Both the position numbers and the translations under genes were made by a program. Positions 1-64,000 of a stretch of DNA of 64,000 nt are shown here, piece by piece. This stretch comes from Akkermansiaceae bacterium (lineage in GTDB: Bacteria; Verrucomicrobiota; Verrucomicrobiia; Verrucomicrobiales; Akkermansiaceae): assembly GCA_905182475.1 (NCBI GenBank), contig CAJJBR010000002.1, positions 1 to 64,000 of the forward strand. The letters are read 5' to 3'. Below the pieces are notes generated by a model. It was not told where the DNA came from. It ran no database searches and saw only the letters and a program-made list of their open reading frames with translations. Positions within the stretch are counted from its first letter, which is position 1. Every line of letters starts with the position of its first letter.

Positions 1-96
1 TCAGTGATTGAAGGTGTAGAGATTAGCCCCGCACAAGGTGCCTACATCTGTCAGATTATTCAGTTCCTGATCGAATCAAGAAGAGCGAATCTATAA
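1..96 (+). CDS. 3' end of an unidentified gene (partial at window edge)
   Basis: Frame 1 is open from the first base and ends with TAA at 94-96, giving 31 residues that finish QFLIESRRANL. The start lies outside the window and I do not recognise a family. The stop codon directly abuts a long imperfect hairpin that resembles an integron attC site, which is the usual layout of a gene cassette: one short ORF followed by its recombination site. With only 31 codons visible, a chance open frame cannot be excluded. Confidence 0.35.
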   Translation, partial: SVIEGVEISPAQGAYICQIIQFLIESRRANL

Positions 97-221
97 GGCG
101 AACAAGGCGTCGCTCTCAACACCTGCCCCGCCGCGAGTTCAATCCGTCATGACCATTCAAACATTGAACCCCAGTCGAAGCCTCGCCCCCGGGCAGGTGT
201 GAGAGGACTTAGACGTTGAAC
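97..221 (+). other. Candidate integron attC-like recombination hairpin
   Basis: CTCTCAACACCTGCCC (113-128) pairs with GGGCAGGTGTGAGAG (191-205): 15 base pairs with one unpaired A. An inner stem pairs GTTCAAT (137-143) with ATTGAAC (163-169). The 3' end holds GTTGAAC (215-221), which fits the attC core consensus GTTRRRY. The expected partner on the left, GGCGAAC (97-103), keeps only the AAC of RYYYAAC. Known attC sites have paired outer core boxes, a short unpaired spacer and an inner box with an extrahelical base, as here. The weak left core box is the main doubt; an ordinary hairpin is the alternative. Confidence 0.3.
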
Positions 222-560
222 GAGTTGCAGCGGGGCACTTGATGTCGTGACCGCGCCAGTTCAACTTCCAGTATTGTTACTTCTAGATCTTCCGACGGTT
301 CAGGGTAAGAGATTTCCAGAACAGACCGAAGAAGAGAAGAAGGCTCTCCGTGAATCTCAAGAAAGAGAGAGACGGAGACGAGTTACTGGATATTGAATCA
401 AAAATCGGAAATCATCAATCCATTCGATCAGACCTTCGGAACTGGTCGGACAAGGGCGACTCCTCTGGTTTCCAAGGCTCCATGATGTATCTGATGAAGG
501 ATTTCCGTCATGCCCATCTGACAGGAGCGCCGTTTATTTTTGGCCGAGTCCCTTAGAGCA
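222..560. other. Intergenic stretch without a supported gene
   Basis: A 68-codon open frame at 350-556 is very rich in charged residues, has no recognisable domain and no ribosome binding site, and I do not accept it as a gene. No repeat, tRNA or clear promoter was seen. Confidence 0.5.
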
Positions 561-1019
561 TCACTCGCGCTTCGCTTTCCCGGCGGGGATGACGAGGGTG
601 GCAACTTCAGCTTTCCTCACCATTCCTTCCGCAACGCTGCCGAGCAGAAGAGATGCGACGACGCCATGGCCGTGGGAGCCGAGGATGACGAGATCCACGC
701 CGAGTTCCTTGACCTTTTCCTTAAGAACGTGGAGGGGGCTGCCATCACAGAGATGAGTGACGGGTGTAGCTCCTTGGGAAGCCGCTTCGTCCGCCACTTT
801 TTGAAGGGTCTTCTGGGCGCGGGTGCGGGTTTCCGCGTGGAAGGAATGGATGGCGGGAAATTCCTCGGGCGCGAAACCGTAGGCGGTATAGGTCGGCTCC
901 GGCTCGATTACGTGAAGAAGGTGGAGTTCGACTCCGAATGCCTTGGCCATCTTCACGGCGGCATCGACCACACCATCGGTTGCATTGGAAAAATCAACAG
1001 CTACTAGGATCTTTTTCAT
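561..1019 (-). CDS. Universal stress protein (UspA family)
   Basis: A single 152-residue Usp domain. It begins MKKILVAVDFS, the usual first strand with an ATP-contacting Asp, and carries GSHGHG followed by LLLGS, which exactly fits the ATP-binding signature G-x2-G-x9-G-S/T. Usp proteins are cytoplasmic and are associated with survival under nutrient, oxidative or energy stress; the ATP-binding subtype is expected here. The frame continues 57 codons upstream, but family alignment puts the start at the ATG at 1019. It is divergent from the Kef-type antiporter at 1156, so their promoters share about 135 bases. A role in responding to ion or pH stress beside an antiporter is only inference. Confidence 0.9.
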   Translation of the reverse strand: MKKILVAVDFSNATDGVVDAAVKMAKAFGVELHLLHVIEPEPTYTAYGFAPEEFPAIHSFHAETRTRAQKTLQKVADEAASQGATPVTHLCDGSPLHVLKEKVKELGVDLVILGSHGHGVVASLLLGSVAEGMVRKAEVATLVIPAGKAKRE

Positions 1020-1155
1020 ACCTAACACTACACCTAACGGAGGCCGTTGAGAACGAGAAACGCTCCGCATATTTGCGCGGAAAAGAAGCAGCAATTGCCC
1101 GTTGATCCCGAGGCTTTCCAAGCCAGACTGCGGGCGGAAATTTTCCTCCACCCTC

Positions 1156-2995
1156 ATGGATATCCAGACCCTCTTCCTCCAAGCCTTCATTTACCTTTGC
1201 GCCGCACTCGTCGCCATCCTTCTGGGGAAACGGCTCGGGGTGGGCGCGGTGCTGGGCTATCTTCTCGTCGGTATCCTGATCGGACCCTGGGGTCTCGGGC
1301 TGATCGGTGAACAGAACCAAGACGTGATGCACTTCGCGGAGTTCGGGGTGGTGATGATGCTGTTTCTGATCGGCCTCGAGCTGCAGCCTTCGATGCTGTG
1401 GAGCATGCGCCGCAAAATCCTCGGACTCGGCGGCCTGCAAGTTGTGTTGCACCGCGATGGCAATCGGCGGAGTGGCGATGGTTCTTGGCCTCGCATGGCA
1501 GCCCGCGCTGGCGGTGGGGCTGATCCTTTCACTTTCTAGCACGGCGATCATTCTCCAGACACTCACCGAGCGCGGCCTGATGCGGACGGAGGCAGGGAAA
1601 GGCTCTTTCGCCGTCCTACTTTTCCAGGACATCGCGGTGATTCCCATCATCGCGGCACTGCCCTTGCTGGCGATCTATCCGGAAATCCACAACGACGGGA
1701 ACCATGGCAGCGTTGGAGAAATCCTAGCCCATCTCCCCCGCTGGGCGCATGGTTTGAGTACGCTCGGAGCCGTGCTGGCAGTCGTTTTCCTCACCCGCTG
1801 GTTATCGCGCCCGGTGTTCCGCATGATCGCCGCGACCCGCCAACGCGAGGCGTTCACAGCGACCGCACTGGTTCTTGTAATCGGTGTGGCTATCCTCATG
1901 AATATGGTCGGGCTGTCGCCGGCACTTGGCGCCTTCGTCGCCGGGGTGGTGCTGGCGAGCAGCGAATACCGCCACGAGTTGGAGAGCGATCTCGCGCCTT
2001 TCAAAGGCCTGTTGCTGGGCATCTTTTTTATCGGCGTGGGGATGGGGATCGACTTCGGGCACGTCGGAGAAAACGTATTTTCGGTACTCGGCCTGACGGT
2101 GGGGCTACTGGTGCTGAAAGGTGGGGTGCTTCTGGTGCTTGCACATTTCAACGGACTGAAAAAGGACTCGTCCTTTCTCTTCGCTTGTTCGATGGCGGCA
2201 GGCGGCGAGTTTGCTTTCGTGCTGCTAGGGATCGCGCTCCCGAGCGGAGTCCTGACTCTCGAAACAGGACGCACACTCACGGCAGTTGTTGCCATTTCCA
2301 TGGCGCTGACCCCGGTGCTGATCATCGTCAGCCAGAGGATCGCATGCCGCAAAGACGAGAAATCCGAAAGCTCGCGAGAGGCCGATGTGGAGGACGAGGA
2401 ATCGCCCGTGATCATCTGTGGCTTCGGGCGCTACGGCCACACGGTCGGCAGGTTACTGCGCACCCAGGGGATAGCCTGCACCGTTCTAGACCGGGATGAA
2501 GACCAGATCGACCTCCTCCGCTCCATCGGCGTCCCGGTCTTTTACGGCGATGCCTCACGCCCCGACCTGCTGGCGGCTGCGGGCGCGGCAAAAGCGAAGA
2601 TTCTCGTGGTTGCGTTGAAAGACGGGGATGTCGTTTCACACATCGTCCACACCGTTCGCCACAGCTTCCCGCACCTGAAGCTCTACCTCCGCGCCCACAG
2701 CCGCCTAGAGGCCTACGAATTCCTCGATCTTGGAGAGGAAAACATCTACCGGGAGACGCTCGATTCATCGCTGGTGATGGGTGTAGATATCATGTCAGAT
2801 CTGGGGATCACCCGGGACAAGGCGGAAAAAATCGCCTGCCATTACCGCAAGAACGACGAGCGTATCGTCCGCGAGATGGCGAAGCATCGCCATGATCGCA
2901 AAGAATACATCAGCCGGGCAAAGGATTATACTCAGACCCTAGACGAACTGATGCGCCGCGATCTCGACGAGGACGCTACGCAAAAAGATCCGTGA
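1156..2995 (+). pseudogene. Kef-type K+/H+ antiporter with RCK domain, frameshifted
   Basis: Two overlapping frames together make one monovalent cation:proton antiporter-2 protein. The first (from ATG 1156, [14 protein letters not shown]) gives the first membrane segments up to LGLGGLQVV near 1445. The second continues with CTAMAIGG and carries the remaining segments plus a TrkA-N/RCK domain with the NAD-binding motif GFGRYG near 2425-2442. Removing one base around 1436-1450 restores a 612-residue protein of normal length for KefB/KefC-like systems, which export K+ in exchange for H+ under nucleotide and thiol control. The 3' end overlaps the convergent DUF1501 gene by 20 bases. The shift could be real, a sequencing error or recoding; sequence identity elsewhere looks intact. 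Confidence 0.8.
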
Positions 2996-4433
2996 TGACC
3001 TTCGCCGGTTCGACTCCGGTTAATCTCTGGTCGAGACCTTGGAACTTGAAGTTGAGGCGCTCGTGGTCAATGCCGAGGGAGTGGAGAATCGTTGCATGGA
3101 GATCGCGGATATGGACCGGGTTTTCCGTAATGTTGTAGCTCATCTCGTCGGTCTCGCCGTAGACCTGGCCACCCTTGATCCCGCCGCCCGCCATCCAGAT
3201 GCTGAAGCAGCGCGGGTGGTGGTCGCGGCCGTAGTTCGTTTCCGTGAGTTTTCCCTGCGAATATACTGTCCGGCCAAATTCGCCGCCGAAAACGACGAGC
3301 GTGTCCTCGAGCATGCCACGCTGCTTGAGATCCTGGATGAGACCATAGCAACCTTGGTCGATGTCCTTGCACTGGGATGCGAGGTCGCGCGGCAGATTGC
3401 CGTGCTGATCCCAGCCACGATGGAAGATCTGGACAAAGCGAACGCCCCTTTCGAGAAGACGGCGCGCCATGATCGCGGAGTTCGCGAAGGTGCCACGCGT
3501 CTTGCTGTCCTCGCCGTACATCGCGTAGGTGTGCTCCTGCTCGCCGGAGAGATCCGTCAGCTCCGGCACCGAGGACTGCATCCGGTAGGCCATCTCATAC
3601 TGCTGCATACGCGTCACGATCTCCGGATCGCCGACCGCCTCATAGGATTTCATGTTCAGCTTGGAAAGCCCATCGAGCATGCTGCGGCGCATCTCACGCG
3701 GGACACCGGCGCTATCCTCAAGGAAAAGAACCGGATCGCCTTTCGAGCGAAGGTCGACGCCTGCGTATTTCCCGGGCAAGTAGCCGGAGCCCCAAAGCCG
3801 TGAGGAAATCGCCTGCACGTTCGAGTAGGGAGAACTGTGGGTCGCGTGGAGCACGACGAACGAGGGAAGATCCTGGTTCATCGAGCCGAGCCCATAGGAC
3901 AGCCAGGAACCCATCGAGGCCTTGCCGTTGACCATCGAGCCGGTGCAGACGAGCTGGTTGGCGGGCTCGTGGTTGATCGCATCGGTGTGCATCGACTTGA
4001 TCACGCAAATATCGTCCGCCATTTTGCCGTGCCACGGCAGCGCTTCGCTGATCCACGTTCCGGATTTTCCGTGCTGGGAGAACTTGAAGCGCGAGGGCGC
4101 GAGCGGAAATGCCGCCTGCTTGGAGGTCATCCCGGTGAGGCGCTCGCCTTCCTTGGCAAGGTAGTCTTTCAGATCTTCCTTGAAGCGCTTCTCAAGCTCC
4201 GGCTTGTAATCGAACGTATCCAGTTGGGATGGGGCGCCGATTGGCGAAATGTAGATCGCGCGCTTCGCCTTCGGGGCGAACTGCGGGATGCTCATGTTGC
4301 CCATCGGTTGTGCTGCGGCAAAGCCCTTTTCGCCGACCAGCGATGCCATCGCGGCCATTCCGAGCCCAGTGCCCGATTTCCGGAAAAACTGACGCCTTGT
4401 TAGGGCACTGTTGTAAGCTTCTAGAGGATTCAT
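2976..4433 (-). CDS. DUF1501 domain protein with Tat-type signal
   Basis: 485 residues. The N-terminus has a twin-arginine pattern (TRRQFFRKSG, residues 12-21) and a hydrophobic stretch GLGMAAMASLVG, suggesting folded export. The rest matches the DUF1501 family of the alkaline phosphatase/sulfatase-like fold, with segments such as GEFGRT, DHHPRCFSIWMAGGG and DLHATILHSLGID. In Planctomycetes and Verrucomicrobia these genes are paired with a cytochrome c/DUF1549/DUF1553 gene, and that partner lies only 5 bases upstream on the same strand. The biochemical function of the pair is not established; extracytoplasmic polysaccharide or sulfate-ester metabolism has been proposed from genome context. 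Confidence 0.88.
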   Translation of the reverse strand: MNPLEAYNSALTRRQFFRKSGTGLGMAAMASLVGEKGFAAAQPMGNMSIPQFAPKAKRAIYISPIGAPSQLDTFDYKPELEKRFKEDLKDYLAKEGERLTGMTSKQAAFPLAPSRFKFSQHGKSGTWISEALPWHGKMADDICVIKSMHTDAINHEPANQLVCTGSMVNGKASMGSWLSYGLGSMNQDLPSFVVLHATHSSPYSNVQAISSRLWGSGYLPGKYAGVDLRSKGDPVLFLEDSAGVPREMRRSMLDGLSKLNMKSYEAVGDPEIVTRMQQYEMAYRMQSSVPELTDLSGEQEHTYAMYGEDSKTRGTFANSAIMARRLLERGVRFVQIFHRGWDQHGNLPRDLASQCKDIDQGCYGLIQDLKQRGMLEDTLVVFGGEFGRTVYSQGKLTETNYGRDHHPRCFSIWMAGGGIKGGQVYGETDEMSYNITENPVHIRDLHATILHSLGIDHERLNFKFQGLDQRLTGVEPAKVITDLFA

Positions 4434-4438
4434 AACGG

Positions 4439-7400
4439 TTATCTGGTGATTGTTTCGTCGAGGTTAAACAGCTGTCCGGCAACCAAGGCCCAAGCGGCCA
4501 GTTCCACGGCCGGAGCCTCTTCGTCTGGCTTCAACTCGCCGACGGCGATCGCCTTGCGAGCCTGTTCAGGTTTCTCCGTGTAGTGCGCGATCGCCTCGTC
4601 GAAGGTGGTCTTCACATAGGATCTTTCATCTTCATCCAATTTGCGTCCGAGGAGTCTGAGCGTGATCAGATCCAGCCGCGCGTCAAAGCCCTCGGCTTCC
4701 TTGACCGCCTTGGTGGCGAGCACCCGGGTCGCCTCAACGAACTGCGGATCGTTCATCATCGCTAACGCCTGTAAAGGGGTGTTGGTCGTTTCCCTACCAA
4801 CACAAAATGTCTCCCTTGTCGGAGCGTTGAGAATCTCCATCGTCGGCGGTGCGGCGGTGCGTTTCCAGAAAGTGTAGAGGGATCTCCGGTAGAGCGAATC
4901 GCCGGTGTCACGCTTGTAGTTCTTGGTGTTCGACTGCCGCATGGCGACCGCCTCCCAGATCCCTTCCGGCTGGTAGGGCTTCACCGGCGGGCCACCGACT
5001 TTTTCCGAAAGCAACCCGGCGCTTTCCAGGGCGAGGTCTCGGATCTGCTCCGCATCGAGGCGCGTCCTCGACCCACGCGAAATCAGGCGGTTGCCGGGAT
5101 CCTTCTCAAGCTTCTCTGGAGAAATTATACCTGCCTGCCGGTAAGCGGCGGAGGTGACGATCGTCTTGGCCATGTGGCGGTAGTCCCAGCCGCTGGCGAT
5201 GAATTCCGAGGCCAGCCAATCGAGGAGTTTGGGATGAGTCGGGCGTGCGCCCATAATCCCAAAGTCGCCGTTGGTCTCGACGATGCCGGTGCCGAACATG
5301 TACGACCACAAGCGGTTCATGGTGACTCTCGCAGGCAGCGGATTTTTCGGATCGTTGAGCCACTGCGCGAGGCCGTTCCTGTCCTTCGGTGCACCCTCCG
5401 GCATGGCCGGGAGCATGGCCGGGGTATCCGGGAAAACCTTGTCGCCCTTGGAGGTGTAGGCACCGCGGATCAGGACGTGAGCGAAGGGCTCGCTGTCCTT
5501 TTTCTCCTCATACACCAAGGTCATCGAGCCACGGTCGCGCAACGCCTTCTCCTCGGCCTTCATCTTGGCGAGCTCTTTGAACAAAGCTACCCCAGGCTGG
5601 TCGACTGTTGTGATGAAATGCTCGAACAGTGCCTTGTTTTGCTCAGCGGTGCGCTTGGCTTTCGGAATGGCCGCCCAGTGCTCGATCATCTGCTGGTTTG
5701 CTAGGTGGGCAATCTCCCCGTGGCTGAGGACTCGGCGGTAGAAACGGAAATCCTGAAGAGCCACTTTCCCACTCACCTTCGAGTCACCTCCACCCCGCGA
5801 TCCAAGTATCAGGGGGGATGTCGTCTCGATGCTGGCGCCGACCGAGTTCGGAACGGGCAATGTGCCCGCGGGCTTGCCATCGACATATACCACCATCGCC
5901 TGGTCGGAGGTTTTCGTGCCATCAAACACCACCATTACGTGTTGCCACTTGCCTGGTTCCAGCCTCTCGGGGACGATCAGTTTGTTAGCTGACTTGTCCC
6001 AGGAATCGATGATGTGAGCTCCGGGCTTGCCCTTATCCAACCAGATGTCCCAGCCACGGTAGCGGTTCGACACATCCATTTTTGAGATCACTGCGCCTGT
6101 CGAATTCTTCGTATACCAGATGAATCCGCCATAACTGACCTGATCCTCGCGTGAAAAATTACCGACGTCACCGAGAACGATCTCGCTGCCGGAAACGACC
6201 ACCGCCTTGCCGAGAGGGCCGTCGATACGCTCCGGGGAAACCGGCCATTCGCGAGTCTCCCCGTCGATGGTACCGGTGAGATTGCCTTTCGCTGCGACCA
6301 AGGGTAGATGAACCGAAAGCGTGGGATCGGACTCTTTGGGAGCGGAGTCCGAATAACCTGCCAGCCACTTCTCGTAATCTCCCTGCGCCGCGATTTTCCT
6401 CTCGGCGATGCGCTTATCAACTCCAGCTATCTTTTCCTGAATGGCAACCAAAGCGTCCCGGTCCTCCGGAAGAGCTGCAAAGATCGACGGTGGGTGATTC
6501 GCGTTGTTCCGATCCAGCGCGCTCATCGTGTTGTTCCGGAAAAACGCGGTAAGCTGGTAGAATTCCTTGGTGGAAAACGGATCGAACTTGTGATCATGGC
6601 AGGAAGCGCAGCTCGCCGTCAGGCCGAGCCAAATCGCGCCCATGGTGTCCACCCGATCGGTCGCATAGATGGCATCGTATTCCTCGGGAATCGCCCCGCC
6701 CTCGCCGGTGGTCGCTAGGCAGCGGAGGAAACCGGTGGCCACTTTCTGGTCAAGCGTCGGCTCGGGCAGCAGATCGCCGGCGATTTGCTCGGTGGTGAAT
6801 TTGTCCCACGGCATGTTCTCACTGAAAGCGCTGATCACCCAATCGCGATACGGCCAGATCGCGCGGTAGTTGTCGATATGGATGCCGTGGGTATCCGCAT
6901 AGCGGACCGCATCAAGCCAATACCGGGCGAAGTGCTCCGCGTTGGCTGTCGTCGAGAGCATCTTGTCCGCCTCCGCGGAAACCGCCGCGTCCGCGTCCTT
7001 TTCGTATGCTGCCACGAAAGCATCGGTATCCGCAGGCTCCGGCGGCAGGCCAGTCAGGTCGAAGGACAATTTGCGGTGGAATCTCCTCGTATCCTCCGAC
7101 GGGTTCGGCTTGAGGCCGGCTTCCGCAAGCTTCTCGAAAACGAAGCCGTCGATCGGCTTGTCCGACCAATCGTTGGCAAGAGGGCTTGCCTTCACAACGG
7201 GCTCGTAGGACCAATGACCCTCATACTCCGCACCCTGGGCTATCCATCTCTCCAGCAGGGCGATTTCGCGCGCACCCATCGTTTTATGGCTCTCCGGCGG
7301 TGGCATCACCTCGTCCTTGTCAGCGGAGCGAATCAGTTCCATCAGCACGGATTCCTCCGGCTTGCCCTTCACGATCACCGGAGCGCCGAAATCGCGAACC

Positions 7401-7657
7401 TTGAAGGTATCCTCCTCGATATCGAGCCTCAGCGGCTCCTTTTCAGGCTCCCTCGCCTCCGCATCCGGGCCGTGGCATTGGTAGCAGTATTCGGAGAGGA
7501 TGGGCTGAATGTGCTCATTGAAAGAAACCTCCTTCGGCAGAACCATCGTTTTTCCCGCAGGAGCTTCCTCAGCAAGAAACTCAAACACGATCGGGTCTTT
7601 ACCACACCCGGAAAGCATTGCGCAGAGCGGTAGTATTTGAAAAAAACGATATTTCAT
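4439..7657 (-). CDS. Planctomycete-type cytochrome c / DUF1549 / LamG / DUF1553 lipoprotein
   Basis: About 1072 residues. It starts with a lipoprotein signal (lipobox LSGC) and then a single class I haem site YCYQCHGPDA about 60 residues in. DUF1549 follows, with a second CxxCH in SCASCHDHKFDP near residue 355. A LamG/concanavalin-like insert lies around residues 450-660 (SYGGFIWYTKNSTGAV, FRFYRRVLSHGEIAHL). DUF1553 ends the protein (RVTMNRLWSYMFGTG, TPLQALAMMNDPQFVE). An alternative ATG lies 3 codons upstream at 7666. It is the first gene of a two-gene operon with the DUF1501 protein. The product is probably an outer-membrane or periplasm-facing redox lipoprotein; its substrate is unknown. 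Confidence 0.88.
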   Translation of the reverse strand: MKYRFFQILPLCAMLSGCGKDPIVFEFLAEEAPAGKTMVLPKEVSFNEHIQPILSEYCYQCHGPDAEAREPEKEPLRLDIEEDTFKVRDFGAPVIVKGKPEESVLMELIRSADKDEVMPPPESHKTMGAREIALLERWIAQGAEYEGHWSYEPVVKASPLANDWSDKPIDGFVFEKLAEAGLKPNPSEDTRRFHRKLSFDLTGLPPEPADTDAFVAAYEKDADAAVSAEADKMLSTTANAEHFARYWLDAVRYADTHGIHIDNYRAIWPYRDWVISAFSENMPWDKFTTEQIAGDLLPEPTLDQKVATGFLRCLATTGEGGAIPEEYDAIYATDRVDTMGAIWLGLTASCASCHDHKFDPFSTKEFYQLTAFFRNNTMSALDRNNANHPPSIFAALPEDRDALVAIQEKIAGVDKRIAERKIAAQGDYEKWLAGYSDSAPKESDPTLSVHLPLVAAKGNLTGTIDGETREWPVSPERIDGPLGKAVVVSGSEIVLGDVGNFSREDQVSYGGFIWYTKNSTGAVISKMDVSNRYRGWDIWLDKGKPGAHIIDSWDKSANKLIVPERLEPGKWQHVMVVFDGTKTSDQAMVVYVDGKPAGTLPVPNSVGASIETTSPLILGSRGGGDSKVSGKVALQDFRFYRRVLSHGEIAHLANQQMIEHWAAIPKAKRTAEQNKALFEHFITTVDQPGVALFKELAKMKAEEKALRDRGSMTLVYEEKKDSEPFAHVLIRGAYTSKGDKVFPDTPAMLPAMPEGAPKDRNGLAQWLNDPKNPLPARVTMNRLWSYMFGTGIVETNGDFGIMGARPTHPKLLDWLASEFIASGWDYRHMAKTIVTSAAYRQAGIISPEKLEKDPGNRLISRGSRTRLDAEQIRDLALESAGLLSEKVGGPPVKPYQPEGIWEAVAMRQSNTKNYKRDTGDSLYRRSLYTFWKRTAAPPTMEILNAPTRETFCVGRETTNTPLQALAMMNDPQFVEATRVLATKAVKEAEGFDARLDLITLRLLGRKLDEDERSYVKTTFDEAIAHYTEKPEQARKAIAVGELKPDEEAPAVELAAWALVAGQLFNLDETITR

Positions 7658-7790
7658 AGGCAGCATGCAGGAGTGAAGGGATACTTAACAACCCCCTCGA
7701 ATCTATCAATTCAACATGCCGGTGATACACCCGAATTCAAGCTGAAATCCCCCAGAAGAAGAAGTGGTCAATCCCGGCAATTCTTCATTG

Positions 7791-7817
7791 GAGTTTAGAG
7801 TTTAAAATTTAGAGTTT
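7791..7817. repeat. Short heptad-like AT-rich repeat before polA
   Basis: Imperfect tandem units of the form GAGTTTA-GAGTTTA-AAATTTA-GAGTTT end four bases before the polA ATG. Similar short-period, AT-rich segments lie just before secA (38266-38300) and pdhB (51023-51050), and inside the start region of the third prepilin-cassette gene (32410-32449). Confidence 0.6.
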
Positions 7818-7821
7818 CCCC

Positions 7822-10602
7822 ATGAAACGCCTTTTCCTGCTCGACGGCATGGCCCTGATCTACCGGGCTCACTTTGCCCTCATCAATAACCCGATCAGAA
7901 ACTCCAAAGGCGTCAACACCTCCGCCCTCTACGGTTTTATCAACACCCTGCTCTCCATCCTGGAAAAGGAAAAACCCACCCACCTCGGTGTTGCCTTCGA
8001 CACCTCCGCGCCGACCCCGCGCCACATCAAATACCCCGCCTACAAGGCACAGCGCGACGAAATGCCCGAGGAGCTCGCCGCCTCCATCCCCCACGTCAAA
8101 GCCCTCTGCCGCGCCTTCGCCATTCCCGTTCTCGAAATCGACGGCTTCGAGGCCGACGACCTCATCGGAACCTTGGTGAAACGCGCCGAGCCCGACGGCT
8201 TCGAGTCCTACATGGTCACCCCCGACAAGGATTTCGCGCAGCTCATTTCCCCCACCACCTACATGTGGAAACCTGGCCGCAAAGGCAGCGAATACGAAAT
8301 CATCGGCATGGAGCAGCTCGAAAGCATCTGGGGCGTCTCCGAGCCACACCAGATCATCGATCTCCTCGGCCTCATGGGCGACGCCTCCGACAACATCCCC
8401 GGCGTCCCCGGCATCGGCCCCAAGACCGCCCAGAAACTCATCAAGGAATACGGCTCCACCGAAAACCTCCTGAAAAACACCGCCAAGCTCAAAGGCAAGC
8501 AGAAGGAAAACGTCGAGGCCAACGTCGACCAAGCACTTCTCTCCAAAGACCTCGCCACCATCATCCTCGACTGCCCAATCGAAGTCACATGGGAAGAGCT
8601 GCTCGTCTCCCAGCGCGACGACGAAGCCATCAAACAGCTCTTCATCGACTTCGAATTCCGCTCCCTCACCAAGCGCCTCTTCGGCGAAGAACGGAACGCG
8701 GACTTTAGTCCGCAGCCAACAACCGGAGAAACCCCAACCCTCTTCGACACCTTCAAAACCATCGCCGACGTCCCGCACAAATACACCCTAGCCAACACCC
8801 CGGATCTCCAGAAATCCCTCTTCACCGAACTAGCCGCCCAGAAATCCTTCTGCTTCGACATCGAGACCACCTCCCTGAACCGCCACTCCGCAAAACTCCT
8901 CGGAATCGCCTTCTCCTGGAAAGCCCACGAAGGCTGGTATCTCCCATACACAGAGGATCTTCTCCAACCTCTCCGCTCTTTGCTCTCCGCATCTTCGGAG
9001 AAGATCGGGCACAACCTGAAATACGACCTCTCCGTCCTCCACTCTCACAACATCCACGTCGCCGGCCCGTTCTTCGACACCATGCTCGCCGATGCCCTGG
9101 TCGCCCCCGAGCGCCGCCACAGCATGGACTACCTTTCGGAAATCCTCCTCGGCTATTCCACGGTCAAGCTCGCCGACATCGCCACCGCACCCGAAGACGA
9201 TTCCGCCCAAGACGACCTCTTCGCCCACGCCGAGAAAAAATCCAAAAAGTCCAAAGATCTAGATATCGCCTCCATCCCCTTGGAAATCCTAGCCGAATAC
9301 GCCGCCGAGGACGCCGACGTCACCTACCAGCTCGCCGAGAAACTCCGGCCTCTCCTCAAGGAAAGTGGCCAGGAAAAAGTCTATTTCGAAATCGAAGCTC
9401 CCCTCCTCCCCGTCCTCGTCCGCATGGAAATGGAGGGAATCGCCATCGATCTGGAAGCCCTCCAAACCATAGCCGTCGACCTCCAGCAGACCATAGACCA
9501 GCTCGCGAAATCGATCCAAGCCCACGCCGGCACCCCGTTCAACATCGCCTCCCCGAAACAGCTCGGCCAGATCCTCTTCGATCACCTCAAGCTCTTGGAT
9601 AAGCCCAAGAAAACCAAAACCGGCCAGTACAAAACCGACGAGCAAACCCTCTCCACCCTGCTCGGTATTCACCCCATCATCGAGGAAATCCTCACCTACC
9701 GCGAGGCATCCAAACTCAAGTCCACCTACCTCGACGCCCTCCCCAACCACATCGCCCCGGAGACCGGCCGCATCCACACCCATTACCACCAGCTCCTCGC
9801 CGCCACCGGCCGCCTCGCCTCCTCCGATCCCAACCTCCAAAACATCCCCGTCCGCTCAGAAGCCGGCAGAAAAATCCGCCAAGCCTTCGTCCCGCGCGAC
9901 GGCTGCACCCTGCTGGCCTGCGACTACTCCCAGATCGAGCTCCGCGTGATGGCCGCCCTCGCCTGCGACCCCACCATGATCTCCGCCTTCCAGGACGGTG
10001 CGGACATCCACACCATCACCGCCGCGAAAGTCCACGGAGTCACCCCCGAGGAAGTCACCCGCGAGATGCGCTCCGGCGCGAAAATGGTCAACTTCGGCAT
10101 CATCTACGGCATCTCCGCCTTCGGCCTCTCCCAGCGCCTCGCCATCCCCCGCGGCGAAGCCGCCGAAATTATCGACGCCTACTTCCGCGAGTATCCCGCC
10201 ATCAAGGAATACATGGATCGCACCGTCGCCGTCGCCCGTGATAAAGGCTACGCCGAGACCCTCGCCGGTCGCCGCCGCCACTACCCCGACCTGAGCACAG
10301 GAAACGCCGGCCTCCGCCAGAACGCCGAGCGCGCCGCCATCAACATGCCCATCCAAGGCACCTCCGCAGACATGATCAAGATCGCCATGATCCGCATCGA
10401 CGAGCTGCTCCGCAAAAAGCCCTACCAGACCAAAATGCTCCTCCAGGTCCACGATGAACTCGTCTTCGACCTCCACCCCGACGAGGAAGCCGAACTCGTC
10501 CCCAAAATCCTCCACATCATGGAATCCGCCCTGCCGCTGCCACACGACGTGCCGATTCTCGTGGAAAAAGGCACCGGCCAAAACTGGCTGGCGGCGCATT
10601 GA
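7822..10602 (+). CDS. polA: DNA polymerase I
   Basis: 926 residues with all three classical domains. The N-terminal 5' nuclease (1 to about 290) begins KRLFLLDGMALIYRAHFA. The 3'-5' exonuclease is intact, with FDIETT (D346, E348), GHNLKYD and YAAEDAD, so proofreading is expected. The polymerase domain shows motif A DYSQIELR (D701), motif B KMVNFGIIYG (K754, Y762) and motif C QVHDELVFD (D878, E879). The enzyme fills gaps and removes primers in repair and replication. The linker between the nuclease and exonuclease domains contains an in-frame copy of the palindromic repeat found elsewhere next to stop codons (residues about 290-298). No clear Shine-Dalgarno sequence precedes the ATG. Confidence 0.97.
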   Translation: MKRLFLLDGMALIYRAHFALINNPIRNSKGVNTSALYGFINTLLSILEKEKPTHLGVAFDTSAPTPRHIKYPAYKAQRDEMPEELAASIPHVKALCRAFAIPVLEIDGFEADDLIGTLVKRAEPDGFESYMVTPDKDFAQLISPTTYMWKPGRKGSEYEIIGMEQLESIWGVSEPHQIIDLLGLMGDASDNIPGVPGIGPKTAQKLIKEYGSTENLLKNTAKLKGKQKENVEANVDQALLSKDLATIILDCPIEVTWEELLVSQRDDEAIKQLFIDFEFRSLTKRLFGEERNADFSPQPTTGETPTLFDTFKTIADVPHKYTLANTPDLQKSLFTELAAQKSFCFDIETTSLNRHSAKLLGIAFSWKAHEGWYLPYTEDLLQPLRSLLSASSEKIGHNLKYDLSVLHSHNIHVAGPFFDTMLADALVAPERRHSMDYLSEILLGYSTVKLADIATAPEDDSAQDDLFAHAEKKSKKSKDLDIASIPLEILAEYAAEDADVTYQLAEKLRPLLKESGQEKVYFEIEAPLLPVLVRMEMEGIAIDLEALQTIAVDLQQTIDQLAKSIQAHAGTPFNIASPKQLGQILFDHLKLLDKPKKTKTGQYKTDEQTLSTLLGIHPIIEEILTYREASKLKSTYLDALPNHIAPETGRIHTHYHQLLAATGRLASSDPNLQNIPVRSEAGRKIRQAFVPRDGCTLLACDYSQIELRVMAALACDPTMISAFQDGADIHTITAAKVHGVTPEEVTREMRSGAKMVNFGIIYGISAFGLSQRLAIPRGEAAEIIDAYFREYPAIKEYMDRTVAVARDKGYAETLAGRRRHYPDLSTGNAGLRQNAERAAINMPIQGTSADMIKIAMIRIDELLRKKPYQTKMLLQVHDELVFDLHPDEEAELVPKILHIMESALPLPHDVPILVEKGTGQNWLAAH
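8691..8713 (+). repeat. Palindromic repeat copy 1, inside polA
   Basis: GGAACGCGGACTTTAGTCCG plus flanking bases. The core GCGGACT-TT-AGTCCGC is a perfect inverted repeat. The same 23 bases occur exactly at 47195-47217 and, reversed, at 25384-25406; a copy with one mismatch is at 58382-58404. Here it is read in frame as RNADFSPQ. Confidence 0.85.
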
Positions 10603-10611
10603 AACCGGAGC

Positions 10612-10629
10612 CGCGTTCTCTAGAACGCG
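10612..10629. repeat. 18-base perfect palindrome after polA
   Basis: CGCGTTCT-CT-AGAACGCG starts 9 bases after the polA stop codon. It has the same build (8-base arms, 2-base centre) as the palindromes at 11218 and 11270. It could act as a transcript 3'-end hairpin, although no T-tract follows. Confidence 0.6.
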
Positions 10630-10680
10630 AGCGGGCGTAACTGAAAGTGGTGGGCAGATTGCAGGAGAATAAGGAGAAGG

Positions 10681-10839
10681 TGCGTCTCCGCGAAAATCAG
10701 GCAACAGCTCAATCTCCAAACCGGGGACACGCTTGATTTTCAGATCGAGGGAGGAGCCATCAAAGTCGTTCCCGTCGCAAAGGGATCTTTAGAATATCTC
10801 ATGACGATGAGGCTCAGCTCAGAAAAGTCGAAAAGCTGA
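10681..10839 (+). pseudogene. AbrB/MazE-type antitoxin remnant
   Basis: The frame reads VSAKIRQQLNLQTGDTLDF followed by QIEGGAIKVVPVAKG. This is the swapped-hairpin AbrB DNA-binding pattern of VapB/MazE antitoxins (normally V-S-x-K-G-Q-x-x-I-P-x-x-I-R-x-x-L-x-x-x-x-G-D). The GQ-x-x-IP part and a start codon are missing, and after about residue 35 the frame runs into out-of-frame toxin sequence and stops at 10837-10839. It directly precedes a PIN toxin lacking its N-terminus, so one deletion appears to have removed the antitoxin end and the toxin start. Confidence 0.6.
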
Positions 10840-11153
10840 TGCGTGGGAATTTCTCGTCAGCGCATCCCGCATGGGTCAGCATTGTCGTTCTCACAGAACT
10901 GGCCTGGATTCTTACCCGACGCTACAGATATTTACGCCCGGATGTGGGAGCCTTTCTCCACCAGCTCCTCCATACCGCTTCCATCTGTGTGGAAGATCAC
11001 GCCATCGCGGGAAAAGCCATCGATTTTTTCCTAGGATCCACCGCCGATTTCTCCGACTGCCTCATCCTCGCCCGGAACGAATCCCGCTCCATCTCCCCCA
11101 CCCATACCTTGGATCGCAAAGCCGCGAAACTCGCAGGCTTTCAGCTACTTTGA
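10803..11153 (+). pseudogene. PIN-domain (VapC-like) toxin, N-terminus deleted
   Basis: The frame reads DDEAQLRKVEKLM, then VSIVVLTELAWILTRRY and ends THTLDRKAAKLAGFQLL. These match the middle and end of a VapC-type PIN ribonuclease: the conserved Glu in VLTE, the Asp in ADFSDCLI and the TLDRKAAKL ending. The first strand with the catalytic Asp (typically xxLDTN) is missing upstream. The only ATG (10839) would give a 104-residue product without that Asp, so RNase activity is unlikely. VapC toxins cleave tRNA or rRNA and are held inactive by the adjacent antitoxin. Confidence 0.7.
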
Positions 11154-11217
11154 AACGCCTTACATTGCCCCACGTCTGCAACGGGAACAGGCATTTCCGG
11201 TATTTCGCCGAGGTTGT

Positions 11218-11235
11218 CGCGATTTCTAAATCGCG
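11218..11235. repeat. 18-base perfect palindrome
   Basis: CGCGATTT-CT-AAATCGCG, 8-base arms and a 2-base centre. It lies in non-coding sequence downstream of the PIN relic and has the same geometry as the palindromes at 10612 and 11270. Confidence 0.6.
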
Positions 11236-11269
11236 GTTCCTTTCTGCTTACGCCGCAGGTGAGAGGGAC

Positions 11270-11287
11270 CGTGGTTTAGAAACCACG
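11270..11287. repeat. 18-base perfect palindrome
   Basis: CGTGGTTT-AG-AAACCACG, 8-base arms and a 2-base centre, 34 bases beyond the previous palindrome. CTGCAACGGGA(A/G)C(A/G)GGCATTTCC occurs both before (11176 region) and after (11289 region) this pair, so a short segment has been duplicated around them. Confidence 0.6.
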
Positions 11288-11315
11288 CCTGCAACGGGAG
11301 CGGGCATTTCCCTCC

Positions 11316-11370
11316 ACTCACACCTTGGATCCGTAAAGCCGCGAAGCTCGATGGCTTCCAGCTTCTTTGA
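11316..11370 (+). pseudogene. Second PIN-domain 3' relic
   Basis: After removing one extra C at 11331-11332 the sequence reads THTLD-KAAKLDGFQLL followed by TGA. This is nearly the same as the end of the PIN relic at 10803-11153 (THTLDRKAAKLAGFQLL). Only about 18 codons remain. It is either a local duplication of the toxin 3' end or the tail of a second, related toxin gene that has been lost. Confidence 0.55.
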
Positions 11371-11446
11371 AGGATGCGTCCTTCCCGCCGCAGATCACCT
11401 AGAATGGCTCTGGATGCTTCGGAGATGCCGCAGCAAGCGCCCCAAG

Positions 11447-12655
11447 CTAATATGAATCCCAACCCTCTCCCGTTCTGCATCGTGTCTGACGGGCTTCTAT
11501 GGCGCGTAGAATCGGATTCAGTTTGCTGGCAGCTTTTTGCCGAAACTCGTCCAGCTTCTCAATCAACGCATCAACCGTTTCGGCGGTGTAGGGGGTCTTG
11601 CCTTTCGGCGGATTGTGTCGAATTTCCAGCCTCAATCTTTGTGGTGTTTTCGCATACACAACCAGCTCTTCCGCTGAATTGCCAAACAACCTCACAGCTC
11701 CCTCGTTTCCTTCCCAGCCGCTTTTCCCTCCGTATTCACGAAGGACGGGGGAAAGACCCTCCAACGCCTGCGGAGCGTCAAAACCCGCGCCTCCCACATC
11801 CCTGCAAGTTTCCACCTGCCGCAGCGAAAAGGTGCCGGTAGATTCAGAAACACAAACGCCTTCACTTCCTGCCGAATCGGCAACTCTAGCGGCACGTCGC
11901 ACGTCGGCATTGAGAGCTGCGAATACTTGCTTAATGTATTCGCTAAGAGCCGCATCATGTTCACCGGGAGAGAGCGACAAGGGGGCAAGGTTGTCCCTTC
12001 CGCATAGCCCCTTCTCAACAAGCTCCGAGCTTGCGAAAATCGCGTCGGGTTGCCGGGTTGCTAGTTCCCTCCGTCGATGATTCAACGCCCGGTTTACGTT
12101 CAAGGAAAGATGGGCGGTAATGAGGACCGCGATTTTACCGGACTGGTCAGGAAGGCTACCACGATAAAATTTCAGCCTACCTGAAAACAATGGCGGGGTG
12201 AGAATTTGCCTCCCGATTGCTAGTGGCTTGGAACGAATTTTCAACTCCTTCGAATCCCCATTGTAAGGCGCTACGTTAAACAGTTTTGAGAATAGGTCGT
12301 GTTCGCCACGCTGGTCTGTTGGGCATCCCCCAAGGTGGAGAATGAAACTGTTCAAATCCTCCTTCGTGGCACAGATCACAGGAGGCATTCTCCATACGAG
12401 GTGAATCTTATCGTTTCTCCCTTCATCTTGATTGATCGTGGAAGGTAGTGGATTATAGAGATTATCTCTTGGTGTCTCATAGGCTTCGTAATCACCGGGG
12501 TGCCTAAGAGAGGATGTTGGAGATTTCTTTCTGCGGAGTCGGCGCGGAGTCGTAGGCTCATTTGCACGTTCTTGCAAATCACGGGGCGGACGTTTCAGTT
12601 TTCGGATTGCCCCATTCGAACCTTGCCGCCTAGGCACACGTTTGCTATTTTTCAT
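11447..12655 (-). CDS. Unknown 402-residue protein of the accessory region
   Basis: A long open frame starting MKNSKRVPRRQGSNGAIRK. The first 60 residues are very basic, suggesting nucleic-acid contact. The middle (SGKIAVLITAHLSLNVNRAL) looks like a folded beta/alpha core, and the C-terminal part (ELVVYAKTPQRLRLEIRHNP) recalls the Y-x-K-T ... L-R-x-E-x-R segment of some plasmid and phage replication proteins. That similarity is by eye only. The gene stands alone between toxin relics and a terminator-like hairpin that points into its promoter, in a region with a serine recombinase and an integrase. A mobile-element origin is likely; I do not assign a function. Confidence 0.55.
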   Translation of the reverse strand: MKNSKRVPRRQGSNGAIRKLKRPPRDLQERANEPTTPRRLRRKKSPTSSLRHPGDYEAYETPRDNLYNPLPSTINQDEGRNDKIHLVWRMPPVICATKEDLNSFILHLGGCPTDQRGEHDLFSKLFNVAPYNGDSKELKIRSKPLAIGRQILTPPLFSGRLKFYRGSLPDQSGKIAVLITAHLSLNVNRALNHRRRELATRQPDAIFASSELVEKGLCGRDNLAPLSLSPGEHDAALSEYIKQVFAALNADVRRAARVADSAGSEGVCVSESTGTFSLRQVETCRDVGGAGFDAPQALEGLSPVLREYGGKSGWEGNEGAVRLFGNSAEELVVYAKTPQRLRLEIRHNPPKGKTPYTAETVDALIEKLDEFRQKAASKLNPILRAIEARQTRCRTGEGWDSY

Positions 12656-12669
12656 TTTTCATTAGATAG

Positions 12670-12713
12670 CCAACCCGGTTGCAATTTCCCTCTGCGCCGG
12701 GTTGGTTTTTTTT
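12670..12713 (+). terminator. Rho-independent terminator (plus strand)
   Basis: CCAACCCGG (12670-12678) pairs perfectly with CCGGGTTGG (12697-12705), with an 18-base loop and eight T residues directly after. The T-tract side shows it works on plus-strand transcripts, but no plus-strand gene precedes it: the sequence upstream is antisense to the 402-residue gene. It may be left from a lost gene or may stop antisense transcription. Confidence 0.65.
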
Positions 12714-12953
12714 CTCAACTAATCATCGTATTCGATGAGAAGATCCTCACCCATTAGTGGTCTTCTGGGTGGCTCTGCGTTCTTTCCAGAAAGACGCGTT
12801 GCTTGATTGCCTTCCTGCGCTCGGATAGTGTTGATAATCTTTTCATCGCCTCATCATAGGAGGCTCAAAGACTTGAAGCGATGTGTAAATGGGTGCGAAA
12901 ACCACCCGGACACAGCGAAAAACACGTTTTGTGTTGGGCGTCAGATTATTAGT

Positions 12954-14006
12954 TCATTCATAAGTCTTATGAACTCTGTATTTTTTTACCCGACGTGCCG
13001 CCCCAATAGTTGAAGTATATTCAAAGACACCATCCTCAATGGCATCCACGTCAATTCTTTCCTTGTCAACTATGGACTCTTGATTCGGGTGGCCAGTTAT
13101 GAAGAATAACCCTTCAACTCTTGCTGGACGTCCCTTTCCCTTTGGATCGGGAGGGGTATAGACGTTGCCACCACCACCGACGCTGGCGGAACTGCTCGCG
13201 ACTGTTGATGAATAATCGTTACAATCGACGAGAATGCCTTCTCTAGTTGCCGATATAACAAATCCCTTGATTCTCCTGGCTGACTTTGCGGCAAGAATAT
13301 CTGAATCCCTCTTCGCAGAATCTGAAGCTCTCTTTTCAGAAGCCAGTTTTGTAGCTTCGGCGGCGGCTGAGGTAAGTGCGGCTTGGTCTCTTTCAACGAT
13401 TTGCTTCACCTCATCGGCGGGTAACCATTTACCACCATATTTCGCAAGGCCTTTCGTTTTCTGGGAATTTTCAAACTCCACTTTCTCTTCGTATTTTCTT
13501 CTGATTGCGGACTTCTCTTCATTTCTGGACTGCTCTTTCTTTTGTTTGGCTGCTAGCGCCTCATCCTTGGGCATCCATTTTCCGTTGTATCTGGCCTTGC
13601 CGTCTTCAAACTCCTTGATGCAGGAATCCAACACGGTGATGTGAGGTGTCAGAATAGGAACACTTTTCGGGAAGCGAGCGGAGAAATCACGATATTCCTT
13701 GGCGGTCTTGCGAACAGGTTCCAATTCCACTTCGGTCGTGATAGTTTGCGGTAGCGCGGAAATCACTTCGATCTTTCCGGCTAACTTCTGTCTTGCGATG
13801 GTGAACGTCCGGCTTGCCGTTTTGATCTTCACGGAAGGACCGCTAGCCCTCAATTCGGAATAGACGACGATATTCGCCCCCGCGTCATCATGAAATGTTT
13901 GATCCTTAATCGCGGCGAGACCCACGCCAAAGACTGACGAAGGAACGAGCGAAAGCAGGGAGATGAAAAACAGGAGTGACAAGTGCGGTTCGGCTTTGGT
14001 TTTCAT
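12954..14006 (-). CDS. Exported protein with two Y-x-GKW repeats, function unknown
   Basis: 350 residues. The N-terminus MKTKAEPHLSLLFFISLLSL followed by VPSSVFG is a clear secretion signal. The middle contains two related motifs, ARYNGKWMPKDEALAAK and AKYGGKWLPADEVKQIV, embedded in a charged helical region that is probably a coiled coil (KKEQSRNEEKSAIRRKYEEK). Y-x-GKW-x-x-x-(D/E)E motifs recur in exported proteins of Verrucomicrobia and Planctomycetes without assigned function. The C-terminal part is Ser/Gly-rich and then beta-like. It lies between the unknown 402-residue protein and the serine recombinase on the same strand, at least 60 bases from each, so it is probably transcribed alone. 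Confidence 0.7.
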   Translation of the reverse strand: MKTKAEPHLSLLFFISLLSLVPSSVFGVGLAAIKDQTFHDDAGANIVVYSELRASGPSVKIKTASRTFTIARQKLAGKIEVISALPQTITTEVELEPVRKTAKEYRDFSARFPKSVPILTPHITVLDSCIKEFEDGKARYNGKWMPKDEALAAKQKKEQSRNEEKSAIRRKYEEKVEFENSQKTKGLAKYGGKWLPADEVKQIVERDQAALTSAAAEATKLASEKRASDSAKRDSDILAAKSARRIKGFVISATREGILVDCNDYSSTVASSSASVGGGGNVYTPPDPKGKGRPARVEGLFFITGHPNQESIVDKERIDVDAIEDGVFEYTSTIGAARRVKKYRVHKTYE

Positions 14007-14069
14007 GGCGAATGTGGCGATTTGTGTATAATTTGTATAATTTGATAGCGATTCGTTCTGAGGTAGAGC

Positions 14070-14735
14070 CTACTTAGCAGTGAGGACTTTCTTGACCCTT
14101 TGGACGGTAGAAATCCCCTTGCCTGTGATCTTGGCAGCGTTTCGCACGGATTGGCCTTCACGGAGACGGCGGCGTATGTCGGCGTGCTTCACGAGAAACT
14201 CCTTTCCCGAAAATGTCGATCCGGGAGGGCGTCCAAGCCTGCGGCCTTTGCGCTTGGCTTCATCAAGGCCCGACTTGATTCGTTCCGAGAGAGTTTCCCT
14301 TTCGGCGCGTGCCATTTCGGCAAGCAGGGCAAACATGATCGCCGCCGCTGGATTGCGCTTGCCGTTGGGAAGCATGGTTTCGATTCCTTGCTGGTGCCAA
14401 TAGAGGGATACCCCGAGGTCTTCCAAGGTTTCGACAAAGGCATGGGCAATGCTGTTGCGTCGCGCCAAGCGTGAAACCTCATGAACGAGAATTTTTTGAA
14501 CCGCGCCTGTCCGCGCCAATTCCTCCGCACGGTGCAAGCCGCGCCTGTCGGATTCATCGGCCATCCCGGAAACCTGCTCCCGGCAGATTTCGACAACCTC
14601 ATAGCCCTTGGCTTGGGCATGGGCCAGCAACTCTGAAACCTGCCTGTCGGTCTCTTGCTTGGCCGTGGAGACGCGGACCAGAATTGCAACTGGGATTTTA
14701 GTGGGGCTTTGCTGCCCGGATTTGACAACTGACAT
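14070..14735 (-). CDS. Serine recombinase (resolvase/invertase family)
   Basis: 221 residues. The catalytic domain starts IPVAILVRVSTAKQ, with the nucleophilic Ser in the RVST motif. It continues with QVSGMADESDRRGL and KILVHEVSRLARR (the conserved R-x-x-R pair), then MARAERETLSERIKSGL on the long helix. The C-terminal helix-turn-helix region is GRPPGSTFSGKEF followed by VRNAAKITGKGISTVQRVKK. The size fits small resolvases and invertases that cut and rejoin DNA at short paired sites, not large serine integrases. No transposase gene is seen beside it, so it is either an orphan or the remaining part of a Tn3-like or plasmid resolution system. Confidence 0.88.
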   Translation of the reverse strand: MSVVKSGQQSPTKIPVAILVRVSTAKQETDRQVSELLAHAQAKGYEVVEICREQVSGMADESDRRGLHRAEELARTGAVQKILVHEVSRLARRNSIAHAFVETLEDLGVSLYWHQQGIETMLPNGKRNPAAAIMFALLAEMARAERETLSERIKSGLDEAKRKGRRLGRPPGSTFSGKEFLVKHADIRRRLREGQSVRNAAKITGKGISTVQRVKKVLTAK

Positions 14736-14879
14736 GAATACATAGTGTCAAAACGTGTCCAAAAAAACAACTGTTTTCTTGAATACACTTAGAGCGATGA
14801 TGCACCCAAAAAACTATCGCCTTTGGCAACGGTCAATTTGGAGCTAGCATCAAGCAAGCCATCCCCGCAGCTGAACGAA

Positions 14880-15045
14880 ATGCCAGATCCAAAGAGAAAA
14901 TCCCCAAAAAAAGAAAATTCACATCAGTCGAAATCTGTGCCGGTGCTGGAGGTCAAGCAATTGGATTGGAAAACGCGGGCTTCGAACATTTGGCTCTTGT
15001 GGAAATCGAAGAGATTGCCTGCCAAAGATTGAGGGATAACCGTCC
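14880..15045 (+). pseudogene. DNA cytosine-5 methyltransferase, N-terminal fragment
   Basis: From ATG 14880 the frame begins MPDPKRKSPKK. One base is then missing from a run of seven A residues (14906-14912), after which the sequence reads FTSVEICAGAGGQAIGLE and EHLALVEIEEIACQRLRDNRP. This is the S-adenosylmethionine-binding motif I (F/ICAGAGG) and motif II region of C5-methyltransferases. After NRP the homology stops and comM sequence begins, so the catalytic PCQ and target-recognition regions are gone. The remnant cannot methylate DNA. It suggests that a restriction-modification or orphan methylase gene was cut by recombination with the comM segment. Confidence 0.75.
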
Positions 15046-15612
15046 GAGGACGGCCACGTCACCATCTCCCGCGCCGCCGGTTCCCTCACTTTCCCGGCCA
15101 GGTTCATGCTCGTGCCCGCCATGAACCCCTGCCCTTGTGCCTTCTACGGCGATGTGAAACGCCAGTGCCGCTGCTCGGTTCGCCAGATCGAGAACTACCG
15201 CCAGAAGATCAGCGGCCCCTTGCTCGACCGCATCGACATCCACGTGGAAGTGCCTCTTGTCGATTTCAAAGAACTCACTTCCGATGCGATAACTGGCCAA
15301 TCATCCGCAGTGATCCGCGAGCGCGTCGCTGCGGCGCGTGGGATTCAGGTAGAGCGCCTTCAAATCAGCAAAACTCACTACCCGCCGCGATGGGCGCGCG
15401 CCAAGTCCGCGAGTGCTGCCAGCTCGATGCCGAAAGCAAAGGCTTACCTAGAACACGCCATGGAGCAGATGAACTTCTCCGCCCGCGCCCACGACCGTAT
15501 TCTCAAGGTTTCCCGCACGCTCTCCGACCTCGCCGGAAAGCAAAACATCACCGGCAACGAAGTGCTGGAGGCGATCCAGTTCCGCTCCCTGGATAGACGG
15601 TTGTTTGAGTGA
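15046..15612 (+). pseudogene. comM: comM/YifB (Mg-chelatase-like ATPase), 3' fragment
   Basis: About 188 codons homologous to the C-terminal third of ComM. It opens EDGHVTISRAAGSLTFPARF and contains AMNPCPC, the arginine-finger segment PLLDRIDIHVEVP and the C-terminal Mg_chelatase_C part (ARAHDRILKVSRTLSDLAG to the end LDRRLFE). The Walker A and B regions are absent because the fragment is joined directly to the methyltransferase remnant. Full ComM is a hexameric helicase that promotes branch migration in natural transformation. Internal ATG codons (15106) could yield a truncated product, but without the ATPase core it would not be functional. A second, shorter comM relic is at 22901. Confidence 0.8.
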
Positions 15613-15666
15613 CTTAGAAAGTCGCAGCAAGCGCGAAGGTATCTCCACGCTTGCGGCGATGATGCG

Positions 15667-16146
15667 TCACATCTTCGGCGCGACGGAACCGACAATTTTT
15701 GTGCCGTCCGGCTTCTCGACTTCAACCCACCACTTTGCGTCCGCAGGAAGAGGTGACGGAGCCATGGCGTGGATGTCGTAGTCATCGTGTGATGGGGCGT
15801 AGTCACTCTTGCCGACAGCTGACATGGTGCGGTCTTCGGTGCCGATCCAAGCGCGGACTACGGTTGCGCCGTTATCCTTGAAAGGAAGCTTGATAACAAG
15901 ATGGCCTTCCTTGCCTGCCTCGACCATTCCATGGCCTTGGGCTGCTTCGATTTCCATTTCGCCAGCCTTGAAAGTCCCAAGTGAGACCTCTTCGTCGTGG
16001 GCATGATCGCCTTCTTCCTCATGCGGGTGGCCGTGGGCTTCCTCGGATGATGCGGAACCGGCTGTGTTGGTTTCCTTTTCACCGCAGCCGATCAGGAGAG
16101 CGGACATGGCAAAGACGGGAACTGTCAGTATTGGTTTCATTTTCAT
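15667..16146 (-). CDS. Histidine-rich metal-operon lipoprotein
   Basis: 159 residues. MKMKPILTVPVFAMSALLIG followed by Cys is a lipoprotein signal (lipobox LIGC). A His/Glu-rich tract HGHPHEEEGDHAHDEE follows the signal and is a likely divalent-metal-binding segment. The remainder looks like a small beta domain (LVIKLPFKDNGATVVRAWIG, WWVEVEKPDGTKIVGSV). The start overlaps the end of the RND pump gene by 4 bases (ATGA), so the two are translationally coupled, and this is the last gene of the efflux operon. A periplasmic metal-binding or chaperone role is inferred from composition and context. Confidence 0.8.
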   Translation of the reverse strand: MKMKPILTVPVFAMSALLIGCGEKETNTAGSASSEEAHGHPHEEEGDHAHDEEVSLGTFKAGEMEIEAAQGHGMVEAGKEGHLVIKLPFKDNGATVVRAWIGTEDRTMSAVGKSDYAPSHDDYDIHAMAPSPLPADAKWWVEVEKPDGTKIVGSVAPKM

Positions 16147-19100
16147 ATTTCTTGTTTGGTTGGTGTTTGTTTTGTCTTGGGGTTCGGGTTGTTGGCGGAG
16201 ACACGGTGGAGTGCCGCGTAACCGGCCGGGACGACCACGAGATTCAGGAAAGTCGAGGAGAGCAAACCGCCGAGGATGACGACGGATAGCGGGGCGAGGA
16301 TTTCGTTTCCGGGCTTGTCTCCCTGGAGAATGATCGGGACGACAGCCAGGGCGGCGGTCAGGGCGGTCATAAGGATGGGGATCAGCCTTTCGGAGGAGCC
16401 TTGGACGATGGCATCGAACATGGTGTGTCCTTCGTGTTCGACGAGGTGCTGGTAATGGTTCACAAGCAGGATTCCATTTCGCACGGCGATGCCGAAGAGG
16501 GTGATGAAGCCCACCATGCTGGCGATGGAAATGACCGGCGCGGTGTAATGCCCGCCAAGTCCGAACAGCGCCAGGGTGTTGCTGAAAATGCCGGGAGACT
16601 CGCTGAGATAGATCGCGACGATGCCGCCGATCAATGCGAGCGGTAGGTTCACCATGACCAGTAGGGCGACGCGGATTGAGCCGATGGCGAGTTGCAACAG
16701 GATAAGCATGATGACTGCCACGAGACCGCTGAAGATCAGGATCGTCCGGCTGGCTCCTTGCTGGGCTTCAAATTGTCCGCCGTAGTTCACCGAATAACCG
16801 TAGCTCTGCACGATGGGATCGACAGCTTTCTGAACCTCTCCAACCAAGTCTCCGAGGTTGTATCCTTCCTCGACGTTGAGCGTGACCACGGCTTTGCGCT
16901 GGGCGTTTTCGCGGGCGATGAGGTTCGATGTCATTTCAGGGCCGATGTCAGCCACTTCGTTGAGGCGCACCAACGCCCCGCCTTTTCCGCGCAGGACGAG
17001 GTTTTTGAGGTCGCGCAAATCATTGCGCTCTTCTTCCACCAACCGAACGGCCAGTTCATAGCGTCGGACTCCTTCGTTGATTTCGGTAACAGAAACGCCG
17101 AACACCGAATTGCGCACCTGCCGTGCCGCATCCTGCGGGGTGAGGCCGTATGAGGCGAGGTCGCTGGGGCGATACTTAACGGGCAAGGACTGGATCAGAA
17201 CCTCACGGTTTGCCGCCACATCGCGTGTGCCGGGCATGGGTTTTAGTACACCTTCGATTTCCTTGGCGATGGCGCGCAGCTTGGCGAGATCCTCTCCATA
17301 AACGCTGATGGCGATGGCCGCCGGGGTGCCGGAAAGGATGTGGCTGAGCCGGTGCTCGATGGGTTGGCCGATGTTGGTGGTGATGCCGGGGACGCGCTCA
17401 AGGATGGCGCTGACCTGTTGGCGCACCTCTTCCTTTCGGAAATCGGGTTTCAGTGTCACGTCCATTTCCGAGTTGCTGACCGGCTCGGCGTGTTCATCGC
17501 GCTCGGCACGTCCGGTGCGGCGGGTTACGCTGCGAACTCCTTCGAGGGCGAGCAGCTGTTTCTCAATCGCGCTGGCCATCCGGTCGCTGGCCTTGAGGGA
17601 GGTTCCGGGGGGAGCGAAAAGGCCGACGGTGAACGTCCCTTCGTTGAACTCCGGCAGGAACGAGCGTCCGAACGTCGAGCCGAGCAAAAGTGCCAGTAAA
17701 GTGCCAAGAACAGCGGCTCCCAGCACCAACTTGCGGTATTTCACGGCCTGGCGGACGGCCGGAACATAAACACCTTTGAGCCAGCGAACGACCGGGGTGT
17801 CTTTTTCCTCCCCGGTTTTCCCTTTCATCAGGTAGCGGCACATTGCTGGGGTGACGGTGAGAGCCACGAACAACGAGGCCATGATGGATACCCCGAAGGC
17901 GACTCCCAGCGGGCGGAAGAAGCGCCCTTCGATGCCTTCGAGAAACATCAGCGGAAGGAAAACAAGTACGATAATCACAGTAGCAAAGACCATTGCCGGG
18001 CGAATCTCGTTGCTGGCATCAAGGATCACTTCGAGTCGTGGGCGCTGTTCGGAAAGCGGTTTGGCGGCGTTTTCATTGAGTCGCCGAAACACATTTTCCA
18101 CATCGATGATCGCATCGTCCACCAGGCTACCCACGGCGATGGCGAGGCCGCCGAGCGTCATGACGTTAATGGTCATGCCCATCCAGTCTAGCACGAGGAG
18201 TCCAACCGCCAGTGAGAGCGGGATGGCGGTCAGGGTGATGAGTGTCGTGCGGACGTTGAGGAGAAACAGGATGAGAATGATCGCGACGATGATCGCGGCA
18301 TCGCGCAGGGCGTGGACAACATTGTTCACCGACACATCGATGAAATCAGCTTGGCGGAAGATCTGCCGGTTCACTTTCAATCCTTCCGGAAGCGAAGGTT
18401 CCAGCTCGTCAAGCATCGCGTCGATTCCTTTGGTGATGGCCAGCGTATTGGTGCCTGGCGCTTTCTGGATGGTCATCACGACAGCGGGCGATCCGCCATC
18501 CGCACCGGTTCCACGTTTCGGCGCAGGGCCTTTGCGGACATCCGCCACATCTCCGATGGTGACGGGAAACTGGTCGTGATACTTGATGACGGTTCCCGAA
18601 ATATCCTTCACCGAGCGCACCCGGCCACTCTGGCGGACAGGCATTTCAAGGGAATCGATGTCCGCGATGTAGCCCGCGCTGAGGGTGCTGTGCGATGCAC
18701 CGGCAGCCTCCGCCACATCCTCGATAGTGAGGCCGTAGAGGCGGAGATCATCCTGGCGGACGAGCACCTGGTACTCCGGGAGTTCACCACCAATCACGGA
18801 GATCTGGGAAACACCCGCGATGGCGAGGAGCTTGTTGCGCAGGTCATACTCTGCGAAGGCGCGCAGATCCATGTCACTCATTTCCCCGCCGGGCGAGGAG
18901 ATGGCGAGCAGCATGATTTGCCCGGTGATCGAGGTGATCGGAGTCATTTCCGCATGGGCATCCGCAGGCAGATCTTCGCGGACGGAATCGAGCCGTTCGG
19001 AGACGAGCTGGCGGGCGGTCATGATCTCCATGCCCCAGTCGAACTCGACGTAGGCGATCGACAGACCGATGGCGCTGGACGTGCGCACGCGGCGGACACC

Positions 19101-19331
19101 GGGCATGCCGTTTACCGAGCTTTCGATCGGGAAAGTGACGTATTGCTCGACCTCGTCGGCGGCGAGGCCGGGGGCTTCGGTCATGATGACCACGGTCGGG
19201 GCATTTAGCTCCGGGAAAACATCGACCGCCGTTTTCGGCAGACGGAGAGCGACCACGGCGAGCAGAAGCCCGGCGGCGAGCAGGACCAGCGATGCGTGGA
19301 CCAGCGAGAATTTGATGAGACGTGAAAGCAT
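16143..19331 (-). CDS. Heavy-metal efflux RND pump (CzcA/CusA family)
   Basis: 1062 residues with the full RND layout: an N-terminal membrane segment, a periplasmic porter domain, membrane segments around 340-540, a second periplasmic domain and a C-terminal membrane bundle. The N-terminus MLSRLIKFSLVHASLVLLAA is typical of heavy-metal RND proteins. The TM4 motif is AVGSLVDDAIIDVEN (residues 399-413). Its double Asp resembles the HME5-type signature more than the copper/silver type (VDAAIVMIEN) or the zinc/cobalt type (VDGAVVMVEN), so the substrate may be nickel or another divalent ion. That reading is from remembered motifs. The gene lies in one operon with adaptor, outer-membrane factor and His-rich proteins. 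Confidence 0.93.
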   Translation of the reverse strand: MLSRLIKFSLVHASLVLLAAGLLLAVVALRLPKTAVDVFPELNAPTVVIMTEAPGLAADEVEQYVTFPIESSVNGMPGVRRVRTSSAIGLSIAYVEFDWGMEIMTARQLVSERLDSVREDLPADAHAEMTPITSITGQIMLLAISSPGGEMSDMDLRAFAEYDLRNKLLAIAGVSQISVIGGELPEYQVLVRQDDLRLYGLTIEDVAEAAGASHSTLSAGYIADIDSLEMPVRQSGRVRSVKDISGTVIKYHDQFPVTIGDVADVRKGPAPKRGTGADGGSPAVVMTIQKAPGTNTLAITKGIDAMLDELEPSLPEGLKVNRQIFRQADFIDVSVNNVVHALRDAAIIVAIILILFLLNVRTTLITLTAIPLSLAVGLLVLDWMGMTINVMTLGGLAIAVGSLVDDAIIDVENVFRRLNENAAKPLSEQRPRLEVILDASNEIRPAMVFATVIIVLVFLPLMFLEGIEGRFFRPLGVAFGVSIMASLFVALTVTPAMCRYLMKGKTGEEKDTPVVRWLKGVYVPAVRQAVKYRKLVLGAAVLGTLLALLLGSTFGRSFLPEFNEGTFTVGLFAPPGTSLKASDRMASAIEKQLLALEGVRSVTRRTGRAERDEHAEPVSNSEMDVTLKPDFRKEEVRQQVSAILERVPGITTNIGQPIEHRLSHILSGTPAAIAISVYGEDLAKLRAIAKEIEGVLKPMPGTRDVAANREVLIQSLPVKYRPSDLASYGLTPQDAARQVRNSVFGVSVTEINEGVRRYELAVRLVEEERNDLRDLKNLVLRGKGGALVRLNEVADIGPEMTSNLIARENAQRKAVVTLNVEEGYNLGDLVGEVQKAVDPIVQSYGYSVNYGGQFEAQQGASRTILIFSGLVAVIMLILLQLAIGSIRVALLVMVNLPLALIGGIVAIYLSESPGIFSNTLALFGLGGHYTAPVISIASMVGFITLFGIAVRNGILLVNHYQHLVEHEGHTMFDAIVQGSSERLIPILMTALTAALAVVPIILQGDKPGNEILAPLSVVILGGLLSSTFLNLVVVPAGYAALHRVSANNPNPKTKQTPTKQEI

Positions 19332-19336
19332 GATGA

Positions 19337-20638
19337 TCAGTGTTCTTCGTGATAAGCTCCGTCGGCGTGGAAGTGGCCACCCTTCTGGCTTGTGCCGCTT
19401 TGTGCGGAAGCGAGCTTGAGTTCGTATGCGCCTTCGAGGATCACCTCATCGTTGGGGCCGAGATCGCTTTTCACCTCCACCCAGCGTCCGTCATCGAGTC
19501 CGAGATCGGCTTCGACGTGGATGGCCTTGTTCGGATCGAGGGGGTCACGTTTGAAAAAAACGTGAACTATGCCGTCCTTAACCACCGCAGATCGGGGAAT
19601 GGCCAACACAACTCCTCCGGTTGTGGCAGTAGTGACTTCCAGAAACGCTGACACGCCGAGCCTGGCCCATGGTCGTTGCTCCTGCGGGTTTGCGAAAAGC
19701 GGCACGGTGCGCTGTGTGGGGTCGGCATCGAGGCCGATGGTTAGTTTCGCCGGAAGCGTGTCATTCAGGTCACCTCCCTTTCCCTGGTGAGGCACGATGC
19801 TTGCGGCGTGCGCCCCCTCGAACTTCATCAAGTCACTCTGCAAACCGAGTGCGCGAAAGCGAATACGGGTCGGGTCGATGGTAGTGAGGACAAGCGTCGT
19901 TTCATCAACAAAGCTGCCATCAGTGATGGCGAGAGATTCGACCACGCCTGCGACGACTGCCTTTGCCTCGATCCAACTGATCGTCTGGTAGCGGGAAACC
20001 GGGCGACCCTCGACATCAACCGGCGCAAGCAGATCATCGGGAGTCAGCGCGTTCTCATCCGGCCCGGCGTAGGTGTTCAGGATGTTCATTGCGGCGGTGA
20101 GCGCGGCGTTGAGTTCCGCCTTGCGGCCTGCAAGTTCGGCTTCGAGAACGGTGGACTCCGACTGGAGATCCGCCCGCTTGAACTCGGCCTTGGCGAGAGC
20201 CTTGATCCGGGTGGAAAGCGCCTCGTATTTCAGGGTCGCCTGATTGTAATTCGCTACGGCAAGCCCGATGCGTGACTGGAGTTCGAGCCACTGTGGTGAC
20301 TGGAACTCGTAAAGCAGAGTGCCGGGCTTCACTTCATCAAACTGATCCACGGCGAAGCGCACCTGCGAGGGAAGCAGCAGGCGGTATTCGTGCTTGGCGA
20401 GCGGCTGGAGTTCAAACGATCCGGGAACGCGGAGCGTGTCGGCCACGTTGCGCCGCTCGACCTTGGCAAAAGTGATGCCGAGATTGCTGCGGACTGTCGC
20501 AGGAATTTCGATGCGGTTGGTAACTGGTTCACCGCCATCTTCGGCAGCGGCTTGGTTTGCGTCTTTTCCGCTATCGCACGAGGCGTTTGCCGCGATCAGG
20601 GTGGCGAGCGGGATCCATCTATAAGTTGAGAATTTCAT
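19337..20638 (-). CDS. RND periplasmic adaptor protein (CusB/CzcB family)
   Basis: 433 residues. An N-terminal signal with a Cys after ANAS suggests a lipoprotein or exported protein. The membrane-fusion layout is present: beta-barrel and lipoyl halves (VKPGTLLYEFQSPQWLELQS) flanking a helical hairpin (NYNQATLKYEALSTRIKAL through NAALTAAMNIL), then the second half (AKAVVAGVVESLAITDGSFV) and a C-terminal domain with VLEGAYELKLA. The C-terminus is His-rich (GGHFHADGAYHEEH) and may bind metal. The protein links the inner-membrane pump to the outer-membrane channel. It lies 5 bases upstream of the pump gene. Confidence 0.92.
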   Translation of the reverse strand: MKFSTYRWIPLATLIAANASCDSGKDANQAAAEDGGEPVTNRIEIPATVRSNLGITFAKVERRNVADTLRVPGSFELQPLAKHEYRLLLPSQVRFAVDQFDEVKPGTLLYEFQSPQWLELQSRIGLAVANYNQATLKYEALSTRIKALAKAEFKRADLQSESTVLEAELAGRKAELNAALTAAMNILNTYAGPDENALTPDDLLAPVDVEGRPVSRYQTISWIEAKAVVAGVVESLAITDGSFVDETTLVLTTIDPTRIRFRALGLQSDLMKFEGAHAASIVPHQGKGGDLNDTLPAKLTIGLDADPTQRTVPLFANPQEQRPWARLGVSAFLEVTTATTGGVVLAIPRSAVVKDGIVHVFFKRDPLDPNKAIHVEADLGLDDGRWVEVKSDLGPNDEVILEGAYELKLASAQSGTSQKGGHFHADGAYHEEH

Positions 20639-20651
20639 GGTAGTATAAAAA

Positions 20652-22040
20652 TTATTTGGTGTTTACCGCCAGTCGGTCAGGGCCGAGCAGATGGTGGATT
20701 TCAGTTTGGGTGGTGCTCTCTTCAAGCCGCACTTCGATCAGGTCGAGCTTCGCTTCATGAGCGCGAACAAGGCTCTCCAACAGGACAAGACTGCCGCTTT
20801 CTCCGAGTTCCAGCAGGTTGCGGGCGTCCTCGATTTGTTGGTCAACGAGCGGCACGACATTCTTATCGATGGACTGGCGGCGGGAACGAGCACCATCCAA
20901 CCGGGCGCGCATAGCGGCTAGGCGGCCTTTCGTTTTCTCAAGTTCAGTCTCGAATGCGGCACGGGAAACTTCCCGTTCCGCACGGGCGGCGGCGATTCCG
21001 CCTTTGTTCGAGTTCAGGATGGGAATCGGGATTGCCCCTATCATCCCAACCCGCGACTGGCCTTGGTCTTCCTCAAACTGTGGCCCGAGCGTTAGATCGG
21101 GATATTGCTTGCGGATCTCGCGCAACAAGGTCAGTTCGGCCACCTCGTATTCGCTTTGCAAGCGGATCAGGGTTGGGTTGCTTTCTTCCAACTTTGTGCG
21201 GTTTTTTCCGCTTGCTGCGGCAAGGATCGGAATAAGCTTCGCTGGAGCATTCGGAGAAATACCCAGCAGCGAGCGAATCTCCTGCTCGCCCTCATTCACC
21301 TTTCCTCGAAGCCTTGCCACATCTGCTTTACGACTCTCCTGCTCGATTTTAAAAAGGGCGGATTCAGTGCGTGGCAGCTCGCCCTCCTCAGCAAGTTTTC
21401 CGGTAGTTTCCACCACGGAATCGAGAGAGCCGACGATGCGCTCGGTCTCTTCCAACCGCAGGCGGTTCGCTGACCACTCCAACCAGGTTTTTCGCAGGTC
21501 GGCGAGGGTCTTCCATTCCTCTTCAGCGACCCTTGCGAGCTGCGAGTGCATGTCGGCCTTCGCCCGTGATTTCTCAACCTGTAGCCGCCCAGATACAGGG
21601 ATGGTCAGAGACAAGGCCGAGCTGAGAATCCATGGATTCGGCACGCCCTCGGTGATTTTAAAAACATCAAAACTCAACTCCGGATCGTCCCAGCGTCCGG
21701 CAAATTCGGCAGTGGCCTTCGCGACCCCGGCTTTCAACCGGGCAACGCGGAGATCGGGATTGTAAACCAGCGCCACGACTTCTCCCTCCGCAAGCGACAA
21801 GCCATCACCGGGATTGAACGGCACGGATCGGGGTGCGCTTGTTTCGATTCGGCGGGCGAAGTCTTTCACCTGCTCATCGGTGGGGCTGCGGCCAAGCCAG
21901 CTCTCGGAGTGGCCGGAAGGGTTCAGCGGTGATGGCTGATAGACCTGGCAACTCGTGAGAACGGCAACAGGTAGAAGTGCGCACCTCTGGAGGAGGAGAG
22001 CTATAGTTCGGGGTATAGAAAGGGTAGATGGAAATTTCAT
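20652..22040 (-). CDS. Outer-membrane efflux factor (TolC/CusC-like lipoprotein)
   Basis: About 462 residues from the ATG at 22040. The frame is open 21 codons further up, but the signal peptide MKFPSTLSIPRTIALLL with lipobox LTSC fixes this start. The mature part has the two OEP repeats with long amphipathic helices (RLKAGVAKATAEFAGRWDDP, LLREIRKQYPDLTLGPQFEE, SNKGGIAAARAEREVSRA). Such trimers form the outer-membrane exit duct of tripartite pumps. It precedes the adaptor gene by 13 bases, and about 200 bases separate it from the small His-rich gene upstream. Confidence 0.9.
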   Translation of the reverse strand: MKFPSTLSIPRTIALLLQRCALLPVAVLTSCQVYQPSPLNPSGHSESWLGRSPTDEQVKDFARRIETSAPRSVPFNPGDGLSLAEGEVVALVYNPDLRVARLKAGVAKATAEFAGRWDDPELSFDVFKITEGVPNPWILSSALSLTIPVSGRLQVEKSRAKADMHSQLARVAEEEWKTLADLRKTWLEWSANRLRLEETERIVGSLDSVVETTGKLAEEGELPRTESALFKIEQESRKADVARLRGKVNEGEQEIRSLLGISPNAPAKLIPILAAASGKNRTKLEESNPTLIRLQSEYEVAELTLLREIRKQYPDLTLGPQFEEDQGQSRVGMIGAIPIPILNSNKGGIAAARAEREVSRAAFETELEKTKGRLAAMRARLDGARSRRQSIDKNVVPLVDQQIEDARNLLELGESGSLVLLESLVRAHEAKLDLIEVRLEESTTQTEIHHLLGPDRLAVNTK

Positions 22041-22241
22041 GATCGGATCAAGGTGGGACGACCTGATTTCGGTCGCCCAAGGAACGGGGCACCGCGATGT
22101 CACGGATAACGGACATGCTACGGCGTTGTGGAACAGCGGTGCTGACGGGTGTTCGCGGCAAGCCCAGCAATCGGACTACGAGGAACCGGAACGGACTACG
22201 TGCCTAAAAATCAAGGCAGTCCACCCGTCAAAAACCGAGCC

Positions 22242-22586
22242 TCAACCCAACTGGGGAGGCTTGATCAGAGCAAAGCAAGGCCCGTCCGGGAATTGGTCGG
22301 AAGCGGGTAGGAGATTGGCGAGGCTTTTCGCAGAAATGGTCTGAGCGGTCGGAAATTCAGGGGCGACGAATGGTGAGTCCGCTCCCAACGAAACCACATG
22401 CGAGTGACTGTGCTCTTCACCATCGCGGGAATCTTCATCAGGCGACGGAGCTTCGTCCTCATGAGGGTGATGGTCATGACCTGTGCTCACCTCATGGGAA
22501 TGCTCGACTTCCACAACCACGGCCGATCCCAGAACGGTTCCGAACGAAACCGCGATGATCAGGAGAGCTTGGAGGAAAACGCGCAT
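22242..22586 (-). CDS. Small His/Asp/Glu-rich exported protein, first gene of efflux operon
   Basis: 114 residues. MRVFLQALLIIAVSFGTVLG is a secretion signal. Two histidine-rich stretches follow (EVEHSHEVSTGHDHHPHEDE and GEEHSHSHV), which should bind Zn, Ni, Co or Cu ions. Similar short His-rich proteins often stand first in Czc-like operons. The promoter should lie beyond 22587, but I could not pick a convincing -35/-10 pair. A periplasmic metal buffer or sensor-like protein is inferred. Confidence 0.7.
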   Translation of the reverse strand: MRVFLQALLIIAVSFGTVLGSAVVVEVEHSHEVSTGHDHHPHEDEAPSPDEDSRDGEEHSHSHVVSLGADSPFVAPEFPTAQTISAKSLANLLPASDQFPDGPCFALIKPPQLG

Positions 22587-22900
22587 GGCCTAACTGATGC
22601 CATGTTGGGAAGAAAATTCCTACCAACTTGGACCACGCCGTGAAGCTATGGCGTTCGATCTAGGGGTCAAGTGATTTCTGATTCGTGTCTTTCGGTCACC
22701 AGACATAGTAGTCCTCCCAACCAGACAGCTTTCGCTGCCCGCTCACGGGCACGAGGAATTGCGCGGAACTCAAGCACCCACGCACGAGATTTCCTCTACC
22801 AGATTGCAGCGCTTGCTGTGGATTCGATAGCGACAAAAGTTGCCACCTGATCAGAACGAACAGGAATCATGAAAACATCCCCTAAAGAAGTGGTGAAACT
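22587..22900. other. Intergenic stretch upstream of the efflux operon
   Basis: No gene is supported. The stretch should hold the operon promoter. ATG at 22869 begins a short frame ([18 protein letters not shown]) that runs out of frame into the comM relic; it has no recognisable family. Confidence 0.4.
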
Positions 22901-23002
22901 CAACAGCCGTCTGAGAGCGGCCATGTCACAATTTCCAGCGCCGCCGGTTCCCTCACATTTTCAGCGAGGTTCATGCTCGTCGTAGCGATGAACCCATGCC
23001 CC
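22901..23002 (+). pseudogene. comM: Second comM relic
   Basis: The frame reads [20 protein letters not shown] and [14 protein letters not shown]. This is the same part of ComM that opens the fragment at 15046, but with clear sequence differences, so it is not a recent exact duplicate. It ends at AMNPCP, after which the sequence is unrelated. Only about 34 codons survive. Both comM relics begin within two codons of the same point (QPSE), so a shared breakpoint or insertion site is suggested. Confidence 0.7.
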
Positions 23003-23155
23003 CGATCACCCGATACAACACATAGTTTTTCTTTTTTGGATCTCCTGCAAGCGAATCCCTGCTCTTATGGGTTCGCTCCCCGTAGGCAGCGAAAATTAAT
23101 CCGGGCAGCTAGAAGTGTCGTTGTGGATCAAGGGATTGCGGCTACTAGCTGAGGC

Positions 23156-23281
23156 TTGCAAGTTCCGCCCACAAGCCCCGAAAGATCGCCGAACGTGGCG
23201 ACCCTTCAACACGTGGCGAAGGCATTGAAATTACAGGCATCCGATTTGCTGAATGAAGCTGGCTATAGAGCTTCACTGCGC
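23156..23281 (+). pseudogene. Possible XRE-type regulator relic
   Basis: The frame reads RSPNVATLQHVAKALKLQAS then DLLNEAGY. This resembles the end of an XRE helix-turn-helix domain, where the recognition helix is followed by (P/S)xVxTLxxIAxAL. The first helices are missing and the frame then runs into the 3' end of the integrase gene on the other strand. It may be the tail of a regulator of the former element. Confidence 0.35.
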
Positions 23282-23292
23282 TGCCGAATCAC

Positions 23293-25092
23293 TCACTTCC
23301 TCTTGATGCGTCTAGCGCCGGGGAATTTCACACCGGGAAACTTGATCTTGTCGATTTCAGTTTTGAGCATGGGCAGCTCATCCAACCTGCTCCCGTAATG
23401 TTCCGATGCGTCGGGTTGTGACCATCCTCCGAGCCTCTTGCGGGTTGAATCGCTCAAACCTGCGGAACGAGCCGCCGTCGCCCATGAATGCCGCAGGCTA
23501 TGAATGCCCCGCCCCCCGCTTGCTCCGTCGGAAGGGGAAGCGCCTAGGGTTGCCTTTACCAATCGTCCCCACCATTTGCAGACACCGTCCGCCATACTGC
23601 CGTTGCGGTTGCGGGAAAGGCCGGGAAATAGATAGCCCTTTGGGTCTGCCTTCCTGCGTTCCTCGACAAAATCCAAGAAGCCCATGTCAATCAGCCGTTG
23701 ATGCAAGGGAACAAGCCTCGCACTGGATTCCGTCTTAAGGCGGCGCTCATCCGTTTCGCGGAGGTTGAGGAATGAAATCCCCGCTTCCTCACCCATGTCG
23801 GCAACATGCGCCCCTGCCACTTCGTTCGCACGCGTGCCATGGAACGCGCAAAGCAATGGCACCCAGAACCGGGCAGGCTGCTTGCCTTTCCGTTGCCTGA
23901 GGAAATCAGGCGATGAGAAAATCCGCGTCATTTCCTCCGAGGTGAGAGTTTGCCGCTCCCTCCGCACCAGCTTGGGCAGGCGCTCGCGAATCAGGCGTCC
24001 TTTCATCGGGTTTGCCGCAATCCATCCGAGATCGGTCGCATGGCTGAACATGGCAGACACCCCGGTAAAGTAATCGTCTACGGTCTTGGAATGGATGAGG
24101 CGCTTTGCAGCCAGCTTGCCCTCCCGCTCCGCCGCAACCACCAAGGAAACCCCTTTGTATCGCTTGAGCGCATTGCTCGGCAGAGTCGGCAGGAAATCCA
24201 CCAGCCGGGTCGCATCCTCGCGTGTGATTGAGGCGAGCGCCTTACCCTTGCCGAAAAAATCGGCCATAGTTCGGCAGCGCATCTTGACCTTGGAAATCAT
24301 GGAACGCGCAAGCTGCCCCTTTTCCACACGGCTCTCGCTGTGGGCGAGATATTCGCGGCACAGATCGGCAACGGTCTTCGATGCCATTGCCAGCGCTGGC
24401 GTGTCCGCATGGACACCCGAAAACAAGGGATCGAAGCTTGCGAACCGCTCTCCTATCAGGGCGCTTTCAGTCCGCATCGCGGCCTCGACTGCGGCACGCT
24501 GCATCTTAACCGCCAAATTACGCAGCGAGGCGTTGTCGGCATCCTCAGTAGAAATCCCGTCGGCTTCCAGTGCCTTGCGGATCTCAACCAGCCAGTTGCA
24601 ATTCTGATTAGTTAATTCACCATCAATCTCGGCCAAATCATCCCGGATATTCCAAAGAAGTTCCTTGCGAGTTTCAGGGTCATTTTCCCGCCGCGTCTCC
24701 ATTGCCGCTGGTTCTTTGGAAATGAAGAAACGCATCACGAAATCTTTGCGCTCCAATTCGGAAATTTCTAAAAACCGCCTTTTCCCGTCAGATTTGCACG
24801 AACGTGCATTTTTTTGTGGCACCCTGAGTTCTCGGCGTTTGCTTTGAAATTCCTCATCAACCTGCAAAGCAACCGTAATGGCTAGGCTTTGAGCCTTGGC
24901 AAGGTCGGAGGTTCCGAGCGCACGCTTGATGTCCTTGGCCTTGCCGTAGCAACCAGCCCGAACTAGATCCAATGGGATGCGCTTTCGGTAGTAGTATCGG
25001 CCATCCCTTTTCAGGATGTGGGGGTGTTTAGACATGGGGTCAGATGGGGATTGTGTCCCATCGTTGTGTCCCATTTTCGCCTTCCTCTTCAT
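23293..25092 (-). CDS. Tyrosine recombinase / integrase next to tRNA-Ser
   Basis: About 599 residues from ATG 25092, or 580 from the ATG at 25035 (MSKHPHILKRDGRYYYRKR), which better fits relatives. The N-terminal part has the YYYRKRIP arm-binding-like region. The catalytic domain carries the active-site Arg in FHGTRANEVAG, the H-x-x-R box GIHSLRHSW, and LGGWSQPDASEHYG with the nucleophilic Tyr. The open frame continues upstream through the tRNA, which is not coding. The gene starts 45 bases after the 3' end of tRNA-Ser on the same strand, the classic arrangement for an island integrated into a tRNA gene. All catalytic residues are visible, so the enzyme may be active. Confidence 0.9.
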   Translation of the reverse strand: MKRKAKMGHNDGTQSPSDPMSKHPHILKRDGRYYYRKRIPLDLVRAGCYGKAKDIKRALGTSDLAKAQSLAITVALQVDEEFQSKRRELRVPQKNARSCKSDGKRRFLEISELERKDFVMRFFISKEPAAMETRRENDPETRKELLWNIRDDLAEIDGELTNQNCNWLVEIRKALEADGISTEDADNASLRNLAVKMQRAAVEAAMRTESALIGERFASFDPLFSGVHADTPALAMASKTVADLCREYLAHSESRVEKGQLARSMISKVKMRCRTMADFFGKGKALASITREDATRLVDFLPTLPSNALKRYKGVSLVVAAEREGKLAAKRLIHSKTVDDYFTGVSAMFSHATDLGWIAANPMKGRLIRERLPKLVRRERQTLTSEEMTRIFSSPDFLRQRKGKQPARFWVPLLCAFHGTRANEVAGAHVADMGEEAGISFLNLRETDERRLKTESSARLVPLHQRLIDMGFLDFVEERRKADPKGYLFPGLSRNRNGSMADGVCKWWGRLVKATLGASPSDGASGGRGIHSLRHSWATAARSAGLSDSTRKRLGGWSQPDASEHYGSRLDELPMLKTEIDKIKFPGVKFPGARRIKRK

Positions 25093-25137
25093 TGATAGAG
25101 AAGGTTTTGCCCTATTTCCAACGCTTTGGCAAGCGGA

Positions 25138-25227
25138 TGGCGGAGGGGGTGGGATTCGAACCCACGGAACCCTTGCAGGCTCTCTAGTTTTCAAGACTAG
25201 CGCAATCGACCACTCTACCACCCCTCC
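25138..25227 (-). tRNA. tRNA-Ser(UGA)
   Basis: The reverse strand folds as a class II tRNA of 90 bases including encoded CCA (25138-25140). The acceptor stem pairs GGAGGGG (25221-25227) with CCCCTCC (25142-25148). The anticodon stem CTAGT/ACTAG encloses the loop CTTGAAA with anticodon TGA, and a long variable arm precedes the T-arm GTGGGTTCGAATCCCAC. The 3' half is the likely attachment site of the adjacent integrase. No second copy of the tRNA 3' end was found in the window. Confidence 0.95.
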
Positions 25228-25352
25228 GTTGGGATGTTTCGCGTGGAAGCGGGGGTTGATATGCACCCGAATCCAGCACGGTTCAAGTAAATTTGGAACG
25301 CAATGGGAGCGCAGCGGACATGGAGGAACAAACGAATCAAACCTTTCCTCAA

Positions 25353-25406
25353 ACTTTAGTCCGCATGACACATGGGCTGAGGGGCGGACTAAAGTCCGCG
25401 TTCCGT
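25353..25406. repeat. Palindromic repeat copy 2, inverted pair
   Basis: ACTTTAGTCCGC (25353-25364) and GCGGACTAAAGT (25384-25395) form a 12-base inverted pair around a 19-base loop. The right arm is part of an exact reverse copy (25384-25406) of the 23-base repeat also found in polA and at 47195. On the minus strand it lies 3 bases after the stop codon of the aldo/keto reductase gene, so it may form a transcript-end hairpin. Confidence 0.8.
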
Positions 25407-25409
25407 TTG

Positions 25410-26528
25410 CTACCAGTCGGTGCCGAGGTTGTTTTTCTCGGCTAGCTCCAAGAGTTCCGGGCGCATGGGCCATTCGTCGCAGCGCTCGCTGGTGGCGTGG
25501 CGGTTACTGGCACCTTTGAGTTGCATGCAGCCGGTGTTGTCGCCGATCTGGCGGATGGCTTCGATTTCCTCGGGGGCGAGGCGGACGTCGGTCATTTTTC
25601 CGAAGTCCTTGATCTTGTCTTCGATGAGTCGTGCACCTTCGCCGGCTTCTTGGATGAAGGTGGGGACGACGCAATCGACCGGGCTCTGGCTGAGGTTCCA
25701 GATGCAGGCAAACTCGAGGAGGCTGAGGTTATATTTCTCAGCGATAGGGCGCATTTTATCGACCTTTTCCATGCCTTTTCCGACCCATCCTTCCGGGCGG
25801 TAAGTGCGGTGATCGCCGGGTTTGAAAACGTGGTCGGGGCCGCCGAGGTCATCGTGGAAGACGCCGCCGTAATCGACGACTCGGGTGAGGACTTTGATGC
25901 CTTTTTTCTCGCAAGCGGGGAGTAGGAGGTTGGATGGCCACGGCTCAAGCGGATTGAGGATGAGCATGGTCCAGTCGATGACGTCGCCGAATTTTCCGAA
26001 AAAATCGAGCAGGTCGAGGGTGAAGCCGTTGGCAGGGCCGGGAGCCATGCCGAGCTGTTTGGTGAGGCCGGTTTCCTTGGCACGTGCCATGGCTTTCCAG
26101 ACGGCATCCGAAGTGTAGCCGTGGACGTCGGGATTGTGCAGCATGAGGAGATCGAAGTGATCGGTGCCGCAGCGTTCGAGGGAAGCTTTTGTAGCACGCA
26201 GGACAAATTCCTCGTAGCCATCCGGGCCGCGGAGTTCGGGGTCGGTGAAACGTGGGTAGCCCTGGCTGCCTTTGCGTTCGCCGTCATAAAAATCGTGGCC
26301 GATCATGCCGACGAGGGCGTATTCCTCGCGGGGAATGCCTTTGAGGGCTTTTCCGAGCACTTCATCGGCCTTGCCGTTTCCGTATACGTCGGAGGTGACG
26401 AAGGTGCGGATGCCGGATTCGAAGGCGGTTTTGATGCAGCCGAGGAAGCGTTCTTCCGAGAGAGTTTCGCCGAAGTGCATGAAGCGGCCGCCGCTCCAAG
26501 TTCCGTATGCTGTGTTGGTGATTTCCAT
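25410..26528 (-). CDS. Aldo/keto reductase family protein
   Basis: 372 residues from ATG 26528 (MEITNTAYGTWSGGRFMHFG); the frame continues 34 codons upstream but without family similarity. Barrel features of NADP-dependent aldo/keto reductases are present: TFVTSDVYGNGKADEVLGKAL (active-site region with Asp and Tyr), DHFDLLMLHNPD (His-containing strand) and a C-terminal WNLSQSPVDCVVPTF. The cofactor tail is not the standard IPG form, so the substrate class is unclear. It lies beside the NahK-like kinase on the same strand with a 119-base gap; a shared sugar pathway is possible but unproven. Confidence 0.8.
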   Translation of the reverse strand: MEITNTAYGTWSGGRFMHFGETLSEERFLGCIKTAFESGIRTFVTSDVYGNGKADEVLGKALKGIPREEYALVGMIGHDFYDGERKGSQGYPRFTDPELRGPDGYEEFVLRATKASLERCGTDHFDLLMLHNPDVHGYTSDAVWKAMARAKETGLTKQLGMAPGPANGFTLDLLDFFGKFGDVIDWTMLILNPLEPWPSNLLLPACEKKGIKVLTRVVDYGGVFHDDLGGPDHVFKPGDHRTYRPEGWVGKGMEKVDKMRPIAEKYNLSLLEFACIWNLSQSPVDCVVPTFIQEAGEGARLIEDKIKDFGKMTDVRLAPEEIEAIRQIGDNTGCMQLKGASNRHATSERCDEWPMRPELLELAEKNNLGTDW

Positions 26529-26647
26529 GATATTGGTTACGTGTTGTTTCCGAGGAAACCTTCCACCCCGGAGGGGGTTTTCCGCAAGGAGGAATGGCTC
26601 GCACGGCAGATTACGCAGGAAAAACAGCAACGACCGCGCAACCGGCC

Positions 26648-27664
26648 CTACATTGATTTCAGCAGATGGAGCTGATTGCGGGCGCGGTCGAGATTGTGGC
26701 CGGGATAGTTGATACGGAAATAGGCGTCGCCGTTCAGGTAATCCGTGAGGAAACGGATTGCCAACTCGAGGGTGATGACTTTCACGGAATCCGGCAGCAG
26801 GGCCTTTTCCTCCGGCGTGAGGAACTTTGCAGCGGTGGACAAGTAGCCCGCTTCCAAGGCTTTCGCCAGCTCGCTATCCAGACGGATTTTTGTGAGATCG
26901 GTCTCGTTTTCATCCGCAGTGGATGCGGCAGAGCGGATGAGATCGCCGTAGTCGAAGAGGGCGAGGCCGGGCATGACCGTGTCGAGGTCGATGACGATAG
27001 GGGGCTTGGATTCGTCTGCGGGGAAAAGGATGTTTGAGATCTTCGTGTCGTTGTGGGTGATGCGGGTGGGCAGTCCGGCATCGAGCAGGCGCGAAGTGAG
27101 CTCTTTTTGTGAAACGATGAATTCGCAATCCTCCCGGCAACTGGCGAGGCGGTCGTGGGAGTCCTTGTCCACAGCGGCTTCAAACTTGGCGAAGTAGACC
27201 GGAGTGTTGTGGAAATCCCGGATCGTCTCGTGCATGGAGGATGGATCGAGATCGGAAAGTTTTTCCTGAAAGCGCCCAAAAGCAGCTGCGGAGCGGAAGG
27301 CGAGATCAAGCGAGTCGATTTTATTAAAAGACTCGGTGTCCTCGAGGTAAGGGTAGCAGCGCCAGATTGTGTGGTTCGGAAGCGTCAGCCAACTGCGCTC
27401 CTCATGGATGGGGATCAGGCGGAGTTGCTCGGTGCCGGGATCCATCGCGCCGATGTGGGCGGTGACATGGAAGATGTTTTCCATGACCTTCTCCGGCTCG
27501 GGGAAAACCTTGGAGTTGATCGACTGGAGAATGTAGCGCTTCTCGGAGGATCCGCTTTTGCAAGTGATCGCGTAGGTGGTGTTGATGAGGCCGGAGGTGA
27601 TTTCCTCGTGGTGGACGACGGGGCCGGGCAAGATGAAGCGGGCAGCGATTTCGGAAATGGTCAT
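26648..27664 (-). CDS. Phosphotransferase-family sugar kinase, NahK-like
   Basis: 338 residues with the aminoglycoside phosphotransferase/choline kinase fold. The catalytic loop is THNDTKISNILF (H204, D206, N211) and the metal-binding motif is IDLDTVMPG (D226, D228). The ATP-binding N-lobe shows ITSGLINTTYAI and RYILQSIN. HNDTK-(I/L)-xN and IDLDTVMPG are characteristic of N-acetylhexosamine 1-kinases, which phosphorylate GlcNAc or GalNAc at C1 for salvage to UDP-sugars. That fits an organism with sulfatases and glycosidases for mucin- or polysaccharide-like substrates. Exact substrate is inferred. Confidence 0.82.
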   Translation of the reverse strand: MTISEIAARFILPGPVVHHEEITSGLINTTYAITCKSGSSEKRYILQSINSKVFPEPEKVMENIFHVTAHIGAMDPGTEQLRLIPIHEERSWLTLPNHTIWRCYPYLEDTESFNKIDSLDLAFRSAAAFGRFQEKLSDLDPSSMHETIRDFHNTPVYFAKFEAAVDKDSHDRLASCREDCEFIVSQKELTSRLLDAGLPTRITHNDTKISNILFPADESKPPIVIDLDTVMPGLALFDYGDLIRSAASTADENETDLTKIRLDSELAKALEAGYLSTAAKFLTPEEKALLPDSVKVITLELAIRFLTDYLNGDAYFRINYPGHNLDRARNQLHLLKSM

Positions 27665-27717
27665 GTTCGGGAAAGGAGAATGAGGCGTTGAGTGCTGAGC
27701 AGGGCGCGAGTATGCAC

Positions 27718-28567
27718 ATGGGAAAGATGAAGAAAAAACTTTTCACCCGCCGAAGAATTCTGCGTATCGGGGTGTATGGCGGAGGTGCGGCGACCCTTGG
27801 TTATACTGCACTGGTGGAGCCCTTCTGGCTGGAGCTGGTAGAGAGGAAACTGCCGGTCGCGAATCTGCCAGGATCACTTTAAAGGAAAGACGCTGGTTCA
27901 AATTAGTGACATCCACGCCTCGTCCCGTGTTTCGACGGACTATTTGGTCGAGAGCCTGCAACGGGTGGCTGCTTTGAAACCGGACATCATCGTCTATACA
28001 GGGGATTTTATCACGCTCGATAAAGGAACGGAAACCAGCATGGCAGAAGTGTTTCCACATTTACCGAAGGGGAAACTCGGGACTACTGCGATTTTGGGGA
28101 ACCACGACTACGGTAAAAATTGGGCGGAAGAGAGTTGGGCGCAGAAGGTGATTGCCGCTCTGGATATGGTCGGGATCCCGGTCTTGAGAAACGAGGTAAG
28201 CGACATCGGTGGCTTACAGGTTCTTGGCCTGGATGACTCATGGGCGGAGAAGATCGATCTCGAGAAAGGGCTTGCGGGATTGGATAGGAAAAAGGCAGCG
28301 CTGGTTTTAAGCCACAATCCCGACACGGTGGATCAGGGTGATTGGAGCGCATACCAAGGATGGATTCTCGCCGGGCATACGCACGGAGGCCAGTGCAAGC
28401 CACCTTTTCTAGCACCACCCTTACTTCCCGTGATCAACAAACGCTATTCCGCAGGACATATTCCGCTCACAGGCGGGCGTGACCTCTACATCAACCGCGC
28501 ACTGGGCTACCTCCACCAGGTGCGCTTCAACGTCAGGCCGGAGGTCACCGTTTTCACACTCTGTTAG
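27718..28567 (+). pseudogene. Metallophosphoesterase (YaeI/YkuE-like), frameshifted
   Basis: The N-terminal frame (MGKMKKKLFTRRRILRIGVY) has a Tat-like RRR followed by a hydrophobic segment and reads to PVANLP at 27870. One extra G at 27871-27872 breaks it. With that base removed the protein continues DHFKGKTLVQISDIHASSRV with the first metal motif D-x-H, then YTGDF, GNHDYG, LSHNPD and LAGHTHGGQ. All metal ligands of the calcineurin-like fold are present, giving 279-282 residues. Relatives are membrane-anchored or exported phosphodiesterases, such as UDP-2,3-diacylglucosamine hydrolase-like YaeI. The 3' end overlaps the convergent PIN/TRAM gene by 4 bases. Either a real lesion or a sequence error. 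Confidence 0.8.
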
Positions 28568-29640
28568 GCACCATCTCGCTCCGCGAAAATCAGGGTGCCG
28601 CTGGCGGTCTGGAGGGTGGTAATTACGACAACATCCGCCGAATTTCCGATATCTCCGGAGGCATGGTTGACGACGATCATGGCGCCATCCGGCAGGTAGC
28701 CAACAGCCTGGTGATCTTCTCTTCCTGGTCTAACAAGAGCCACGCGGAGTCTATCCCCTACAGCGACGGCAGGTCGCATTGCGAGATCAAGATCGTTCAG
28801 GTTCAGGACGGAAACACCTTGGAGTCTCGCCAGTTTCGTAAGGCCGTCCTCCAGCGTGAGAAGCCTAGCGGAGAAAAACTTCGCAGTCTCGATGAGGCGA
28901 GAGTGGAGGCTCTGTGCTTCGGAGGAAGTCTTCGCCTCGTGGATGGAAATCTGGATATCCTTGGAGGTTTGCATTTTCTCCAGATTCTCAAGGCCGCGCT
29001 CGGCTCGCAGCCGTAGGCCGTTCCCACTTTCGGTAGCGAGGGTCTGGATTTCCTCGAGAACAAACTGCGCGACGATCAGCCTCCCGCTGATGAATCCCGA
29101 GGACAGCAAGCCGAGGATGCGCCCGTCCATGATCGTCTCCGCATCCAGCACGATGGGCTGGCCGGAGCTGGCATCCTGGCGGAAGCGAACGTAGGGAATG
29201 ATGAATGCGAAATCGTCTCGGTTCCCCCGCAGGGCGAGGATGGTGCCAAGGAAGCCGAGGCTCGCGAAGAGAGTAACATCAAGGGCTACACGTAGGGAGT
29301 CCACCAAATACTCGCCGCCCTCTGTATTTTCCAGCCGATCGCGAAAAGCCAGCTCTAGAAGGTTGGAAATTTCCACACGCGTAAGCAGCCATGCGCAGAA
29401 AAGGCCAACACCGAGGCCGAAGGTAGCAGTGGAAAATCCACGCAGCGTGAAGCCCTCCATGAGCTTCTCGATGCCGATGAACGCAAAGCCTATCACCAGG
29501 CCGATGATTAACCCTATGGTTACGGAAATTTCAATCGGAGTGCCTTTTGTGCTGAGGGCGATCGCAATCCCCGCAGCTTGGCAAACAATCAGATAAACCA
29601 GACGGGCAATATTGACGGAAGGATGTGACATTCGTGTCAC
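28564..29640 (-). CDS. PIN/TRAM domain membrane protein (YacL-like)
   Basis: 358 residues. Four hydrophobic segments lie in the N-terminal 140 residues (VYLIVCQAAGIAIAL, IGLIIGLVIGFAFIGI, FGLGVGLFCAWLLT, LFASLGFLGTILAL). A PIN nuclease domain follows, with acidic residues in VLDAETIMDGR and FVLEEIQTLA, then NLNDLDLAMRPAVAVGDRL and a TRAM-type RNA-binding beta domain (GREDHQAVGYLPDGAMIVV). This is the layout of Bacillus YacL. The frame begins GTG at 29640 after an AAAGGA sequence; ATG 29631 is the alternative. Probably a membrane-tethered RNA-acting protein; its target is unknown. Confidence 0.85.
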   Translation of the reverse strand: MTRMSHPSVNIARLVYLIVCQAAGIAIALSTKGTPIEISVTIGLIIGLVIGFAFIGIEKLMEGFTLRGFSTATFGLGVGLFCAWLLTRVEISNLLELAFRDRLENTEGGEYLVDSLRVALDVTLFASLGFLGTILALRGNRDDFAFIIPYVRFRQDASSGQPIVLDAETIMDGRILGLLSSGFISGRLIVAQFVLEEIQTLATESGNGLRLRAERGLENLEKMQTSKDIQISIHEAKTSSEAQSLHSRLIETAKFFSARLLTLEDGLTKLARLQGVSVLNLNDLDLAMRPAVAVGDRLRVALVRPGREDHQAVGYLPDGAMIVVNHASGDIGNSADVVVITTLQTASGTLIFAERDGA

Positions 29641-29689
29641 GACATCCTTTCTTCCACTGACACTTCCTTCAAGTGGAAACGGTTTTCGC

Positions 29690-29899
29690 TTACTCCTGCT
29701 CGTCGGCAGTCATCTTGATATCTGTGAGTGCGTCGATAAAATCCCCGAGAATCTCAACAGGTACCATGATTGTATCGCGGTTTCCGCTGACATCTTCGGT
29801 AATTTTCACCACCATCCCCCTAGAGTTTTGTTTCAGATCGAGAAAAAAGGTTTTCCTGTCCGACAAAATCTTTTCCGTATGTAACAAATCATTATCCAT
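29690..29899 (-). CDS. Small PUR-family (DUF3276-like) nucleic-acid-binding protein
   Basis: 69 residues. SDRKTFFLDLKQNSRGMVVK followed by ITED and TIMVPVEILGDFIDALTDI match the single PUR repeat (beta-beta-beta-beta-alpha) of small bacterial PUR-alpha-like proteins, common in Bacteroidetes, Verrucomicrobia and Spirochaetes. Borrelia EbfC/BpuR-type relatives bind DNA and RNA. It lies 49 bases upstream of the PIN/TRAM gene on the same strand, and the dihydrouridine synthase starts 75 bases away in the other direction, so it has an RNA-related neighbourhood. Confidence 0.72.
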   Translation of the reverse strand: MDNDLLHTEKILSDRKTFFLDLKQNSRGMVVKITEDVSGNRDTIMVPVEILGDFIDALTDIKMTADEQE

Positions 29900-29974
29900 G
29901 AATTACCTTAGCTGTTATTCGCTTCCAGCATTGTGCTGCGGGGTTGATTGTCAACTTAATTCCAGATTTCAAGT

Positions 29975-31000
29975 ATGCTCGACTTCCTACCGAAAGACCG
30001 CCCTGCGCTCGTCCTTGCACCGATGCAGGACGTGACGGACCTGCCCTTTATGCGGGTGCTGGGGAGGCGTAGCATGCCCGATTGGTTTGTGACGGAATAC
30101 TTCCGCGTCCACCCGGACTCGCGGCTGAACAAATACATCCTGCGCTCCATCGAAGAGAACGAAACCGGTCACCCGATCTTCGCCCAAATGATAGGTCGGG
30201 ATATACCTAACCTCGTCCGCACCGCGATGGAACTCTCCAAATACCCCATCGCGGGAATCGATCTGAACCTCGGCTGCCCAGCTCCCGTCGTCTGCCGGAA
30301 AGATGCGGGCGGTGGGCTACTCAGATCCCCGGAGAAAATTTACGAAATCCTCGGTGCTCTACGCGATTCGATCCCCGGGCGTTTCACGGTAAAGACCCGC
30401 CTCGGCTACCATTCCCCGGAGGAATTCGCCGGCCTAATTGAGGTTTTCAAAAGTCACGCCATCGACGGCCTGACAATCCATGGCCGCACCGTGGAGGATC
30501 GCTACAAGACGCCGGTGCGGCCGGATTTCGTCAAACTCGCCGTAGAAGCGATGCCCTGCCCGGTCATCGCCAACGGCAATGTAGTCGATACCGCCACAGC
30601 TCTGGCCTTTCATTGGAAAACTTCCGCCGCCGGCCTGATGGTCGGGCGGGGTGCGATTCGGAACCCGTGGCTTTTCAGCCAGATTGAATCCGCATTTCTC
30701 GGCAAACCCATCTATGTCCCGACCCACCGGGATTTGTTAGATTACATCATGGAGCTCTCCGAAGAACTCGCCCGCGAACACCCGGATTTCAACCCGCTTC
30801 TCCACGTCCAGCGCATGAAAAAAACACTGATCTACATTTGCGATGGCATAGAATCCGCTTTTGAGCACTCGATCCGGCGGATGAAAACTCCGGAGGAATT
30901 CACTGAAATTTGCCGCCGGCACCTCGATCACAACGCTCCATTGCCTGTATTTCCCCCGTCGGAATCCCGCATATTTTGCGGTTTTACGGATTTACTATAA
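29975..31000 (+). CDS. dus: tRNA-dihydrouridine synthase
   Basis: 341 residues. The FMN-dependent TIM barrel begins LVLAPMQDVTDLPFMRVLGR. The key motif is GIDLNLGCPAPVVCRKDAGG, whose second Cys is the catalytic acid that protonates uridine during reduction. FTVKTRLGY and TIHGRTVEDRYK give phosphate- and FMN-binding residues, and VIANGNVVD and LMVGRGAIRNPWLFSQIE complete the barrel. The helical C-terminal domain binds tRNA. It reduces uridines in the D-loop of tRNA. Subfamily (DusB-like or other) cannot be decided by eye. Transcribed alone; the gap of 146 bases before the prepilin cassette suggests separate promoters. Confidence 0.93.
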   Translation: MLDFLPKDRPALVLAPMQDVTDLPFMRVLGRRSMPDWFVTEYFRVHPDSRLNKYILRSIEENETGHPIFAQMIGRDIPNLVRTAMELSKYPIAGIDLNLGCPAPVVCRKDAGGGLLRSPEKIYEILGALRDSIPGRFTVKTRLGYHSPEEFAGLIEVFKSHAIDGLTIHGRTVEDRYKTPVRPDFVKLAVEAMPCPVIANGNVVDTATALAFHWKTSAAGLMVGRGAIRNPWLFSQIESAFLGKPIYVPTHRDLLDYIMELSEELAREHPDFNPLLHVQRMKKTLIYICDGIESAFEHSIRRMKTPEEFTEICRRHLDHNAPLPVFPPSESRIFCGFTDLL

Positions 31001-31113
31001 ACGGCGTGCCGAGGTGGTTGCAGGGAGTTGTGACTATATTTTCACGATTTTTTAATAACCCATACGGGATTTTTATATTTACTTGGTCGTGGTACTTCAA
31101 GTGTTATCTTATT

Positions 31114-31129
31114 TGTCGAAATATCGACA
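31114..31129. promoter_or_regulatory. Small inverted repeat in the leader of the prepilin cassette
   Basis: TGTCGA (31114-31119) and TCGACA (31124-31129) flank AATA, ending 17 bases before the first cassette ATG. The whole 31031-31120 leader is markedly AT-rich against its surroundings. It could be an operator or a 5' UTR hairpin. No firm promoter call is made. Confidence 0.25.
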
Positions 31130-31146
31130 GATTCCATCTGTAAATT

Positions 31147-31818
31147 ATGCAAGCCATACGTTACAAGCAAGCCACGCGTTACCGCGCCCGGGGGTTCAGC
31201 CTCATGGAGCTGCTTGTCGTGATGGGCATCATATCGCTTCTGCTTATCGCTGCTTTCCCCATTTTCATCAACAACTCGAACAGCGCCCGCAACGCATCGC
31301 GTGAGATTATCAAGGGCCACCTCCAACAGGCACGTGCCCACGCGATTGCCACTGGAAACGCGACTGCCTTGGCGATTCCCGTCCTTGGCTCCGGTCCCGA
31401 TCTGGGTGCCCGCGCCGTCTCGCTCGTCGAGGTCGAGAACTCCACCGGCGAATACGTCTCGATCAAGGACGAACAGGGGAAAGGCCGCCTTCTCCAACGT
31501 TTTGGAAAACTCTCCGGAAATTTCTATTTTCTATCCAGCTCACAAGTAAGCGCCGCGCAACCCACTGTTTTAGAAACGGGCGAAAACCTCCAAGTGAGTT
31601 TCAATGGCAGAGACTTTGATTGCCAAGCCATCATTTTCGCCCCCAACGGCCAGATCGTCCAACCGCCCTCCGGCACGCCCATCGCCATTGCCATCGGGCA
31701 AGCTACAAAACGAGGCTCAAGTCTCGAACTGACGGACAGAACAGGCGGCCAGCCCGGTTACGATCTTCTTCAAATAAACCGCCTCACCGGCAGAGCCCGC
31801 TTTTACCAGCCAGAATGA
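31147..31818 (+). CDS. Verru_Chthon cassette protein D (prepilin-like)
   Basis: 223 residues. The type IV/type II prepilin signal is RARGFSLMELLVVMGIISLL: cleavage after Gly, Phe at +1, Glu at +5 and a hydrophobic helix. The mature part has the long N-terminal helix and a variable C-terminal beta region with GFUT/GspH-like features (REIIKGHLQQARAHAIATGN). It is the first of four genes joined by 4-base ATGA/GTGA overlaps. The four-gene set is known in Verrucomicrobia as the Verru_Chthon cassette, often in several copies per genome; function is unproven, but the parts resemble minor pseudopilins of a type II secretion-like apparatus. Confidence 0.85.
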   Translation: MQAIRYKQATRYRARGFSLMELLVVMGIISLLLIAAFPIFINNSNSARNASREIIKGHLQQARAHAIATGNATALAIPVLGSGPDLGARAVSLVEVENSTGEYVSIKDEQGKGRLLQRFGKLSGNFYFLSSSQVSAAQPTVLETGENLQVSFNGRDFDCQAIIFAPNGQIVQPPSGTPIAIAIGQATKRGSSLELTDRTGGQPGYDLLQINRLTGRARFYQPE

Positions 31819-32387
31819 AAGCTCCCTCGAAAAAAGCGGGAAAATCCCGCGCCTGCATTACACTCAGTGGCCAGCCGGGAATGACCCTGATGGAGGTTGT
31901 GATCGCAATCGCTGTGGTCGCGTTTGTGGTTCCGCTGATTCTAGCGGCGACAGGCTCCGCCGGTAGTTCGCGGCGCAGTGCTGAGGCGGATACACGCTCG
32001 GCATGGATCGCGCGCCAAGTGCAACAGGAGCTCATCGTATCCTGGGGGGAGCATCCTGAAAAATCTGTCTTCGGGACAAGCCTTCCATTCCCGAAGTTTC
32101 CCGACGTGGCCGAGCCAGAGAAAACCCCGGAAATTCTGCTATTCGATTCCGATGGCGAATTCATCGCAAAAGGCAGCGGAGCCGATCTCGAGAGCGCCAG
32201 CCAAGTAAAGGACGCCACGTATATCGTCGCCGCATATTCAGAGGAATACAATCCGCCCAACCTCCCCGCCATCGCGAATTCCCTCTGCATCCTTCACATC
32301 CGCATTATCCACCCAGCAAAAGCAAACCCAGGCAACCGCAGCACCTTCCGCTACAACCTAATTACCACCAAGCAAGGAGCCCTGTGA
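31815..32387 (+). CDS. Verru_Chthon cassette protein B (prepilin-like)
   Basis: 190 residues from the ATG at 31815, which overlaps the stop of the previous gene (ATGA). The frame is open further upstream, but that part is inside the previous gene. The prepilin motif is QPGMTLMEVVIAIAVVAFVV: cleavage after Gly, Met at +1, Glu at +5. The rest resembles GspI/GspV-like minor pseudopilins: SAWIARQVQQELIVSWG, then a beta-rich end. The coupling suggests that the products are made in stoichiometric amounts and assemble together with D, C and A. Confidence 0.85.
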   Translation: MKAPSKKAGKSRACITLSGQPGMTLMEVVIAIAVVAFVVPLILAATGSAGSSRRSAEADTRSAWIARQVQQELIVSWGEHPEKSVFGTSLPFPKFPDVAEPEKTPEILLFDSDGEFIAKGSGADLESASQVKDATYIVAAYSEEYNPPNLPAIANSLCILHIRIIHPAKANPGNRSTFRYNLITTKQGAL

Positions 32388-33175
32388 AAGATCCACGCCA
32401 GATTTCTTCCATTCGGCGTTCAATATTGGAGGTTCGGTGTTCGATGTTCCCGAAGGCCAAAGCCTTCTCATTGATCGAGCTGCTCGTCGCCATGGCGATC
32501 ACCTCCATCATCATGGTTACGCTCTTCTCACTCCTCGGCCAATCAACCACCAACTACACCCAGACCCAGCGTGCGGTGAATGCTGTGTCCCAATCGCGCG
32601 CCTTCATCCAATTTTTCGATAGAGAGCTTTCCACCCGCCTCCCCGGCACCCCCCTGATCCATGAGAAGGAATCGACTGCTACAGGGCCGACATCTTCCGA
32701 CCGCATCGCCTTCGTCCGCGCCCTCACCCAAGACGAATTCGATGATGCCGATCCCGGTGATCTCAGCACCAGCGTCTATTACGTCGATTTCTCAGATGAT
32801 GGGAAAAGGGGCGAGTCTCCGAAACTTTTCCGCAAAAACCTTGGGCCGAAGGAAACGCAGAAACTCATCGAAGAAGGCGCCACGCCGCAGTTTCCGACCG
32901 TAAATGCGACCACTGACGAACCCATCATTCCCAACGTCATCTCCTTCAAGGCTGTTCCCATGTTCCGCGATATTACGGACGGCGAACTAAAGGAATGGGA
33001 CGACACCTCCCTGCAGCCACCCTCCGTCGTCGAGCTCAGCATCACCTTTATCGATGATTCATCGGCTCAGCGTTTCAAGATGAAATCCGAGTGGGATCGC
33101 CTTGCCACTTCCCCGCGTGACACCGAGCTGCAACTCATCCGCACGTTCACCCGCAACATCGCCATCGCGAAATGA
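32384..33175 (+). CDS. Verru_Chthon cassette protein C (prepilin-like)
   Basis: 263 residues from GTG 32384, overlapping the previous stop (GTGA). ATG 32444 (MFPKAKAFSLIELLVAMAIT) gives a shorter leader. The prepilin site is KAFSLIELL, with Ala instead of the usual Gly at -1. The GspJ-like body follows (QSRAFIQFFDRELSTRLPG, VVELSITFIDDSSAQRF). The segment between the GTG and the ATG is made of a short-period repeat (32410-32449), so the longer leader may have been gained by repeat insertion between genes B and C. The gene is coupled to protein A downstream by a further ATGA overlap. Confidence 0.83.
   Translation: MKDPRQISSIRRSILEVRCSMFPKAKAFSLIELLVAMAITSIIMVTLFSLLGQSTTNYTQTQRAVNAVSQSRAFIQFFDRELSTRLPGTPLIHEKESTATGPTSSDRIAFVRALTQDEFDDADPGDLSTSVYYVDFSDDGKRGESPKLFRKNLGPKETQKLIEEGATPQFPTVNATTDEPIIPNVISFKAVPMFRDITDGELKEWDDTSLQPPSVVELSITFIDDSSAQRFKMKSEWDRLATSPRDTELQLIRTFTRNIAIAK
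32410..32449. repeat. Short-period repeat at the start of cassette gene C
   Basis: Units related to ATTCGGNGTTC / ATATTGGAGGTTC / GGTGTTCGATGTTC occur in tandem. On the minus strand it would read NIEHRTSNIERR, a translated pattern typical of such dispersed repeats. If GTG 32384 is used, the repeat encodes part of the leader of protein C. Confidence 0.55.
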
Positions 33176-36039
33176 AATCCACCCCCCGTATCTCTCCAAA
33201 CCGTCTTGGCCTTGCGCTGCCGATGACCATTATCGCCGTTGCAGCACTCACCTTGCTGCTCGTCGGCCTCCTCACCGTCCTCACCCTTGAGCGCAAAACC
33301 GCACGCTCCTACTCCAACGCCGCACGCGCCAATCTCGCCGTAGAATCCGGCCTCGCAGTCACTATTGCACAAATTACGGACTTCTTAAACCGCCCAGATG
33401 TAACCGGAGCAGCGTTTGCAACTTGGGCCTACCATCCGGGTGGAGAAACTACCCCAGGATCCCTTCTTGCACTTACCGCCGGAAGGCCAGAGTTTGATGA
33501 CGGGACTACTGCAGGCAACCCTTTCCTAACAGCCGATAACACCCAGTGGTTGGGCACAAGTGGTGGAGCCCCGGACAACCTTTTGGCAGATTTCCAGGCA
33601 GGCAGCGAAGAGGTGTTCGATTTCAATGCGAATCACACACTAGGTGCAATGAATGGTGCTTGCCTTGCTCGTTGGCAGGATTTTGATACCGATTCCCAAG
33701 GTCGCAAAATGCGCTTCGCAGTTTGGGTCGATGACGAAAGTTCCCGCCTTGATGTCACACAGATTGGAACCCAAATTCGTGAGGACGGAAACAGCCCTGC
33801 TGAAGTTCCTTTCTTCGAAGTAGGGAAACTAGAGGATGATGATGCGGCAGATCAAGAATTCTGGCTCACTGGAGATTCGGCCAGGGTAACTTTGGGTAAC
33901 ACTCAATTCCCTAAGGAACTTTCGGGCGTAGCCACCTCGTTCAGCCGTGGCTATGATGTTCTCGCCTACACCCCTAGCTATGCCGATGCGGGTGCTTCGG
34001 AGGAAAATGGCTACCCGTTGCCCCTCAGGGGCCGTCTGAAACGGAATTTGAACTGGAGCGGCCATCTTACTTCAGGCTCCGTGGACGAACGTGTTGAACG
34101 GTTGACCGAATGGATGGCCAACGGGGCAGAAGGCTTTTTCAACAAACGGAATCTAAACTACTGGCCAGGAGGTAAAAGCACAGCAGAGCCCGATTACCAG
34201 ACTCTCTCATCAGTAAATCCCTTCGCCGCTGACCCGCGCAAAGAGCAATTTCGCACCATTTCCGCCTCGCTGATCGATTACCTTGACTCGGACAACGTCC
34301 CTACCCAGCCAGCCAGACTTGCCGACTTGGACTATGGGAACCCCATGCCAGGTGCCATTCCCGTGTTGCTAATGAGAGATGTGAAAACGCCAGAATTCTT
34401 TGGCGCAGACCGCACGGTCCGTATCAACGAAGTTCAAATCATTTGGAATTCCCAAGGAGCACCAGACGGTTTTGAAGCCAACAGCACCGTCAAACGAACC
34501 AGCCTCGAAGGTGGGCTTTATCGCTACGAAATCCCGGTTACCTACCGATTCGAATTGTGGAATATGGACGAAAATGAGATTTCCGCTGCTAGCTACGAGA
34601 TTCGTTCCACTTATATTCAGCAAATTCAAGGATCCGCCTTTGGCGCGATTGGTGCTCAGCCGATTCCGGAGGAAGCGGAGCTAGTTCTGCCCTTAAATTC
34701 CGGTAACCCCATAACCTTCGCGCCGAATCAGATCAAGGTCTTTGATATCACACGCACCTATGTGCGTGAGAGTAGCGAAGACCGGGGCACTACCTGGGAT
34801 AGTTTCAGATCAAGCGATAACAATAAACAACCGGACGGTCACCAGCGCCAAGCCCACGTTTTATTGAATGCCGGGACTGGCGAATGGCTTCACGCAACGG
34901 GTTATTTGCAAATGAGCGAAGCTCCTACGGACGGTGTCGTCTCAGTTGGCCCCGGAAACAAAGGTGGATCAAAAGGAAATCAACTCAACGACCCGCGGAT
35001 GACTCCATTGAGGATGTATGACAAAGATAGTGGGCTTCACTTTCACGAAGCGGATCGAGACTGGTCTGGCAACAAACCCGGCAAAATGAATTCTGTGAAC
35101 AACAGTCTCAACGGCTACAACTATCAGGACTTCAATTTCTGGTTGGACAGGCCGTATCTGCAATCGATAAACAGCCCCTTGCAAGGCATAACTCGTGTTG
35201 AAAATCGGCCGATGCGTTCACCAGCTGAGCTAGGGCGTATTTTTGATCCCTCATGGACTCATCCAGCCGGGCGAGGCAATGGAAATCAACCTTTCAGCCA
35301 AGGAGTTTTATCACCCTTTAGAGGAGGAGCCACACTGGCAATTGGGCAACGCTCGAAAGCCACCTTGAGCGGCACGGCAGAAGCTGATCACCTGGATGCC
35401 AAACCATGGAACATCATGGATATTTTTACCACAGAAGGGGATGGGAGCAGCGTGACCAGTGACGAGTTTGGCAGCCTAGAATGGCGGGGACGGGTCAATC
35501 TGAATAGTCAAAAAAGCCTCGCTCTGACTACCGGGATCAAGAGTAACCATGAGCTGATCATGGAGCTTCCCGAGCTCCGGCTGGGTGAAGCAACTCGCCC
35601 TACCGAATTTAAATTCAAAGCCGTCGCGGAAGAGTTAAAAAACCGCCTCACGAGGGGTGGGCAGCGACCGGATGGAAAATTGATCGCCACTTGGAAGGAT
35701 GCGCTTCCTTTGTATTCTCCAGGTCAACTCAGCGAGCTGGAGAGTTGGAACGAAATCTCTGCCTTCAATCCTCCCGAAAATAGTTTAAATAACGATCTCG
35801 AATTATTGAACCGTTCTGATTCTTCTCGTGAAGAGGCAATGATGCGAACGGCGAATCTTGTCACAACCCGCAGCCACTGTTACCGCATCGTAGCAGCAGG
35901 CGAAGTCCTCGAAGCCAGTGGGAAAGTTCTCGGCCACCGGATACTGGAAAAGGTCATATTCTTTAATTGCACTTGGGATTCAGATACCGGGGAGCTGGAA
36001 TCCGTAAAAGCTGAAACACTTTATGTCCGATCATTGTGA
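33172..36039 (+). CDS. Verru_Chthon cassette protein A (large, GspK/PilX-like N-terminus)
   Basis: 955 residues, starting inside the stop of gene C. The N-terminus has basic residues, then LGLALPMTIIAVAALTLLLV, a membrane helix resembling the GspK/PilX class, which lacks the +5 Glu of ordinary pilins. The large remainder contains segments such as SFSRGYDVLAYTPSYADAG and PMRSPAELGRIFDPSWTHP, together with KPWNIMDIFTTEGDG, characteristic of this family and without known enzymatic function. It ends YRIVAAGEVLEASGKVLGHR, a typical beta-strand tail. It could cap a pseudopilus the way GspK caps type II pseudopili. Codon use appears more AT-rich than in neighbouring core genes. Confidence 0.85.
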   Translation: MKSTPRISPNRLGLALPMTIIAVAALTLLLVGLLTVLTLERKTARSYSNAARANLAVESGLAVTIAQITDFLNRPDVTGAAFATWAYHPGGETTPGSLLALTAGRPEFDDGTTAGNPFLTADNTQWLGTSGGAPDNLLADFQAGSEEVFDFNANHTLGAMNGACLARWQDFDTDSQGRKMRFAVWVDDESSRLDVTQIGTQIREDGNSPAEVPFFEVGKLEDDDAADQEFWLTGDSARVTLGNTQFPKELSGVATSFSRGYDVLAYTPSYADAGASEENGYPLPLRGRLKRNLNWSGHLTSGSVDERVERLTEWMANGAEGFFNKRNLNYWPGGKSTAEPDYQTLSSVNPFAADPRKEQFRTISASLIDYLDSDNVPTQPARLADLDYGNPMPGAIPVLLMRDVKTPEFFGADRTVRINEVQIIWNSQGAPDGFEANSTVKRTSLEGGLYRYEIPVTYRFELWNMDENEISAASYEIRSTYIQQIQGSAFGAIGAQPIPEEAELVLPLNSGNPITFAPNQIKVFDITRTYVRESSEDRGTTWDSFRSSDNNKQPDGHQRQAHVLLNAGTGEWLHATGYLQMSEAPTDGVVSVGPGNKGGSKGNQLNDPRMTPLRMYDKDSGLHFHEADRDWSGNKPGKMNSVNNSLNGYNYQDFNFWLDRPYLQSINSPLQGITRVENRPMRSPAELGRIFDPSWTHPAGRGNGNQPFSQGVLSPFRGGATLAIGQRSKATLSGTAEADHLDAKPWNIMDIFTTEGDGSSVTSDEFGSLEWRGRVNLNSQKSLALTTGIKSNHELIMELPELRLGEATRPTEFKFKAVAEELKNRLTRGGQRPDGKLIATWKDALPLYSPGQLSELESWNEISAFNPPENSLNNDLELLNRSDSSREEAMMRTANLVTTRSHCYRIVAAGEVLEASGKVLGHRILEKVIFFNCTWDSDTGELESVKAETLYVRSL

Positions 36040-37411
36040 AAAAAACTTCCTCGCACTTTTACTGATTATTTTGATCGGTGCGCCCTCTCTTTCGGCTGCT
36101 TCTCTCAGATGGATACATTTGGGCACGATTGACGCCGGATTGGTAAGTTTGGCGATCGACGGGAAAATAGCCTACCGGAAAATGCCGCCCGGGAGAGCTA
36201 CACCCTGGGGAAATGTCTCACCAGGCCTTCATCATTTTCAGATCGCGTCAGAGAAAAACCTTGGCTCCGCCTTTGAGTTGGAAATCGCTAAAAACCAGAA
36301 GATCACCATGGTAAGCGTTTCGGATAAAAACGGCGACCTTCAATGTCGTACTTTTGGCTTGGACGCGCCCCAAGAAGAATTTTTTTTCCTCAATGTGATG
36401 CCCGGTGTCATGATGAGTTTGCCGGAAACCAAGCAGAAGGCCATTTTTGGAAAAGGCTTCTGGCTACATGATGATAAGGCAAAGACCACCGTCTCATTAG
36501 TCGATAGTGAAGGGTTTCACGGGAAAGTTGATTTTTCCCGTTTGGGCGATGCGGATACGCCAACAGGCTCCTACCTTGCCATTCTTTTTAGCGACGATGA
36601 TGGCAAGCCCAATCTCGCAATTCTTCGAGACCGCGATGCACTCTTTAAAATTAGCAATAAATCTATCGAAATTGCCGATGAATTAGTAGCGGGTATCAGA
36701 ATCATTTCCGAAGGGAATAAGCTAGCTGCGGGCAGCTTCGATCCAGCAGATACCAATTGGGAGAAAGTGCAGAGTCAAATTTTTTGGCTTAATCTGTCGA
36801 TTGACCGCGATCCATGCAGGTTGGAGATCAGAGGCTTCCCTGCTATGCGACGCATGCCTTCAGGGCGCGGCACGGGTTTTGTAAAATGGCCTGCGGGTGC
36901 TTGGAAAACAGATGTTGTGGTCGAGCGGACCAATGAGAAACTCGCTAGCGACAGTTTCTCGCTCTCCGCCAAGGCTAGTATAGGGCTGATCAGCTCTGGT
37001 GGCGGGAAATATCCTCATCGTTTACTCACCGTGGAAGGGCGGTCACGTGGAGAAAGTAGATCCGTCCAAAAGTCGCAACTTCGGTTCGTAAACGCCCTAC
37101 CCGATGGAGTCTTGAGATCTATCGTTCAATACGATACAGAGCCAGTCATAATCACATTGGATCCGGGAGAAATCGGGGATATGATTCCGCTCGTGAAAGG
37201 TAGCTTTCCTGGAGCAAAACTTGATCTAACTCTGGGTGCACAGAAAAATCACCAAATCTGGGAAATTCCCTTAATGCCTACTCTTCCGCCGGGAGATTGG
37301 GTGGTAGTTATACACCTCGATCAAGAATCATTTGCTGCACCCGTCCTCACTTGGGTGGAAATGGACAAAGGCGCAATCACATTTCCCGCCGCTCCGGGAG
37401 GTGACGAATAA
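36023..37411 (+). CDS. Exported protein, fifth gene of the prepilin cassette
   Basis: 462 residues starting 17 bases before the stop of protein A, so translation is probably coupled. The N-terminus ALLLIILIGAPSLSAAS is a signal peptide. Two related beta domains are visible: SLRWIHLGTIDAGLVSLAID near the start and QLRFVNALPDGVLRSIVQYD near residue 350, each followed by a segment built round a PG turn (SPGLHHFQI, PPGDWVVVIHL). The repeats resemble DUF4397-type beta sandwiches. No enzyme motif is visible. It may be the secreted passenger or surface part of the apparatus; that is inferred from position. Confidence 0.72.
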   Translation: MSDHCEKNFLALLLIILIGAPSLSAASLRWIHLGTIDAGLVSLAIDGKIAYRKMPPGRATPWGNVSPGLHHFQIASEKNLGSAFELEIAKNQKITMVSVSDKNGDLQCRTFGLDAPQEEFFFLNVMPGVMMSLPETKQKAIFGKGFWLHDDKAKTTVSLVDSEGFHGKVDFSRLGDADTPTGSYLAILFSDDDGKPNLAILRDRDALFKISNKSIEIADELVAGIRIISEGNKLAAGSFDPADTNWEKVQSQIFWLNLSIDRDPCRLEIRGFPAMRRMPSGRGTGFVKWPAGAWKTDVVVERTNEKLASDSFSLSAKASIGLISSGGGKYPHRLLTVEGRSRGESRSVQKSQLRFVNALPDGVLRSIVQYDTEPVIITLDPGEIGDMIPLVKGSFPGAKLDLTLGAQKNHQIWEIPLMPTLPPGDWVVVIHLDQESFAAPVLTWVEMDKGAITFPAAPGGDE

Positions 37412-37454
37412 GCGCAGGTATCATTGGCCTCCCCAGTATTTTAATGAGGTGGGA

Positions 37455-38237
37455 TTATTGATAATGCACCCAGAAATCGCGTCCGTTTTCCTGAATCTGA
37501 GCCAGTATTCCTTCACCCTGTCCTTTCCCGAACTCCTCCGCAATCGCCCGCAAGTTCCCCGGATGATTGATTTCTTCGCCGAGTGGGAATTTCATGAACT
37601 CCTCCGGCGGTATCATCTCCGGAGCATCCGTTTCTAGGAGGATGCGGTTTGCCGGGAGCTGGCGGAAAACCTCCAAAACCTTGCGCTTCCGCTCCTGCAG
37701 GAAATATCCGGAAAAGGAAAAGTAGGCGCCTTTCTTGAGCAGCCTCTCCGCCACCTCGATAGAGCCGCCGAAGGAGTGCATCAGGAATTTTTCCGGCCAT
37801 TCCGGCATCTCGTCCATCACCGAGAAAAGCTCCTCCCAGGCCTTTAGGCAATGAACCGTCATCACGCGGCGCATCTCCGTAGCGATACTCACCTGTTTCA
37901 CAAAAACCTCGCGCTGCACTTCCATCACTGGCGTATCCACCCACCCGTCCACCCCGATTTCCCCGACAGTCGCTAGCGGATCCGCATCCAAAATTTCCCG
38001 CAAGCGCCCTTCCCAGCCTTCCTCCGCAGTGTCCGCAAACCACGGATGGATCCCATACGCCGGAAAAACAAAGCCCGCAAACTCCTGCGCCAGACCCGCC
38101 ACCGCTTCCCAGTCCGCCTCCTGAGTCGCATTCACCACGCAGCCGGAAATCCCTTCAAGTTTCATTTCCTCCACCAGCTCGCCAACCGGTTTCCCGAAGC
38201 GCCCGCTCTGTAGATGGTTGTGAGAATCGAAGAACAC
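37455..38237 (-). CDS. TatD-family metal-dependent hydrolase
   Basis: 260 residues of the amidohydrolase-fold TatD family. Metal ligands appear in order: FFDSHNHLQSG (two His), TVGEIGVDGW (Glu), MTVHCLKAW (His), LMHSFGGS (His) and LLETDAPEM (Asp). GYFLQERKRK and the late Asp are typical. TatD enzymes act as 3'-5' DNases or RNases in repair and RNA turnover, and some act as D-aminoacyl-tRNA hydrolases. It is divergent from secA, with 146 bases between them. SIEVAERLLKKGAYFSFSGY matches the usual family spacing. Confidence 0.88.
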   Translation of the reverse strand: MFFDSHNHLQSGRFGKPVGELVEEMKLEGISGCVVNATQEADWEAVAGLAQEFAGFVFPAYGIHPWFADTAEEGWEGRLREILDADPLATVGEIGVDGWVDTPVMEVQREVFVKQVSIATEMRRVMTVHCLKAWEELFSVMDEMPEWPEKFLMHSFGGSIEVAERLLKKGAYFSFSGYFLQERKRKVLEVFRQLPANRILLETDAPEMIPPEEFMKFPLGEEINHPGNLRAIAEEFGKGQGEGILAQIQENGRDFWVHYQ

Positions 38238-38265
38238 AACGTGAGCCTATCAATATCCCCCTCTT

Positions 38266-38300
38266 CATTGAAGTTTGGAATTTGAACTTTTGCATTTTCC
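38266..38300. repeat. Short-period AT-rich repeat in the secA upstream region
   Basis: CATTGAAGTTTGGAATTTGAA and following bases form imperfect heptads (GAAGTTTG, GAATTTG, AACTTTTG). This resembles the segments before polA and pdhB. It lies between the divergent tatD-family and secA genes. Confidence 0.45.
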
Positions 38301-38383
38301 CCCCAATTCCAACACTTGCACCCGCGCCATCTCCGGTGTATCCACCCTTCACTTAGCCCGCAACGGGCATAGCTCAATTTCTC

Positions 38384-41300
38384 ATGATCAAGTGGATTCT
38401 CCAAAAAATCGTCGGCAGTAAGAACACGCGCGAACTGCGCCGCATCCGCCCGACCGTCGCCCGCATCAACGAAGCGGAGCAAGCGCTCCTGAACGAGCCG
38501 GAAGAAAAACTCCGCGAGCTCACCGTGAAATGGCAAAAACACCTCGCCCGCTACCACGATCTCAAGTCGCCGCCGAAGCCCATCGTCGAAAAAATGTCCG
38601 AGGAGGATCTTCGGACGACCGCCAGCGATCTTGAAGCCCGTTTCAAGGACATGCGCGACGAATTTCCGTCACTTCCCGCCAACATCAAGGCCACTCCGGA
38701 AGCCATCGAGGGTGCGAAGAACTCTTTCCACGAGATCGAAGGCGATTTCCAAAAAGCCCGTGCGAAATATCTGGAGCAGATCCTTCCCGAAGCCTACGCG
38801 GTCGTGAAAAACGGCGCGCGACGCATGTGCGGCACCGAAATCCAGGTCAGCGACCAAGCACTGCCATGGGAAATGATTCACTTCGACGTCCAGCTAGTCG
38901 GCGGCATCGCCCTGCACCGCGGGATGATTGCAGAGATGCAGACGGGTGAAGGTAAAACCCTCGTCGCGACCCTGCCCGTTTACCTCAACGCCCTGACCGG
39001 CCTCGGAGTTCACGTCATCACGGTCAACGACTACCTTGCGAAACGTGACTCAGATTGGATGGGATCACTCTTCCGTTACCTAGGTCTTACCGTCGGTTGT
39101 ATCCAGAACCAAATGGCTCCGTGGGATAGACGCGAGCAATACGCCAACGACATCACATACGGAACCAACGCGGAATTCGGCTTCGACTACCTCCGCGACA
39201 ATGGCATGGCATCTTCCAATGAAGACCAGGTTCAGCGCGGCCATTACATCGCCATCATCGATGAGGTTGACTCCATCCTTATCGACGAGGCGCGGACGCC
39301 CCTCATCATTTCCGGCCCCACCGCCCAATCCACACATCAGTTCGACAAATACAAGCCGCTGGTTGACCAACTCGTCAAAAAGCAGACCGGCCTTTGCAAC
39401 GACCTCGCCAACGAAGCCAAGAAACTCGCCGACGCCGGCGAAATCGACGAAGCCGGACGGTTGCTTTTCAAAATCAAACTCGGCCAGCCGCGCAACCGCA
39501 ACCTCATGCGCTTCATGGAGGAGCCGGAAAACCGCCGCCTAATCGAGAAAACCGAACTCTCCTTCTACCAAGACGCGCAGAAAAAGGAACTCTTCGCCCT
39601 CAAGGAAGAGCTCTTTTTCACCATCGATGAAAAAGGCAACGACGCGGATCTCATGGAAATGGGTCGCGAATTCCTTTCCCCTGGTGACCCGGAATCCTTC
39701 ACCCTCGAAGACCTCGGCTCCGTGTTTGCGGACATCGATGCGAACCTCGAGCTGAGCCCCGAGGAACGCGTTTCACTGAAAGAGGAAGCGCAGGATCGCA
39801 TGGGCGTGCAGGCGGAGAAAATCCATAACATTTCCCAACTCCTCAAAGCCTACTGCGTCTATGAAAAGGACGTCCAGTATGTGGTGAAAGACGCCAAGGT
39901 CATCATCGTCGATGACAACACTGGCCGTGAAATGCCAGGCCGCCGCTGGTCCGACGGACTCCACCAAGCCGTCGAAGCCAAGGAAGGTGTCGCCATCGAA
40001 AAGGAGACTCAGACCTTCGCCACGATCACCATCCAGAACTACTTCCGCCTCTACGAGAAACTCGCCGGCATGACGGGAACCGCTGAAACCGAAGCTGCGG
40101 AGTTTCACGATATCTACCGCCTCGACGTGCTCCCGATCCCGACCAACGCGCCGAATGTCCGCGTCGACGAGAACGACCAAGTTTTCAAGACACGCCGCGA
40201 AAAGTTCAACGCAGTCATCGCGAAAATCCAGGAAGCCCACGACAAAGGGCAACCCGTCCTCTGCGGAACCGCATCCGTGGAATCCTCCCAGACCCTCGCC
40301 CGCATGCTCCAGCGCGCGAAGATCCCTCACTCCGTCCTCAACGCGAAGTTCCACGAGCAGGAAGCGGAAATCGTTTCCTCTGCCGGTCAGCCGGGCTCAG
40401 TCACTGTTTCTACCAACATGGCAGGACGCGGAACCGACATCAAACTCGGCAAGGGTGTCGCCGAGGTTGGCGGACTTTTCGTAATCGGCACCGAGCGTTA
40501 CGAATCACGCCGTGTTGACCGCCAGCTCCGTGGCCGTTGTGCACGTCAGGGCGATCCCGGCCGTTCCCAGTTCTTCATCTCCTTCGAGGATGACCTCATG
40601 CGCAACTTCGCAGCAGCGGAAAAAATGACCGCGATGATGGAACGTTTCGGCATGAAAGACGGCGAAGCGCTCGAGCACTCATGGCTCAACCGCTCCGTGG
40701 AAACCGCACAGAAACGCGTCGAACAACGCAACTACACATGGCGGAAGCGCGTCCTAGACTTCGATGACGTGATGAACAAACAGCGCGAAGTTGTTTACGG
40801 CTACCGCAACGAAGTCCTCTCCACCGAGAGCCCTCGCGACCTCGTCATCGAGATCATCGAAGAAACCATCCCGACGAAAGTACACGAATACCTCGAAGAG
40901 CGCGATGAGAGCTCGCCTGACTACGCTGAGCTCCTCGGCTGGGTCAACGCGACCCTCCCGATCAGCGTTTCCAAAGAGGAGTTCGTCACCGGCCAGACTC
41001 CCGAACAGATCTCCAAATTCCTTGTCGACAAGGTCAAGGAAACCTACGAGCTCAAGGTCAAGGAACTGCCTTACGAAGTGCTCGACCAGGAAGAGCGCCG
41101 CATGGTTCTCGTTGCCATCGACAAGCAATGGATGGCACACCTTTATAACATGGACGCCCTCCGCGAAGGAGTCGGCCTCCGTGCCCAGGGTCAGAAAGAC
41201 CCGCTCATCGAGTACAAAAACGAAGCCTATAAACTCTTCGTTACCCTCATGGACGAGATCAAGCAAGAGGCTCTCACGAACCTCTTCCGCTCCGCTGCAA

Positions 41301-41572
41301 ACCTCAAGGATTTCCTCAAGCAGCTCCACAACCAGCCGCAACAACTTCAGGGCGGCGAGTCCAGCGACGGCATTACACGGGACAACATGGCCTCCAGCGG
41401 CAGCTTGGAAAACATCGACCCCGCACAGATTTCCAAACCCGGCGGCAGCGAGCTCAAGCTTAACTTACCAAAACGCAAGCCAAGCTTCTCCATCGAGACC
41501 ACCGGCCGCAACGCCCCCTGCCCATGCGGCTCCGGCAAAAAATACAAGCAGTGCTGCGGGAAAGAGGCGTAA
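38384..41572 (+). CDS. secA: Preprotein translocase ATPase SecA
   Basis: 1062 residues. Walker A MQTGEGKT and Walker B-type VDSIL with IIDEVDS lie in the first nucleotide-binding fold. VSTNMAGRGTDIKLG and the arginine-containing ESRRVDRQLRGRCARQGDPG belong to the second. A helical scaffold and wing domain follow. The C-terminus NAPCPCGSGKKYKQCCGKEA is the zinc-binding, SecB-contact tail. The protein is longer than the about 900 residues of E. coli SecA; inserts lie around residues 330-480, as in other members of the PVC group. It drives export through SecYEG, which fits the many signal peptides in the window. Confidence 0.97.
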   Translation: MIKWILQKIVGSKNTRELRRIRPTVARINEAEQALLNEPEEKLRELTVKWQKHLARYHDLKSPPKPIVEKMSEEDLRTTASDLEARFKDMRDEFPSLPANIKATPEAIEGAKNSFHEIEGDFQKARAKYLEQILPEAYAVVKNGARRMCGTEIQVSDQALPWEMIHFDVQLVGGIALHRGMIAEMQTGEGKTLVATLPVYLNALTGLGVHVITVNDYLAKRDSDWMGSLFRYLGLTVGCIQNQMAPWDRREQYANDITYGTNAEFGFDYLRDNGMASSNEDQVQRGHYIAIIDEVDSILIDEARTPLIISGPTAQSTHQFDKYKPLVDQLVKKQTGLCNDLANEAKKLADAGEIDEAGRLLFKIKLGQPRNRNLMRFMEEPENRRLIEKTELSFYQDAQKKELFALKEELFFTIDEKGNDADLMEMGREFLSPGDPESFTLEDLGSVFADIDANLELSPEERVSLKEEAQDRMGVQAEKIHNISQLLKAYCVYEKDVQYVVKDAKVIIVDDNTGREMPGRRWSDGLHQAVEAKEGVAIEKETQTFATITIQNYFRLYEKLAGMTGTAETEAAEFHDIYRLDVLPIPTNAPNVRVDENDQVFKTRREKFNAVIAKIQEAHDKGQPVLCGTASVESSQTLARMLQRAKIPHSVLNAKFHEQEAEIVSSAGQPGSVTVSTNMAGRGTDIKLGKGVAEVGGLFVIGTERYESRRVDRQLRGRCARQGDPGRSQFFISFEDDLMRNFAAAEKMTAMMERFGMKDGEALEHSWLNRSVETAQKRVEQRNYTWRKRVLDFDDVMNKQREVVYGYRNEVLSTESPRDLVIEIIEETIPTKVHEYLEERDESSPDYAELLGWVNATLPISVSKEEFVTGQTPEQISKFLVDKVKETYELKVKELPYEVLDQEERRMVLVAIDKQWMAHLYNMDALREGVGLRAQGQKDPLIEYKNEAYKLFVTLMDEIKQEALTNLFRSAANLKDFLKQLHNQPQQLQGGESSDGITRDNMASSGSLENIDPAQISKPGGSELKLNLPKRKPSFSIETTGRNAPCPCGSGKKYKQCCGKEA

Positions 41573-41579
41573 AACGGTA

Positions 41580-41603
41580 GGGTCAAACCGGCTCGGTTGA
41601 CCC
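41580..41603 (+). terminator. Hairpin after secA
   Basis: GGGTCAAACCG pairs with CGGTTGACCC with one bulged base around a GCT loop, 7 bases after the secA stop codon. A-rich sequence rather than a T-tract follows, so this is a possible but not classical terminator. Confidence 0.45.
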
Positions 41604-41725
41604 AAATCAAAAACGCAGCGGCACTCTCCCCTAAGTGGGAGGACAACCGCGATTCCCCGGCCTATTCCCAACCCAGCTTCCTTCCTACACGGAGGGAGAA
41701 GGAAACCTTGGATCGGAGAATCTTC

Positions 41726-41760
41726 CTTGAAAATTGAAACTCAGGCGTTCAATTTTCAAG
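41726..41760. repeat. Perfect 13-base inverted repeat between convergent genes
   Basis: CTTGAAAATTGAA (41726-41738) pairs perfectly with TTCAATTTTCAAG (41748-41760) around a 9-base loop. It lies in the 286-base space between the 3' ends of secA and the ABC fusion gene, where no gene is seen. It may be a bidirectional terminator, or a dispersed element. Confidence 0.55.
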
Positions 41761-41858
41761 AAACCTCCACGCTCTCAAACCCCAATCAGGGTTTATACTT
41801 CCCTCAGGCGGGGGATTTGTAGGCAGGAAGAAATAAAAATTGGTGCCCGGCCTGCGTT

Positions 41859-44800
41859 TTAGGAAACGCTCCGGTTCTGCCTGCCGATGACGAGGGCGGT
41901 GATGGCACCGCATCCTACGAAAACCCCGAAGAGGAGCCAGCCGCAGAACTTCATGGTTTCGAGGGGTTCCTCGTCAAAGGGGATTGGCTTTTCAAGCGCG
42001 AGGAAGACGTGACGCGGTCGTTTGTTACGGTAGTCGTTGCGGAAGGTTTCTGCCTCACGGACGAGGAGGTCGATGCGTTCGTTGACGAAAAAAGAGTAGG
42101 TCGGTTTCACGCCATCGCCATCGGGCCAGACTTTCATGGTGGAGACCTCTACGGGTGTGCCGCGATCAACCATGCGGCGGATGCGGTTCACGAGTTGCCG
42201 GGCTTCCGGTTCACTCTTCGCACCGGATGCGAGGAGACGGCGTAGGCCTTCCTTGGCCATCTCGAAACGCTCGATTTGTGCTTCGTCGAGATCTCCATCA
42301 TAATCGCGGGCTCGTTCAATTTTCCGTTGGAGGCGGATGCGCTGGAGCTCGAATGGATTGCGTGTGGCTTGGGCGATAAGCATGCCCTCGAAGGCATAAC
42401 GGAGTGGCATCACGCGGGCGGGGACGGGGACGCCGCCGCGCTCGCGTTCAAGCTTCGCCTCATCGAACAGGCCGCGGTTCATTTCATTGTAGGGGACGAG
42501 GGCGCCAGCTAGGAGCATTTGCGGGACGAGTAGCAGGGGCACTGCGGTGAGGGCGGCGCGCTCGGTTTTCACAAGGGAGGAAACTACGAGAGCCATCCCC
42601 GTGCCAGTGAGGGCTGTTAGAGTCATCCAGATCCAGTGGTAGAGGAGGACGCCTTCGATTTCCAAAAAATGGTTCCCGACGACGAGGTATGTAAAACACT
42701 GGACTGCTGCGACTAGGCCGAGAGCGATAAATTTCGCGCTGACGTAGGAGACACCGCCGGGCTGGCAGTTCCGCTCACGACGGAGCACTGCGCGATCCCT
42801 GAGGATTTCCGTGGCAGAGTTGGTGAGGCCGAGGAACATCGCGACGGTGACACTGAGGAAAATGTATGCCGGGATGTGGAGTGCGGTGGAAAATTCGTAG
42901 GAGCCGGTTGGGGAAGACCGCAGAGTGATAGCGATCAGTGCCGCGAGGATGGGAGCTTCCAAGAATGTGCTGTAAAGGGTGCCACGGTTTCTGATTTTCG
43001 AGAGTAGGGAGCGCTGGAAGTGGGTGGCGAAAACCAGCAGGATCGCGCGGAACGGGCGGCTGGGTGTCGGCGGGACGGGGAGTCTTCCGCCGGGTTCGGT
43101 CTCGCCGAGGCGGCTTGGCGGAGCATTGTCCCGTTGGAGGGAGCGGAGCAGTGAGGCGCTTTCGTAGCGCTCTTGCCAGAAGGTCGGTGGGAAACGGCGG
43201 ACGGCTCCTCCGTGAGCTCCATCGCCGATCACGCTGAGCGGGGTTTCTAAAACATCGAAGACAAAATCTGCTCCGAGAGGGGTTTTCGCGACCAGGGACG
43301 GATGCGCGATCCCGAGTTCCTCGCAGGCTTCGCGGAAGTAGCCAACCATGCTCGCGGGTGTCCCGAAAAAAGCCAGTTTTCCACCACCGTCTAGGAGTAG
43401 GACTTTGTCGAAAAGTCGCAGGACTCCAGCGCCTGGGCGGTGCAAGGAGGCGATGACGATTTTTTCTCTCGCCAGTCCCCGCAGGGTTTCGGCGACGTGT
43501 TCGGAGTCTTTCGAGGAGAGGCCGGAGATCGGCTCGTCGAAGAGGAACACTTCCGCGCGGCTGCCGAGATCTACTCCGAGATTTAGCCTGCTTCGCTCAC
43601 CACCGGAGATCGTTTTTTGACCCGGGGATCCGACCTTTCTTCTCGCGATCCGTTGCAAGCCGAGCTCCGCGAGCATGCTGTCCACTCGTCTGTTGTGCTC
43701 GGCAAGGCCGAGGCCGGGGCGGCGCACCATGACCCCGTGTTGGAGGTGCTCGCGGACGGTGAGCTGCGGGTTCAATGCCTCTTCCTGAGGCATGTTCGCG
43801 ATGAAGGGCACCAGCTTCTTGCGGTGATCGTAGAGGGAAATTCCGTTGAGATTCACTTTCCCGCGGGTGGGCTTCCGCTGACCGGAAAGCACGGCCAGTA
43901 GGGTGCTTTTCCCGCTACCGCTGGGGCCGATGATACAGAGAGTTTCTCCGCGCCTGACCATGAAGCTGATCTGGTCGAGTGCGCGGGCATCTTTCCCGAA
44001 ATCGTGGATCAGTGCATCGACCTCAAGGGATTCGATCTGAGTTCTTTCCTCGTCGAGAAAGCCTTCGGAAAACCTGCACCGAACCGCTTGGCTACCGGAA
44101 AGCCGGATCACGGAACCATCGCGCAGGCTAGTGCTCTGACGAACCGGAAGTCCGTCCACCAATACTGTCCCGTCGGCTTCCATCACCTCCAGTTTTCCCG
44201 TGGCCCCTTGGCCATCGTAGCGGATGAAAAGAACGGTTCGTGGAGCGAGTTTCGTGCCTAGCAGAAGATCCCCGCTACCGAGTGCGCCGGGATCGTTGGA
44301 GACCAGGTATTCCTGTTTCTCCGATGCGAGCCGGAATCGACGGCCCGATTGAAGGGCCTTTTTCCTGAGGTCGTTCACCGTGAGGCTGAAGCCCGCCGAT
44401 CCGCCGATTCGTTCGTGGTAGCGGCAGGTCACAGTTTCACCTTTTTGGATAAGGCCTTTGCTGCCCACGTGCAGATCCGTATCTGCCAGCGCCTCGACCT
44501 CTGCCTCTAGCCCGAACCTGACCCTGAGTTTGCTGCCGCGAGATCTCGTCCTCTCCGCGATTAATTCTTCTTCACCCGCCTCAAGGTAAAGGGCGGGCAT
44601 GTTACCCGTTTTTCTGACATCCAGGAAAAACCGCAGGTCTTCGTAGGACATCAGCCAACCTGGGATAACGAGTTCCTGCCGCTCACGGACACGCATGAAA
44701 GCGCCAGTGGCGAGGGATTTGCCGCGCACCCAGAGAGGCACCGGGCCGGTGTTGCGGAGTAGGATGAGATCGCCCGCACGATAGATGCGAAACTCCTGCA

Positions 44801-45416
44801 CCCCTGATGCGGGAGGCAACATCACATCCGCTTCCTTTCCCCCGAAGACCAGCTTCTCGAACGGCAGGTCCGCGTCTTTGATCTCCTCGCCCTCGCCGCG
44901 CATTTCACGGAGGATGGCCGAGCCGACCTCGGGTTGCCCGAGCCGCCTCATGAAAATTTCAAAGCTGGCGCGGCTCCTCTCCGATCTTCCCGCCGCATCC
45001 ACTAGGGTGAAGAGCTGGAGTCCAACGGAAAGCTTCCCGGTATCATCCAGGCTCTTGCGAAGATCGTTGGCGAGGCCTTGGAGGGGTTTCGGGCTTTTCA
45101 CCGCCTTTCTCAATCTCCTCGTCAGCCATGCGTGGTCTACTTCGGGAAACGCGCTACGCAGCATGTCGAGGATTAGATCCGCCTCTACCGGGCTGAGTAT
45201 GTCATCAAGTGTAGCGAAGGCTGCAAACGCATCCACCAAAGCGCCAACTTGGGCCTGCGAGCGTTCCCCACTACTGCGGAAGCGTCCCGCTCCGGGAAAC
45301 CATCCCGGTAGGCGGTTTGCTGCGGTGGATTGGCGCGGCGCGGTGGATTTCACCTGCGATTTCGGCTCCTCACCCGGCTTCACGTCCGCCCCTTTGTTCT
45401 CGCCGTCACCTGCCAT
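41859..45416 (-). CDS. TerB-like / FHA-like / ABC ATPase / ABC-2 permease fusion protein
   Basis: About 1185 residues. The start is ATG 45416, chosen because AAGGAGGG lies 4 bases upstream; the frame is open 27 codons further. After a disordered, charged N-terminus comes a TerB-like helical domain (residues about 65-175; LSPVEADLILDMLRSAFPEV). A beta-rich part follows with an FHA-like segment (VLVDGLPVRQSTSLRDGSVI). The ABC ATPase has Walker A GPSGSGKST, Q-loop MPQEEALNPQLTV, signature SGGERSRL, Walker B VFLFDEP and H-loop SLHRP, closest to ABCG/White-type. An ABC-2-type membrane domain (PAYIFLSVTVAMFLGLTNSA, VPLLLVPQMLLAGALVPY) and a last C-terminal helix complete it. It is a half-transporter that presumably dimerises; the substrate is unknown. 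Confidence 0.85.
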   Translation of the reverse strand: MAGDGENKGADVKPGEEPKSQVKSTAPRQSTAANRLPGWFPGAGRFRSSGERSQAQVGALVDAFAAFATLDDILSPVEADLILDMLRSAFPEVDHAWLTRRLRKAVKSPKPLQGLANDLRKSLDDTGKLSVGLQLFTLVDAAGRSERSRASFEIFMRRLGQPEVGSAILREMRGEGEEIKDADLPFEKLVFGGKEADVMLPPASGVQEFRIYRAGDLILLRNTGPVPLWVRGKSLATGAFMRVRERQELVIPGWLMSYEDLRFFLDVRKTGNMPALYLEAGEEELIAERTRSRGSKLRVRFGLEAEVEALADTDLHVGSKGLIQKGETVTCRYHERIGGSAGFSLTVNDLRKKALQSGRRFRLASEKQEYLVSNDPGALGSGDLLLGTKLAPRTVLFIRYDGQGATGKLEVMEADGTVLVDGLPVRQSTSLRDGSVIRLSGSQAVRCRFSEGFLDEERTQIESLEVDALIHDFGKDARALDQISFMVRRGETLCIIGPSGSGKSTLLAVLSGQRKPTRGKVNLNGISLYDHRKKLVPFIANMPQEEALNPQLTVREHLQHGVMVRRPGLGLAEHNRRVDSMLAELGLQRIARRKVGSPGQKTISGGERSRLNLGVDLGSRAEVFLFDEPISGLSSKDSEHVAETLRGLAREKIVIASLHRPGAGVLRLFDKVLLLDGGGKLAFFGTPASMVGYFREACEELGIAHPSLVAKTPLGADFVFDVLETPLSVIGDGAHGGAVRRFPPTFWQERYESASLLRSLQRDNAPPSRLGETEPGGRLPVPPTPSRPFRAILLVFATHFQRSLLSKIRNRGTLYSTFLEAPILAALIAITLRSSPTGSYEFSTALHIPAYIFLSVTVAMFLGLTNSATEILRDRAVLRRERNCQPGGVSYVSAKFIALGLVAAVQCFTYLVVGNHFLEIEGVLLYHWIWMTLTALTGTGMALVVSSLVKTERAALTAVPLLLVPQMLLAGALVPYNEMNRGLFDEAKLERERGGVPVPARVMPLRYAFEGMLIAQATRNPFELQRIRLQRKIERARDYDGDLDEAQIERFEMAKEGLRRLLASGAKSEPEARQLVNRIRRMVDRGTPVEVSTMKVWPDGDGVKPTYSFFVNERIDLLVREAETFRNDYRNKRPRHVFLALEKPIPFDEEPLETMKFCGWLLFGVFVGCGAITALVIGRQNRSVS

Positions 45417-45420
45417 TGCT

Positions 45421-45428
45421 CCCTCCTT
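45421..45428 (-). promoter_or_regulatory. Strong Shine-Dalgarno sequence of the ABC fusion gene
   Basis: AAGGAGGG, 4 bases before ATG 45416. This is the best Shine-Dalgarno match noted in the window, where most genes have none visible, and it decides the start of this gene. Confidence 0.75.
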
Positions 45429-45508
45429 TCTGCCAGACCCCACCGTCTCCCGCAAGCCTTCGCGTAGGGCTTGACCGCAGGTCCGTGACTTCATCACATA
45501 CTTTGATC

Positions 45509-45859
45509 ATGTCTCCCGCCGCCCTCAGCAAGCTCCTGCTTTCCCTTCCCCATGTGGTGGAGGACACACCCTTTGGCCCGGAGACCCTCGTCCAGAAGGT
45601 CGGTGGGAAAATGTTCGCCCTCTATTCTCCGGGAGGCGAACCGCTACGCATGAACTTGAAGTGCGACCCCGCCCGCGCGCTCGAACTCCGCGAGCAATAC
45701 GAATCCATCATCCCGGGCTACCACATGAACAAGCGCCACTGGAACACCCTCATCCTCGACGGCTCGCTTCCTGCAGCCTTGGTGAAGGAGCTGATCGAGC
45801 ACTCCTACGGACTGGTGTTCGCTTCTCTGTCGAAAAAGGTGCGTGAGAGCCTTTCCTGA
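45509..45859 (+). CDS. MmcQ/YjbR family protein
   Basis: 116 residues from ATG 45509. The pattern ETLVQKVGGKMFALYSPGGE then MNLKCDPARALELREQYESI and IIPGYHMNKRHWNTLILDGS is diagnostic of the YjbR/CyaY-like fold family. The conserved HMNKRHWNT segment is intact. YjbR proteins are small DNA-binding-like proteins of uncertain role. The gene is divergent from the ABC fusion gene (gap 92 bases); the following enzyme gene starts 112 bases later. Confidence 0.85.
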   Translation: MSPAALSKLLLSLPHVVEDTPFGPETLVQKVGGKMFALYSPGGEPLRMNLKCDPARALELREQYESIIPGYHMNKRHWNTLILDGSLPAALVKELIEHSYGLVFASLSKKVRESLS

Positions 45860-45971
45860 CTCACAGGAAATCCCCGAAAAACTTGCAATCCGTCCCCACT
45901 CGCCCGAACACTCTTGCCGCAGAGGTTCGCTCTTCTTTAGGCTCAAACCTCCTCGCTCACATCTCTCTATT

Positions 45972-47195
45972 ATGAAAAATATCCTCATCATCGGAGCCGG
46001 CGGGGTCGGCAGTGTCGTCGCCCATAAATGCGCCATGCTTTCCGGCACGTTCGGAGAAATCACCCTCGCCTCCCGCACCCTTTCGAAATGCGATGACATC
46101 GCCGCCTCGGTAAAAAGCCGCACCGGGAAGATCATAGCCACCACCAAGGTCGATGCCGACAACGCCGATGAAACCGCCGCACTCATCGAAAAAACCGGCG
46201 CGAAGTTACTCATCAACGTCGCCCTTCCCTACCAGGATCTCAACCTCATGGACGCCTGCCTCAAGGCGGGGATCGATTATATGGATACCGCGAATTACGA
46301 GCCGCTTGATGTCGCAAAATTCGAGTATTCTTGGCAGTGGGAGTATCAGAAAAAATTCGAGCAAGCCGGCCTCTCCGCCTTGCTCGGCTCCGGCTTCGAC
46401 CCCGGTGTGACCAACGTTTTCACCGCATGGGCGCTCAAGCACCAATTCGATGAGATCCACACCCTCGACATCATCGACGTGAACGGCGGCGACCACGGCC
46501 ACGCCTTCGCTACGAATTTCAACCCGGAGATCAACATCCGCGAGGTCACCGCCGAGTGCCGCCACTGGGAGGACGGCAAATTCGTCGAGACCGCCCCAAT
46601 GTCAATGCACCAGCCTTTCACCTGTCCGCAGGAAGTCGGCACTTACGAGATTTACCGCATGTATCACGAGGAGCTGGAGTCCTTGGTGAAACATATCCCC
46701 ACGATCAAGCGAGCGCAGTTCTGGATGTCGTTTTCCCAGAATTACATCAACCACCTCCAAGTCCTCCAGAACGTCGGCATGACCCGCATCGACGAGGTGG
46801 ATTATAACGGCGTGAAAATCGTCCCTCTTCAGTTTCTCAAAGCGGTTCTACCGAATCCTGGCGACCTCGGCGAAACTACCAAGGGCAGAACTTGCATTGG
46901 CAATGTCATCACCGGTGTGAAAGACGGGAAACCGAAGGCGATCTACATCTACAACATCTGTGACCACGAAAAATGTTTCGAGGAAGTTGGCTCCCAAGCA
47001 ATCTCATACACCACCGGTGTCCCCGCCATGATTGGCGCGAAGCAGATGCTCGAAGGCGGCTGGAGCAAGCCAGGAGTCTGGAATATCGAGCAACACGATC
47101 CCGACAGCTTCATGGCGGATCTCAATGAAAACGGCCTGCTGTGGCAGTATGTCGAGCTAACTCCGGAGCAGGCGGCGGGGTTTCAGGTGGCATAA
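45972..47195 (+). CDS. Saccharopine dehydrogenase-family enzyme, carboxynorspermidine synthase-like
   Basis: 407 residues from ATG 45972 (MKNILIIGAGGVGSVVAHKC), where the Rossmann motif GAGGVG sits. The frame is open 43 codons upstream, but without similarity. DIAASVKSRTGKIIATTKVD and LINVALPYQDLNLMDACLKA, then DYMDTANYEP and LGSGFDPGVTNVF, match the Lys9/CASDH group. Carboxynorspermidine synthase reductively condenses aspartate semialdehyde with diaminopropane or putrescine in the alternative spermidine pathway. The decarboxylase NspC is not in the window. A lysine-metabolism role cannot be excluded. Confidence 0.85.
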   Translation: MKNILIIGAGGVGSVVAHKCAMLSGTFGEITLASRTLSKCDDIAASVKSRTGKIIATTKVDADNADETAALIEKTGAKLLINVALPYQDLNLMDACLKAGIDYMDTANYEPLDVAKFEYSWQWEYQKKFEQAGLSALLGSGFDPGVTNVFTAWALKHQFDEIHTLDIIDVNGGDHGHAFATNFNPEINIREVTAECRHWEDGKFVETAPMSMHQPFTCPQEVGTYEIYRMYHEELESLVKHIPTIKRAQFWMSFSQNYINHLQVLQNVGMTRIDEVDYNGVKIVPLQFLKAVLPNPGDLGETTKGRTCIGNVITGVKDGKPKAIYIYNICDHEKCFEEVGSQAISYTTGVPAMIGAKQMLEGGWSKPGVWNIEQHDPDSFMADLNENGLLWQYVELTPEQAAGFQVA

Positions 47196-47260
47196 CGGAA
47201 CGCGGACTTTAGTCCGCCGCGCCTTGGAAATTGTGGTCTGCGGACTAAAGTCCGCGCTCC
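47195..47260. repeat. Palindromic repeat copy 3, inverted pair between convergent genes
   Basis: The 23-base repeat (47195-47217) begins on the last base of the stop codon of the preceding gene, and an inverted partner GCGGACTAAAGTCCGCG lies at 47240-47256. The pair fills most of the 72 bases before the end of yebC and could form a hairpin read by transcripts from either side. Confidence 0.85.
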
Positions 47261-47267
47261 ATTCTTA

Positions 47268-47978
47268 CTACCCAAGGTTGGTATAAACCGCCTGGACGTC
47301 GTCGTCGTCCTCGATCTTGTCGAGGAGGTCTTCGATATCGACCATCTGCTCCTCGGTCAGCTCGATAGGCTGCGTTGGTAGGCGCTGAAGGCCGGATTTG
47401 GTGGTTTCGATTCCCATTTCCTCGACTGCGGAGTTGAGGTTGTTGAACGCCGTATAGTCACCGATGAGGGAAACCACGCCGTCATCCACGGACATTTCTT
47501 CAAGACCGTGGTCAATGAGTTCTAATTCCAGTTCCTCGAGATCCTTTGCTTCCGGGACGGGGAATTCGATGACTGTCTTGCGGTCGAACATGAAGTTCAG
47601 CGAGCCGCTTGGTGCGATCTCCCCACCGTTTTTTCCGAGGATGACTTTGAGATTGCCGACGGAGCGGTTGGTGTTGTCAGTGGCGCACTCGACAACATAA
47701 AGGGAGCCATGCGGCCCTTTTGCTTCGTAGGTTACCTCAGTAAGTTCAGAAGCGTCGCTTCCAGCCGCGCGTTTGATCGCGTTCTCGATGTTTTCCTTGG
47801 AAAGGTTCTGCGCTTTCGCGTTTTGGATCGCTACGCGCAGGGGGGCGTTGGACTCAGGCTCCGGGCCGCCGTTCTTCGCGGCCATGGTGATGGATTTCGC
47901 CAGTTTCGGGAAAATCTTGGACATGGAAGCCCAGCGGGACTCCTTTGCCCGTCTCCTACATTCGAAATGCCTGCCCAT
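47268..47978 (-). CDS. yebC: YebC/PmpR/TACO1-family regulator
   Basis: 236 residues. MGRHFECRRRAKESRWASMS then KIFPKLAKSITMAAKNGGPE corresponds to the conserved N-terminal region, in the variant form used by this phylum. NAPLRVAIQNAKAQNLSKEN and ENAIKRAAG, then YEAKGPHGSLYVVECATDN and FDRKTVIEFP complete the family match. YebC proteins bind DNA or ribosomes and have been linked both to transcription control and to relief of stalling at polyproline. The gene follows dnaN by 9 bases on the same strand, so they are probably co-transcribed. Confidence 0.9.
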   Translation of the reverse strand: MGRHFECRRRAKESRWASMSKIFPKLAKSITMAAKNGGPEPESNAPLRVAIQNAKAQNLSKENIENAIKRAAGSDASELTEVTYEAKGPHGSLYVVECATDNTNRSVGNLKVILGKNGGEIAPSGSLNFMFDRKTVIEFPVPEAKDLEELELELIDHGLEEMSVDDGVVSLIGDYTAFNNLNSAVEEMGIETTKSGLQRLPTQPIELTEEQMVDIEDLLDKIEDDDDVQAVYTNLG

Positions 47979-47987
47979 GGCGTAGGA

Positions 47988-49085
47988 TTAGTTGGTCACG
48001 CGCATCGGCATGAGCACGTAGAGGAATGAGCCGTCGATGCGGAGGACGCCCGGGCTCATTTCATCAATGAGGTCGAGGTAAACGTTGTCCGTGTCGAGAG
48101 CGCGAAGAGGGGCTTGCAGGAACTCCGGGTTGAATGCGATTTGCATTTCCGGGCCGGTGTAGCCGACTTCGAGAGTTTCCTGTGCCTCACCAACGTCTGG
48201 CGAGTTCGCAGTAACCTCGATTTGGTTCTCGGTGAAGATGAGCTTCACGGAGTTCGACTTGTCGGAGGAAAGGAGGGAAACGCGGCGGGTGGTCTCGAGG
48301 AGATGCTCGCGAGAAATGATCACACGCTCATTGCTATCGCCCGGGATGACCTGGCGGTAGTTCGGGTAGTTTCCTTCGATCAGCTTGCTGGCGAGGAAAG
48401 TATCGCCGACGGTGAAGGAGATCTGACTGTCGCTGAGCTTCACCACGACCTCACCGGCATCACCGAGGAGACGCTGGATTTCGCTGACTGCTTTGGAAGG
48501 GATGATCACGTCGGTCTCATGGGAGGCCGGGAATTCAAGATCCATGTCTGCCATTGCGAGGCGGCGTCCGTCTGTAGCTACTAGGGCGAGCTTGCCTTCC
48601 CGGAAGGAAGCGAAGATGCCGTTAAGCACGTAGCGGGTTTCGTCCGTGGAGATCGCGAAAGCCGTTTTCTTAAGGCCGTTTTTCAGATCTGCTTGTGGGA
48701 TGTTGAAAGTCTTCGCGCCCTCGAAATCAGGGAGCGGAGGGAATTCGGAATCGCTGAGTCCGATAATCTTGAAAGTGGAAGGGCCGCTCTTGATCGTTGC
48801 ATAGTTTTTCGCATCGACGGTGACCTCTACTTCGCTAGACGGCAGCTCTTTCACGATACTGACGAGGCGCTTGGCTGGGAGAGTGGTCGCGCCTTCCTTA
48901 TCGATCTGGGCTTCCACCGATCCGGTGATGCCCACGTCGAGGTCGGTAGTGGTAAAGACCAGGCGGCCATCTTTTGCGACCAACAGGACGTTGGAGAGAA
49001 TTGGGAGGGTGGTTCGGGAACTCACCACGTGTTGCACCTTCTGCAAACCTTCCAGGAAAACGTCTTTGGAAATACTAAACTTCAT
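47988..49085 (-). CDS. dnaN: DNA polymerase III sliding clamp
   Basis: 365 residues from ATG 49085 (MKFSISKDVFLEGLQKVQHV); the frame is open 23 codons upstream but family length supports this start. The three clamp domains are visible: PILSNVLLVAKDGRLVFTTT in the first, RYVLNGIFASFREGKLALVA with DGRRLAMADM in the second, and FNPEFLQAPLRALDTDNVYL and the C-terminal YVLMPMRV in the third. The homodimer ring tethers polymerases to DNA. No dnaA or recF lies next to it, and I saw no cluster of DnaA boxes in the upstream 226 bases, so this is not evidently at the chromosome origin. Confidence 0.95.
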   Translation of the reverse strand: MKFSISKDVFLEGLQKVQHVVSSRTTLPILSNVLLVAKDGRLVFTTTDLDVGITGSVEAQIDKEGATTLPAKRLVSIVKELPSSEVEVTVDAKNYATIKSGPSTFKIIGLSDSEFPPLPDFEGAKTFNIPQADLKNGLKKTAFAISTDETRYVLNGIFASFREGKLALVATDGRRLAMADMDLEFPASHETDVIIPSKAVSEIQRLLGDAGEVVVKLSDSQISFTVGDTFLASKLIEGNYPNYRQVIPGDSNERVIISREHLLETTRRVSLLSSDKSNSVKLIFTENQIEVTANSPDVGEAQETLEVGYTGPEMQIAFNPEFLQAPLRALDTDNVYLDLIDEMSPGVLRIDGSFLYVLMPMRVTN

Positions 49086-49311
49086 AATCTGTGGGCACGA
49101 CTGTGCTTGAGGCGAGTTTCCGTTTTCAAAACACCTTGGCAAGCATTCAGTCACTGGAAACCCAAGATAATTGCGATGAAACCACTACATGTGGTATTAG
49201 GCGGGTGAAATGGACACATCTAACGGTTTTCTTCAGAGATTTACACCAAAAGTATCACGGTTGCACAATTTCGCCTCGCCCCGAACCCCTAGCAGCGGAT
49301 AGATTCCGCGC

Positions 49312-49887
49312 ATGAACCGCCTTCTGCCTATGACACTGATCCTTTTGCTGCTCGTCGTATTCCGCATTGTCGGCAGCGCGTTTCCGGAATCGATTCCGAA
49401 CTTCCAACCACTTGCCGCACTATTCTTCTGTGGGGCAATCATGGCTAAGGGCTGGAAAGGGTGGGCGATTCCTCTCGCTGCATGGCTGGTTACATATCCC
49501 GCTCCGGCTATCCTGCAGGGGAATGCTTCCTACCTGACTGCCGGCGTCCTCATCACTACGGCACTCGCTTTTGCGGTCATCTTTTTCATCGGGAAATCCC
49601 TTTCCGGACGTGACACCGGCGTTCTTCTGCTCGGATCGGTCGGAGCCGCCATCGCTTTCCATCTAGTTACCAACGGCGCAGCGTGGATGTTCAGCCCGCT
49701 TTACCCGAAGTCACCCCTCGGCCTCTGGCAGTCACTTTGGATGGGCCCTGTCGGCAGTCCTATTCCAAGTTGGATTTTCCTCCGCAACATGGTCGGCGCG
49801 AACCTGCTGTTCACTACTATTTTCCTTTCTGCCCGTTTCGCAATCCCGCAATTTTCCGCAAACTCGGAGCCCGTCACAGCCAGATAA
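49312..49887 (+). CDS. DUF6580-family membrane protein
   Basis: 191 residues with about five hydrophobic segments: LPMTLILLLLVVFRIVGSA, FQPLAALFFCGAIM, WAIPLAAWLVTYPAPAIL, TAGVLITTALAFAVIFFIG and LLLGSVGAAIAFHLVTNGAA. The NFQPLAALFFCGAI and FHLVTNGAAWMFSPLYPKSP patterns match DUF6580, which is related to ECF-type transporter S components. Substrate unknown. It precedes pdhA by 63 bases, but a common transcript is uncertain. Confidence 0.75.
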   Translation: MNRLLPMTLILLLLVVFRIVGSAFPESIPNFQPLAALFFCGAIMAKGWKGWAIPLAAWLVTYPAPAILQGNASYLTAGVLITTALAFAVIFFIGKSLSGRDTGVLLLGSVGAAIAFHLVTNGAAWMFSPLYPKSPLGLWQSLWMGPVGSPIPSWIFLRNMVGANLLFTTIFLSARFAIPQFSANSEPVTAR

Positions 49888-49950
49888 AACTTGCCGTCCG
49901 TCCTCTACGCTTTTAACCAACACCCGGATTTATCCCATCAATAGCTTCCC

Positions 49951-51009
49951 ATGTCCGATCTGAATTTCGCCAACTCGCCAATCAACCAGTCACTCACCCC
50001 CGAGAGAAAGATCGAGCTCTACACGCAGATGGTGCGTATCCGGCGCTTCGAGCAGGCTTCGATGAAACAATACGCCGCCGACAAGATGGGCGGTTTTCTC
50101 CATCTTTACATCGGACAGGAATCCGTTGCCGTTGGAACGCTCTCGCTTTGCGGTGAACACGATCACAACATCACTGCCTACCGTTGCCACGCACACGCCC
50201 TAGCCTCTGGCATGAGCATGGACGAGTGCATGGCGGAAATGTTCGGCAAGCAAACCGGTTGCTCCAAGGGCAAGGGTGGCTCAATGCACTTTTTCGCTCC
50301 CGATAAGAACTTCTGGGGTGGCCACGGCATCGTAGCCGGACAGACCCCGCTTGGCCTCGGCCTCGCATACGGGCTAAAATACCTTGAGAGAGAAGGCTGC
50401 TGCCTCTGCTTCCTTGGTGATGGTGCGGTCAACCAAGGCGCTTTCCACGAGTCCCTGAACATCGCCTCACTTTTCGGAATCCCCGTGGTTTACGTGATTG
50501 AAAACAACGGCTACTCCATGGGCACCTCACAAGAACGCTCGTCCGCCTTCAACGGTTGCCTCGCCCAGCGCGCTGAAGCCTACGCGATCGAGTGGGACGT
50601 CGTTGACGGCTCCGATATTTACGAGGTTCGTGCGAAAGCCAACATCGCCATGGAGCGCGCTCGCAAGGAGCACAAGCCAACTGTCCTCGAGATCGACACC
50701 TACCGCTACTACGGCCACTCCGTCGCCGATGCGAACCATAAGGTCTACCGGACACCCGAGGATATCCAAGCTTACAAGGACAACCACGACCCGATCAACG
50801 TGTTCCGCAACAAGCTCCTCGAAGAAGGGGTCTTGAACGAAGAGTTGATCAACAAGATCAACGCCGCAGCCAAGGACGAGACCGCAGCCGCCGTGAAATT
50901 CGCCGAGGACTCCCCGGCTCCGACCATCGCAGATATTTCCACGGACGTTTACTGGGAAACCGACAACGACACCGAGGCCTCAAAAATCGGTCATCACTTC
51001 TTCTCCTGA
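49951..51009 (+). CDS. pdhA: Pyruvate dehydrogenase E1 component, alpha subunit
   Basis: 352 residues of the E1-alpha family. MVRIRRFEQASMKQYAADKM and GFLHLYIGQESVAVG open the protein. The thiamine-diphosphate motif is GDGAVNQGAFHESLNIASLF followed by VIENN (GDG-x26-NN). The phosphorylation-loop-like region YRYYGHSVADANHKVYRTPE follows. The subunit pairs with E1 beta, 49 bases downstream, to decarboxylate pyruvate (or possibly a branched 2-oxoacid) and pass the acetyl group to E2. The size and the GGSMHFFAPDKNFWGGHGIV segment favour pyruvate. E2 is not adjacent; E3 is at 57003. Confidence 0.92.
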   Translation: MSDLNFANSPINQSLTPERKIELYTQMVRIRRFEQASMKQYAADKMGGFLHLYIGQESVAVGTLSLCGEHDHNITAYRCHAHALASGMSMDECMAEMFGKQTGCSKGKGGSMHFFAPDKNFWGGHGIVAGQTPLGLGLAYGLKYLEREGCCLCFLGDGAVNQGAFHESLNIASLFGIPVVYVIENNGYSMGTSQERSSAFNGCLAQRAEAYAIEWDVVDGSDIYEVRAKANIAMERARKEHKPTVLEIDTYRYYGHSVADANHKVYRTPEDIQAYKDNHDPINVFRNKLLEEGVLNEELINKINAAAKDETAAAVKFAEDSPAPTIADISTDVYWETDNDTEASKIGHHFFS

Positions 51010-51058
51010 TCCCTCTTCCCTCAATTTCTAATTTCCAATCCCAAATACCTTTTCTCCA

Positions 51059-52042
51059 ATGCGCACACTGACCTATCGTGAAGCCCTCCGTGAAGGACTA
51101 GATGAAGAACTCGCCCACGACGATAACGTCGTGCTCATGGGTGAGGAAGTCGCCGAATACAACGGTGCCTACAAAGTCACCGAAGGCCTCTGGAAAAAAT
51201 GGGGCGACAAGCGAATCGTCGATACACCGATCTCCGAGGCCGGCTTCATCGGCATGGGCATCGGTGCCTCCATGCTCGGCGTCCGCCCCGTGATGGAGCT
51301 GATGTTTTGGTCTTTCCATTCCGTCGCCTTCGACCAACTCGTCAACAACGCGGCCAACGTTCGCTACATGTCCGGCGGTCTTTGCAGCTGCCCCATCGTC
51401 GTCCGCGGCCCTGCCAACGGCGGCACCAACGTCGGCGCCACCCACTCCCACGTCCCGGAAGGTCTCTTCGCCGCATTCCCCGGTCTGAAAGTCTGCTCCC
51501 CGGCTACTCCTGCCGATGCGAAAGGCCTTATCAAAGCTGCGATCCGCGATAACGACCCTGTCTATTTCATGGAGAACACCCTCCTTTACGGAATGGAAGG
51601 CGAAGTGCCCGATCTTGAAGACGGCGATTTCGTGATCCCTCTCGGAAAGGCCGAAGTGAAAAAGGAAGGAACCGACATCTCCCTCATCGCTCACGGACGC
51701 TCGGTAATTCACTGCCTAGAGGCAGCCAAAATCCTCCAAGAAGAGCATGGAATCAATGCGGAAGTCCTCGATCTCCGCTCCATCCGCCCGCTCGATGTCG
51801 ATGCTATCCTCGCCTCCGTCGCCAAGACCCACCGCGTAGTCCTGGTTGATGAATCGAAGCCCTTCGGCGGTGTCTCCGCCATGGTTTCCCAGCTCATCCA
51901 GGAGCACGCCTTCGACGAACTTGACGCCCCGATCAAACGCGTCTGCGCCATCGACGCCCCGGCGATCTACTCGAAGTACGTAGAGAACGAACAACTCCCG
52001 AATCCGAAACGGATCGTCGAGAAGGTGCTCACGATCGCCTGA
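51059..52042 (+). CDS. pdhB: Pyruvate dehydrogenase E1 component, beta subunit
   Basis: 327 residues of the transketolase-like E1-beta family. MRTLTYREALREGLDEELAH, VVLMGEEVAEYNGAYKVTEG and DTPISEAGFIGMGIGASMLG carry the Glu that activates the thiamine cofactor. ANVRYMSGGLCSCPIVVRGP follows, and the C-terminal domain has VLDLRSIRPLD and PNPKRIVEKVL. The gene is the second of the pdhA-pdhB operon. The short intergenic stretch contains an AT-rich short-period sequence (51023-51050) like those before polA and secA. Confidence 0.93.
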   Translation: MRTLTYREALREGLDEELAHDDNVVLMGEEVAEYNGAYKVTEGLWKKWGDKRIVDTPISEAGFIGMGIGASMLGVRPVMELMFWSFHSVAFDQLVNNAANVRYMSGGLCSCPIVVRGPANGGTNVGATHSHVPEGLFAAFPGLKVCSPATPADAKGLIKAAIRDNDPVYFMENTLLYGMEGEVPDLEDGDFVIPLGKAEVKKEGTDISLIAHGRSVIHCLEAAKILQEEHGINAEVLDLRSIRPLDVDAILASVAKTHRVVLVDESKPFGGVSAMVSQLIQEHAFDELDAPIKRVCAIDAPAIYSKYVENEQLPNPKRIVEKVLTIA

Positions 52043-52207
52043 TCCGATCGATAATCCGTTTGTGGTTTTCTTTTACGAGCACGGCATCCGCGTGTTCGCA
52101 TTTGTCCGCTGGCTGGGATCGACTTAAGATGTTATCGGGGGGGCGGGTGAAGGGTCTCTCGGCACTTCGCCCGAAAGAATTCTCCGAAAATCCACGCACT
52201 TATCTTG

Positions 52208-53764
52208 ATGAAGCTTCTCGCCTTCTTCCTCGCCGCTAGCCTTTCCGCATTCGCTGCGGAGAAGAAGCCCAACATCCTGCTGCTTTTCGCTGACGACCTC
52301 GGCCGCTACGCCTCTGCCTATGCCGACCCGAACCAGCCGTCCACCAATGACCTGATTCGCACCCCGGTCTTCGACCGCATTGCCAAGCAGGGCGCGCGCT
52401 TCGACAACGCCTTTGTTTCCGTCCCGTCCTGCACCCCCTCGCGCGGCGCGCTTTATACCGGTCGTCATTTCTTCCGCAACGGCTCGTTTTCGCAGCTGCA
52501 CAGCCGCTGGAAAAAGGGAGCTCCCGATCCCGGCGACGCGATCACCGGCATGCCCGAGATGCTGGCTCGCTCCGGTTACCACATCGGCTGGAGCCACAAA
52601 TGGCACATCCCCGAACGCCTGATGCGCGGCAAAAAACACCAATACTCGCAGTTCGGAAACCGGATCAGCGCCTTCTCCCAAGTCGTCACGAAAAACCCCG
52701 AAGTCCGCGACGAGATTTTCGTCGCAGTCCGCGGCAACTTCCAGGCCTTCCTAGCCGATCGCAAAGCCGACCAACCGTTCTTCTATTCCTTCAACCCCAC
52801 CAACACCCACCGCAAATGGGTGCGTGGATCAGGGAAAAAATTGTGGGGTCTCGATCCCGACAAGCTCAAGGGCAAGCTGCCGCCCTTTCTCCCCGACAAC
52901 GAAATCGTCCGCGAGGACTTCGCCGACTACCTCGGTGAAGCGATGGCATACGACGCCGCCTGTGGTGCGATCCTTGAGGAACTCGAGAGAATGGGGGAGC
53001 TCGACAACACCCTCATCGTGATCAGCGGCGACCACGGTGCTCCCGGCTTTCCGCGCGGCAAATGCAATGTCCACGACTTCGGATCGCGCGTTCTCCTGAC
53101 ACTGCGCTGGCCGGAACACATCGAACCGGGCCGGGTGGTGAAAACCCCGGTCTCGCTCATCGATCTCGCCCCCACATTCCTCGCCGCCGCCGGGACAACT
53201 TCACCCGACGATCCGGACGGCGAAAATCTCCTCCCGGCACTCGCTGCCGACGGCTCCGAAGAGGAACTACGTGGCTGGGCGCTCATCGGCCGCGAGGTTC
53301 ATGTCGGCAGCGCCCGCGAAGGATATCTGCCCTACCCGATTCGTGCCCTGCGCACGCCCGAATTTTTGTACGTGCGGAATTTTAAACCCGACCGTTGGCC
53401 CATGGGAGATCCGAAAGCAGCAGCCGGCGATGCCAAGCTGGATTTTGAAGTGCTCTCCAACGACACACGCGTAGCCTTTGCCGATATCGACGCCTCCCCG
53501 ACCAAGGCCTGGCTGGTCCAACACCGGAATGAGGAAGGCCTTGAGTTGATCCTCAGGGAGGCTTGGGAAAAGCGCCCTGCTGAGGAGCTTTACGATCTGC
53601 GGAAAGACCCCCATCAAGTTCACAACGTCGCTGATGACCCGGCTCACACCGCAATGCTCGAAAAGCTTCGTGGGAAACTCATGGCCGAACTCAAGGGTGG
53701 CGCCGACCCGAGGCTCGACGACTCCTTCGATCGGCCACCTTATCTCGAGAAAACGCGCCAGTAG
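52208..53764 (+). CDS. Exported sulfatase (type I, FGly-dependent)
   Basis: 518 residues from ATG 52208 (a TTG precedes it). MKLLAFFLAASLSAFAAE is a secretion signal. PNILLLFADDLGRYASAYAD supplies the first two metal-binding Asp residues. The formylglycine motif is SVPSCTPSRGALYTGRH, with C75 the residue to be oxidised and the canonical C-x-P-x-R. ISGDHGAPGFPRGKCNVHDF gives further metal ligands. It desulfates sugar or aryl sulfate esters outside the cytoplasm, in line with sulfated-polysaccharide use. A formylglycine-generating enzyme is not in this window. The specific substrate is unknown. Confidence 0.92.
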   Translation: MKLLAFFLAASLSAFAAEKKPNILLLFADDLGRYASAYADPNQPSTNDLIRTPVFDRIAKQGARFDNAFVSVPSCTPSRGALYTGRHFFRNGSFSQLHSRWKKGAPDPGDAITGMPEMLARSGYHIGWSHKWHIPERLMRGKKHQYSQFGNRISAFSQVVTKNPEVRDEIFVAVRGNFQAFLADRKADQPFFYSFNPTNTHRKWVRGSGKKLWGLDPDKLKGKLPPFLPDNEIVREDFADYLGEAMAYDAACGAILEELERMGELDNTLIVISGDHGAPGFPRGKCNVHDFGSRVLLTLRWPEHIEPGRVVKTPVSLIDLAPTFLAAAGTTSPDDPDGENLLPALAADGSEEELRGWALIGREVHVGSAREGYLPYPIRALRTPEFLYVRNFKPDRWPMGDPKAAAGDAKLDFEVLSNDTRVAFADIDASPTKAWLVQHRNEEGLELILREAWEKRPAEELYDLRKDPHQVHNVADDPAHTAMLEKLRGKLMAELKGGADPRLDDSFDRPPYLEKTRQ

Positions 53765-53903
53765 CAGCTGCGCCCGAATCTCTTGGCCGGGTTTCATGGT
53801 GCCGGGATAGGGTGCTTGGGTTGCGCTGCCGCCTGGAAGGACGGCTTTCCTGCCTTTCCTCCCTCCCACCGACAAGGATGCGGTTGCGGGCATTCCCGCT
53901 ATC

Positions 53904-54713
53904 GTGGAAACGGATCACCTCGAACCCTGCGGAGCGGCCCGCGAAGTGCCGGATGCTTGGATTTTCCAATCCGATCTGAAGAAAATCCCCGGCCTCAAGG
54001 TTCAGCCGCATTTCCCCCAGCAGGAGAAATTCATTTTCTACCGGGGAGCGGGCAGCGCCAGAATTCCCATTTACGCGAGCATGGACGGGGACACCGCCAC
54101 GGTCACGAACTACTGCGGTGGGTCGATTTCCTTCGGTGTCGCCCTGCGTGTACGGGACGGGAAAGCCGCTTGGGCACAGCTTCCGGCGCTTGCATCCCCA
54201 CCGAAAGGGGGAGAACCCGCGAAGAACCGTTCGGAGGTCACCTTTCCGCAACCGGATCGTTCGCTAGATGAAGTGGAATCCGAACTTGCCGATGTTTGGA
54301 AAAAAGCACTTGCCGACGATGGGCTCACTCCCGCCGAGGCCTCCGCAATGGTGGAGACTTGGCGCAAGACCTGGTTCAGGGGAAACGGCGATCGTATCCT
54401 CAGCCTTGTGCCCCGAAAGACGATTGATTCGATGTTGCCGCTGAAAATTACCCCGACTCCCGAAAAGACGGCTCGGGTATTCGTTGCGCGGATCGAGATG
54501 CTCGCCGCTGACAGGGAGCAGGCGTTGATCGACCTGATGAACTCCACCAAGGCCGTGGATGAAAAGGATTTCGTAAAGTTCAGCCGCCTCGGACTGGGAA
54601 GATTCGGATACGGAGCTATGGAGGTCGCCTCACAAATCCAGGTGAGACGGATGAAGGCGAAATTTTTCGAGTTGAGTCAGTTTGAGAAAAACCGGGAAAC
54701 GACGGCACGCTAG
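53904..54713 (+). CDS. Unknown protein, probably the 3' part of a longer gene
   Basis: 269 residues from GTG 53904. The same frame is open upstream back past 53763 and reads sensibly (LPFLPPTDKDAVAGIPAIVE), but no ATG or ribosome binding site is found, so the N-terminus may be lost or frameshifted. FIFYRGAGSARIPIYASMDG and GDTATVTNYCGGSISFGVAL look like a beta domain. LADVWKKALADDGLTPAEAS then MVETWRKTWFRGNGDRILSL and VPRKTIDSMLPLKITPTPE are typical of exported Planctomycete/Verrucomicrobia proteins of unknown function. It is convergent with the second sulfatase. Confidence 0.5.
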   Translation: METDHLEPCGAAREVPDAWIFQSDLKKIPGLKVQPHFPQQEKFIFYRGAGSARIPIYASMDGDTATVTNYCGGSISFGVALRVRDGKAAWAQLPALASPPKGGEPAKNRSEVTFPQPDRSLDEVESELADVWKKALADDGLTPAEASAMVETWRKTWFRGNGDRILSLVPRKTIDSMLPLKITPTPEKTARVFVARIEMLAADREQALIDLMNSTKAVDEKDFVKFSRLGLGRFGYGAMEVASQIQVRRMKAKFFELSQFEKNRETTAR

Positions 54714-54739
54714 CGGTTCCGTCGAGCTAGTTCGCAGCG

Positions 54740-56200
54740 TCATTTTTTCTGATTCCAGAGCCGGTAAGGATCGTTGAGCCGGGTCATTTCGGAAAGCAGC
54801 AGAGCTTCCATTTCGGCGAGCTTGGTGGCGTGTTTGGGATCCTCCGCGAGATCGTTGAACTTCGGATCGTCCTTGCCGTGCTCAAGGAGGAATTCGTTCG
54901 GATTTTCGGCAAGGTTGAAGAGCTGGGTCTCGTGGACTGCTCCATCGAGCGTGTCATACTTGATCAGTTTCCAATCGCCGTTCTTGACGCAGCGGATGCC
55001 GGGTTTCGTGCCGCCGGTGTAGGCACCGTAGAGGGTGTCGCGGACGGTCTTCCCTTCGCCGGTTAGGACGGACTTGAACGATTCCCCTTCGTTGGATTCC
55101 GGAGCGGGGATCCCGGCGAGGTCGCAGAGGGTGGCGAGCGTGTCGAGCAGGTAGATGTTGCCGGGCGCGCGTCCTTTTTTCACCCCGGGGCCCATGACGA
55201 TGTAGGGCACGCGGAAGGTGTGCTCGTAGAGATTCTGTTTTCCCTGCAGGCCGTGGCGGCCGATCGCCATGCCGTGGTCCGAGGTGTAGATCACGTAGGT
55301 GTTTTCTAGTTCGCCCATTGCCTCGAGCTTCTTCAGGACACGACCAATTTGGATGTCGATGTTTTCCGAGCAGGCGAACTCGCGACCCAGTTCGTTGCGG
55401 ATTGTGCGCTCGTCCCGGTTTTCCCAAACGCCGGAAACTCTAACCTCATCGCGCAGGCCGGGGTGGCCGTGGGGAAATGGGTGCTTATCAAGCCAGTTGA
55501 CCGGCAGGGAGGGTTGCTTCGGGTTCGCGGCAGGCAGCGAGTTCTTATCTGTATGGTTCGTGGCTCCATATTTCGCCAACAGCTCGGGTGTGCCGTCGCG
55601 GGTGTCGTGCGGATGCGAAAAGCCGTAGTAGATCATGAAAGGCTTCTTGGCTTGCTGTTTTTCCCGGTCGGTGAGGTAGCCCATGACTTGATCGCCATGC
55701 CACTCGCTGCCGCTCTCCGCCGTGCCACCGCGTTTCGTCGCATCGTTGCGGATCTGGAATGTTTTGTTGGCCGCCTGGTAGGAATTTCCTTTCTTGCAGG
55801 TGCGGACGGTCTCGTATCCGGCTTCGTTGAAAACGGCGGGGAGGGTGCTGCCTTCTATCCCCTTGGGAACCAGCTTGTTGGCCTTTTTCCTGCCGTTGGC
55901 TCCGGGGGTGCGCCAGAGTGTGCGGCCTGTCATGATCATTGTCCGCGAGCAGGTGCAGACCGCACCGGACCACCCGCCTTGCTGGTGCGCAGCATCAAGC
56001 ACGTGCCCCTCCCGGGCGATCCTGTCGATGTTCGGCGTGTCGAGAGTCGATTTTGGATCGTAGGCTTTCAGGTCGAAGGGCGACTGGTCATCGACGATGA
56101 TAAAAAGGAAATTTGGTTTTGCGGCTGCTGCCGAAAGGGTGAGCAGCGAGAGCGCAAGCGATGTGAGGGCAATCAGATTGGGTTTCATCGGGATGGACAT
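54740..56200 (-). CDS. Exported sulfatase with variant active-site motif
   Basis: 486 residues; MKPNLIALTSLALSLLTLSA is a secretion signal (start M1 or M5). PNFLFIIVDDQSPFDLKAYD gives the metal-binding Asp pair. The expected formylglycine site reads AVCTCSRTMIMTGR: C82-T-C84-S-R86, where the third position is Cys instead of the Pro or Ala of the C-x-(P/A)-x-R consensus. GFSHPHDTRDGTPELLAKYG and YTSDHGMAIGRHGLQGKQNL follow the family. It is probably a sulfatase of a Planctomycete/Verrucomicrobia clade; whether this Cys is matured to formylglycine is open. Convergent with the unknown gene at 53904. Confidence 0.85.
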   Translation of the reverse strand: MSIPMKPNLIALTSLALSLLTLSAAAAKPNFLFIIVDDQSPFDLKAYDPKSTLDTPNIDRIAREGHVLDAAHQQGGWSGAVCTCSRTMIMTGRTLWRTPGANGRKKANKLVPKGIEGSTLPAVFNEAGYETVRTCKKGNSYQAANKTFQIRNDATKRGGTAESGSEWHGDQVMGYLTDREKQQAKKPFMIYYGFSHPHDTRDGTPELLAKYGATNHTDKNSLPAANPKQPSLPVNWLDKHPFPHGHPGLRDEVRVSGVWENRDERTIRNELGREFACSENIDIQIGRVLKKLEAMGELENTYVIYTSDHGMAIGRHGLQGKQNLYEHTFRVPYIVMGPGVKKGRAPGNIYLLDTLATLCDLAGIPAPESNEGESFKSVLTGEGKTVRDTLYGAYTGGTKPGIRCVKNGDWKLIKYDTLDGAVHETQLFNLAENPNEFLLEHGKDDPKFNDLAEDPKHATKLAEMEALLLSEMTRLNDPYRLWNQKK

Positions 56201-56230
56201 GTCAGTTCGGGAAGGCGTTTGCGAGAAAAC

Positions 56231-56264
56231 TTGCCTACGTTATAACCAATGTTATACTGCACCC
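56231..56264 (+). promoter_or_regulatory. Promoter with operator-like repeats of the AbrB/Doc operon
   Basis: TTGCCT (56231-56236) and TATACT (56253-56258) are spaced by 16 bases. GTTATAAC (56239-56246), a perfect palindrome, and GTTATAC (56251-56257) lie within the spacer and the -10 box, as expected for autoregulation by the antitoxin. The start site predicted 6-7 bases after the -10 box would fall at the ATG (56265), so the mRNA may be leaderless. Confidence 0.55.
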
Positions 56265-56492
56265 ATGACCACGACCGTCAAGATTACCTCAATCGGGAAT
56301 TCCGCAGGCATCATCCTGCCCAAGGAGCTTCTGGAGAAACTCCGGGTTTCCAAGGGGGATACGCTCACGGTCACGGAAACGCCGGATGGCATCAACCTGA
56401 ATCCGTATAATGAAGATTTCGCTACGGCAATGACTCTGGCCGAAGAAATCATGCGCGAGGACAGAGACGTCCTCCGCAAACTTGCCCAATAG
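56265..56492 (+). CDS. AbrB/MazE-type antitoxin
   Basis: 75 residues from ATG 56265. VKITSIGNSAGIILPKELLE with KLRVSKGDTLTVTETPDG is the complete swapped-hairpin DNA-binding domain. The C-terminal part, EDFATAMTLAEEIMREDRDV with LRKLAQ, should wrap the toxin, as in Phd/Doc-like pairs with an AbrB-type antitoxin. It is the first gene of a two-gene toxin-antitoxin operon; Doc starts 35 bases downstream. The in-frame extension upstream would overlap the signal region of the divergent sulfatase gene and is rejected. Confidence 0.88.
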   Translation: MTTTVKITSIGNSAGIILPKELLEKLRVSKGDTLTVTETPDGINLNPYNEDFATAMTLAEEIMREDRDVLRKLAQ

Positions 56493-56527
56493 TTTGACAT
56501 TCGCCTCCTAGATCTGAAAAGAATTCC

Positions 56528-56923
56528 ATGAGCGCCGAAACCAACTGGATTACTCCTGACATCACATTGGCTCTGCATGACCGGCAGCTGGCCGAGCACG
56601 GCGGGCAAGCGGGGTTACGCGACGAAAGCCTTTTGCTTTCCGCGCTTGCGAGGCCTCAGCAACTGCTGGCCTACGGTGATCCTTCTCCGGATCTATGCGC
56701 GATGGCCGCAGCCTATGCGTATGGAATTGCCAAGAACCACCCCTTTCTCGATGGCAACAAAAGAACTGCATTCGTTGTTTACAGGCTTTTCCTCAAGTGG
56801 AACGGGATCGAACTGAATGCTGAGAAAAGTGAGCGCTACGCGACCATGCTAGCTCTGGCGGCCGGTGAAATGACCGAGGAGAACTTCACCACTTGGCTCA
56901 GGGAAAACACCGCTCCCATTTAG
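56528..56923 (+). CDS. doc: Doc-type toxin (Fic/death-on-curing family)
   Basis: 131 residues. The motif HPFLDGNKRTA (H71 to about T80) is the Doc version of the Fic loop, with Lys in place of the second Gly of classical Fic (HxFx(D/E)GNGR). LHDRQLAEHGGQAGLRDESL and LLLSALARPQQLLAYGDPS are the usual N-terminal helices. Doc phosphorylates and inactivates elongation factor Tu; the AbrB-type protein upstream should neutralise it. Catalytic His71, Asp75, Asn77, Lys78 and Arg79 are all present, so the toxin is expected to be active. Confidence 0.92.
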   Translation: MSAETNWITPDITLALHDRQLAEHGGQAGLRDESLLLSALARPQQLLAYGDPSPDLCAMAAAYAYGIAKNHPFLDGNKRTAFVVYRLFLKWNGIELNAEKSERYATMLALAAGEMTEENFTTWLRENTAPI

Positions 56924-57002
56924 GCGTTTTCCGCTCTTCCCCCTTTGACAATCCCGCGCCCGCGCTCCACGCTAGCGGCGAACTCACGTTTTAAGAAATA
57001 TT

Positions 57003-58382
57003 ATGGCATACGATCTCATTGTTATTGGCGGCGGCCCTGCCGGTTATGTTGCTGCTATCCGCGCAGCCCAGCATGGAAAAAAAGTCGCTTGTGTAGAAGC
57101 TGACCGCGCCGGAGGGACTTGCCTCAACTGGGGCTGTATTCCGACCAAAGCTCTCTTGAAAAACGCCGAGCTTTACCAGACTCTCATGCACAAAGCCGGT
57201 GAGATGGGACTGCAAATTCAAGGTCTTTCCTATGACTGGAGTGCCGTGATTGGCCGCTCCCGCAAGGTTTCTGACAAGCTCGCGGGCGGAATCGAATACC
57301 TCTTCAAGAAGAACAAAGTCGATTATATCAAGGGCTACGGCTCCATCGAATCTGAAGGAAAAGTCGGAGTGAAAGCCTCTGACGGCTCCACGCAAACTCT
57401 AGAGGGCGCGAATATCATCATCGCCACTGGTTGCGTTTCACGCCCACTTCCGCCACTTCCTTTCAACGGCAAATCTGTCATCGGCTCCAAGGAGGCAATG
57501 GTTCTCCAGGATCAGCCGAAGGAAATGATCATCATCGGTGCCGGCGCGATCGGCGTCGAGTTCGCTTACATCTACAATGCGTTCGGCACGAAAGTTACTC
57601 TCGTAGAAATGCTTCCAAACGTCCTTCCGGTAGAAGATACCGAGGTGGGTGTGGAGCTTGAAAAATCCCTTACCAAACAAGGCATTCGCTGCCTGACGAA
57701 CACCAAGGTCACCGCCACCAAAGACCACGGCGACCGCGTAGAAATCACCGTCGAGGGTCCGAAGGAATCCGGAACCATTTCCGCCGATGTCTGCCTCGTC
57801 GCGATCGGCATCCAGCCAGTTCTTCCGGGCGGTCTTCAGCCGGAGCTCGATCGCGGCTACATCACCGTTGGCGACCGTTACGAGACCAACCTCCCCGGCG
57901 TCTATGCCATCGGCGATATCAACGGCCCACCGTGGCTTGCACACGTCGCTTCTTTCGAGGCATTCCAGTGCGTCGATGGCCTCTTTGTGGAAGGCTACAA
58001 GCCCCGCAAGGTAACCAATTTCCCCGGCTGCACCTACTGCCACCCGCAGGTTGCTTCGGTTGGAAAAACCGAGCGCGCCCTCAAGGAAGAAGGCATCGAA
58101 TACGTGGTCGGGAAAATCCCCTTCGTTGCTATCGGCAAGGCCGTTGCGGCATCCGAAACCGAGGGCTTCACCAAGCTGCTCTACGGCAAGAAACACGGCG
58201 AACTTCTCGGCGCACACATCATCGGTGACAACGCCACCGAGCTCATTGCTGAGATGGGTCTCGCTCTCGACCAAGAACTCACTATCGACGAGATCCACGC
58301 GACCATCCACGCACACCCGACCATGTCGGAAGTCATCCACGAGGCCACCCTCGCGGCGGAGGGGCACGCGATCCATTTCTAA
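57003..58382 (+). CDS. lpdA: Dihydrolipoyl dehydrogenase (E3)
   Basis: 459 residues. The FAD motif is VIGGGPAGYVAAIRAAQHGK; the redox disulfide is GGTCLNWGCIPTK (C40, C45). IIIGAGAIGVEFAYIYNAFG binds NAD. The C-terminal interface has HAHPTMSEVIHEATLAAEGH with the catalytic His-Glu pair. It reoxidises dihydrolipoamide of the 2-oxoacid dehydrogenase complexes. It is 5 kb from pdhAB and separated from them by sulfatase and toxin-antitoxin genes, so it is not in their operon. A copy of the palindromic repeat begins on the last base of its stop codon. Confidence 0.95.
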   Translation: MAYDLIVIGGGPAGYVAAIRAAQHGKKVACVEADRAGGTCLNWGCIPTKALLKNAELYQTLMHKAGEMGLQIQGLSYDWSAVIGRSRKVSDKLAGGIEYLFKKNKVDYIKGYGSIESEGKVGVKASDGSTQTLEGANIIIATGCVSRPLPPLPFNGKSVIGSKEAMVLQDQPKEMIIIGAGAIGVEFAYIYNAFGTKVTLVEMLPNVLPVEDTEVGVELEKSLTKQGIRCLTNTKVTATKDHGDRVEITVEGPKESGTISADVCLVAIGIQPVLPGGLQPELDRGYITVGDRYETNLPGVYAIGDINGPPWLAHVASFEAFQCVDGLFVEGYKPRKVTNFPGCTYCHPQVASVGKTERALKEEGIEYVVGKIPFVAIGKAVAASETEGFTKLLYGKKHGELLGAHIIGDNATELIAEMGLALDQELTIDEIHATIHAHPTMSEVIHEATLAAEGHAIHF

Positions 58383-58404
58383 CGGAACGCGGACTTTAGT
58401 TCGC
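58382..58404 (+). repeat. Palindromic repeat copy 4 (one mismatch)
   Basis: ACGGAACGCGGACTTTAGTT followed by CGC begins on the last base of the lpdA stop codon, exactly as copy 3 begins on the last base of its neighbour's stop codon. One base differs from the other copies (T for C), which breaks one pair of the stem. Confidence 0.8.
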
Positions 58405-58418
58405 CTCCTTTTCATGAA

Positions 58419-60206
58419 ATGAAATCCCGTTGGCTCCTCTTATCGTGCGGATTCGCTAGCCTCACAGCCTGCGATTCCCCGGAGAAGACGTCGATAGTTC
58501 CCGCACCTGCGGAAACATACTCAGACCCGGATCCTGTCCATTTCCTCATCGAAGCGGAAGATTGTGAAATCCTCGGCGAAAAGACTGAGGACGGAAAGGC
58601 ATCCGGCTCGGCTTTCGTAAAACGCCAGTCGGGCAGCGAGCAGCCGGTAGTTCGCTGTGATATTCCTGCTTCGGAGAAGCCTCTTTCCGTCTGGCTACGG
58701 CGGAAAGGCGGGGCGGTTCAGATCAAAACGTCATCCGCTGAAAGTCAAAACGAAGGCTCTTGGGCATACGAAGTCGAAGAACAGTTCGCATGGACTTCCT
58801 TTGGTGAAATTCCCGCCGGCGGGGAAGGGCGCCAGCTCATCGCCATCTGTAACAACAAAGAGGACGAGACCGTTTCCATTGACTGTATCCTCTTTTCCGA
58901 TGAGCCGTTGGATGATAAAGACGCCCTTCTGACGCCGCTCCCGTCGGTCGGGATCGATCCCACAAAAATTACGGGAGGTTTCCGCACCGCATCTTCGCTC
59001 TGGGGAGTGAACCAGTTTTCTGGCGGCGATCCCAAGACGCTTACCGACCCCAGCTACATCGAAAATTTGGCCTACCTCGCTCCCAAGCTGATGCGAGTTC
59101 ATAACGAGGGGACACTGGAGGACTCCGGAAAGAGCCGCCACGGCTTATTGGATTTCAAGTCCCGCACCTGGGACGAGCGGAAAATCCGTACGTCTGTCAT
59201 CGCCCTGCTGGAGTTGGAAAATATCGGCGATATCGTCATCAATATCCCGAATTGGCCGGAGTGGATGGATGCCGACGAGGACGGCTTCTTAGATGATGAT
59301 AAGGCTGCGAAATACGTAGCGTTGGTCGGGCGCTTTGCGGAGATCGTTTGGGAATTTCCCGCCGCACGTGAGCGCGTGCTTTTCGAACTCACTAACGAAC
59401 TCGACAATCTTTACCATGCCGATCTTGTGGCCGGGAAAAATCCCCACCGGGTCGCGGAGCTTGCGCGCATTTTCCTCCAATGCAGCCTGCACATCCGCCA
59501 GGTCGCGCCAGGGGCGAGAATCGGCGGGCCATCGGTTGCGAATTCCTACAACACGGCGTTCCACGAGCAGTTCATCGCTTACACAGCGCCGGAACTCGAT
59601 TTTTATTCCATCCACCTCTACGCCAGCAGTAATCCCAAGGACTCGGATTCGCGTATTCTTTCCACGGCGGATGAGGTCGCGGATCCGGTGAAGACGGTGA
59701 AGGCGATACTCGCAAAAAACTCGAAAGGCCGCGAGATCCCCGTTTCTGTAAACGAATACAATATCGTCCGAAGCGGGGAGACAAGCGAGGCGCGGATGAC
59801 TTCCGGATTCGGTGCTGTCTGGGACGCGTGGTTCATGATGACCCTTTTCTCCGCGGGAGCCGATTCCGCCGCCGCGTGGAACGAAAACGACGGAATCTAC
59901 GGTAAGTTTTCGGCAGACGGTGAACGCCGCCCCGCTTCCCACCTTTACCATGTGCTCAATACAGAATTCACAGGCTCAGTTGCTCGATTAGAAACCGAAG
60001 AGCCGGAAGAAATCGCCGCACTCACCACCGAGGCAGGGGATCGCATCCTCATTTCCCACCGTGGCTTCCGCGACCGGAAGATCACACTCCCGGAAGGGAA
60101 GTGGAGAGGCTGGATGCTGGGGAAGGGTATGGATGTGCCGCACGAAATTTCTGCCGAGGGTGAAACCGATTTGCCTGGGGTCTCGCTGCTGTATTTGGAG
60201 AAGTAA
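58419..60206 (+). CDS. Lipoprotein glycoside hydrolase (clan GH-A-like) with N-terminal carbohydrate-binding-like domain
   Basis: 595 residues. MKSRWLLLSCGFASLTAC is a lipoprotein signal (lipobox LTAC). HFLIEAEDCEILGEKTEDGK starts a CBM6/35-like beta-sandwich domain (to about residue 165). The catalytic part is a TIM barrel with LTNELDN (E327, acid/base candidate) and VSVNEYNIVRSGE (E446, nucleophile candidate), plus LDFYSIHLYASS and DSAAAWNENDGIYG. This pattern recalls GH39/GH5-like or GH30-type exo-acting enzymes; the family cannot be fixed by eye. It is anchored outside and may act with the sulfatases on polysaccharides. Start ATG 58419, with an earlier ATG (58414) closed by a stop. Confidence 0.8.
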   Translation: MKSRWLLLSCGFASLTACDSPEKTSIVPAPAETYSDPDPVHFLIEAEDCEILGEKTEDGKASGSAFVKRQSGSEQPVVRCDIPASEKPLSVWLRRKGGAVQIKTSSAESQNEGSWAYEVEEQFAWTSFGEIPAGGEGRQLIAICNNKEDETVSIDCILFSDEPLDDKDALLTPLPSVGIDPTKITGGFRTASSLWGVNQFSGGDPKTLTDPSYIENLAYLAPKLMRVHNEGTLEDSGKSRHGLLDFKSRTWDERKIRTSVIALLELENIGDIVINIPNWPEWMDADEDGFLDDDKAAKYVALVGRFAEIVWEFPAARERVLFELTNELDNLYHADLVAGKNPHRVAELARIFLQCSLHIRQVAPGARIGGPSVANSYNTAFHEQFIAYTAPELDFYSIHLYASSNPKDSDSRILSTADEVADPVKTVKAILAKNSKGREIPVSVNEYNIVRSGETSEARMTSGFGAVWDAWFMMTLFSAGADSAAAWNENDGIYGKFSADGERRPASHLYHVLNTEFTGSVARLETEEPEEIAALTTEAGDRILISHRGFRDRKITLPEGKWRGWMLGKGMDVPHEISAEGETDLPGVSLLYLEK

Positions 60207-60261
60207 TAGCCGCCTAAAGCGAGCGATCCATGTGAGGCGAGTGAATGTGATCTGCGCCATA

Positions 60262-60478
60262 AGCACCTGCCGAGTGTATCCGATTGATATGGAGTCGCCG
60301 AGGATCAAAACGTTTGGGAGTTCCGCGTTGATGGGGTCGCCGATTTTCATCCCCTTCCTATCTTGCTTGGGCGTGTGGAAGGGCAGGGGGATGCTGGCTT
60401 TCCGGCCGGATCGGCATGGATGGCAGCATGGGGAGCAATCAGCAGCGCGAGGAGGAGGAGGAGGGCAGTTCGTTTCAC
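60262..60478 (-). pseudogene. SGNH/GDSL hydrolase, 5' relic
   Basis: GTG 60478 opens KRTALLLLLALLIAPHAAIH, a signal peptide, which runs to PASPCPSTRPSKIGRG and stops. In another frame the sequence continues MKIGDPINAELPNVLILGDS and ISIGYT, the SGNH block I with the nucleophilic Ser in GDSISIGYT. The frame then becomes meaningless at about 60273. The Asn and His blocks are absent. This is the beginning of a secreted esterase or sialate-O-acetylesterase-like gene lost by deletion plus a frameshift. Confidence 0.6.
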
Positions 60479-60858
60479 TTTTTCGGGGTGGGGCGTGTCC
60501 GCTCGCGCGGGAACCTCATACTTCATGGCTTTGATCTGTGCGTCGCGTTCCAAGGCTAGTCGGTCCTTTTTTATCTTGGAATCCGTAGGTGATCTGAATT
60601 TTTTTGTAGGTGCAGAGCGGTTCCTTTCTTGAATCCAATTGCGGATAGCAACGACCGCGGTGTTTTCACCTTCAGGAATATCGAAGACACCCCCGTCAAC
60701 CGGATTTTTATCCCGGATTTAGGTGCTGCGGACCTGAGGCTTCCGAGTCCATTCCGGTCAACTCAGGATGTGCAGCACAATCCAGGGGACGAGGTTGAAA
60801 ATGAAAACTATCAACTTGAAGAACGCCATCCCGGCATAGTGGATCGCGGTTCCTCTCC
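60479..60858. other. Stretch between the SGNH relic and the antiporter gene, no firm gene
   Basis: About 380 bases with several short frames. On the minus strand 60758-60829 encodes a 23-residue hydrophobic peptide (MAFFKLIVFIFNLVPWIVLH and three more residues), starting 29 bases after the stop of the antiporter gene; a GGAGAG lies 20 bases before it. It could be a small membrane peptide co-transcribed with the antiporter, or a relic. No further feature is supported. Confidence 0.25.
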
Positions 60859-62709
60859 TTACACCGCTGGCGGTAGTTCGTCTTTTGGAATTAAGGTATA
60901 CACATTCGTCCCCACGGAGATCTTTCCGATCTCTGGATGGACAGGACGGAGGCCTTTTGAATCGCTGATGAACATGATGATGGAGCTGGGGTAGGTCTCC
61001 ATGAATTTCTCAAAATCAAACTTCTCGGTGAGTTGCGATTTTTTCATCTGCCCTCCCTCGGCAACGATTTTAGAGAGTAGCGTATGACTCGGACGGTCAG
61101 AAAAGAGATACCTACTCCGGATTTCTTCTGCGATGGATTTCTTGTGATGGCCTTCGCGTTCGAGCGGTGCCAGTTGCCACACGCCGGCTCTGCCGAACTG
61201 GTGGATGAAACGCTGCGCGGCCATCGAGTTCACCTCGTCGTTGGGGGTTCCGGCAACGAGCGCGCCGATGCCGTTCAGGTCGAGTTCCTCTTCCGCAAAT
61301 TCCGAAAGGATGTTTGCCCGCTGTGCTTCGAGACCGAGCATTTTTGCGGAAGCGACATTGTTGAAATTCGTGTCGAGTAGGAGCACGCGGTGGCCGTCCT
61401 CGTGGAGCAATTTCGCCGCAGTCCGCGCCCATAGATCCGCACCGGCAAAGAGGATTCCGGTCACATTTTTCGCTGCGAGTCCAAGCCTCCGGGCGAGAGG
61501 AGAGGCTGCCAGTCCGTAGATCAGGACGGTGCCGACAATGATCAAAAAAACGAGTGCGACTAGTTCCCGCGACTGGGCGGCAATGATAGGCGAAAGTCTT
61601 TCACCAAAACTCCCGTGCGCGGCAGCTTCCTCAAACTCCAAGGCGAAGATCGATGTCACGGCGGCAGCGACGATCCCCCTCGGTGCGAGAAAGGCGAGGA
61701 ACGTCCGCTCGTTTATGCTCGTTCTTTTCGAAAACAGGAGACTCAGGTAAACGGAGAGCGGCCTACCAATGAGGACGAGGAAACCAAGAAGAAATACTCC
61801 TTTCACGAATGCGCCTTGGAGTTCTTCAGCTCCGATCCGGCCGGACAGGACGATGAAGAGAATAGAGATGATCAGGATGCGGAGGTTCTCCTTGAACTCA
61901 AGGATGTGCCGGACCGAAACGGAGCGCTGGTTCGCAAGTGCGATGCCGAGGACGGTGACAGTCAATAGCCCTGCTTCTTTCTCGACGAGGTTCGATCCCG
62001 TGAATGCAAGCGCTACAACTGCGAGAAGAAAGACAGGCTGGAGGTAGTCGGGAACGAGGTGGTTGCGCAAGAGTAGCTCCACTCCTTTTGCCAGCAGCAG
62101 GGCTCCAATGACACCAACTGCGAACATCACGCCTATCGCCTGCAAGAGCTCGCCTTGGGCTGATACGAAATCCCCTGCGATTGCGATTTTAAAAACAAGC
62201 ACCGCAAGGATCGCACCGATGGGATCGACCACGATGCCCTCCCATTTTACGATTGAAGCAATCTTCCGCGTGGGGTTTACGTGGCGTAAAAGGGGCGCGA
62301 TCACCGTCGGCCCTGTGACGGTCAGGATGCAGCCAATGAGCGCAGCTAGTCGGACGTCGTAGCCAAGCGCATAGACCATGAAAACGGTGGTCAGACCGAA
62401 GGACAGCGCGACGGCAACCGTGCAAAGCCGGAGGATGGGTAGACCGGACTCCTTGAGTTCACTGAATTTCAGCGTCAGTCCCCCTTCAAAAAGGATGATC
62501 GCCACCAAAAGCCCTACCGCCGAGAGCAATGGACTGCTGTGCCCGTTGCCTTGGATCAGGAAATCATCAATCCGGACTCCCGAAAACTGACCCAGCGCAA
62601 ACCCGAATCCGAGTAGCAAAAGAATCGAAGGCAGCTTGAATCTCCAAGCAAGCCATTGGGCGGCAACTCCAAGAACAAGGATCAGGGTAAGGAATACAAG
62701 GGGCGACAT
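60859..62709 (-). CDS. Cation:proton antiporter with degenerate RCK-like domain
   Basis: 616 residues from ATG 62709 (MSPLVFLTLILVLGVAAQWL); the frame is open 26 codons upstream. About twelve membrane segments of the CPA1 Na+/H+ exchanger family follow: FGFALGQFSGVRIDDFL, GCILTVTGPTVIAPLLRHVN (the TxTGPT(V/S)I signature) and VGVIGALLLAKGVELLL. The C-terminal cytoplasmic part has a TrkA-N-like fold (GILFAGADLWARTAAKLL, VLLLDTNFNNVASAKMLG), but the GxGxxG loop is replaced by GADLWA, so nucleotide binding may be altered. An extracytoplasmic or regulatory tail ends ISVGTNVYTLIPKDEL. It probably exchanges Na+ or K+ for H+. It follows the MBL-fold gene by 61 bases. Confidence 0.88.
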   Translation of the reverse strand: MSPLVFLTLILVLGVAAQWLAWRFKLPSILLLLGFGFALGQFSGVRIDDFLIQGNGHSSPLLSAVGLLVAIILFEGGLTLKFSELKESGLPILRLCTVAVALSFGLTTVFMVYALGYDVRLAALIGCILTVTGPTVIAPLLRHVNPTRKIASIVKWEGIVVDPIGAILAVLVFKIAIAGDFVSAQGELLQAIGVMFAVGVIGALLLAKGVELLLRNHLVPDYLQPVFLLAVVALAFTGSNLVEKEAGLLTVTVLGIALANQRSVSVRHILEFKENLRILIISILFIVLSGRIGAEELQGAFVKGVFLLGFLVLIGRPLSVYLSLLFSKRTSINERTFLAFLAPRGIVAAAVTSIFALEFEEAAAHGSFGERLSPIIAAQSRELVALVFLIIVGTVLIYGLAASPLARRLGLAAKNVTGILFAGADLWARTAAKLLHEDGHRVLLLDTNFNNVASAKMLGLEAQRANILSEFAEEELDLNGIGALVAGTPNDEVNSMAAQRFIHQFGRAGVWQLAPLEREGHHKKSIAEEIRSRYLFSDRPSHTLLSKIVAEGGQMKKSQLTEKFDFEKFMETYPSSIIMFISDSKGLRPVHPEIGKISVGTNVYTLIPKDELPPAV

Positions 62710-62770
62710 ACATGGTGGTATTAGCGTGGGAAATGCCACGCGGGAAGATTTATTACCGAGGAAAACTCGC

Positions 62771-63679
62771 TCACCACTCGATCCCAACTCCCTCTTCGGG
62801 GATGAGGATTTTTTCGCTGATACCGAGGCGATCGGCTTCGGTGAGTAGGCGTTCGACGGGTTCTTCGAGGGCTTCGTTTCCGAGGGGAAAAGTGCCGTAG
62901 TGCATGGGAATTAGGACTTTCGCGCCGAGGTCGGCGAAGGCGAGGACGGCTTGTTCCGGGTTCATGTGGACATCCCGGCCACTGGGCGACTCGTAGGCTC
63001 CGATGGGCATGAGTGCGATATCGATATCGTGGCGTTTCCCGATCTCGGTGAATCCCTCGAAGTAGGTACTATCTCCGCAGTGGAAGACGCTTTTCCCGCC
63101 GGCTTTGACCAAATATCCGCCGTAGTCGCGGTGGGTATCGTGCACGTATCTCGCGCCCCAATGATGGCAGGGGGTGTGGATGATTTCCATGCCCTTGATC
63201 TCCAGTTCGTCCCAAATCTTCATCTCGTGGACTGCAGGGAAACCAAGTTTTTTCACAAGCGAGGCGCTGCCCATGGGGACGACGATGCCGTCGCTGGATT
63301 GCAGGATTTTCAGGCTGGGCTTATGGAGGTGGTCGAAATGGGCGTGGGTGACTAGGACGAGATCGACCTCAGGGACACCTTCGAGTCGGAGGCCGGGCTG
63401 GCGCTGGCGTTTCACCGGGCCATGCCACTTCGCCCAGTTCGGATCCACGACCACGGAGTTTCCCGCGAACTGGAGGAAAAAAGAGGCGTGCCCAATCCAG
63501 GTAATACGGACGCGATCCTCTGCAGGCGGAGTAAGAACGGGATCCAGCATTGCGCCGCCCATCCTCTTGAACATCCCCGGGACGATGCGGTGGCGGAGAA
63601 ACTTCGCGTTTCTGCCGGGCCAGCCTTTCTGTGGGGCGAGGCCGGAGTATTTGTTGTCCGCGTGGTTCTTCATCGTCAA
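62771..63679 (-). CDS. MBL-fold metallo-hydrolase (UlaG / NAPE-PLD-like)
   Basis: 302 residues. RITWIGHASFFLQFAGNSVV, the metal motif THAHFDHLHKPS (HxHxDH), TPCHHWGARYVHDTHRDYGG, FHCGDSTYFEGF (Asp ligand) and LIPMHYGTFPLGNEAL (His ligand) all match the YhfI/UlaG/NAPE-phospholipase D-like group, including the TPCHHWGxR segment of the phospholipase-D-like subgroup. The enzyme is probably a soluble zinc hydrolase with a phosphodiester or lactone substrate. The start may be M1 or M3. The pyrF gene end lies 12 bases upstream on the same strand, so an operon pyrF-MBL-antiporter is possible. Confidence 0.88.
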   Translation of the reverse strand: MTMKNHADNKYSGLAPQKGWPGRNAKFLRHRIVPGMFKRMGGAMLDPVLTPPAEDRVRITWIGHASFFLQFAGNSVVVDPNWAKWHGPVKRQRQPGLRLEGVPEVDLVLVTHAHFDHLHKPSLKILQSSDGIVVPMGSASLVKKLGFPAVHEMKIWDELEIKGMEIIHTPCHHWGARYVHDTHRDYGGYLVKAGGKSVFHCGDSTYFEGFTEIGKRHDIDIALMPIGAYESPSGRDVHMNPEQAVLAFADLGAKVLIPMHYGTFPLGNEALEEPVERLLTEADRLGISEKILIPEEGVGIEW

Positions 63680-63691
63680 AATCGACGGAGG

Positions 63692-64000
63692 TTACACCGA
63701 ACCATAACCGCCTGCAATTTTCTCCATCCAATACTCCGCCCGTGCACGGAAACCTTTCTCATCCTGCGCGTAAAGAATGCCGCGAGAGACGTTAATTACG
63801 TCCGGAGCTGTTCGTTTTGCAGCGGCGAGCACGGAGAGATCCCCGCCTTGCGCACCAAGACCCGGCACCAGCAGTGGCGCATCCGGCATTTTAGGCAAAA
63901 CGTCTGCTGCATTTGTTAGGCCGACCACGTAGCCGACATCGGTAGCACGTTCTTCGGATTTCGCGCGCTCGCCGAGGGCCGTGACGAGTTCAAAGACCTT
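63692..64000 (-). CDS. pyrF: Orotidine 5'-phosphate decarboxylase, C-terminal part (runs off the window)
   Basis: The 5' part lies beyond base 64000. What is visible reads KVFELVTALGERAKSEERAT and DVGYVVGLTNAADVLPKMP, then LLVPGLGAQGGDLSVLAAAK and RTAPDVINVSRGILYA. The PG-(L/I)-GAQGGD phosphate-binding loop and VNVSRGILYA are characteristic of the longer group 2 PyrF proteins. The enzyme makes UMP from OMP, the last step of de novo pyrimidine synthesis. Confidence 0.9.
   Translation of the reverse strand, partial: KVFELVTALGERAKSEERATDVGYVVGLTNAADVLPKMPDAPLLVPGLGAQGGDLSVLAAAKRTAPDVINVSRGILYAQDEKGFRARAEYWMEKIAGGYGSV

Follow-up and report, generated by a model that had tools for sequence, protein, structure and literature searches.

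A prepilin cassette in an Akkermansiaceae genome, with a fixed fifth gene and an apparently exchanged head

The locus described here lies in a 64-kb window (the whole stretch of DNA analysed) of contig CAJJBR010000002.1 from an Akkermansiaceae bacterium. Five co-directional, overlapping genes, D, B, C, A and F5, span positions 31147-37411 of the forward strand (Table 1). The coordinates bear out the overlapping layout described in the first-pass annotation, in which F5 starts inside A, its ATG standing 17 nt before the end of that gene. The start of C is uncertain in this layout, because an in-frame ATG at 32444 lies 11 nt after a GGAGG (32428-32432) and because the sequence at 32400-32450 resembles a repeated GTTCGATGTTC-type element; with the ATG at 32444, the leader would be 7 residues long and the B/C overlap would vanish. 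Compared with a near relative, locus L121, none of the five genes is disrupted and all show purifying selection (dN/dS 0.16-0.27). At 2979-7666 of the window, a DUF1501 gene adjoins a planctomycete-cytochrome (PSCyt1, PSCyt2, PSD1) gene.

Table 1. Coordinates of the cassette genes, their subdivisions and the flanking genes in the window
Feature	Position	Strand	Description
D	31147..31818	+	GspH-like prepilin, RARG|FSLME; TIGR02532 match
B	31815..32387	+	GspI-like prepilin, GQPG|MTLME; ATGA overlap with D
C	32384..33175	+	Prepilin with Ala at -1, KAKA|FSLIE; GTGA overlap with B
A	33172..36039	+	GspK-like, 955 aa, RLG|LALPM, without Glu at +5; ATGA overlap with C
A residues 1-62	33172..33357	+	Membrane helix, native (secA-linked) type
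A ectodomain	33358..36036	+	Foreign type; junction near codons 61-66
F5	36023..37411	+	Exported DUF4397/transthyretin-like protein, duplicated unit; signal-peptide-like start
F5 unit 1	36092..36688	+	About residues 24-222; profile match to single-unit F5 family, E 7e-9
F5 unit 2	36716..37408	+	About residues 232-462; E 1.7e-5 to single-unit family, 8.7e-8 to unit 1
tRNA-dihydrouridine synthase-like (dus) gene	29975..31000	+	Syntenic upstream flank; same order in L121; name given by likeness judged by eye
TatD-like hydrolase	37455..38237	-	Syntenic downstream flank; same neighbourhood in G004, G017 and L121
secA	38384..41572	+	Syntenic downstream flank

The first three proteins carry class III prepilin sites and the fourth, A, lacks a glutamate at +5, a combination found in the minor pseudopilins of type II secretion systems (T2SS) and read correctly in the earlier annotation. 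The alanine at -1 can be ruled out as a special mark, with 23 of 46 D proteins having alanine at this position. In profile searches, the D family matched GspH in 23 of 25 members (best 2.2e-8) and the Verru_Chthon cassette model TIGR02596 in 23 of 25; the B family matched the XpsI model in 22, GspI in 13 and TIGR02598 in 5 of its 25 members; and the C family matched TIGR02599 in all 25, GspI in 21 and GspJ in 16. For the window proteins themselves, the hits were to general prepilin models and, at weak scores, to the four Verru_Chthon cassette models of NCBI (D, B, C and A). Taken with structure comparison, these profiles support the proposed likeness to GspH-I-J-K, with D resembling GspH, B resembling GspI and A resembling GspK, the assignment of C being less specific. 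A D-B-C-like prepilin trio, with neither an A nor an F5 gene, is also found on contig 98 of the same genome (L093, 7249-9729).

Profile matches indicate that A is a homolog of GspK. The GspK model is found in 15 of 17 family members at E values up to 0.1 (best 2.3e-8), and TIGR02600 in 7 of 17; the window protein itself scores 11.1 bits against the NCBIfam GspK equivalog, below its 130-bit cut-off. In a direct profile comparison with the GspK encoded by the same genome, A matches weakly and over the first 60 residues only, and a weak PilX_N match was found in the cassette by Pfam. The structure of window A was modelled from 42 alignment rows at low confidence (pLDDT 54, pTM 0.65). A Foldseek search of this model against solved structures gave no match at E < 0.001, and only a second aligner placed GspK first: structural realignment ranked four GspK chains at the top (3ci0_K, Z 9.3 with 232 residues aligned; 6utu_C, 8.6; 9a1f_T, 8.3; 5vtm_X, 7.6), followed by an unrelated chain at Z 6.9. 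The rmsd of the GspK alignments is high, at 14-18, so we treat these matches as support rather than proof. In the same low-confidence model, residues of about 412-583 resemble a β-sandwich inserted into the GspK plan. Sequence searches of the A and F5 families against solved chains returned nothing useful. Single or tandem A-like genes of 1200-1360 aa occur without prepilins in loci L115, L118, L119 and L120, often beside exported genes of about 240-290 aa, and genes of this kind are present in several copies per genome in relatives.

F5 showed matches to DUF4397 and PEGA-like models, and no PilY1 domain was detected. Against DUF4397 (PF14344), the window protein scores 26.2 bits (E 1.3e-5), under the gathering cut-off of 30.6 bits; among single-unit F5 members, 11 of 35 match at 0.1. 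Window F5 is twice the length of these single-unit proteins, and its halves match both the single-unit family and each other, which identifies it as an internal tandem duplication. A single-unit relative, from locus L132, was modelled from 35 rows with a pLDDT of 91.6 and has two β-domains. Among solved structures, it lies closest to the PepT2 ectodomain (Z 14.8 over 167 residues) and to the two AlgF domains (Z 8.5-8.9). A likeness between AlgF and PepT2 is also noted in the AlgF paper, in which AlgF is proposed to mediate protein-protein contacts (PMC10641220). From this model of a family member, F5 is predicted to be a tandem transthyretin-like protein of the AlgF/PepT2 type. Its earlier description as a double β-domain protein was right about the domains and incomplete about their number, as profile comparison gives two copies of a two-β-domain unit.

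A genome scan yielded 58 loci, mostly from Verrucomicrobiales with some from Chthoniobacterales. The D-B-C-A order is kept in nearly all of them, and this conservation, together with intact genes under purifying selection, marks the cassette as more than a chance arrangement. An F5-family gene lies directly downstream of A in 38 of the 56 loci with sequence beyond A (37, plus L136). In the 37, the F5 ATG stands at -17 relative to the end of A in 30, at -11 in four, at -4 in two and at +5 in one; starts outside the window are approximate, as the ORF caller misplaces them in GC-rich relatives. Across a phylum sample of 288 genomes, full-length A occurs in 11 (the window's included), each with D-B-C upstream and an F5-family gene directly after. 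Strong F5 matches, found in eight genomes of this sample, all lie at the end of A and nowhere else, and two of the eight have tandem F5 genes.

The first-pass annotation had envisaged a cassette that plugs different passengers into its fifth position and had proposed a survey of fifth genes; that survey rules out swapped fifth genes. F5 belongs to one conserved family, and its place directly after A in all 11 genomes, with strong matches nowhere else, makes the fifth gene a fixed partner. F5 is nevertheless not strictly required: none follows A in the related loci L122, L130, L133, L139 and L143, which form a sublineage, nor in some distant loci, and in G404, a small genome, a locus (L196, 5164-8955) with an A head of the window's type has B and C with neither D nor F5 detected. 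The pairwise distances of the five cassette proteins are correlated; for A and F5 the correlation between matrices is 0.92, against at most 0.48 in permutations. As distances among D, B and C also correlate, at 0.88-0.95, the A-F5 correlation alone indicates co-inheritance, not contact. Two F5-family genes stand in tandem after A in loci L181 and L182, a possible forerunner of the fused double F5. In about twenty sampled genomes of genus g13, which belongs to the window's family, A is matched only weakly and F5 is absent, so the cassette looks lost there.

Comparison with related loci revealed that the cassette is a mosaic. The order dus-D-B-C-A-F5-tatD-secA is syntenic with L121 (genome G511), with DNA identities of 76-82% except in D-B-C, where identity is 64% or there is no match. 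Over residues 21-60, window A is 79-85% identical to native secA-linked cassettes and 30-60% identical to G032, a genome of another family. Beyond residue 62, identity to the natives falls to 10-20% in most segments, whereas identity to G032 is 29-57% by segment; identities among native A proteins over the same segments lie mostly at 40-80%. The foreign head type occurs in four of 387 genomes of the order, namely the window's, G511, G032 and G404, and the duplicated F5 was found only in the window, L121 and G032.

Phylogenetic analysis separated the two parts of the cassette. In a tree of D, B, C and A residues 1-75, the window and L121 fell within the secA-linked group (99/100) and L121 was next to G004 (100/99), while a tree of A residues 76-955 grouped the window and L121 with G032 (100/100). 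In approximately unbiased (AU) tests, the base data rejected a grouping of the window, L121 and G032 (p 0.0004), and the head data rejected one that joined the window and L121 to the natives (p 0.00015); because these groups were defined with the identity profile already in view, both p values are somewhat optimistic. Sequence identity and tree placement assign D-B-C and A residues 1-62 to the genus's secA-linked clade and the A ectodomain to the type of G032, with which the doubled F5 is also shared. The A head and F5 were apparently acquired together from another lineage, in place of the native ones. We infer that recombination, rather than another cause, produced the mosaic. Fast divergence of the ectodomain within the window lineage could in principle give a similar picture, as both trees contain long branches, whose attraction under the model affects the tests as well. 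We consider this improbable: the switch is sharp, at codons 61-66, the head resembles that of another family's genome more closely than those of the same genus, and the doubled F5 is common to the window and G032. The D-B-C block also differs between the window and L121, so either exchange or fast divergence has affected this block as well.

No ATPase or secretin of the relevant kind was found among those window ORFs that were scanned by Pfam, in line with the earlier reading, and parts of a secretion machine occur elsewhere in the genome. Contig 21 encodes two GspE/PilB-like ATPases, GspF and a GspG-like pilin; contig 40 encodes GspG, GspH, a prepilin, GspK and a GspD-like secretin; and further genes lie on contigs 139 (a third ATPase), 3 (two PilT-like genes) and 65 (a prepilin peptidase). 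In contrast to T2SS minor pseudopilins, the cassette does not lie in an operon with gspC-M. A further possibility is that it merely duplicates the canonical GspHIJK of contig 40, as an ordinary and redundant set of T2SS minor pseudopilins. This would account for the shared order and homology; it is an unlikely explanation for an A protein of 955 aa, three times as long as the 310 aa of the genome's own GspK, with a dedicated partner gene of a family not seen beside the canonical set.

We somewhat favor a model in which D-B-C-A form a tip complex like that of GspHIJK, or of FimU-PilV-PilW-PilX, with F5 binding A. In this model, the complex of D, B, C and A would prime a pseudopilus or pilus and sit at its tip, and genes elsewhere in the genome would supply the motor, major subunit and secretin. 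F5 would cross the inner membrane on its own signal peptide, bind the large A ectodomain and be carried at the tip or released from it. The closest functional precedent is found in Myxococcus xanthus, where three clusters of four minor pilins plus PilY1 serve one machine and the PilX lacking Glu5 has been placed next to PilY1 (PMC7541494).

By the same precedent, the cassette could encode the minor pilins of a type IVa pilus, and F5 could be an adhesin standing in for PilY1. The layout of four minor pilins and a fifth non-pilin is the same, and the pair of PilT-like ATPases on contig 3, the PilB-like ATPases and the weak PilX_N match point in this direction. We hold this reading to be possible yet doubtful, since the match of A to GspK is far stronger than that to PilX, no PilY1 domain was detected in F5 and the genome also has GspG/H/K and the GspD-like secretin. 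F5 might instead be a periplasmic assembly factor or adaptor that helps to fold or hold A and is retained in the cell, neither cargo nor part of the tip. Such a role would suit a small protein coupled to A, given that AlgF, among its nearest solved folds, mediates interactions in the periplasm. We regard it as rather unlikely, in that the size of the A ectodomain and the analogy with PilY1 favor exposure; the evidence otherwise fits this and the tip-partner model alike.

Returning to the tip-complex model, the joint exchange of ectodomain and F5 suggests that the two work as a pair. The idea of interchangeable passengers thus survives in a restricted form, in which an A ectodomain and its F5 are replaced together on a native base. 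We tentatively speculate that the cassette could be a modular delivery tip: a pilin base of D, B, C and the A helix might take exchangeable heads, each an A ectodomain with its cognate F5, with recombination in the conserved stalk of A as the route, and a shared machine would thereby acquire a different surface or cargo specificity all at once. As the partner is fixed to a single GspK-like protein and exactly the ectodomain and partner appear to have been replaced together, one would expect contact and specificity to reside in the pairing of the A ectodomain with F5 rather than in D, B or C, and this cassette offers a direct test of how cargo is selected by minor pseudopilins.

Features of several known systems recur in the cassette. 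With AlgF, DUF4397 proteins and the PepT2 ectodomain, F5 shares a tandem pair of transthyretin-like β-sandwiches; it differs in lying outside an alginate locus, in its fixed association with a pilin cassette and in its duplication in the window. T2SS GspH-I-J-K is alike in gene order, prepilin sites and the lack of Glu5 in K, and GspK chains rank first for the low-confidence A model, but the window cassette lies outside a gsp operon, its A has an extra ectodomain including the β-sandwich, and a fifth partner gene is present. FimU-PilV-PilW-PilX plus PilY1 clusters likewise combine four minor pilins with an exported non-pilin, several such clusters serving one machine in M. xanthus; here, the fourth protein is GspK-like and the fifth is DUF4397/transthyretin-like rather than PilY1. 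Another named relative is the four-gene Verru_Chthon prepilin cassette A-D of Verrucomicrobia (TIGR02600, TIGR02598, TIGR02599 and TIGR02596), whose D and C models match the like-named window proteins and whose four models all find matches across the family, mostly weak. The window proteins score far under the curated cut-offs of these models (TIGR02596, 23.3 of 70 bits; TIGR02598, 12.5 of 51.4; TIGR02599, 28.5 of 256.5; TIGR02600, 28 of 332.3), A matches only the first 75 of 1296 positions of TIGR02600, and F5 is not included in the models. In the one strong Verru_Chthon member inspected (genome G027, locus L070, 6618-16218), A comes first, followed by the prepilins, with PEP-CTERM-like proteins on the flanks, whereas the window order is D-B-C-A.

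Because the cassette departs from each in a defining feature that was tested, we do not class it as a Verru_Chthon cassette, a T2SS GspHIJK set or a PilY1 cluster. The suggestion that it is an undescribed system needs qualifying, as NCBI models for the related Verru_Chthon cassettes already exist; our literature search, which took in only a minority of subscription journals, found no paper naming these models or the minor pseudopilins of the phylum. What is new here is the mosaic, in which a base of native type carries an A ectodomain of foreign type together with a doubled F5.
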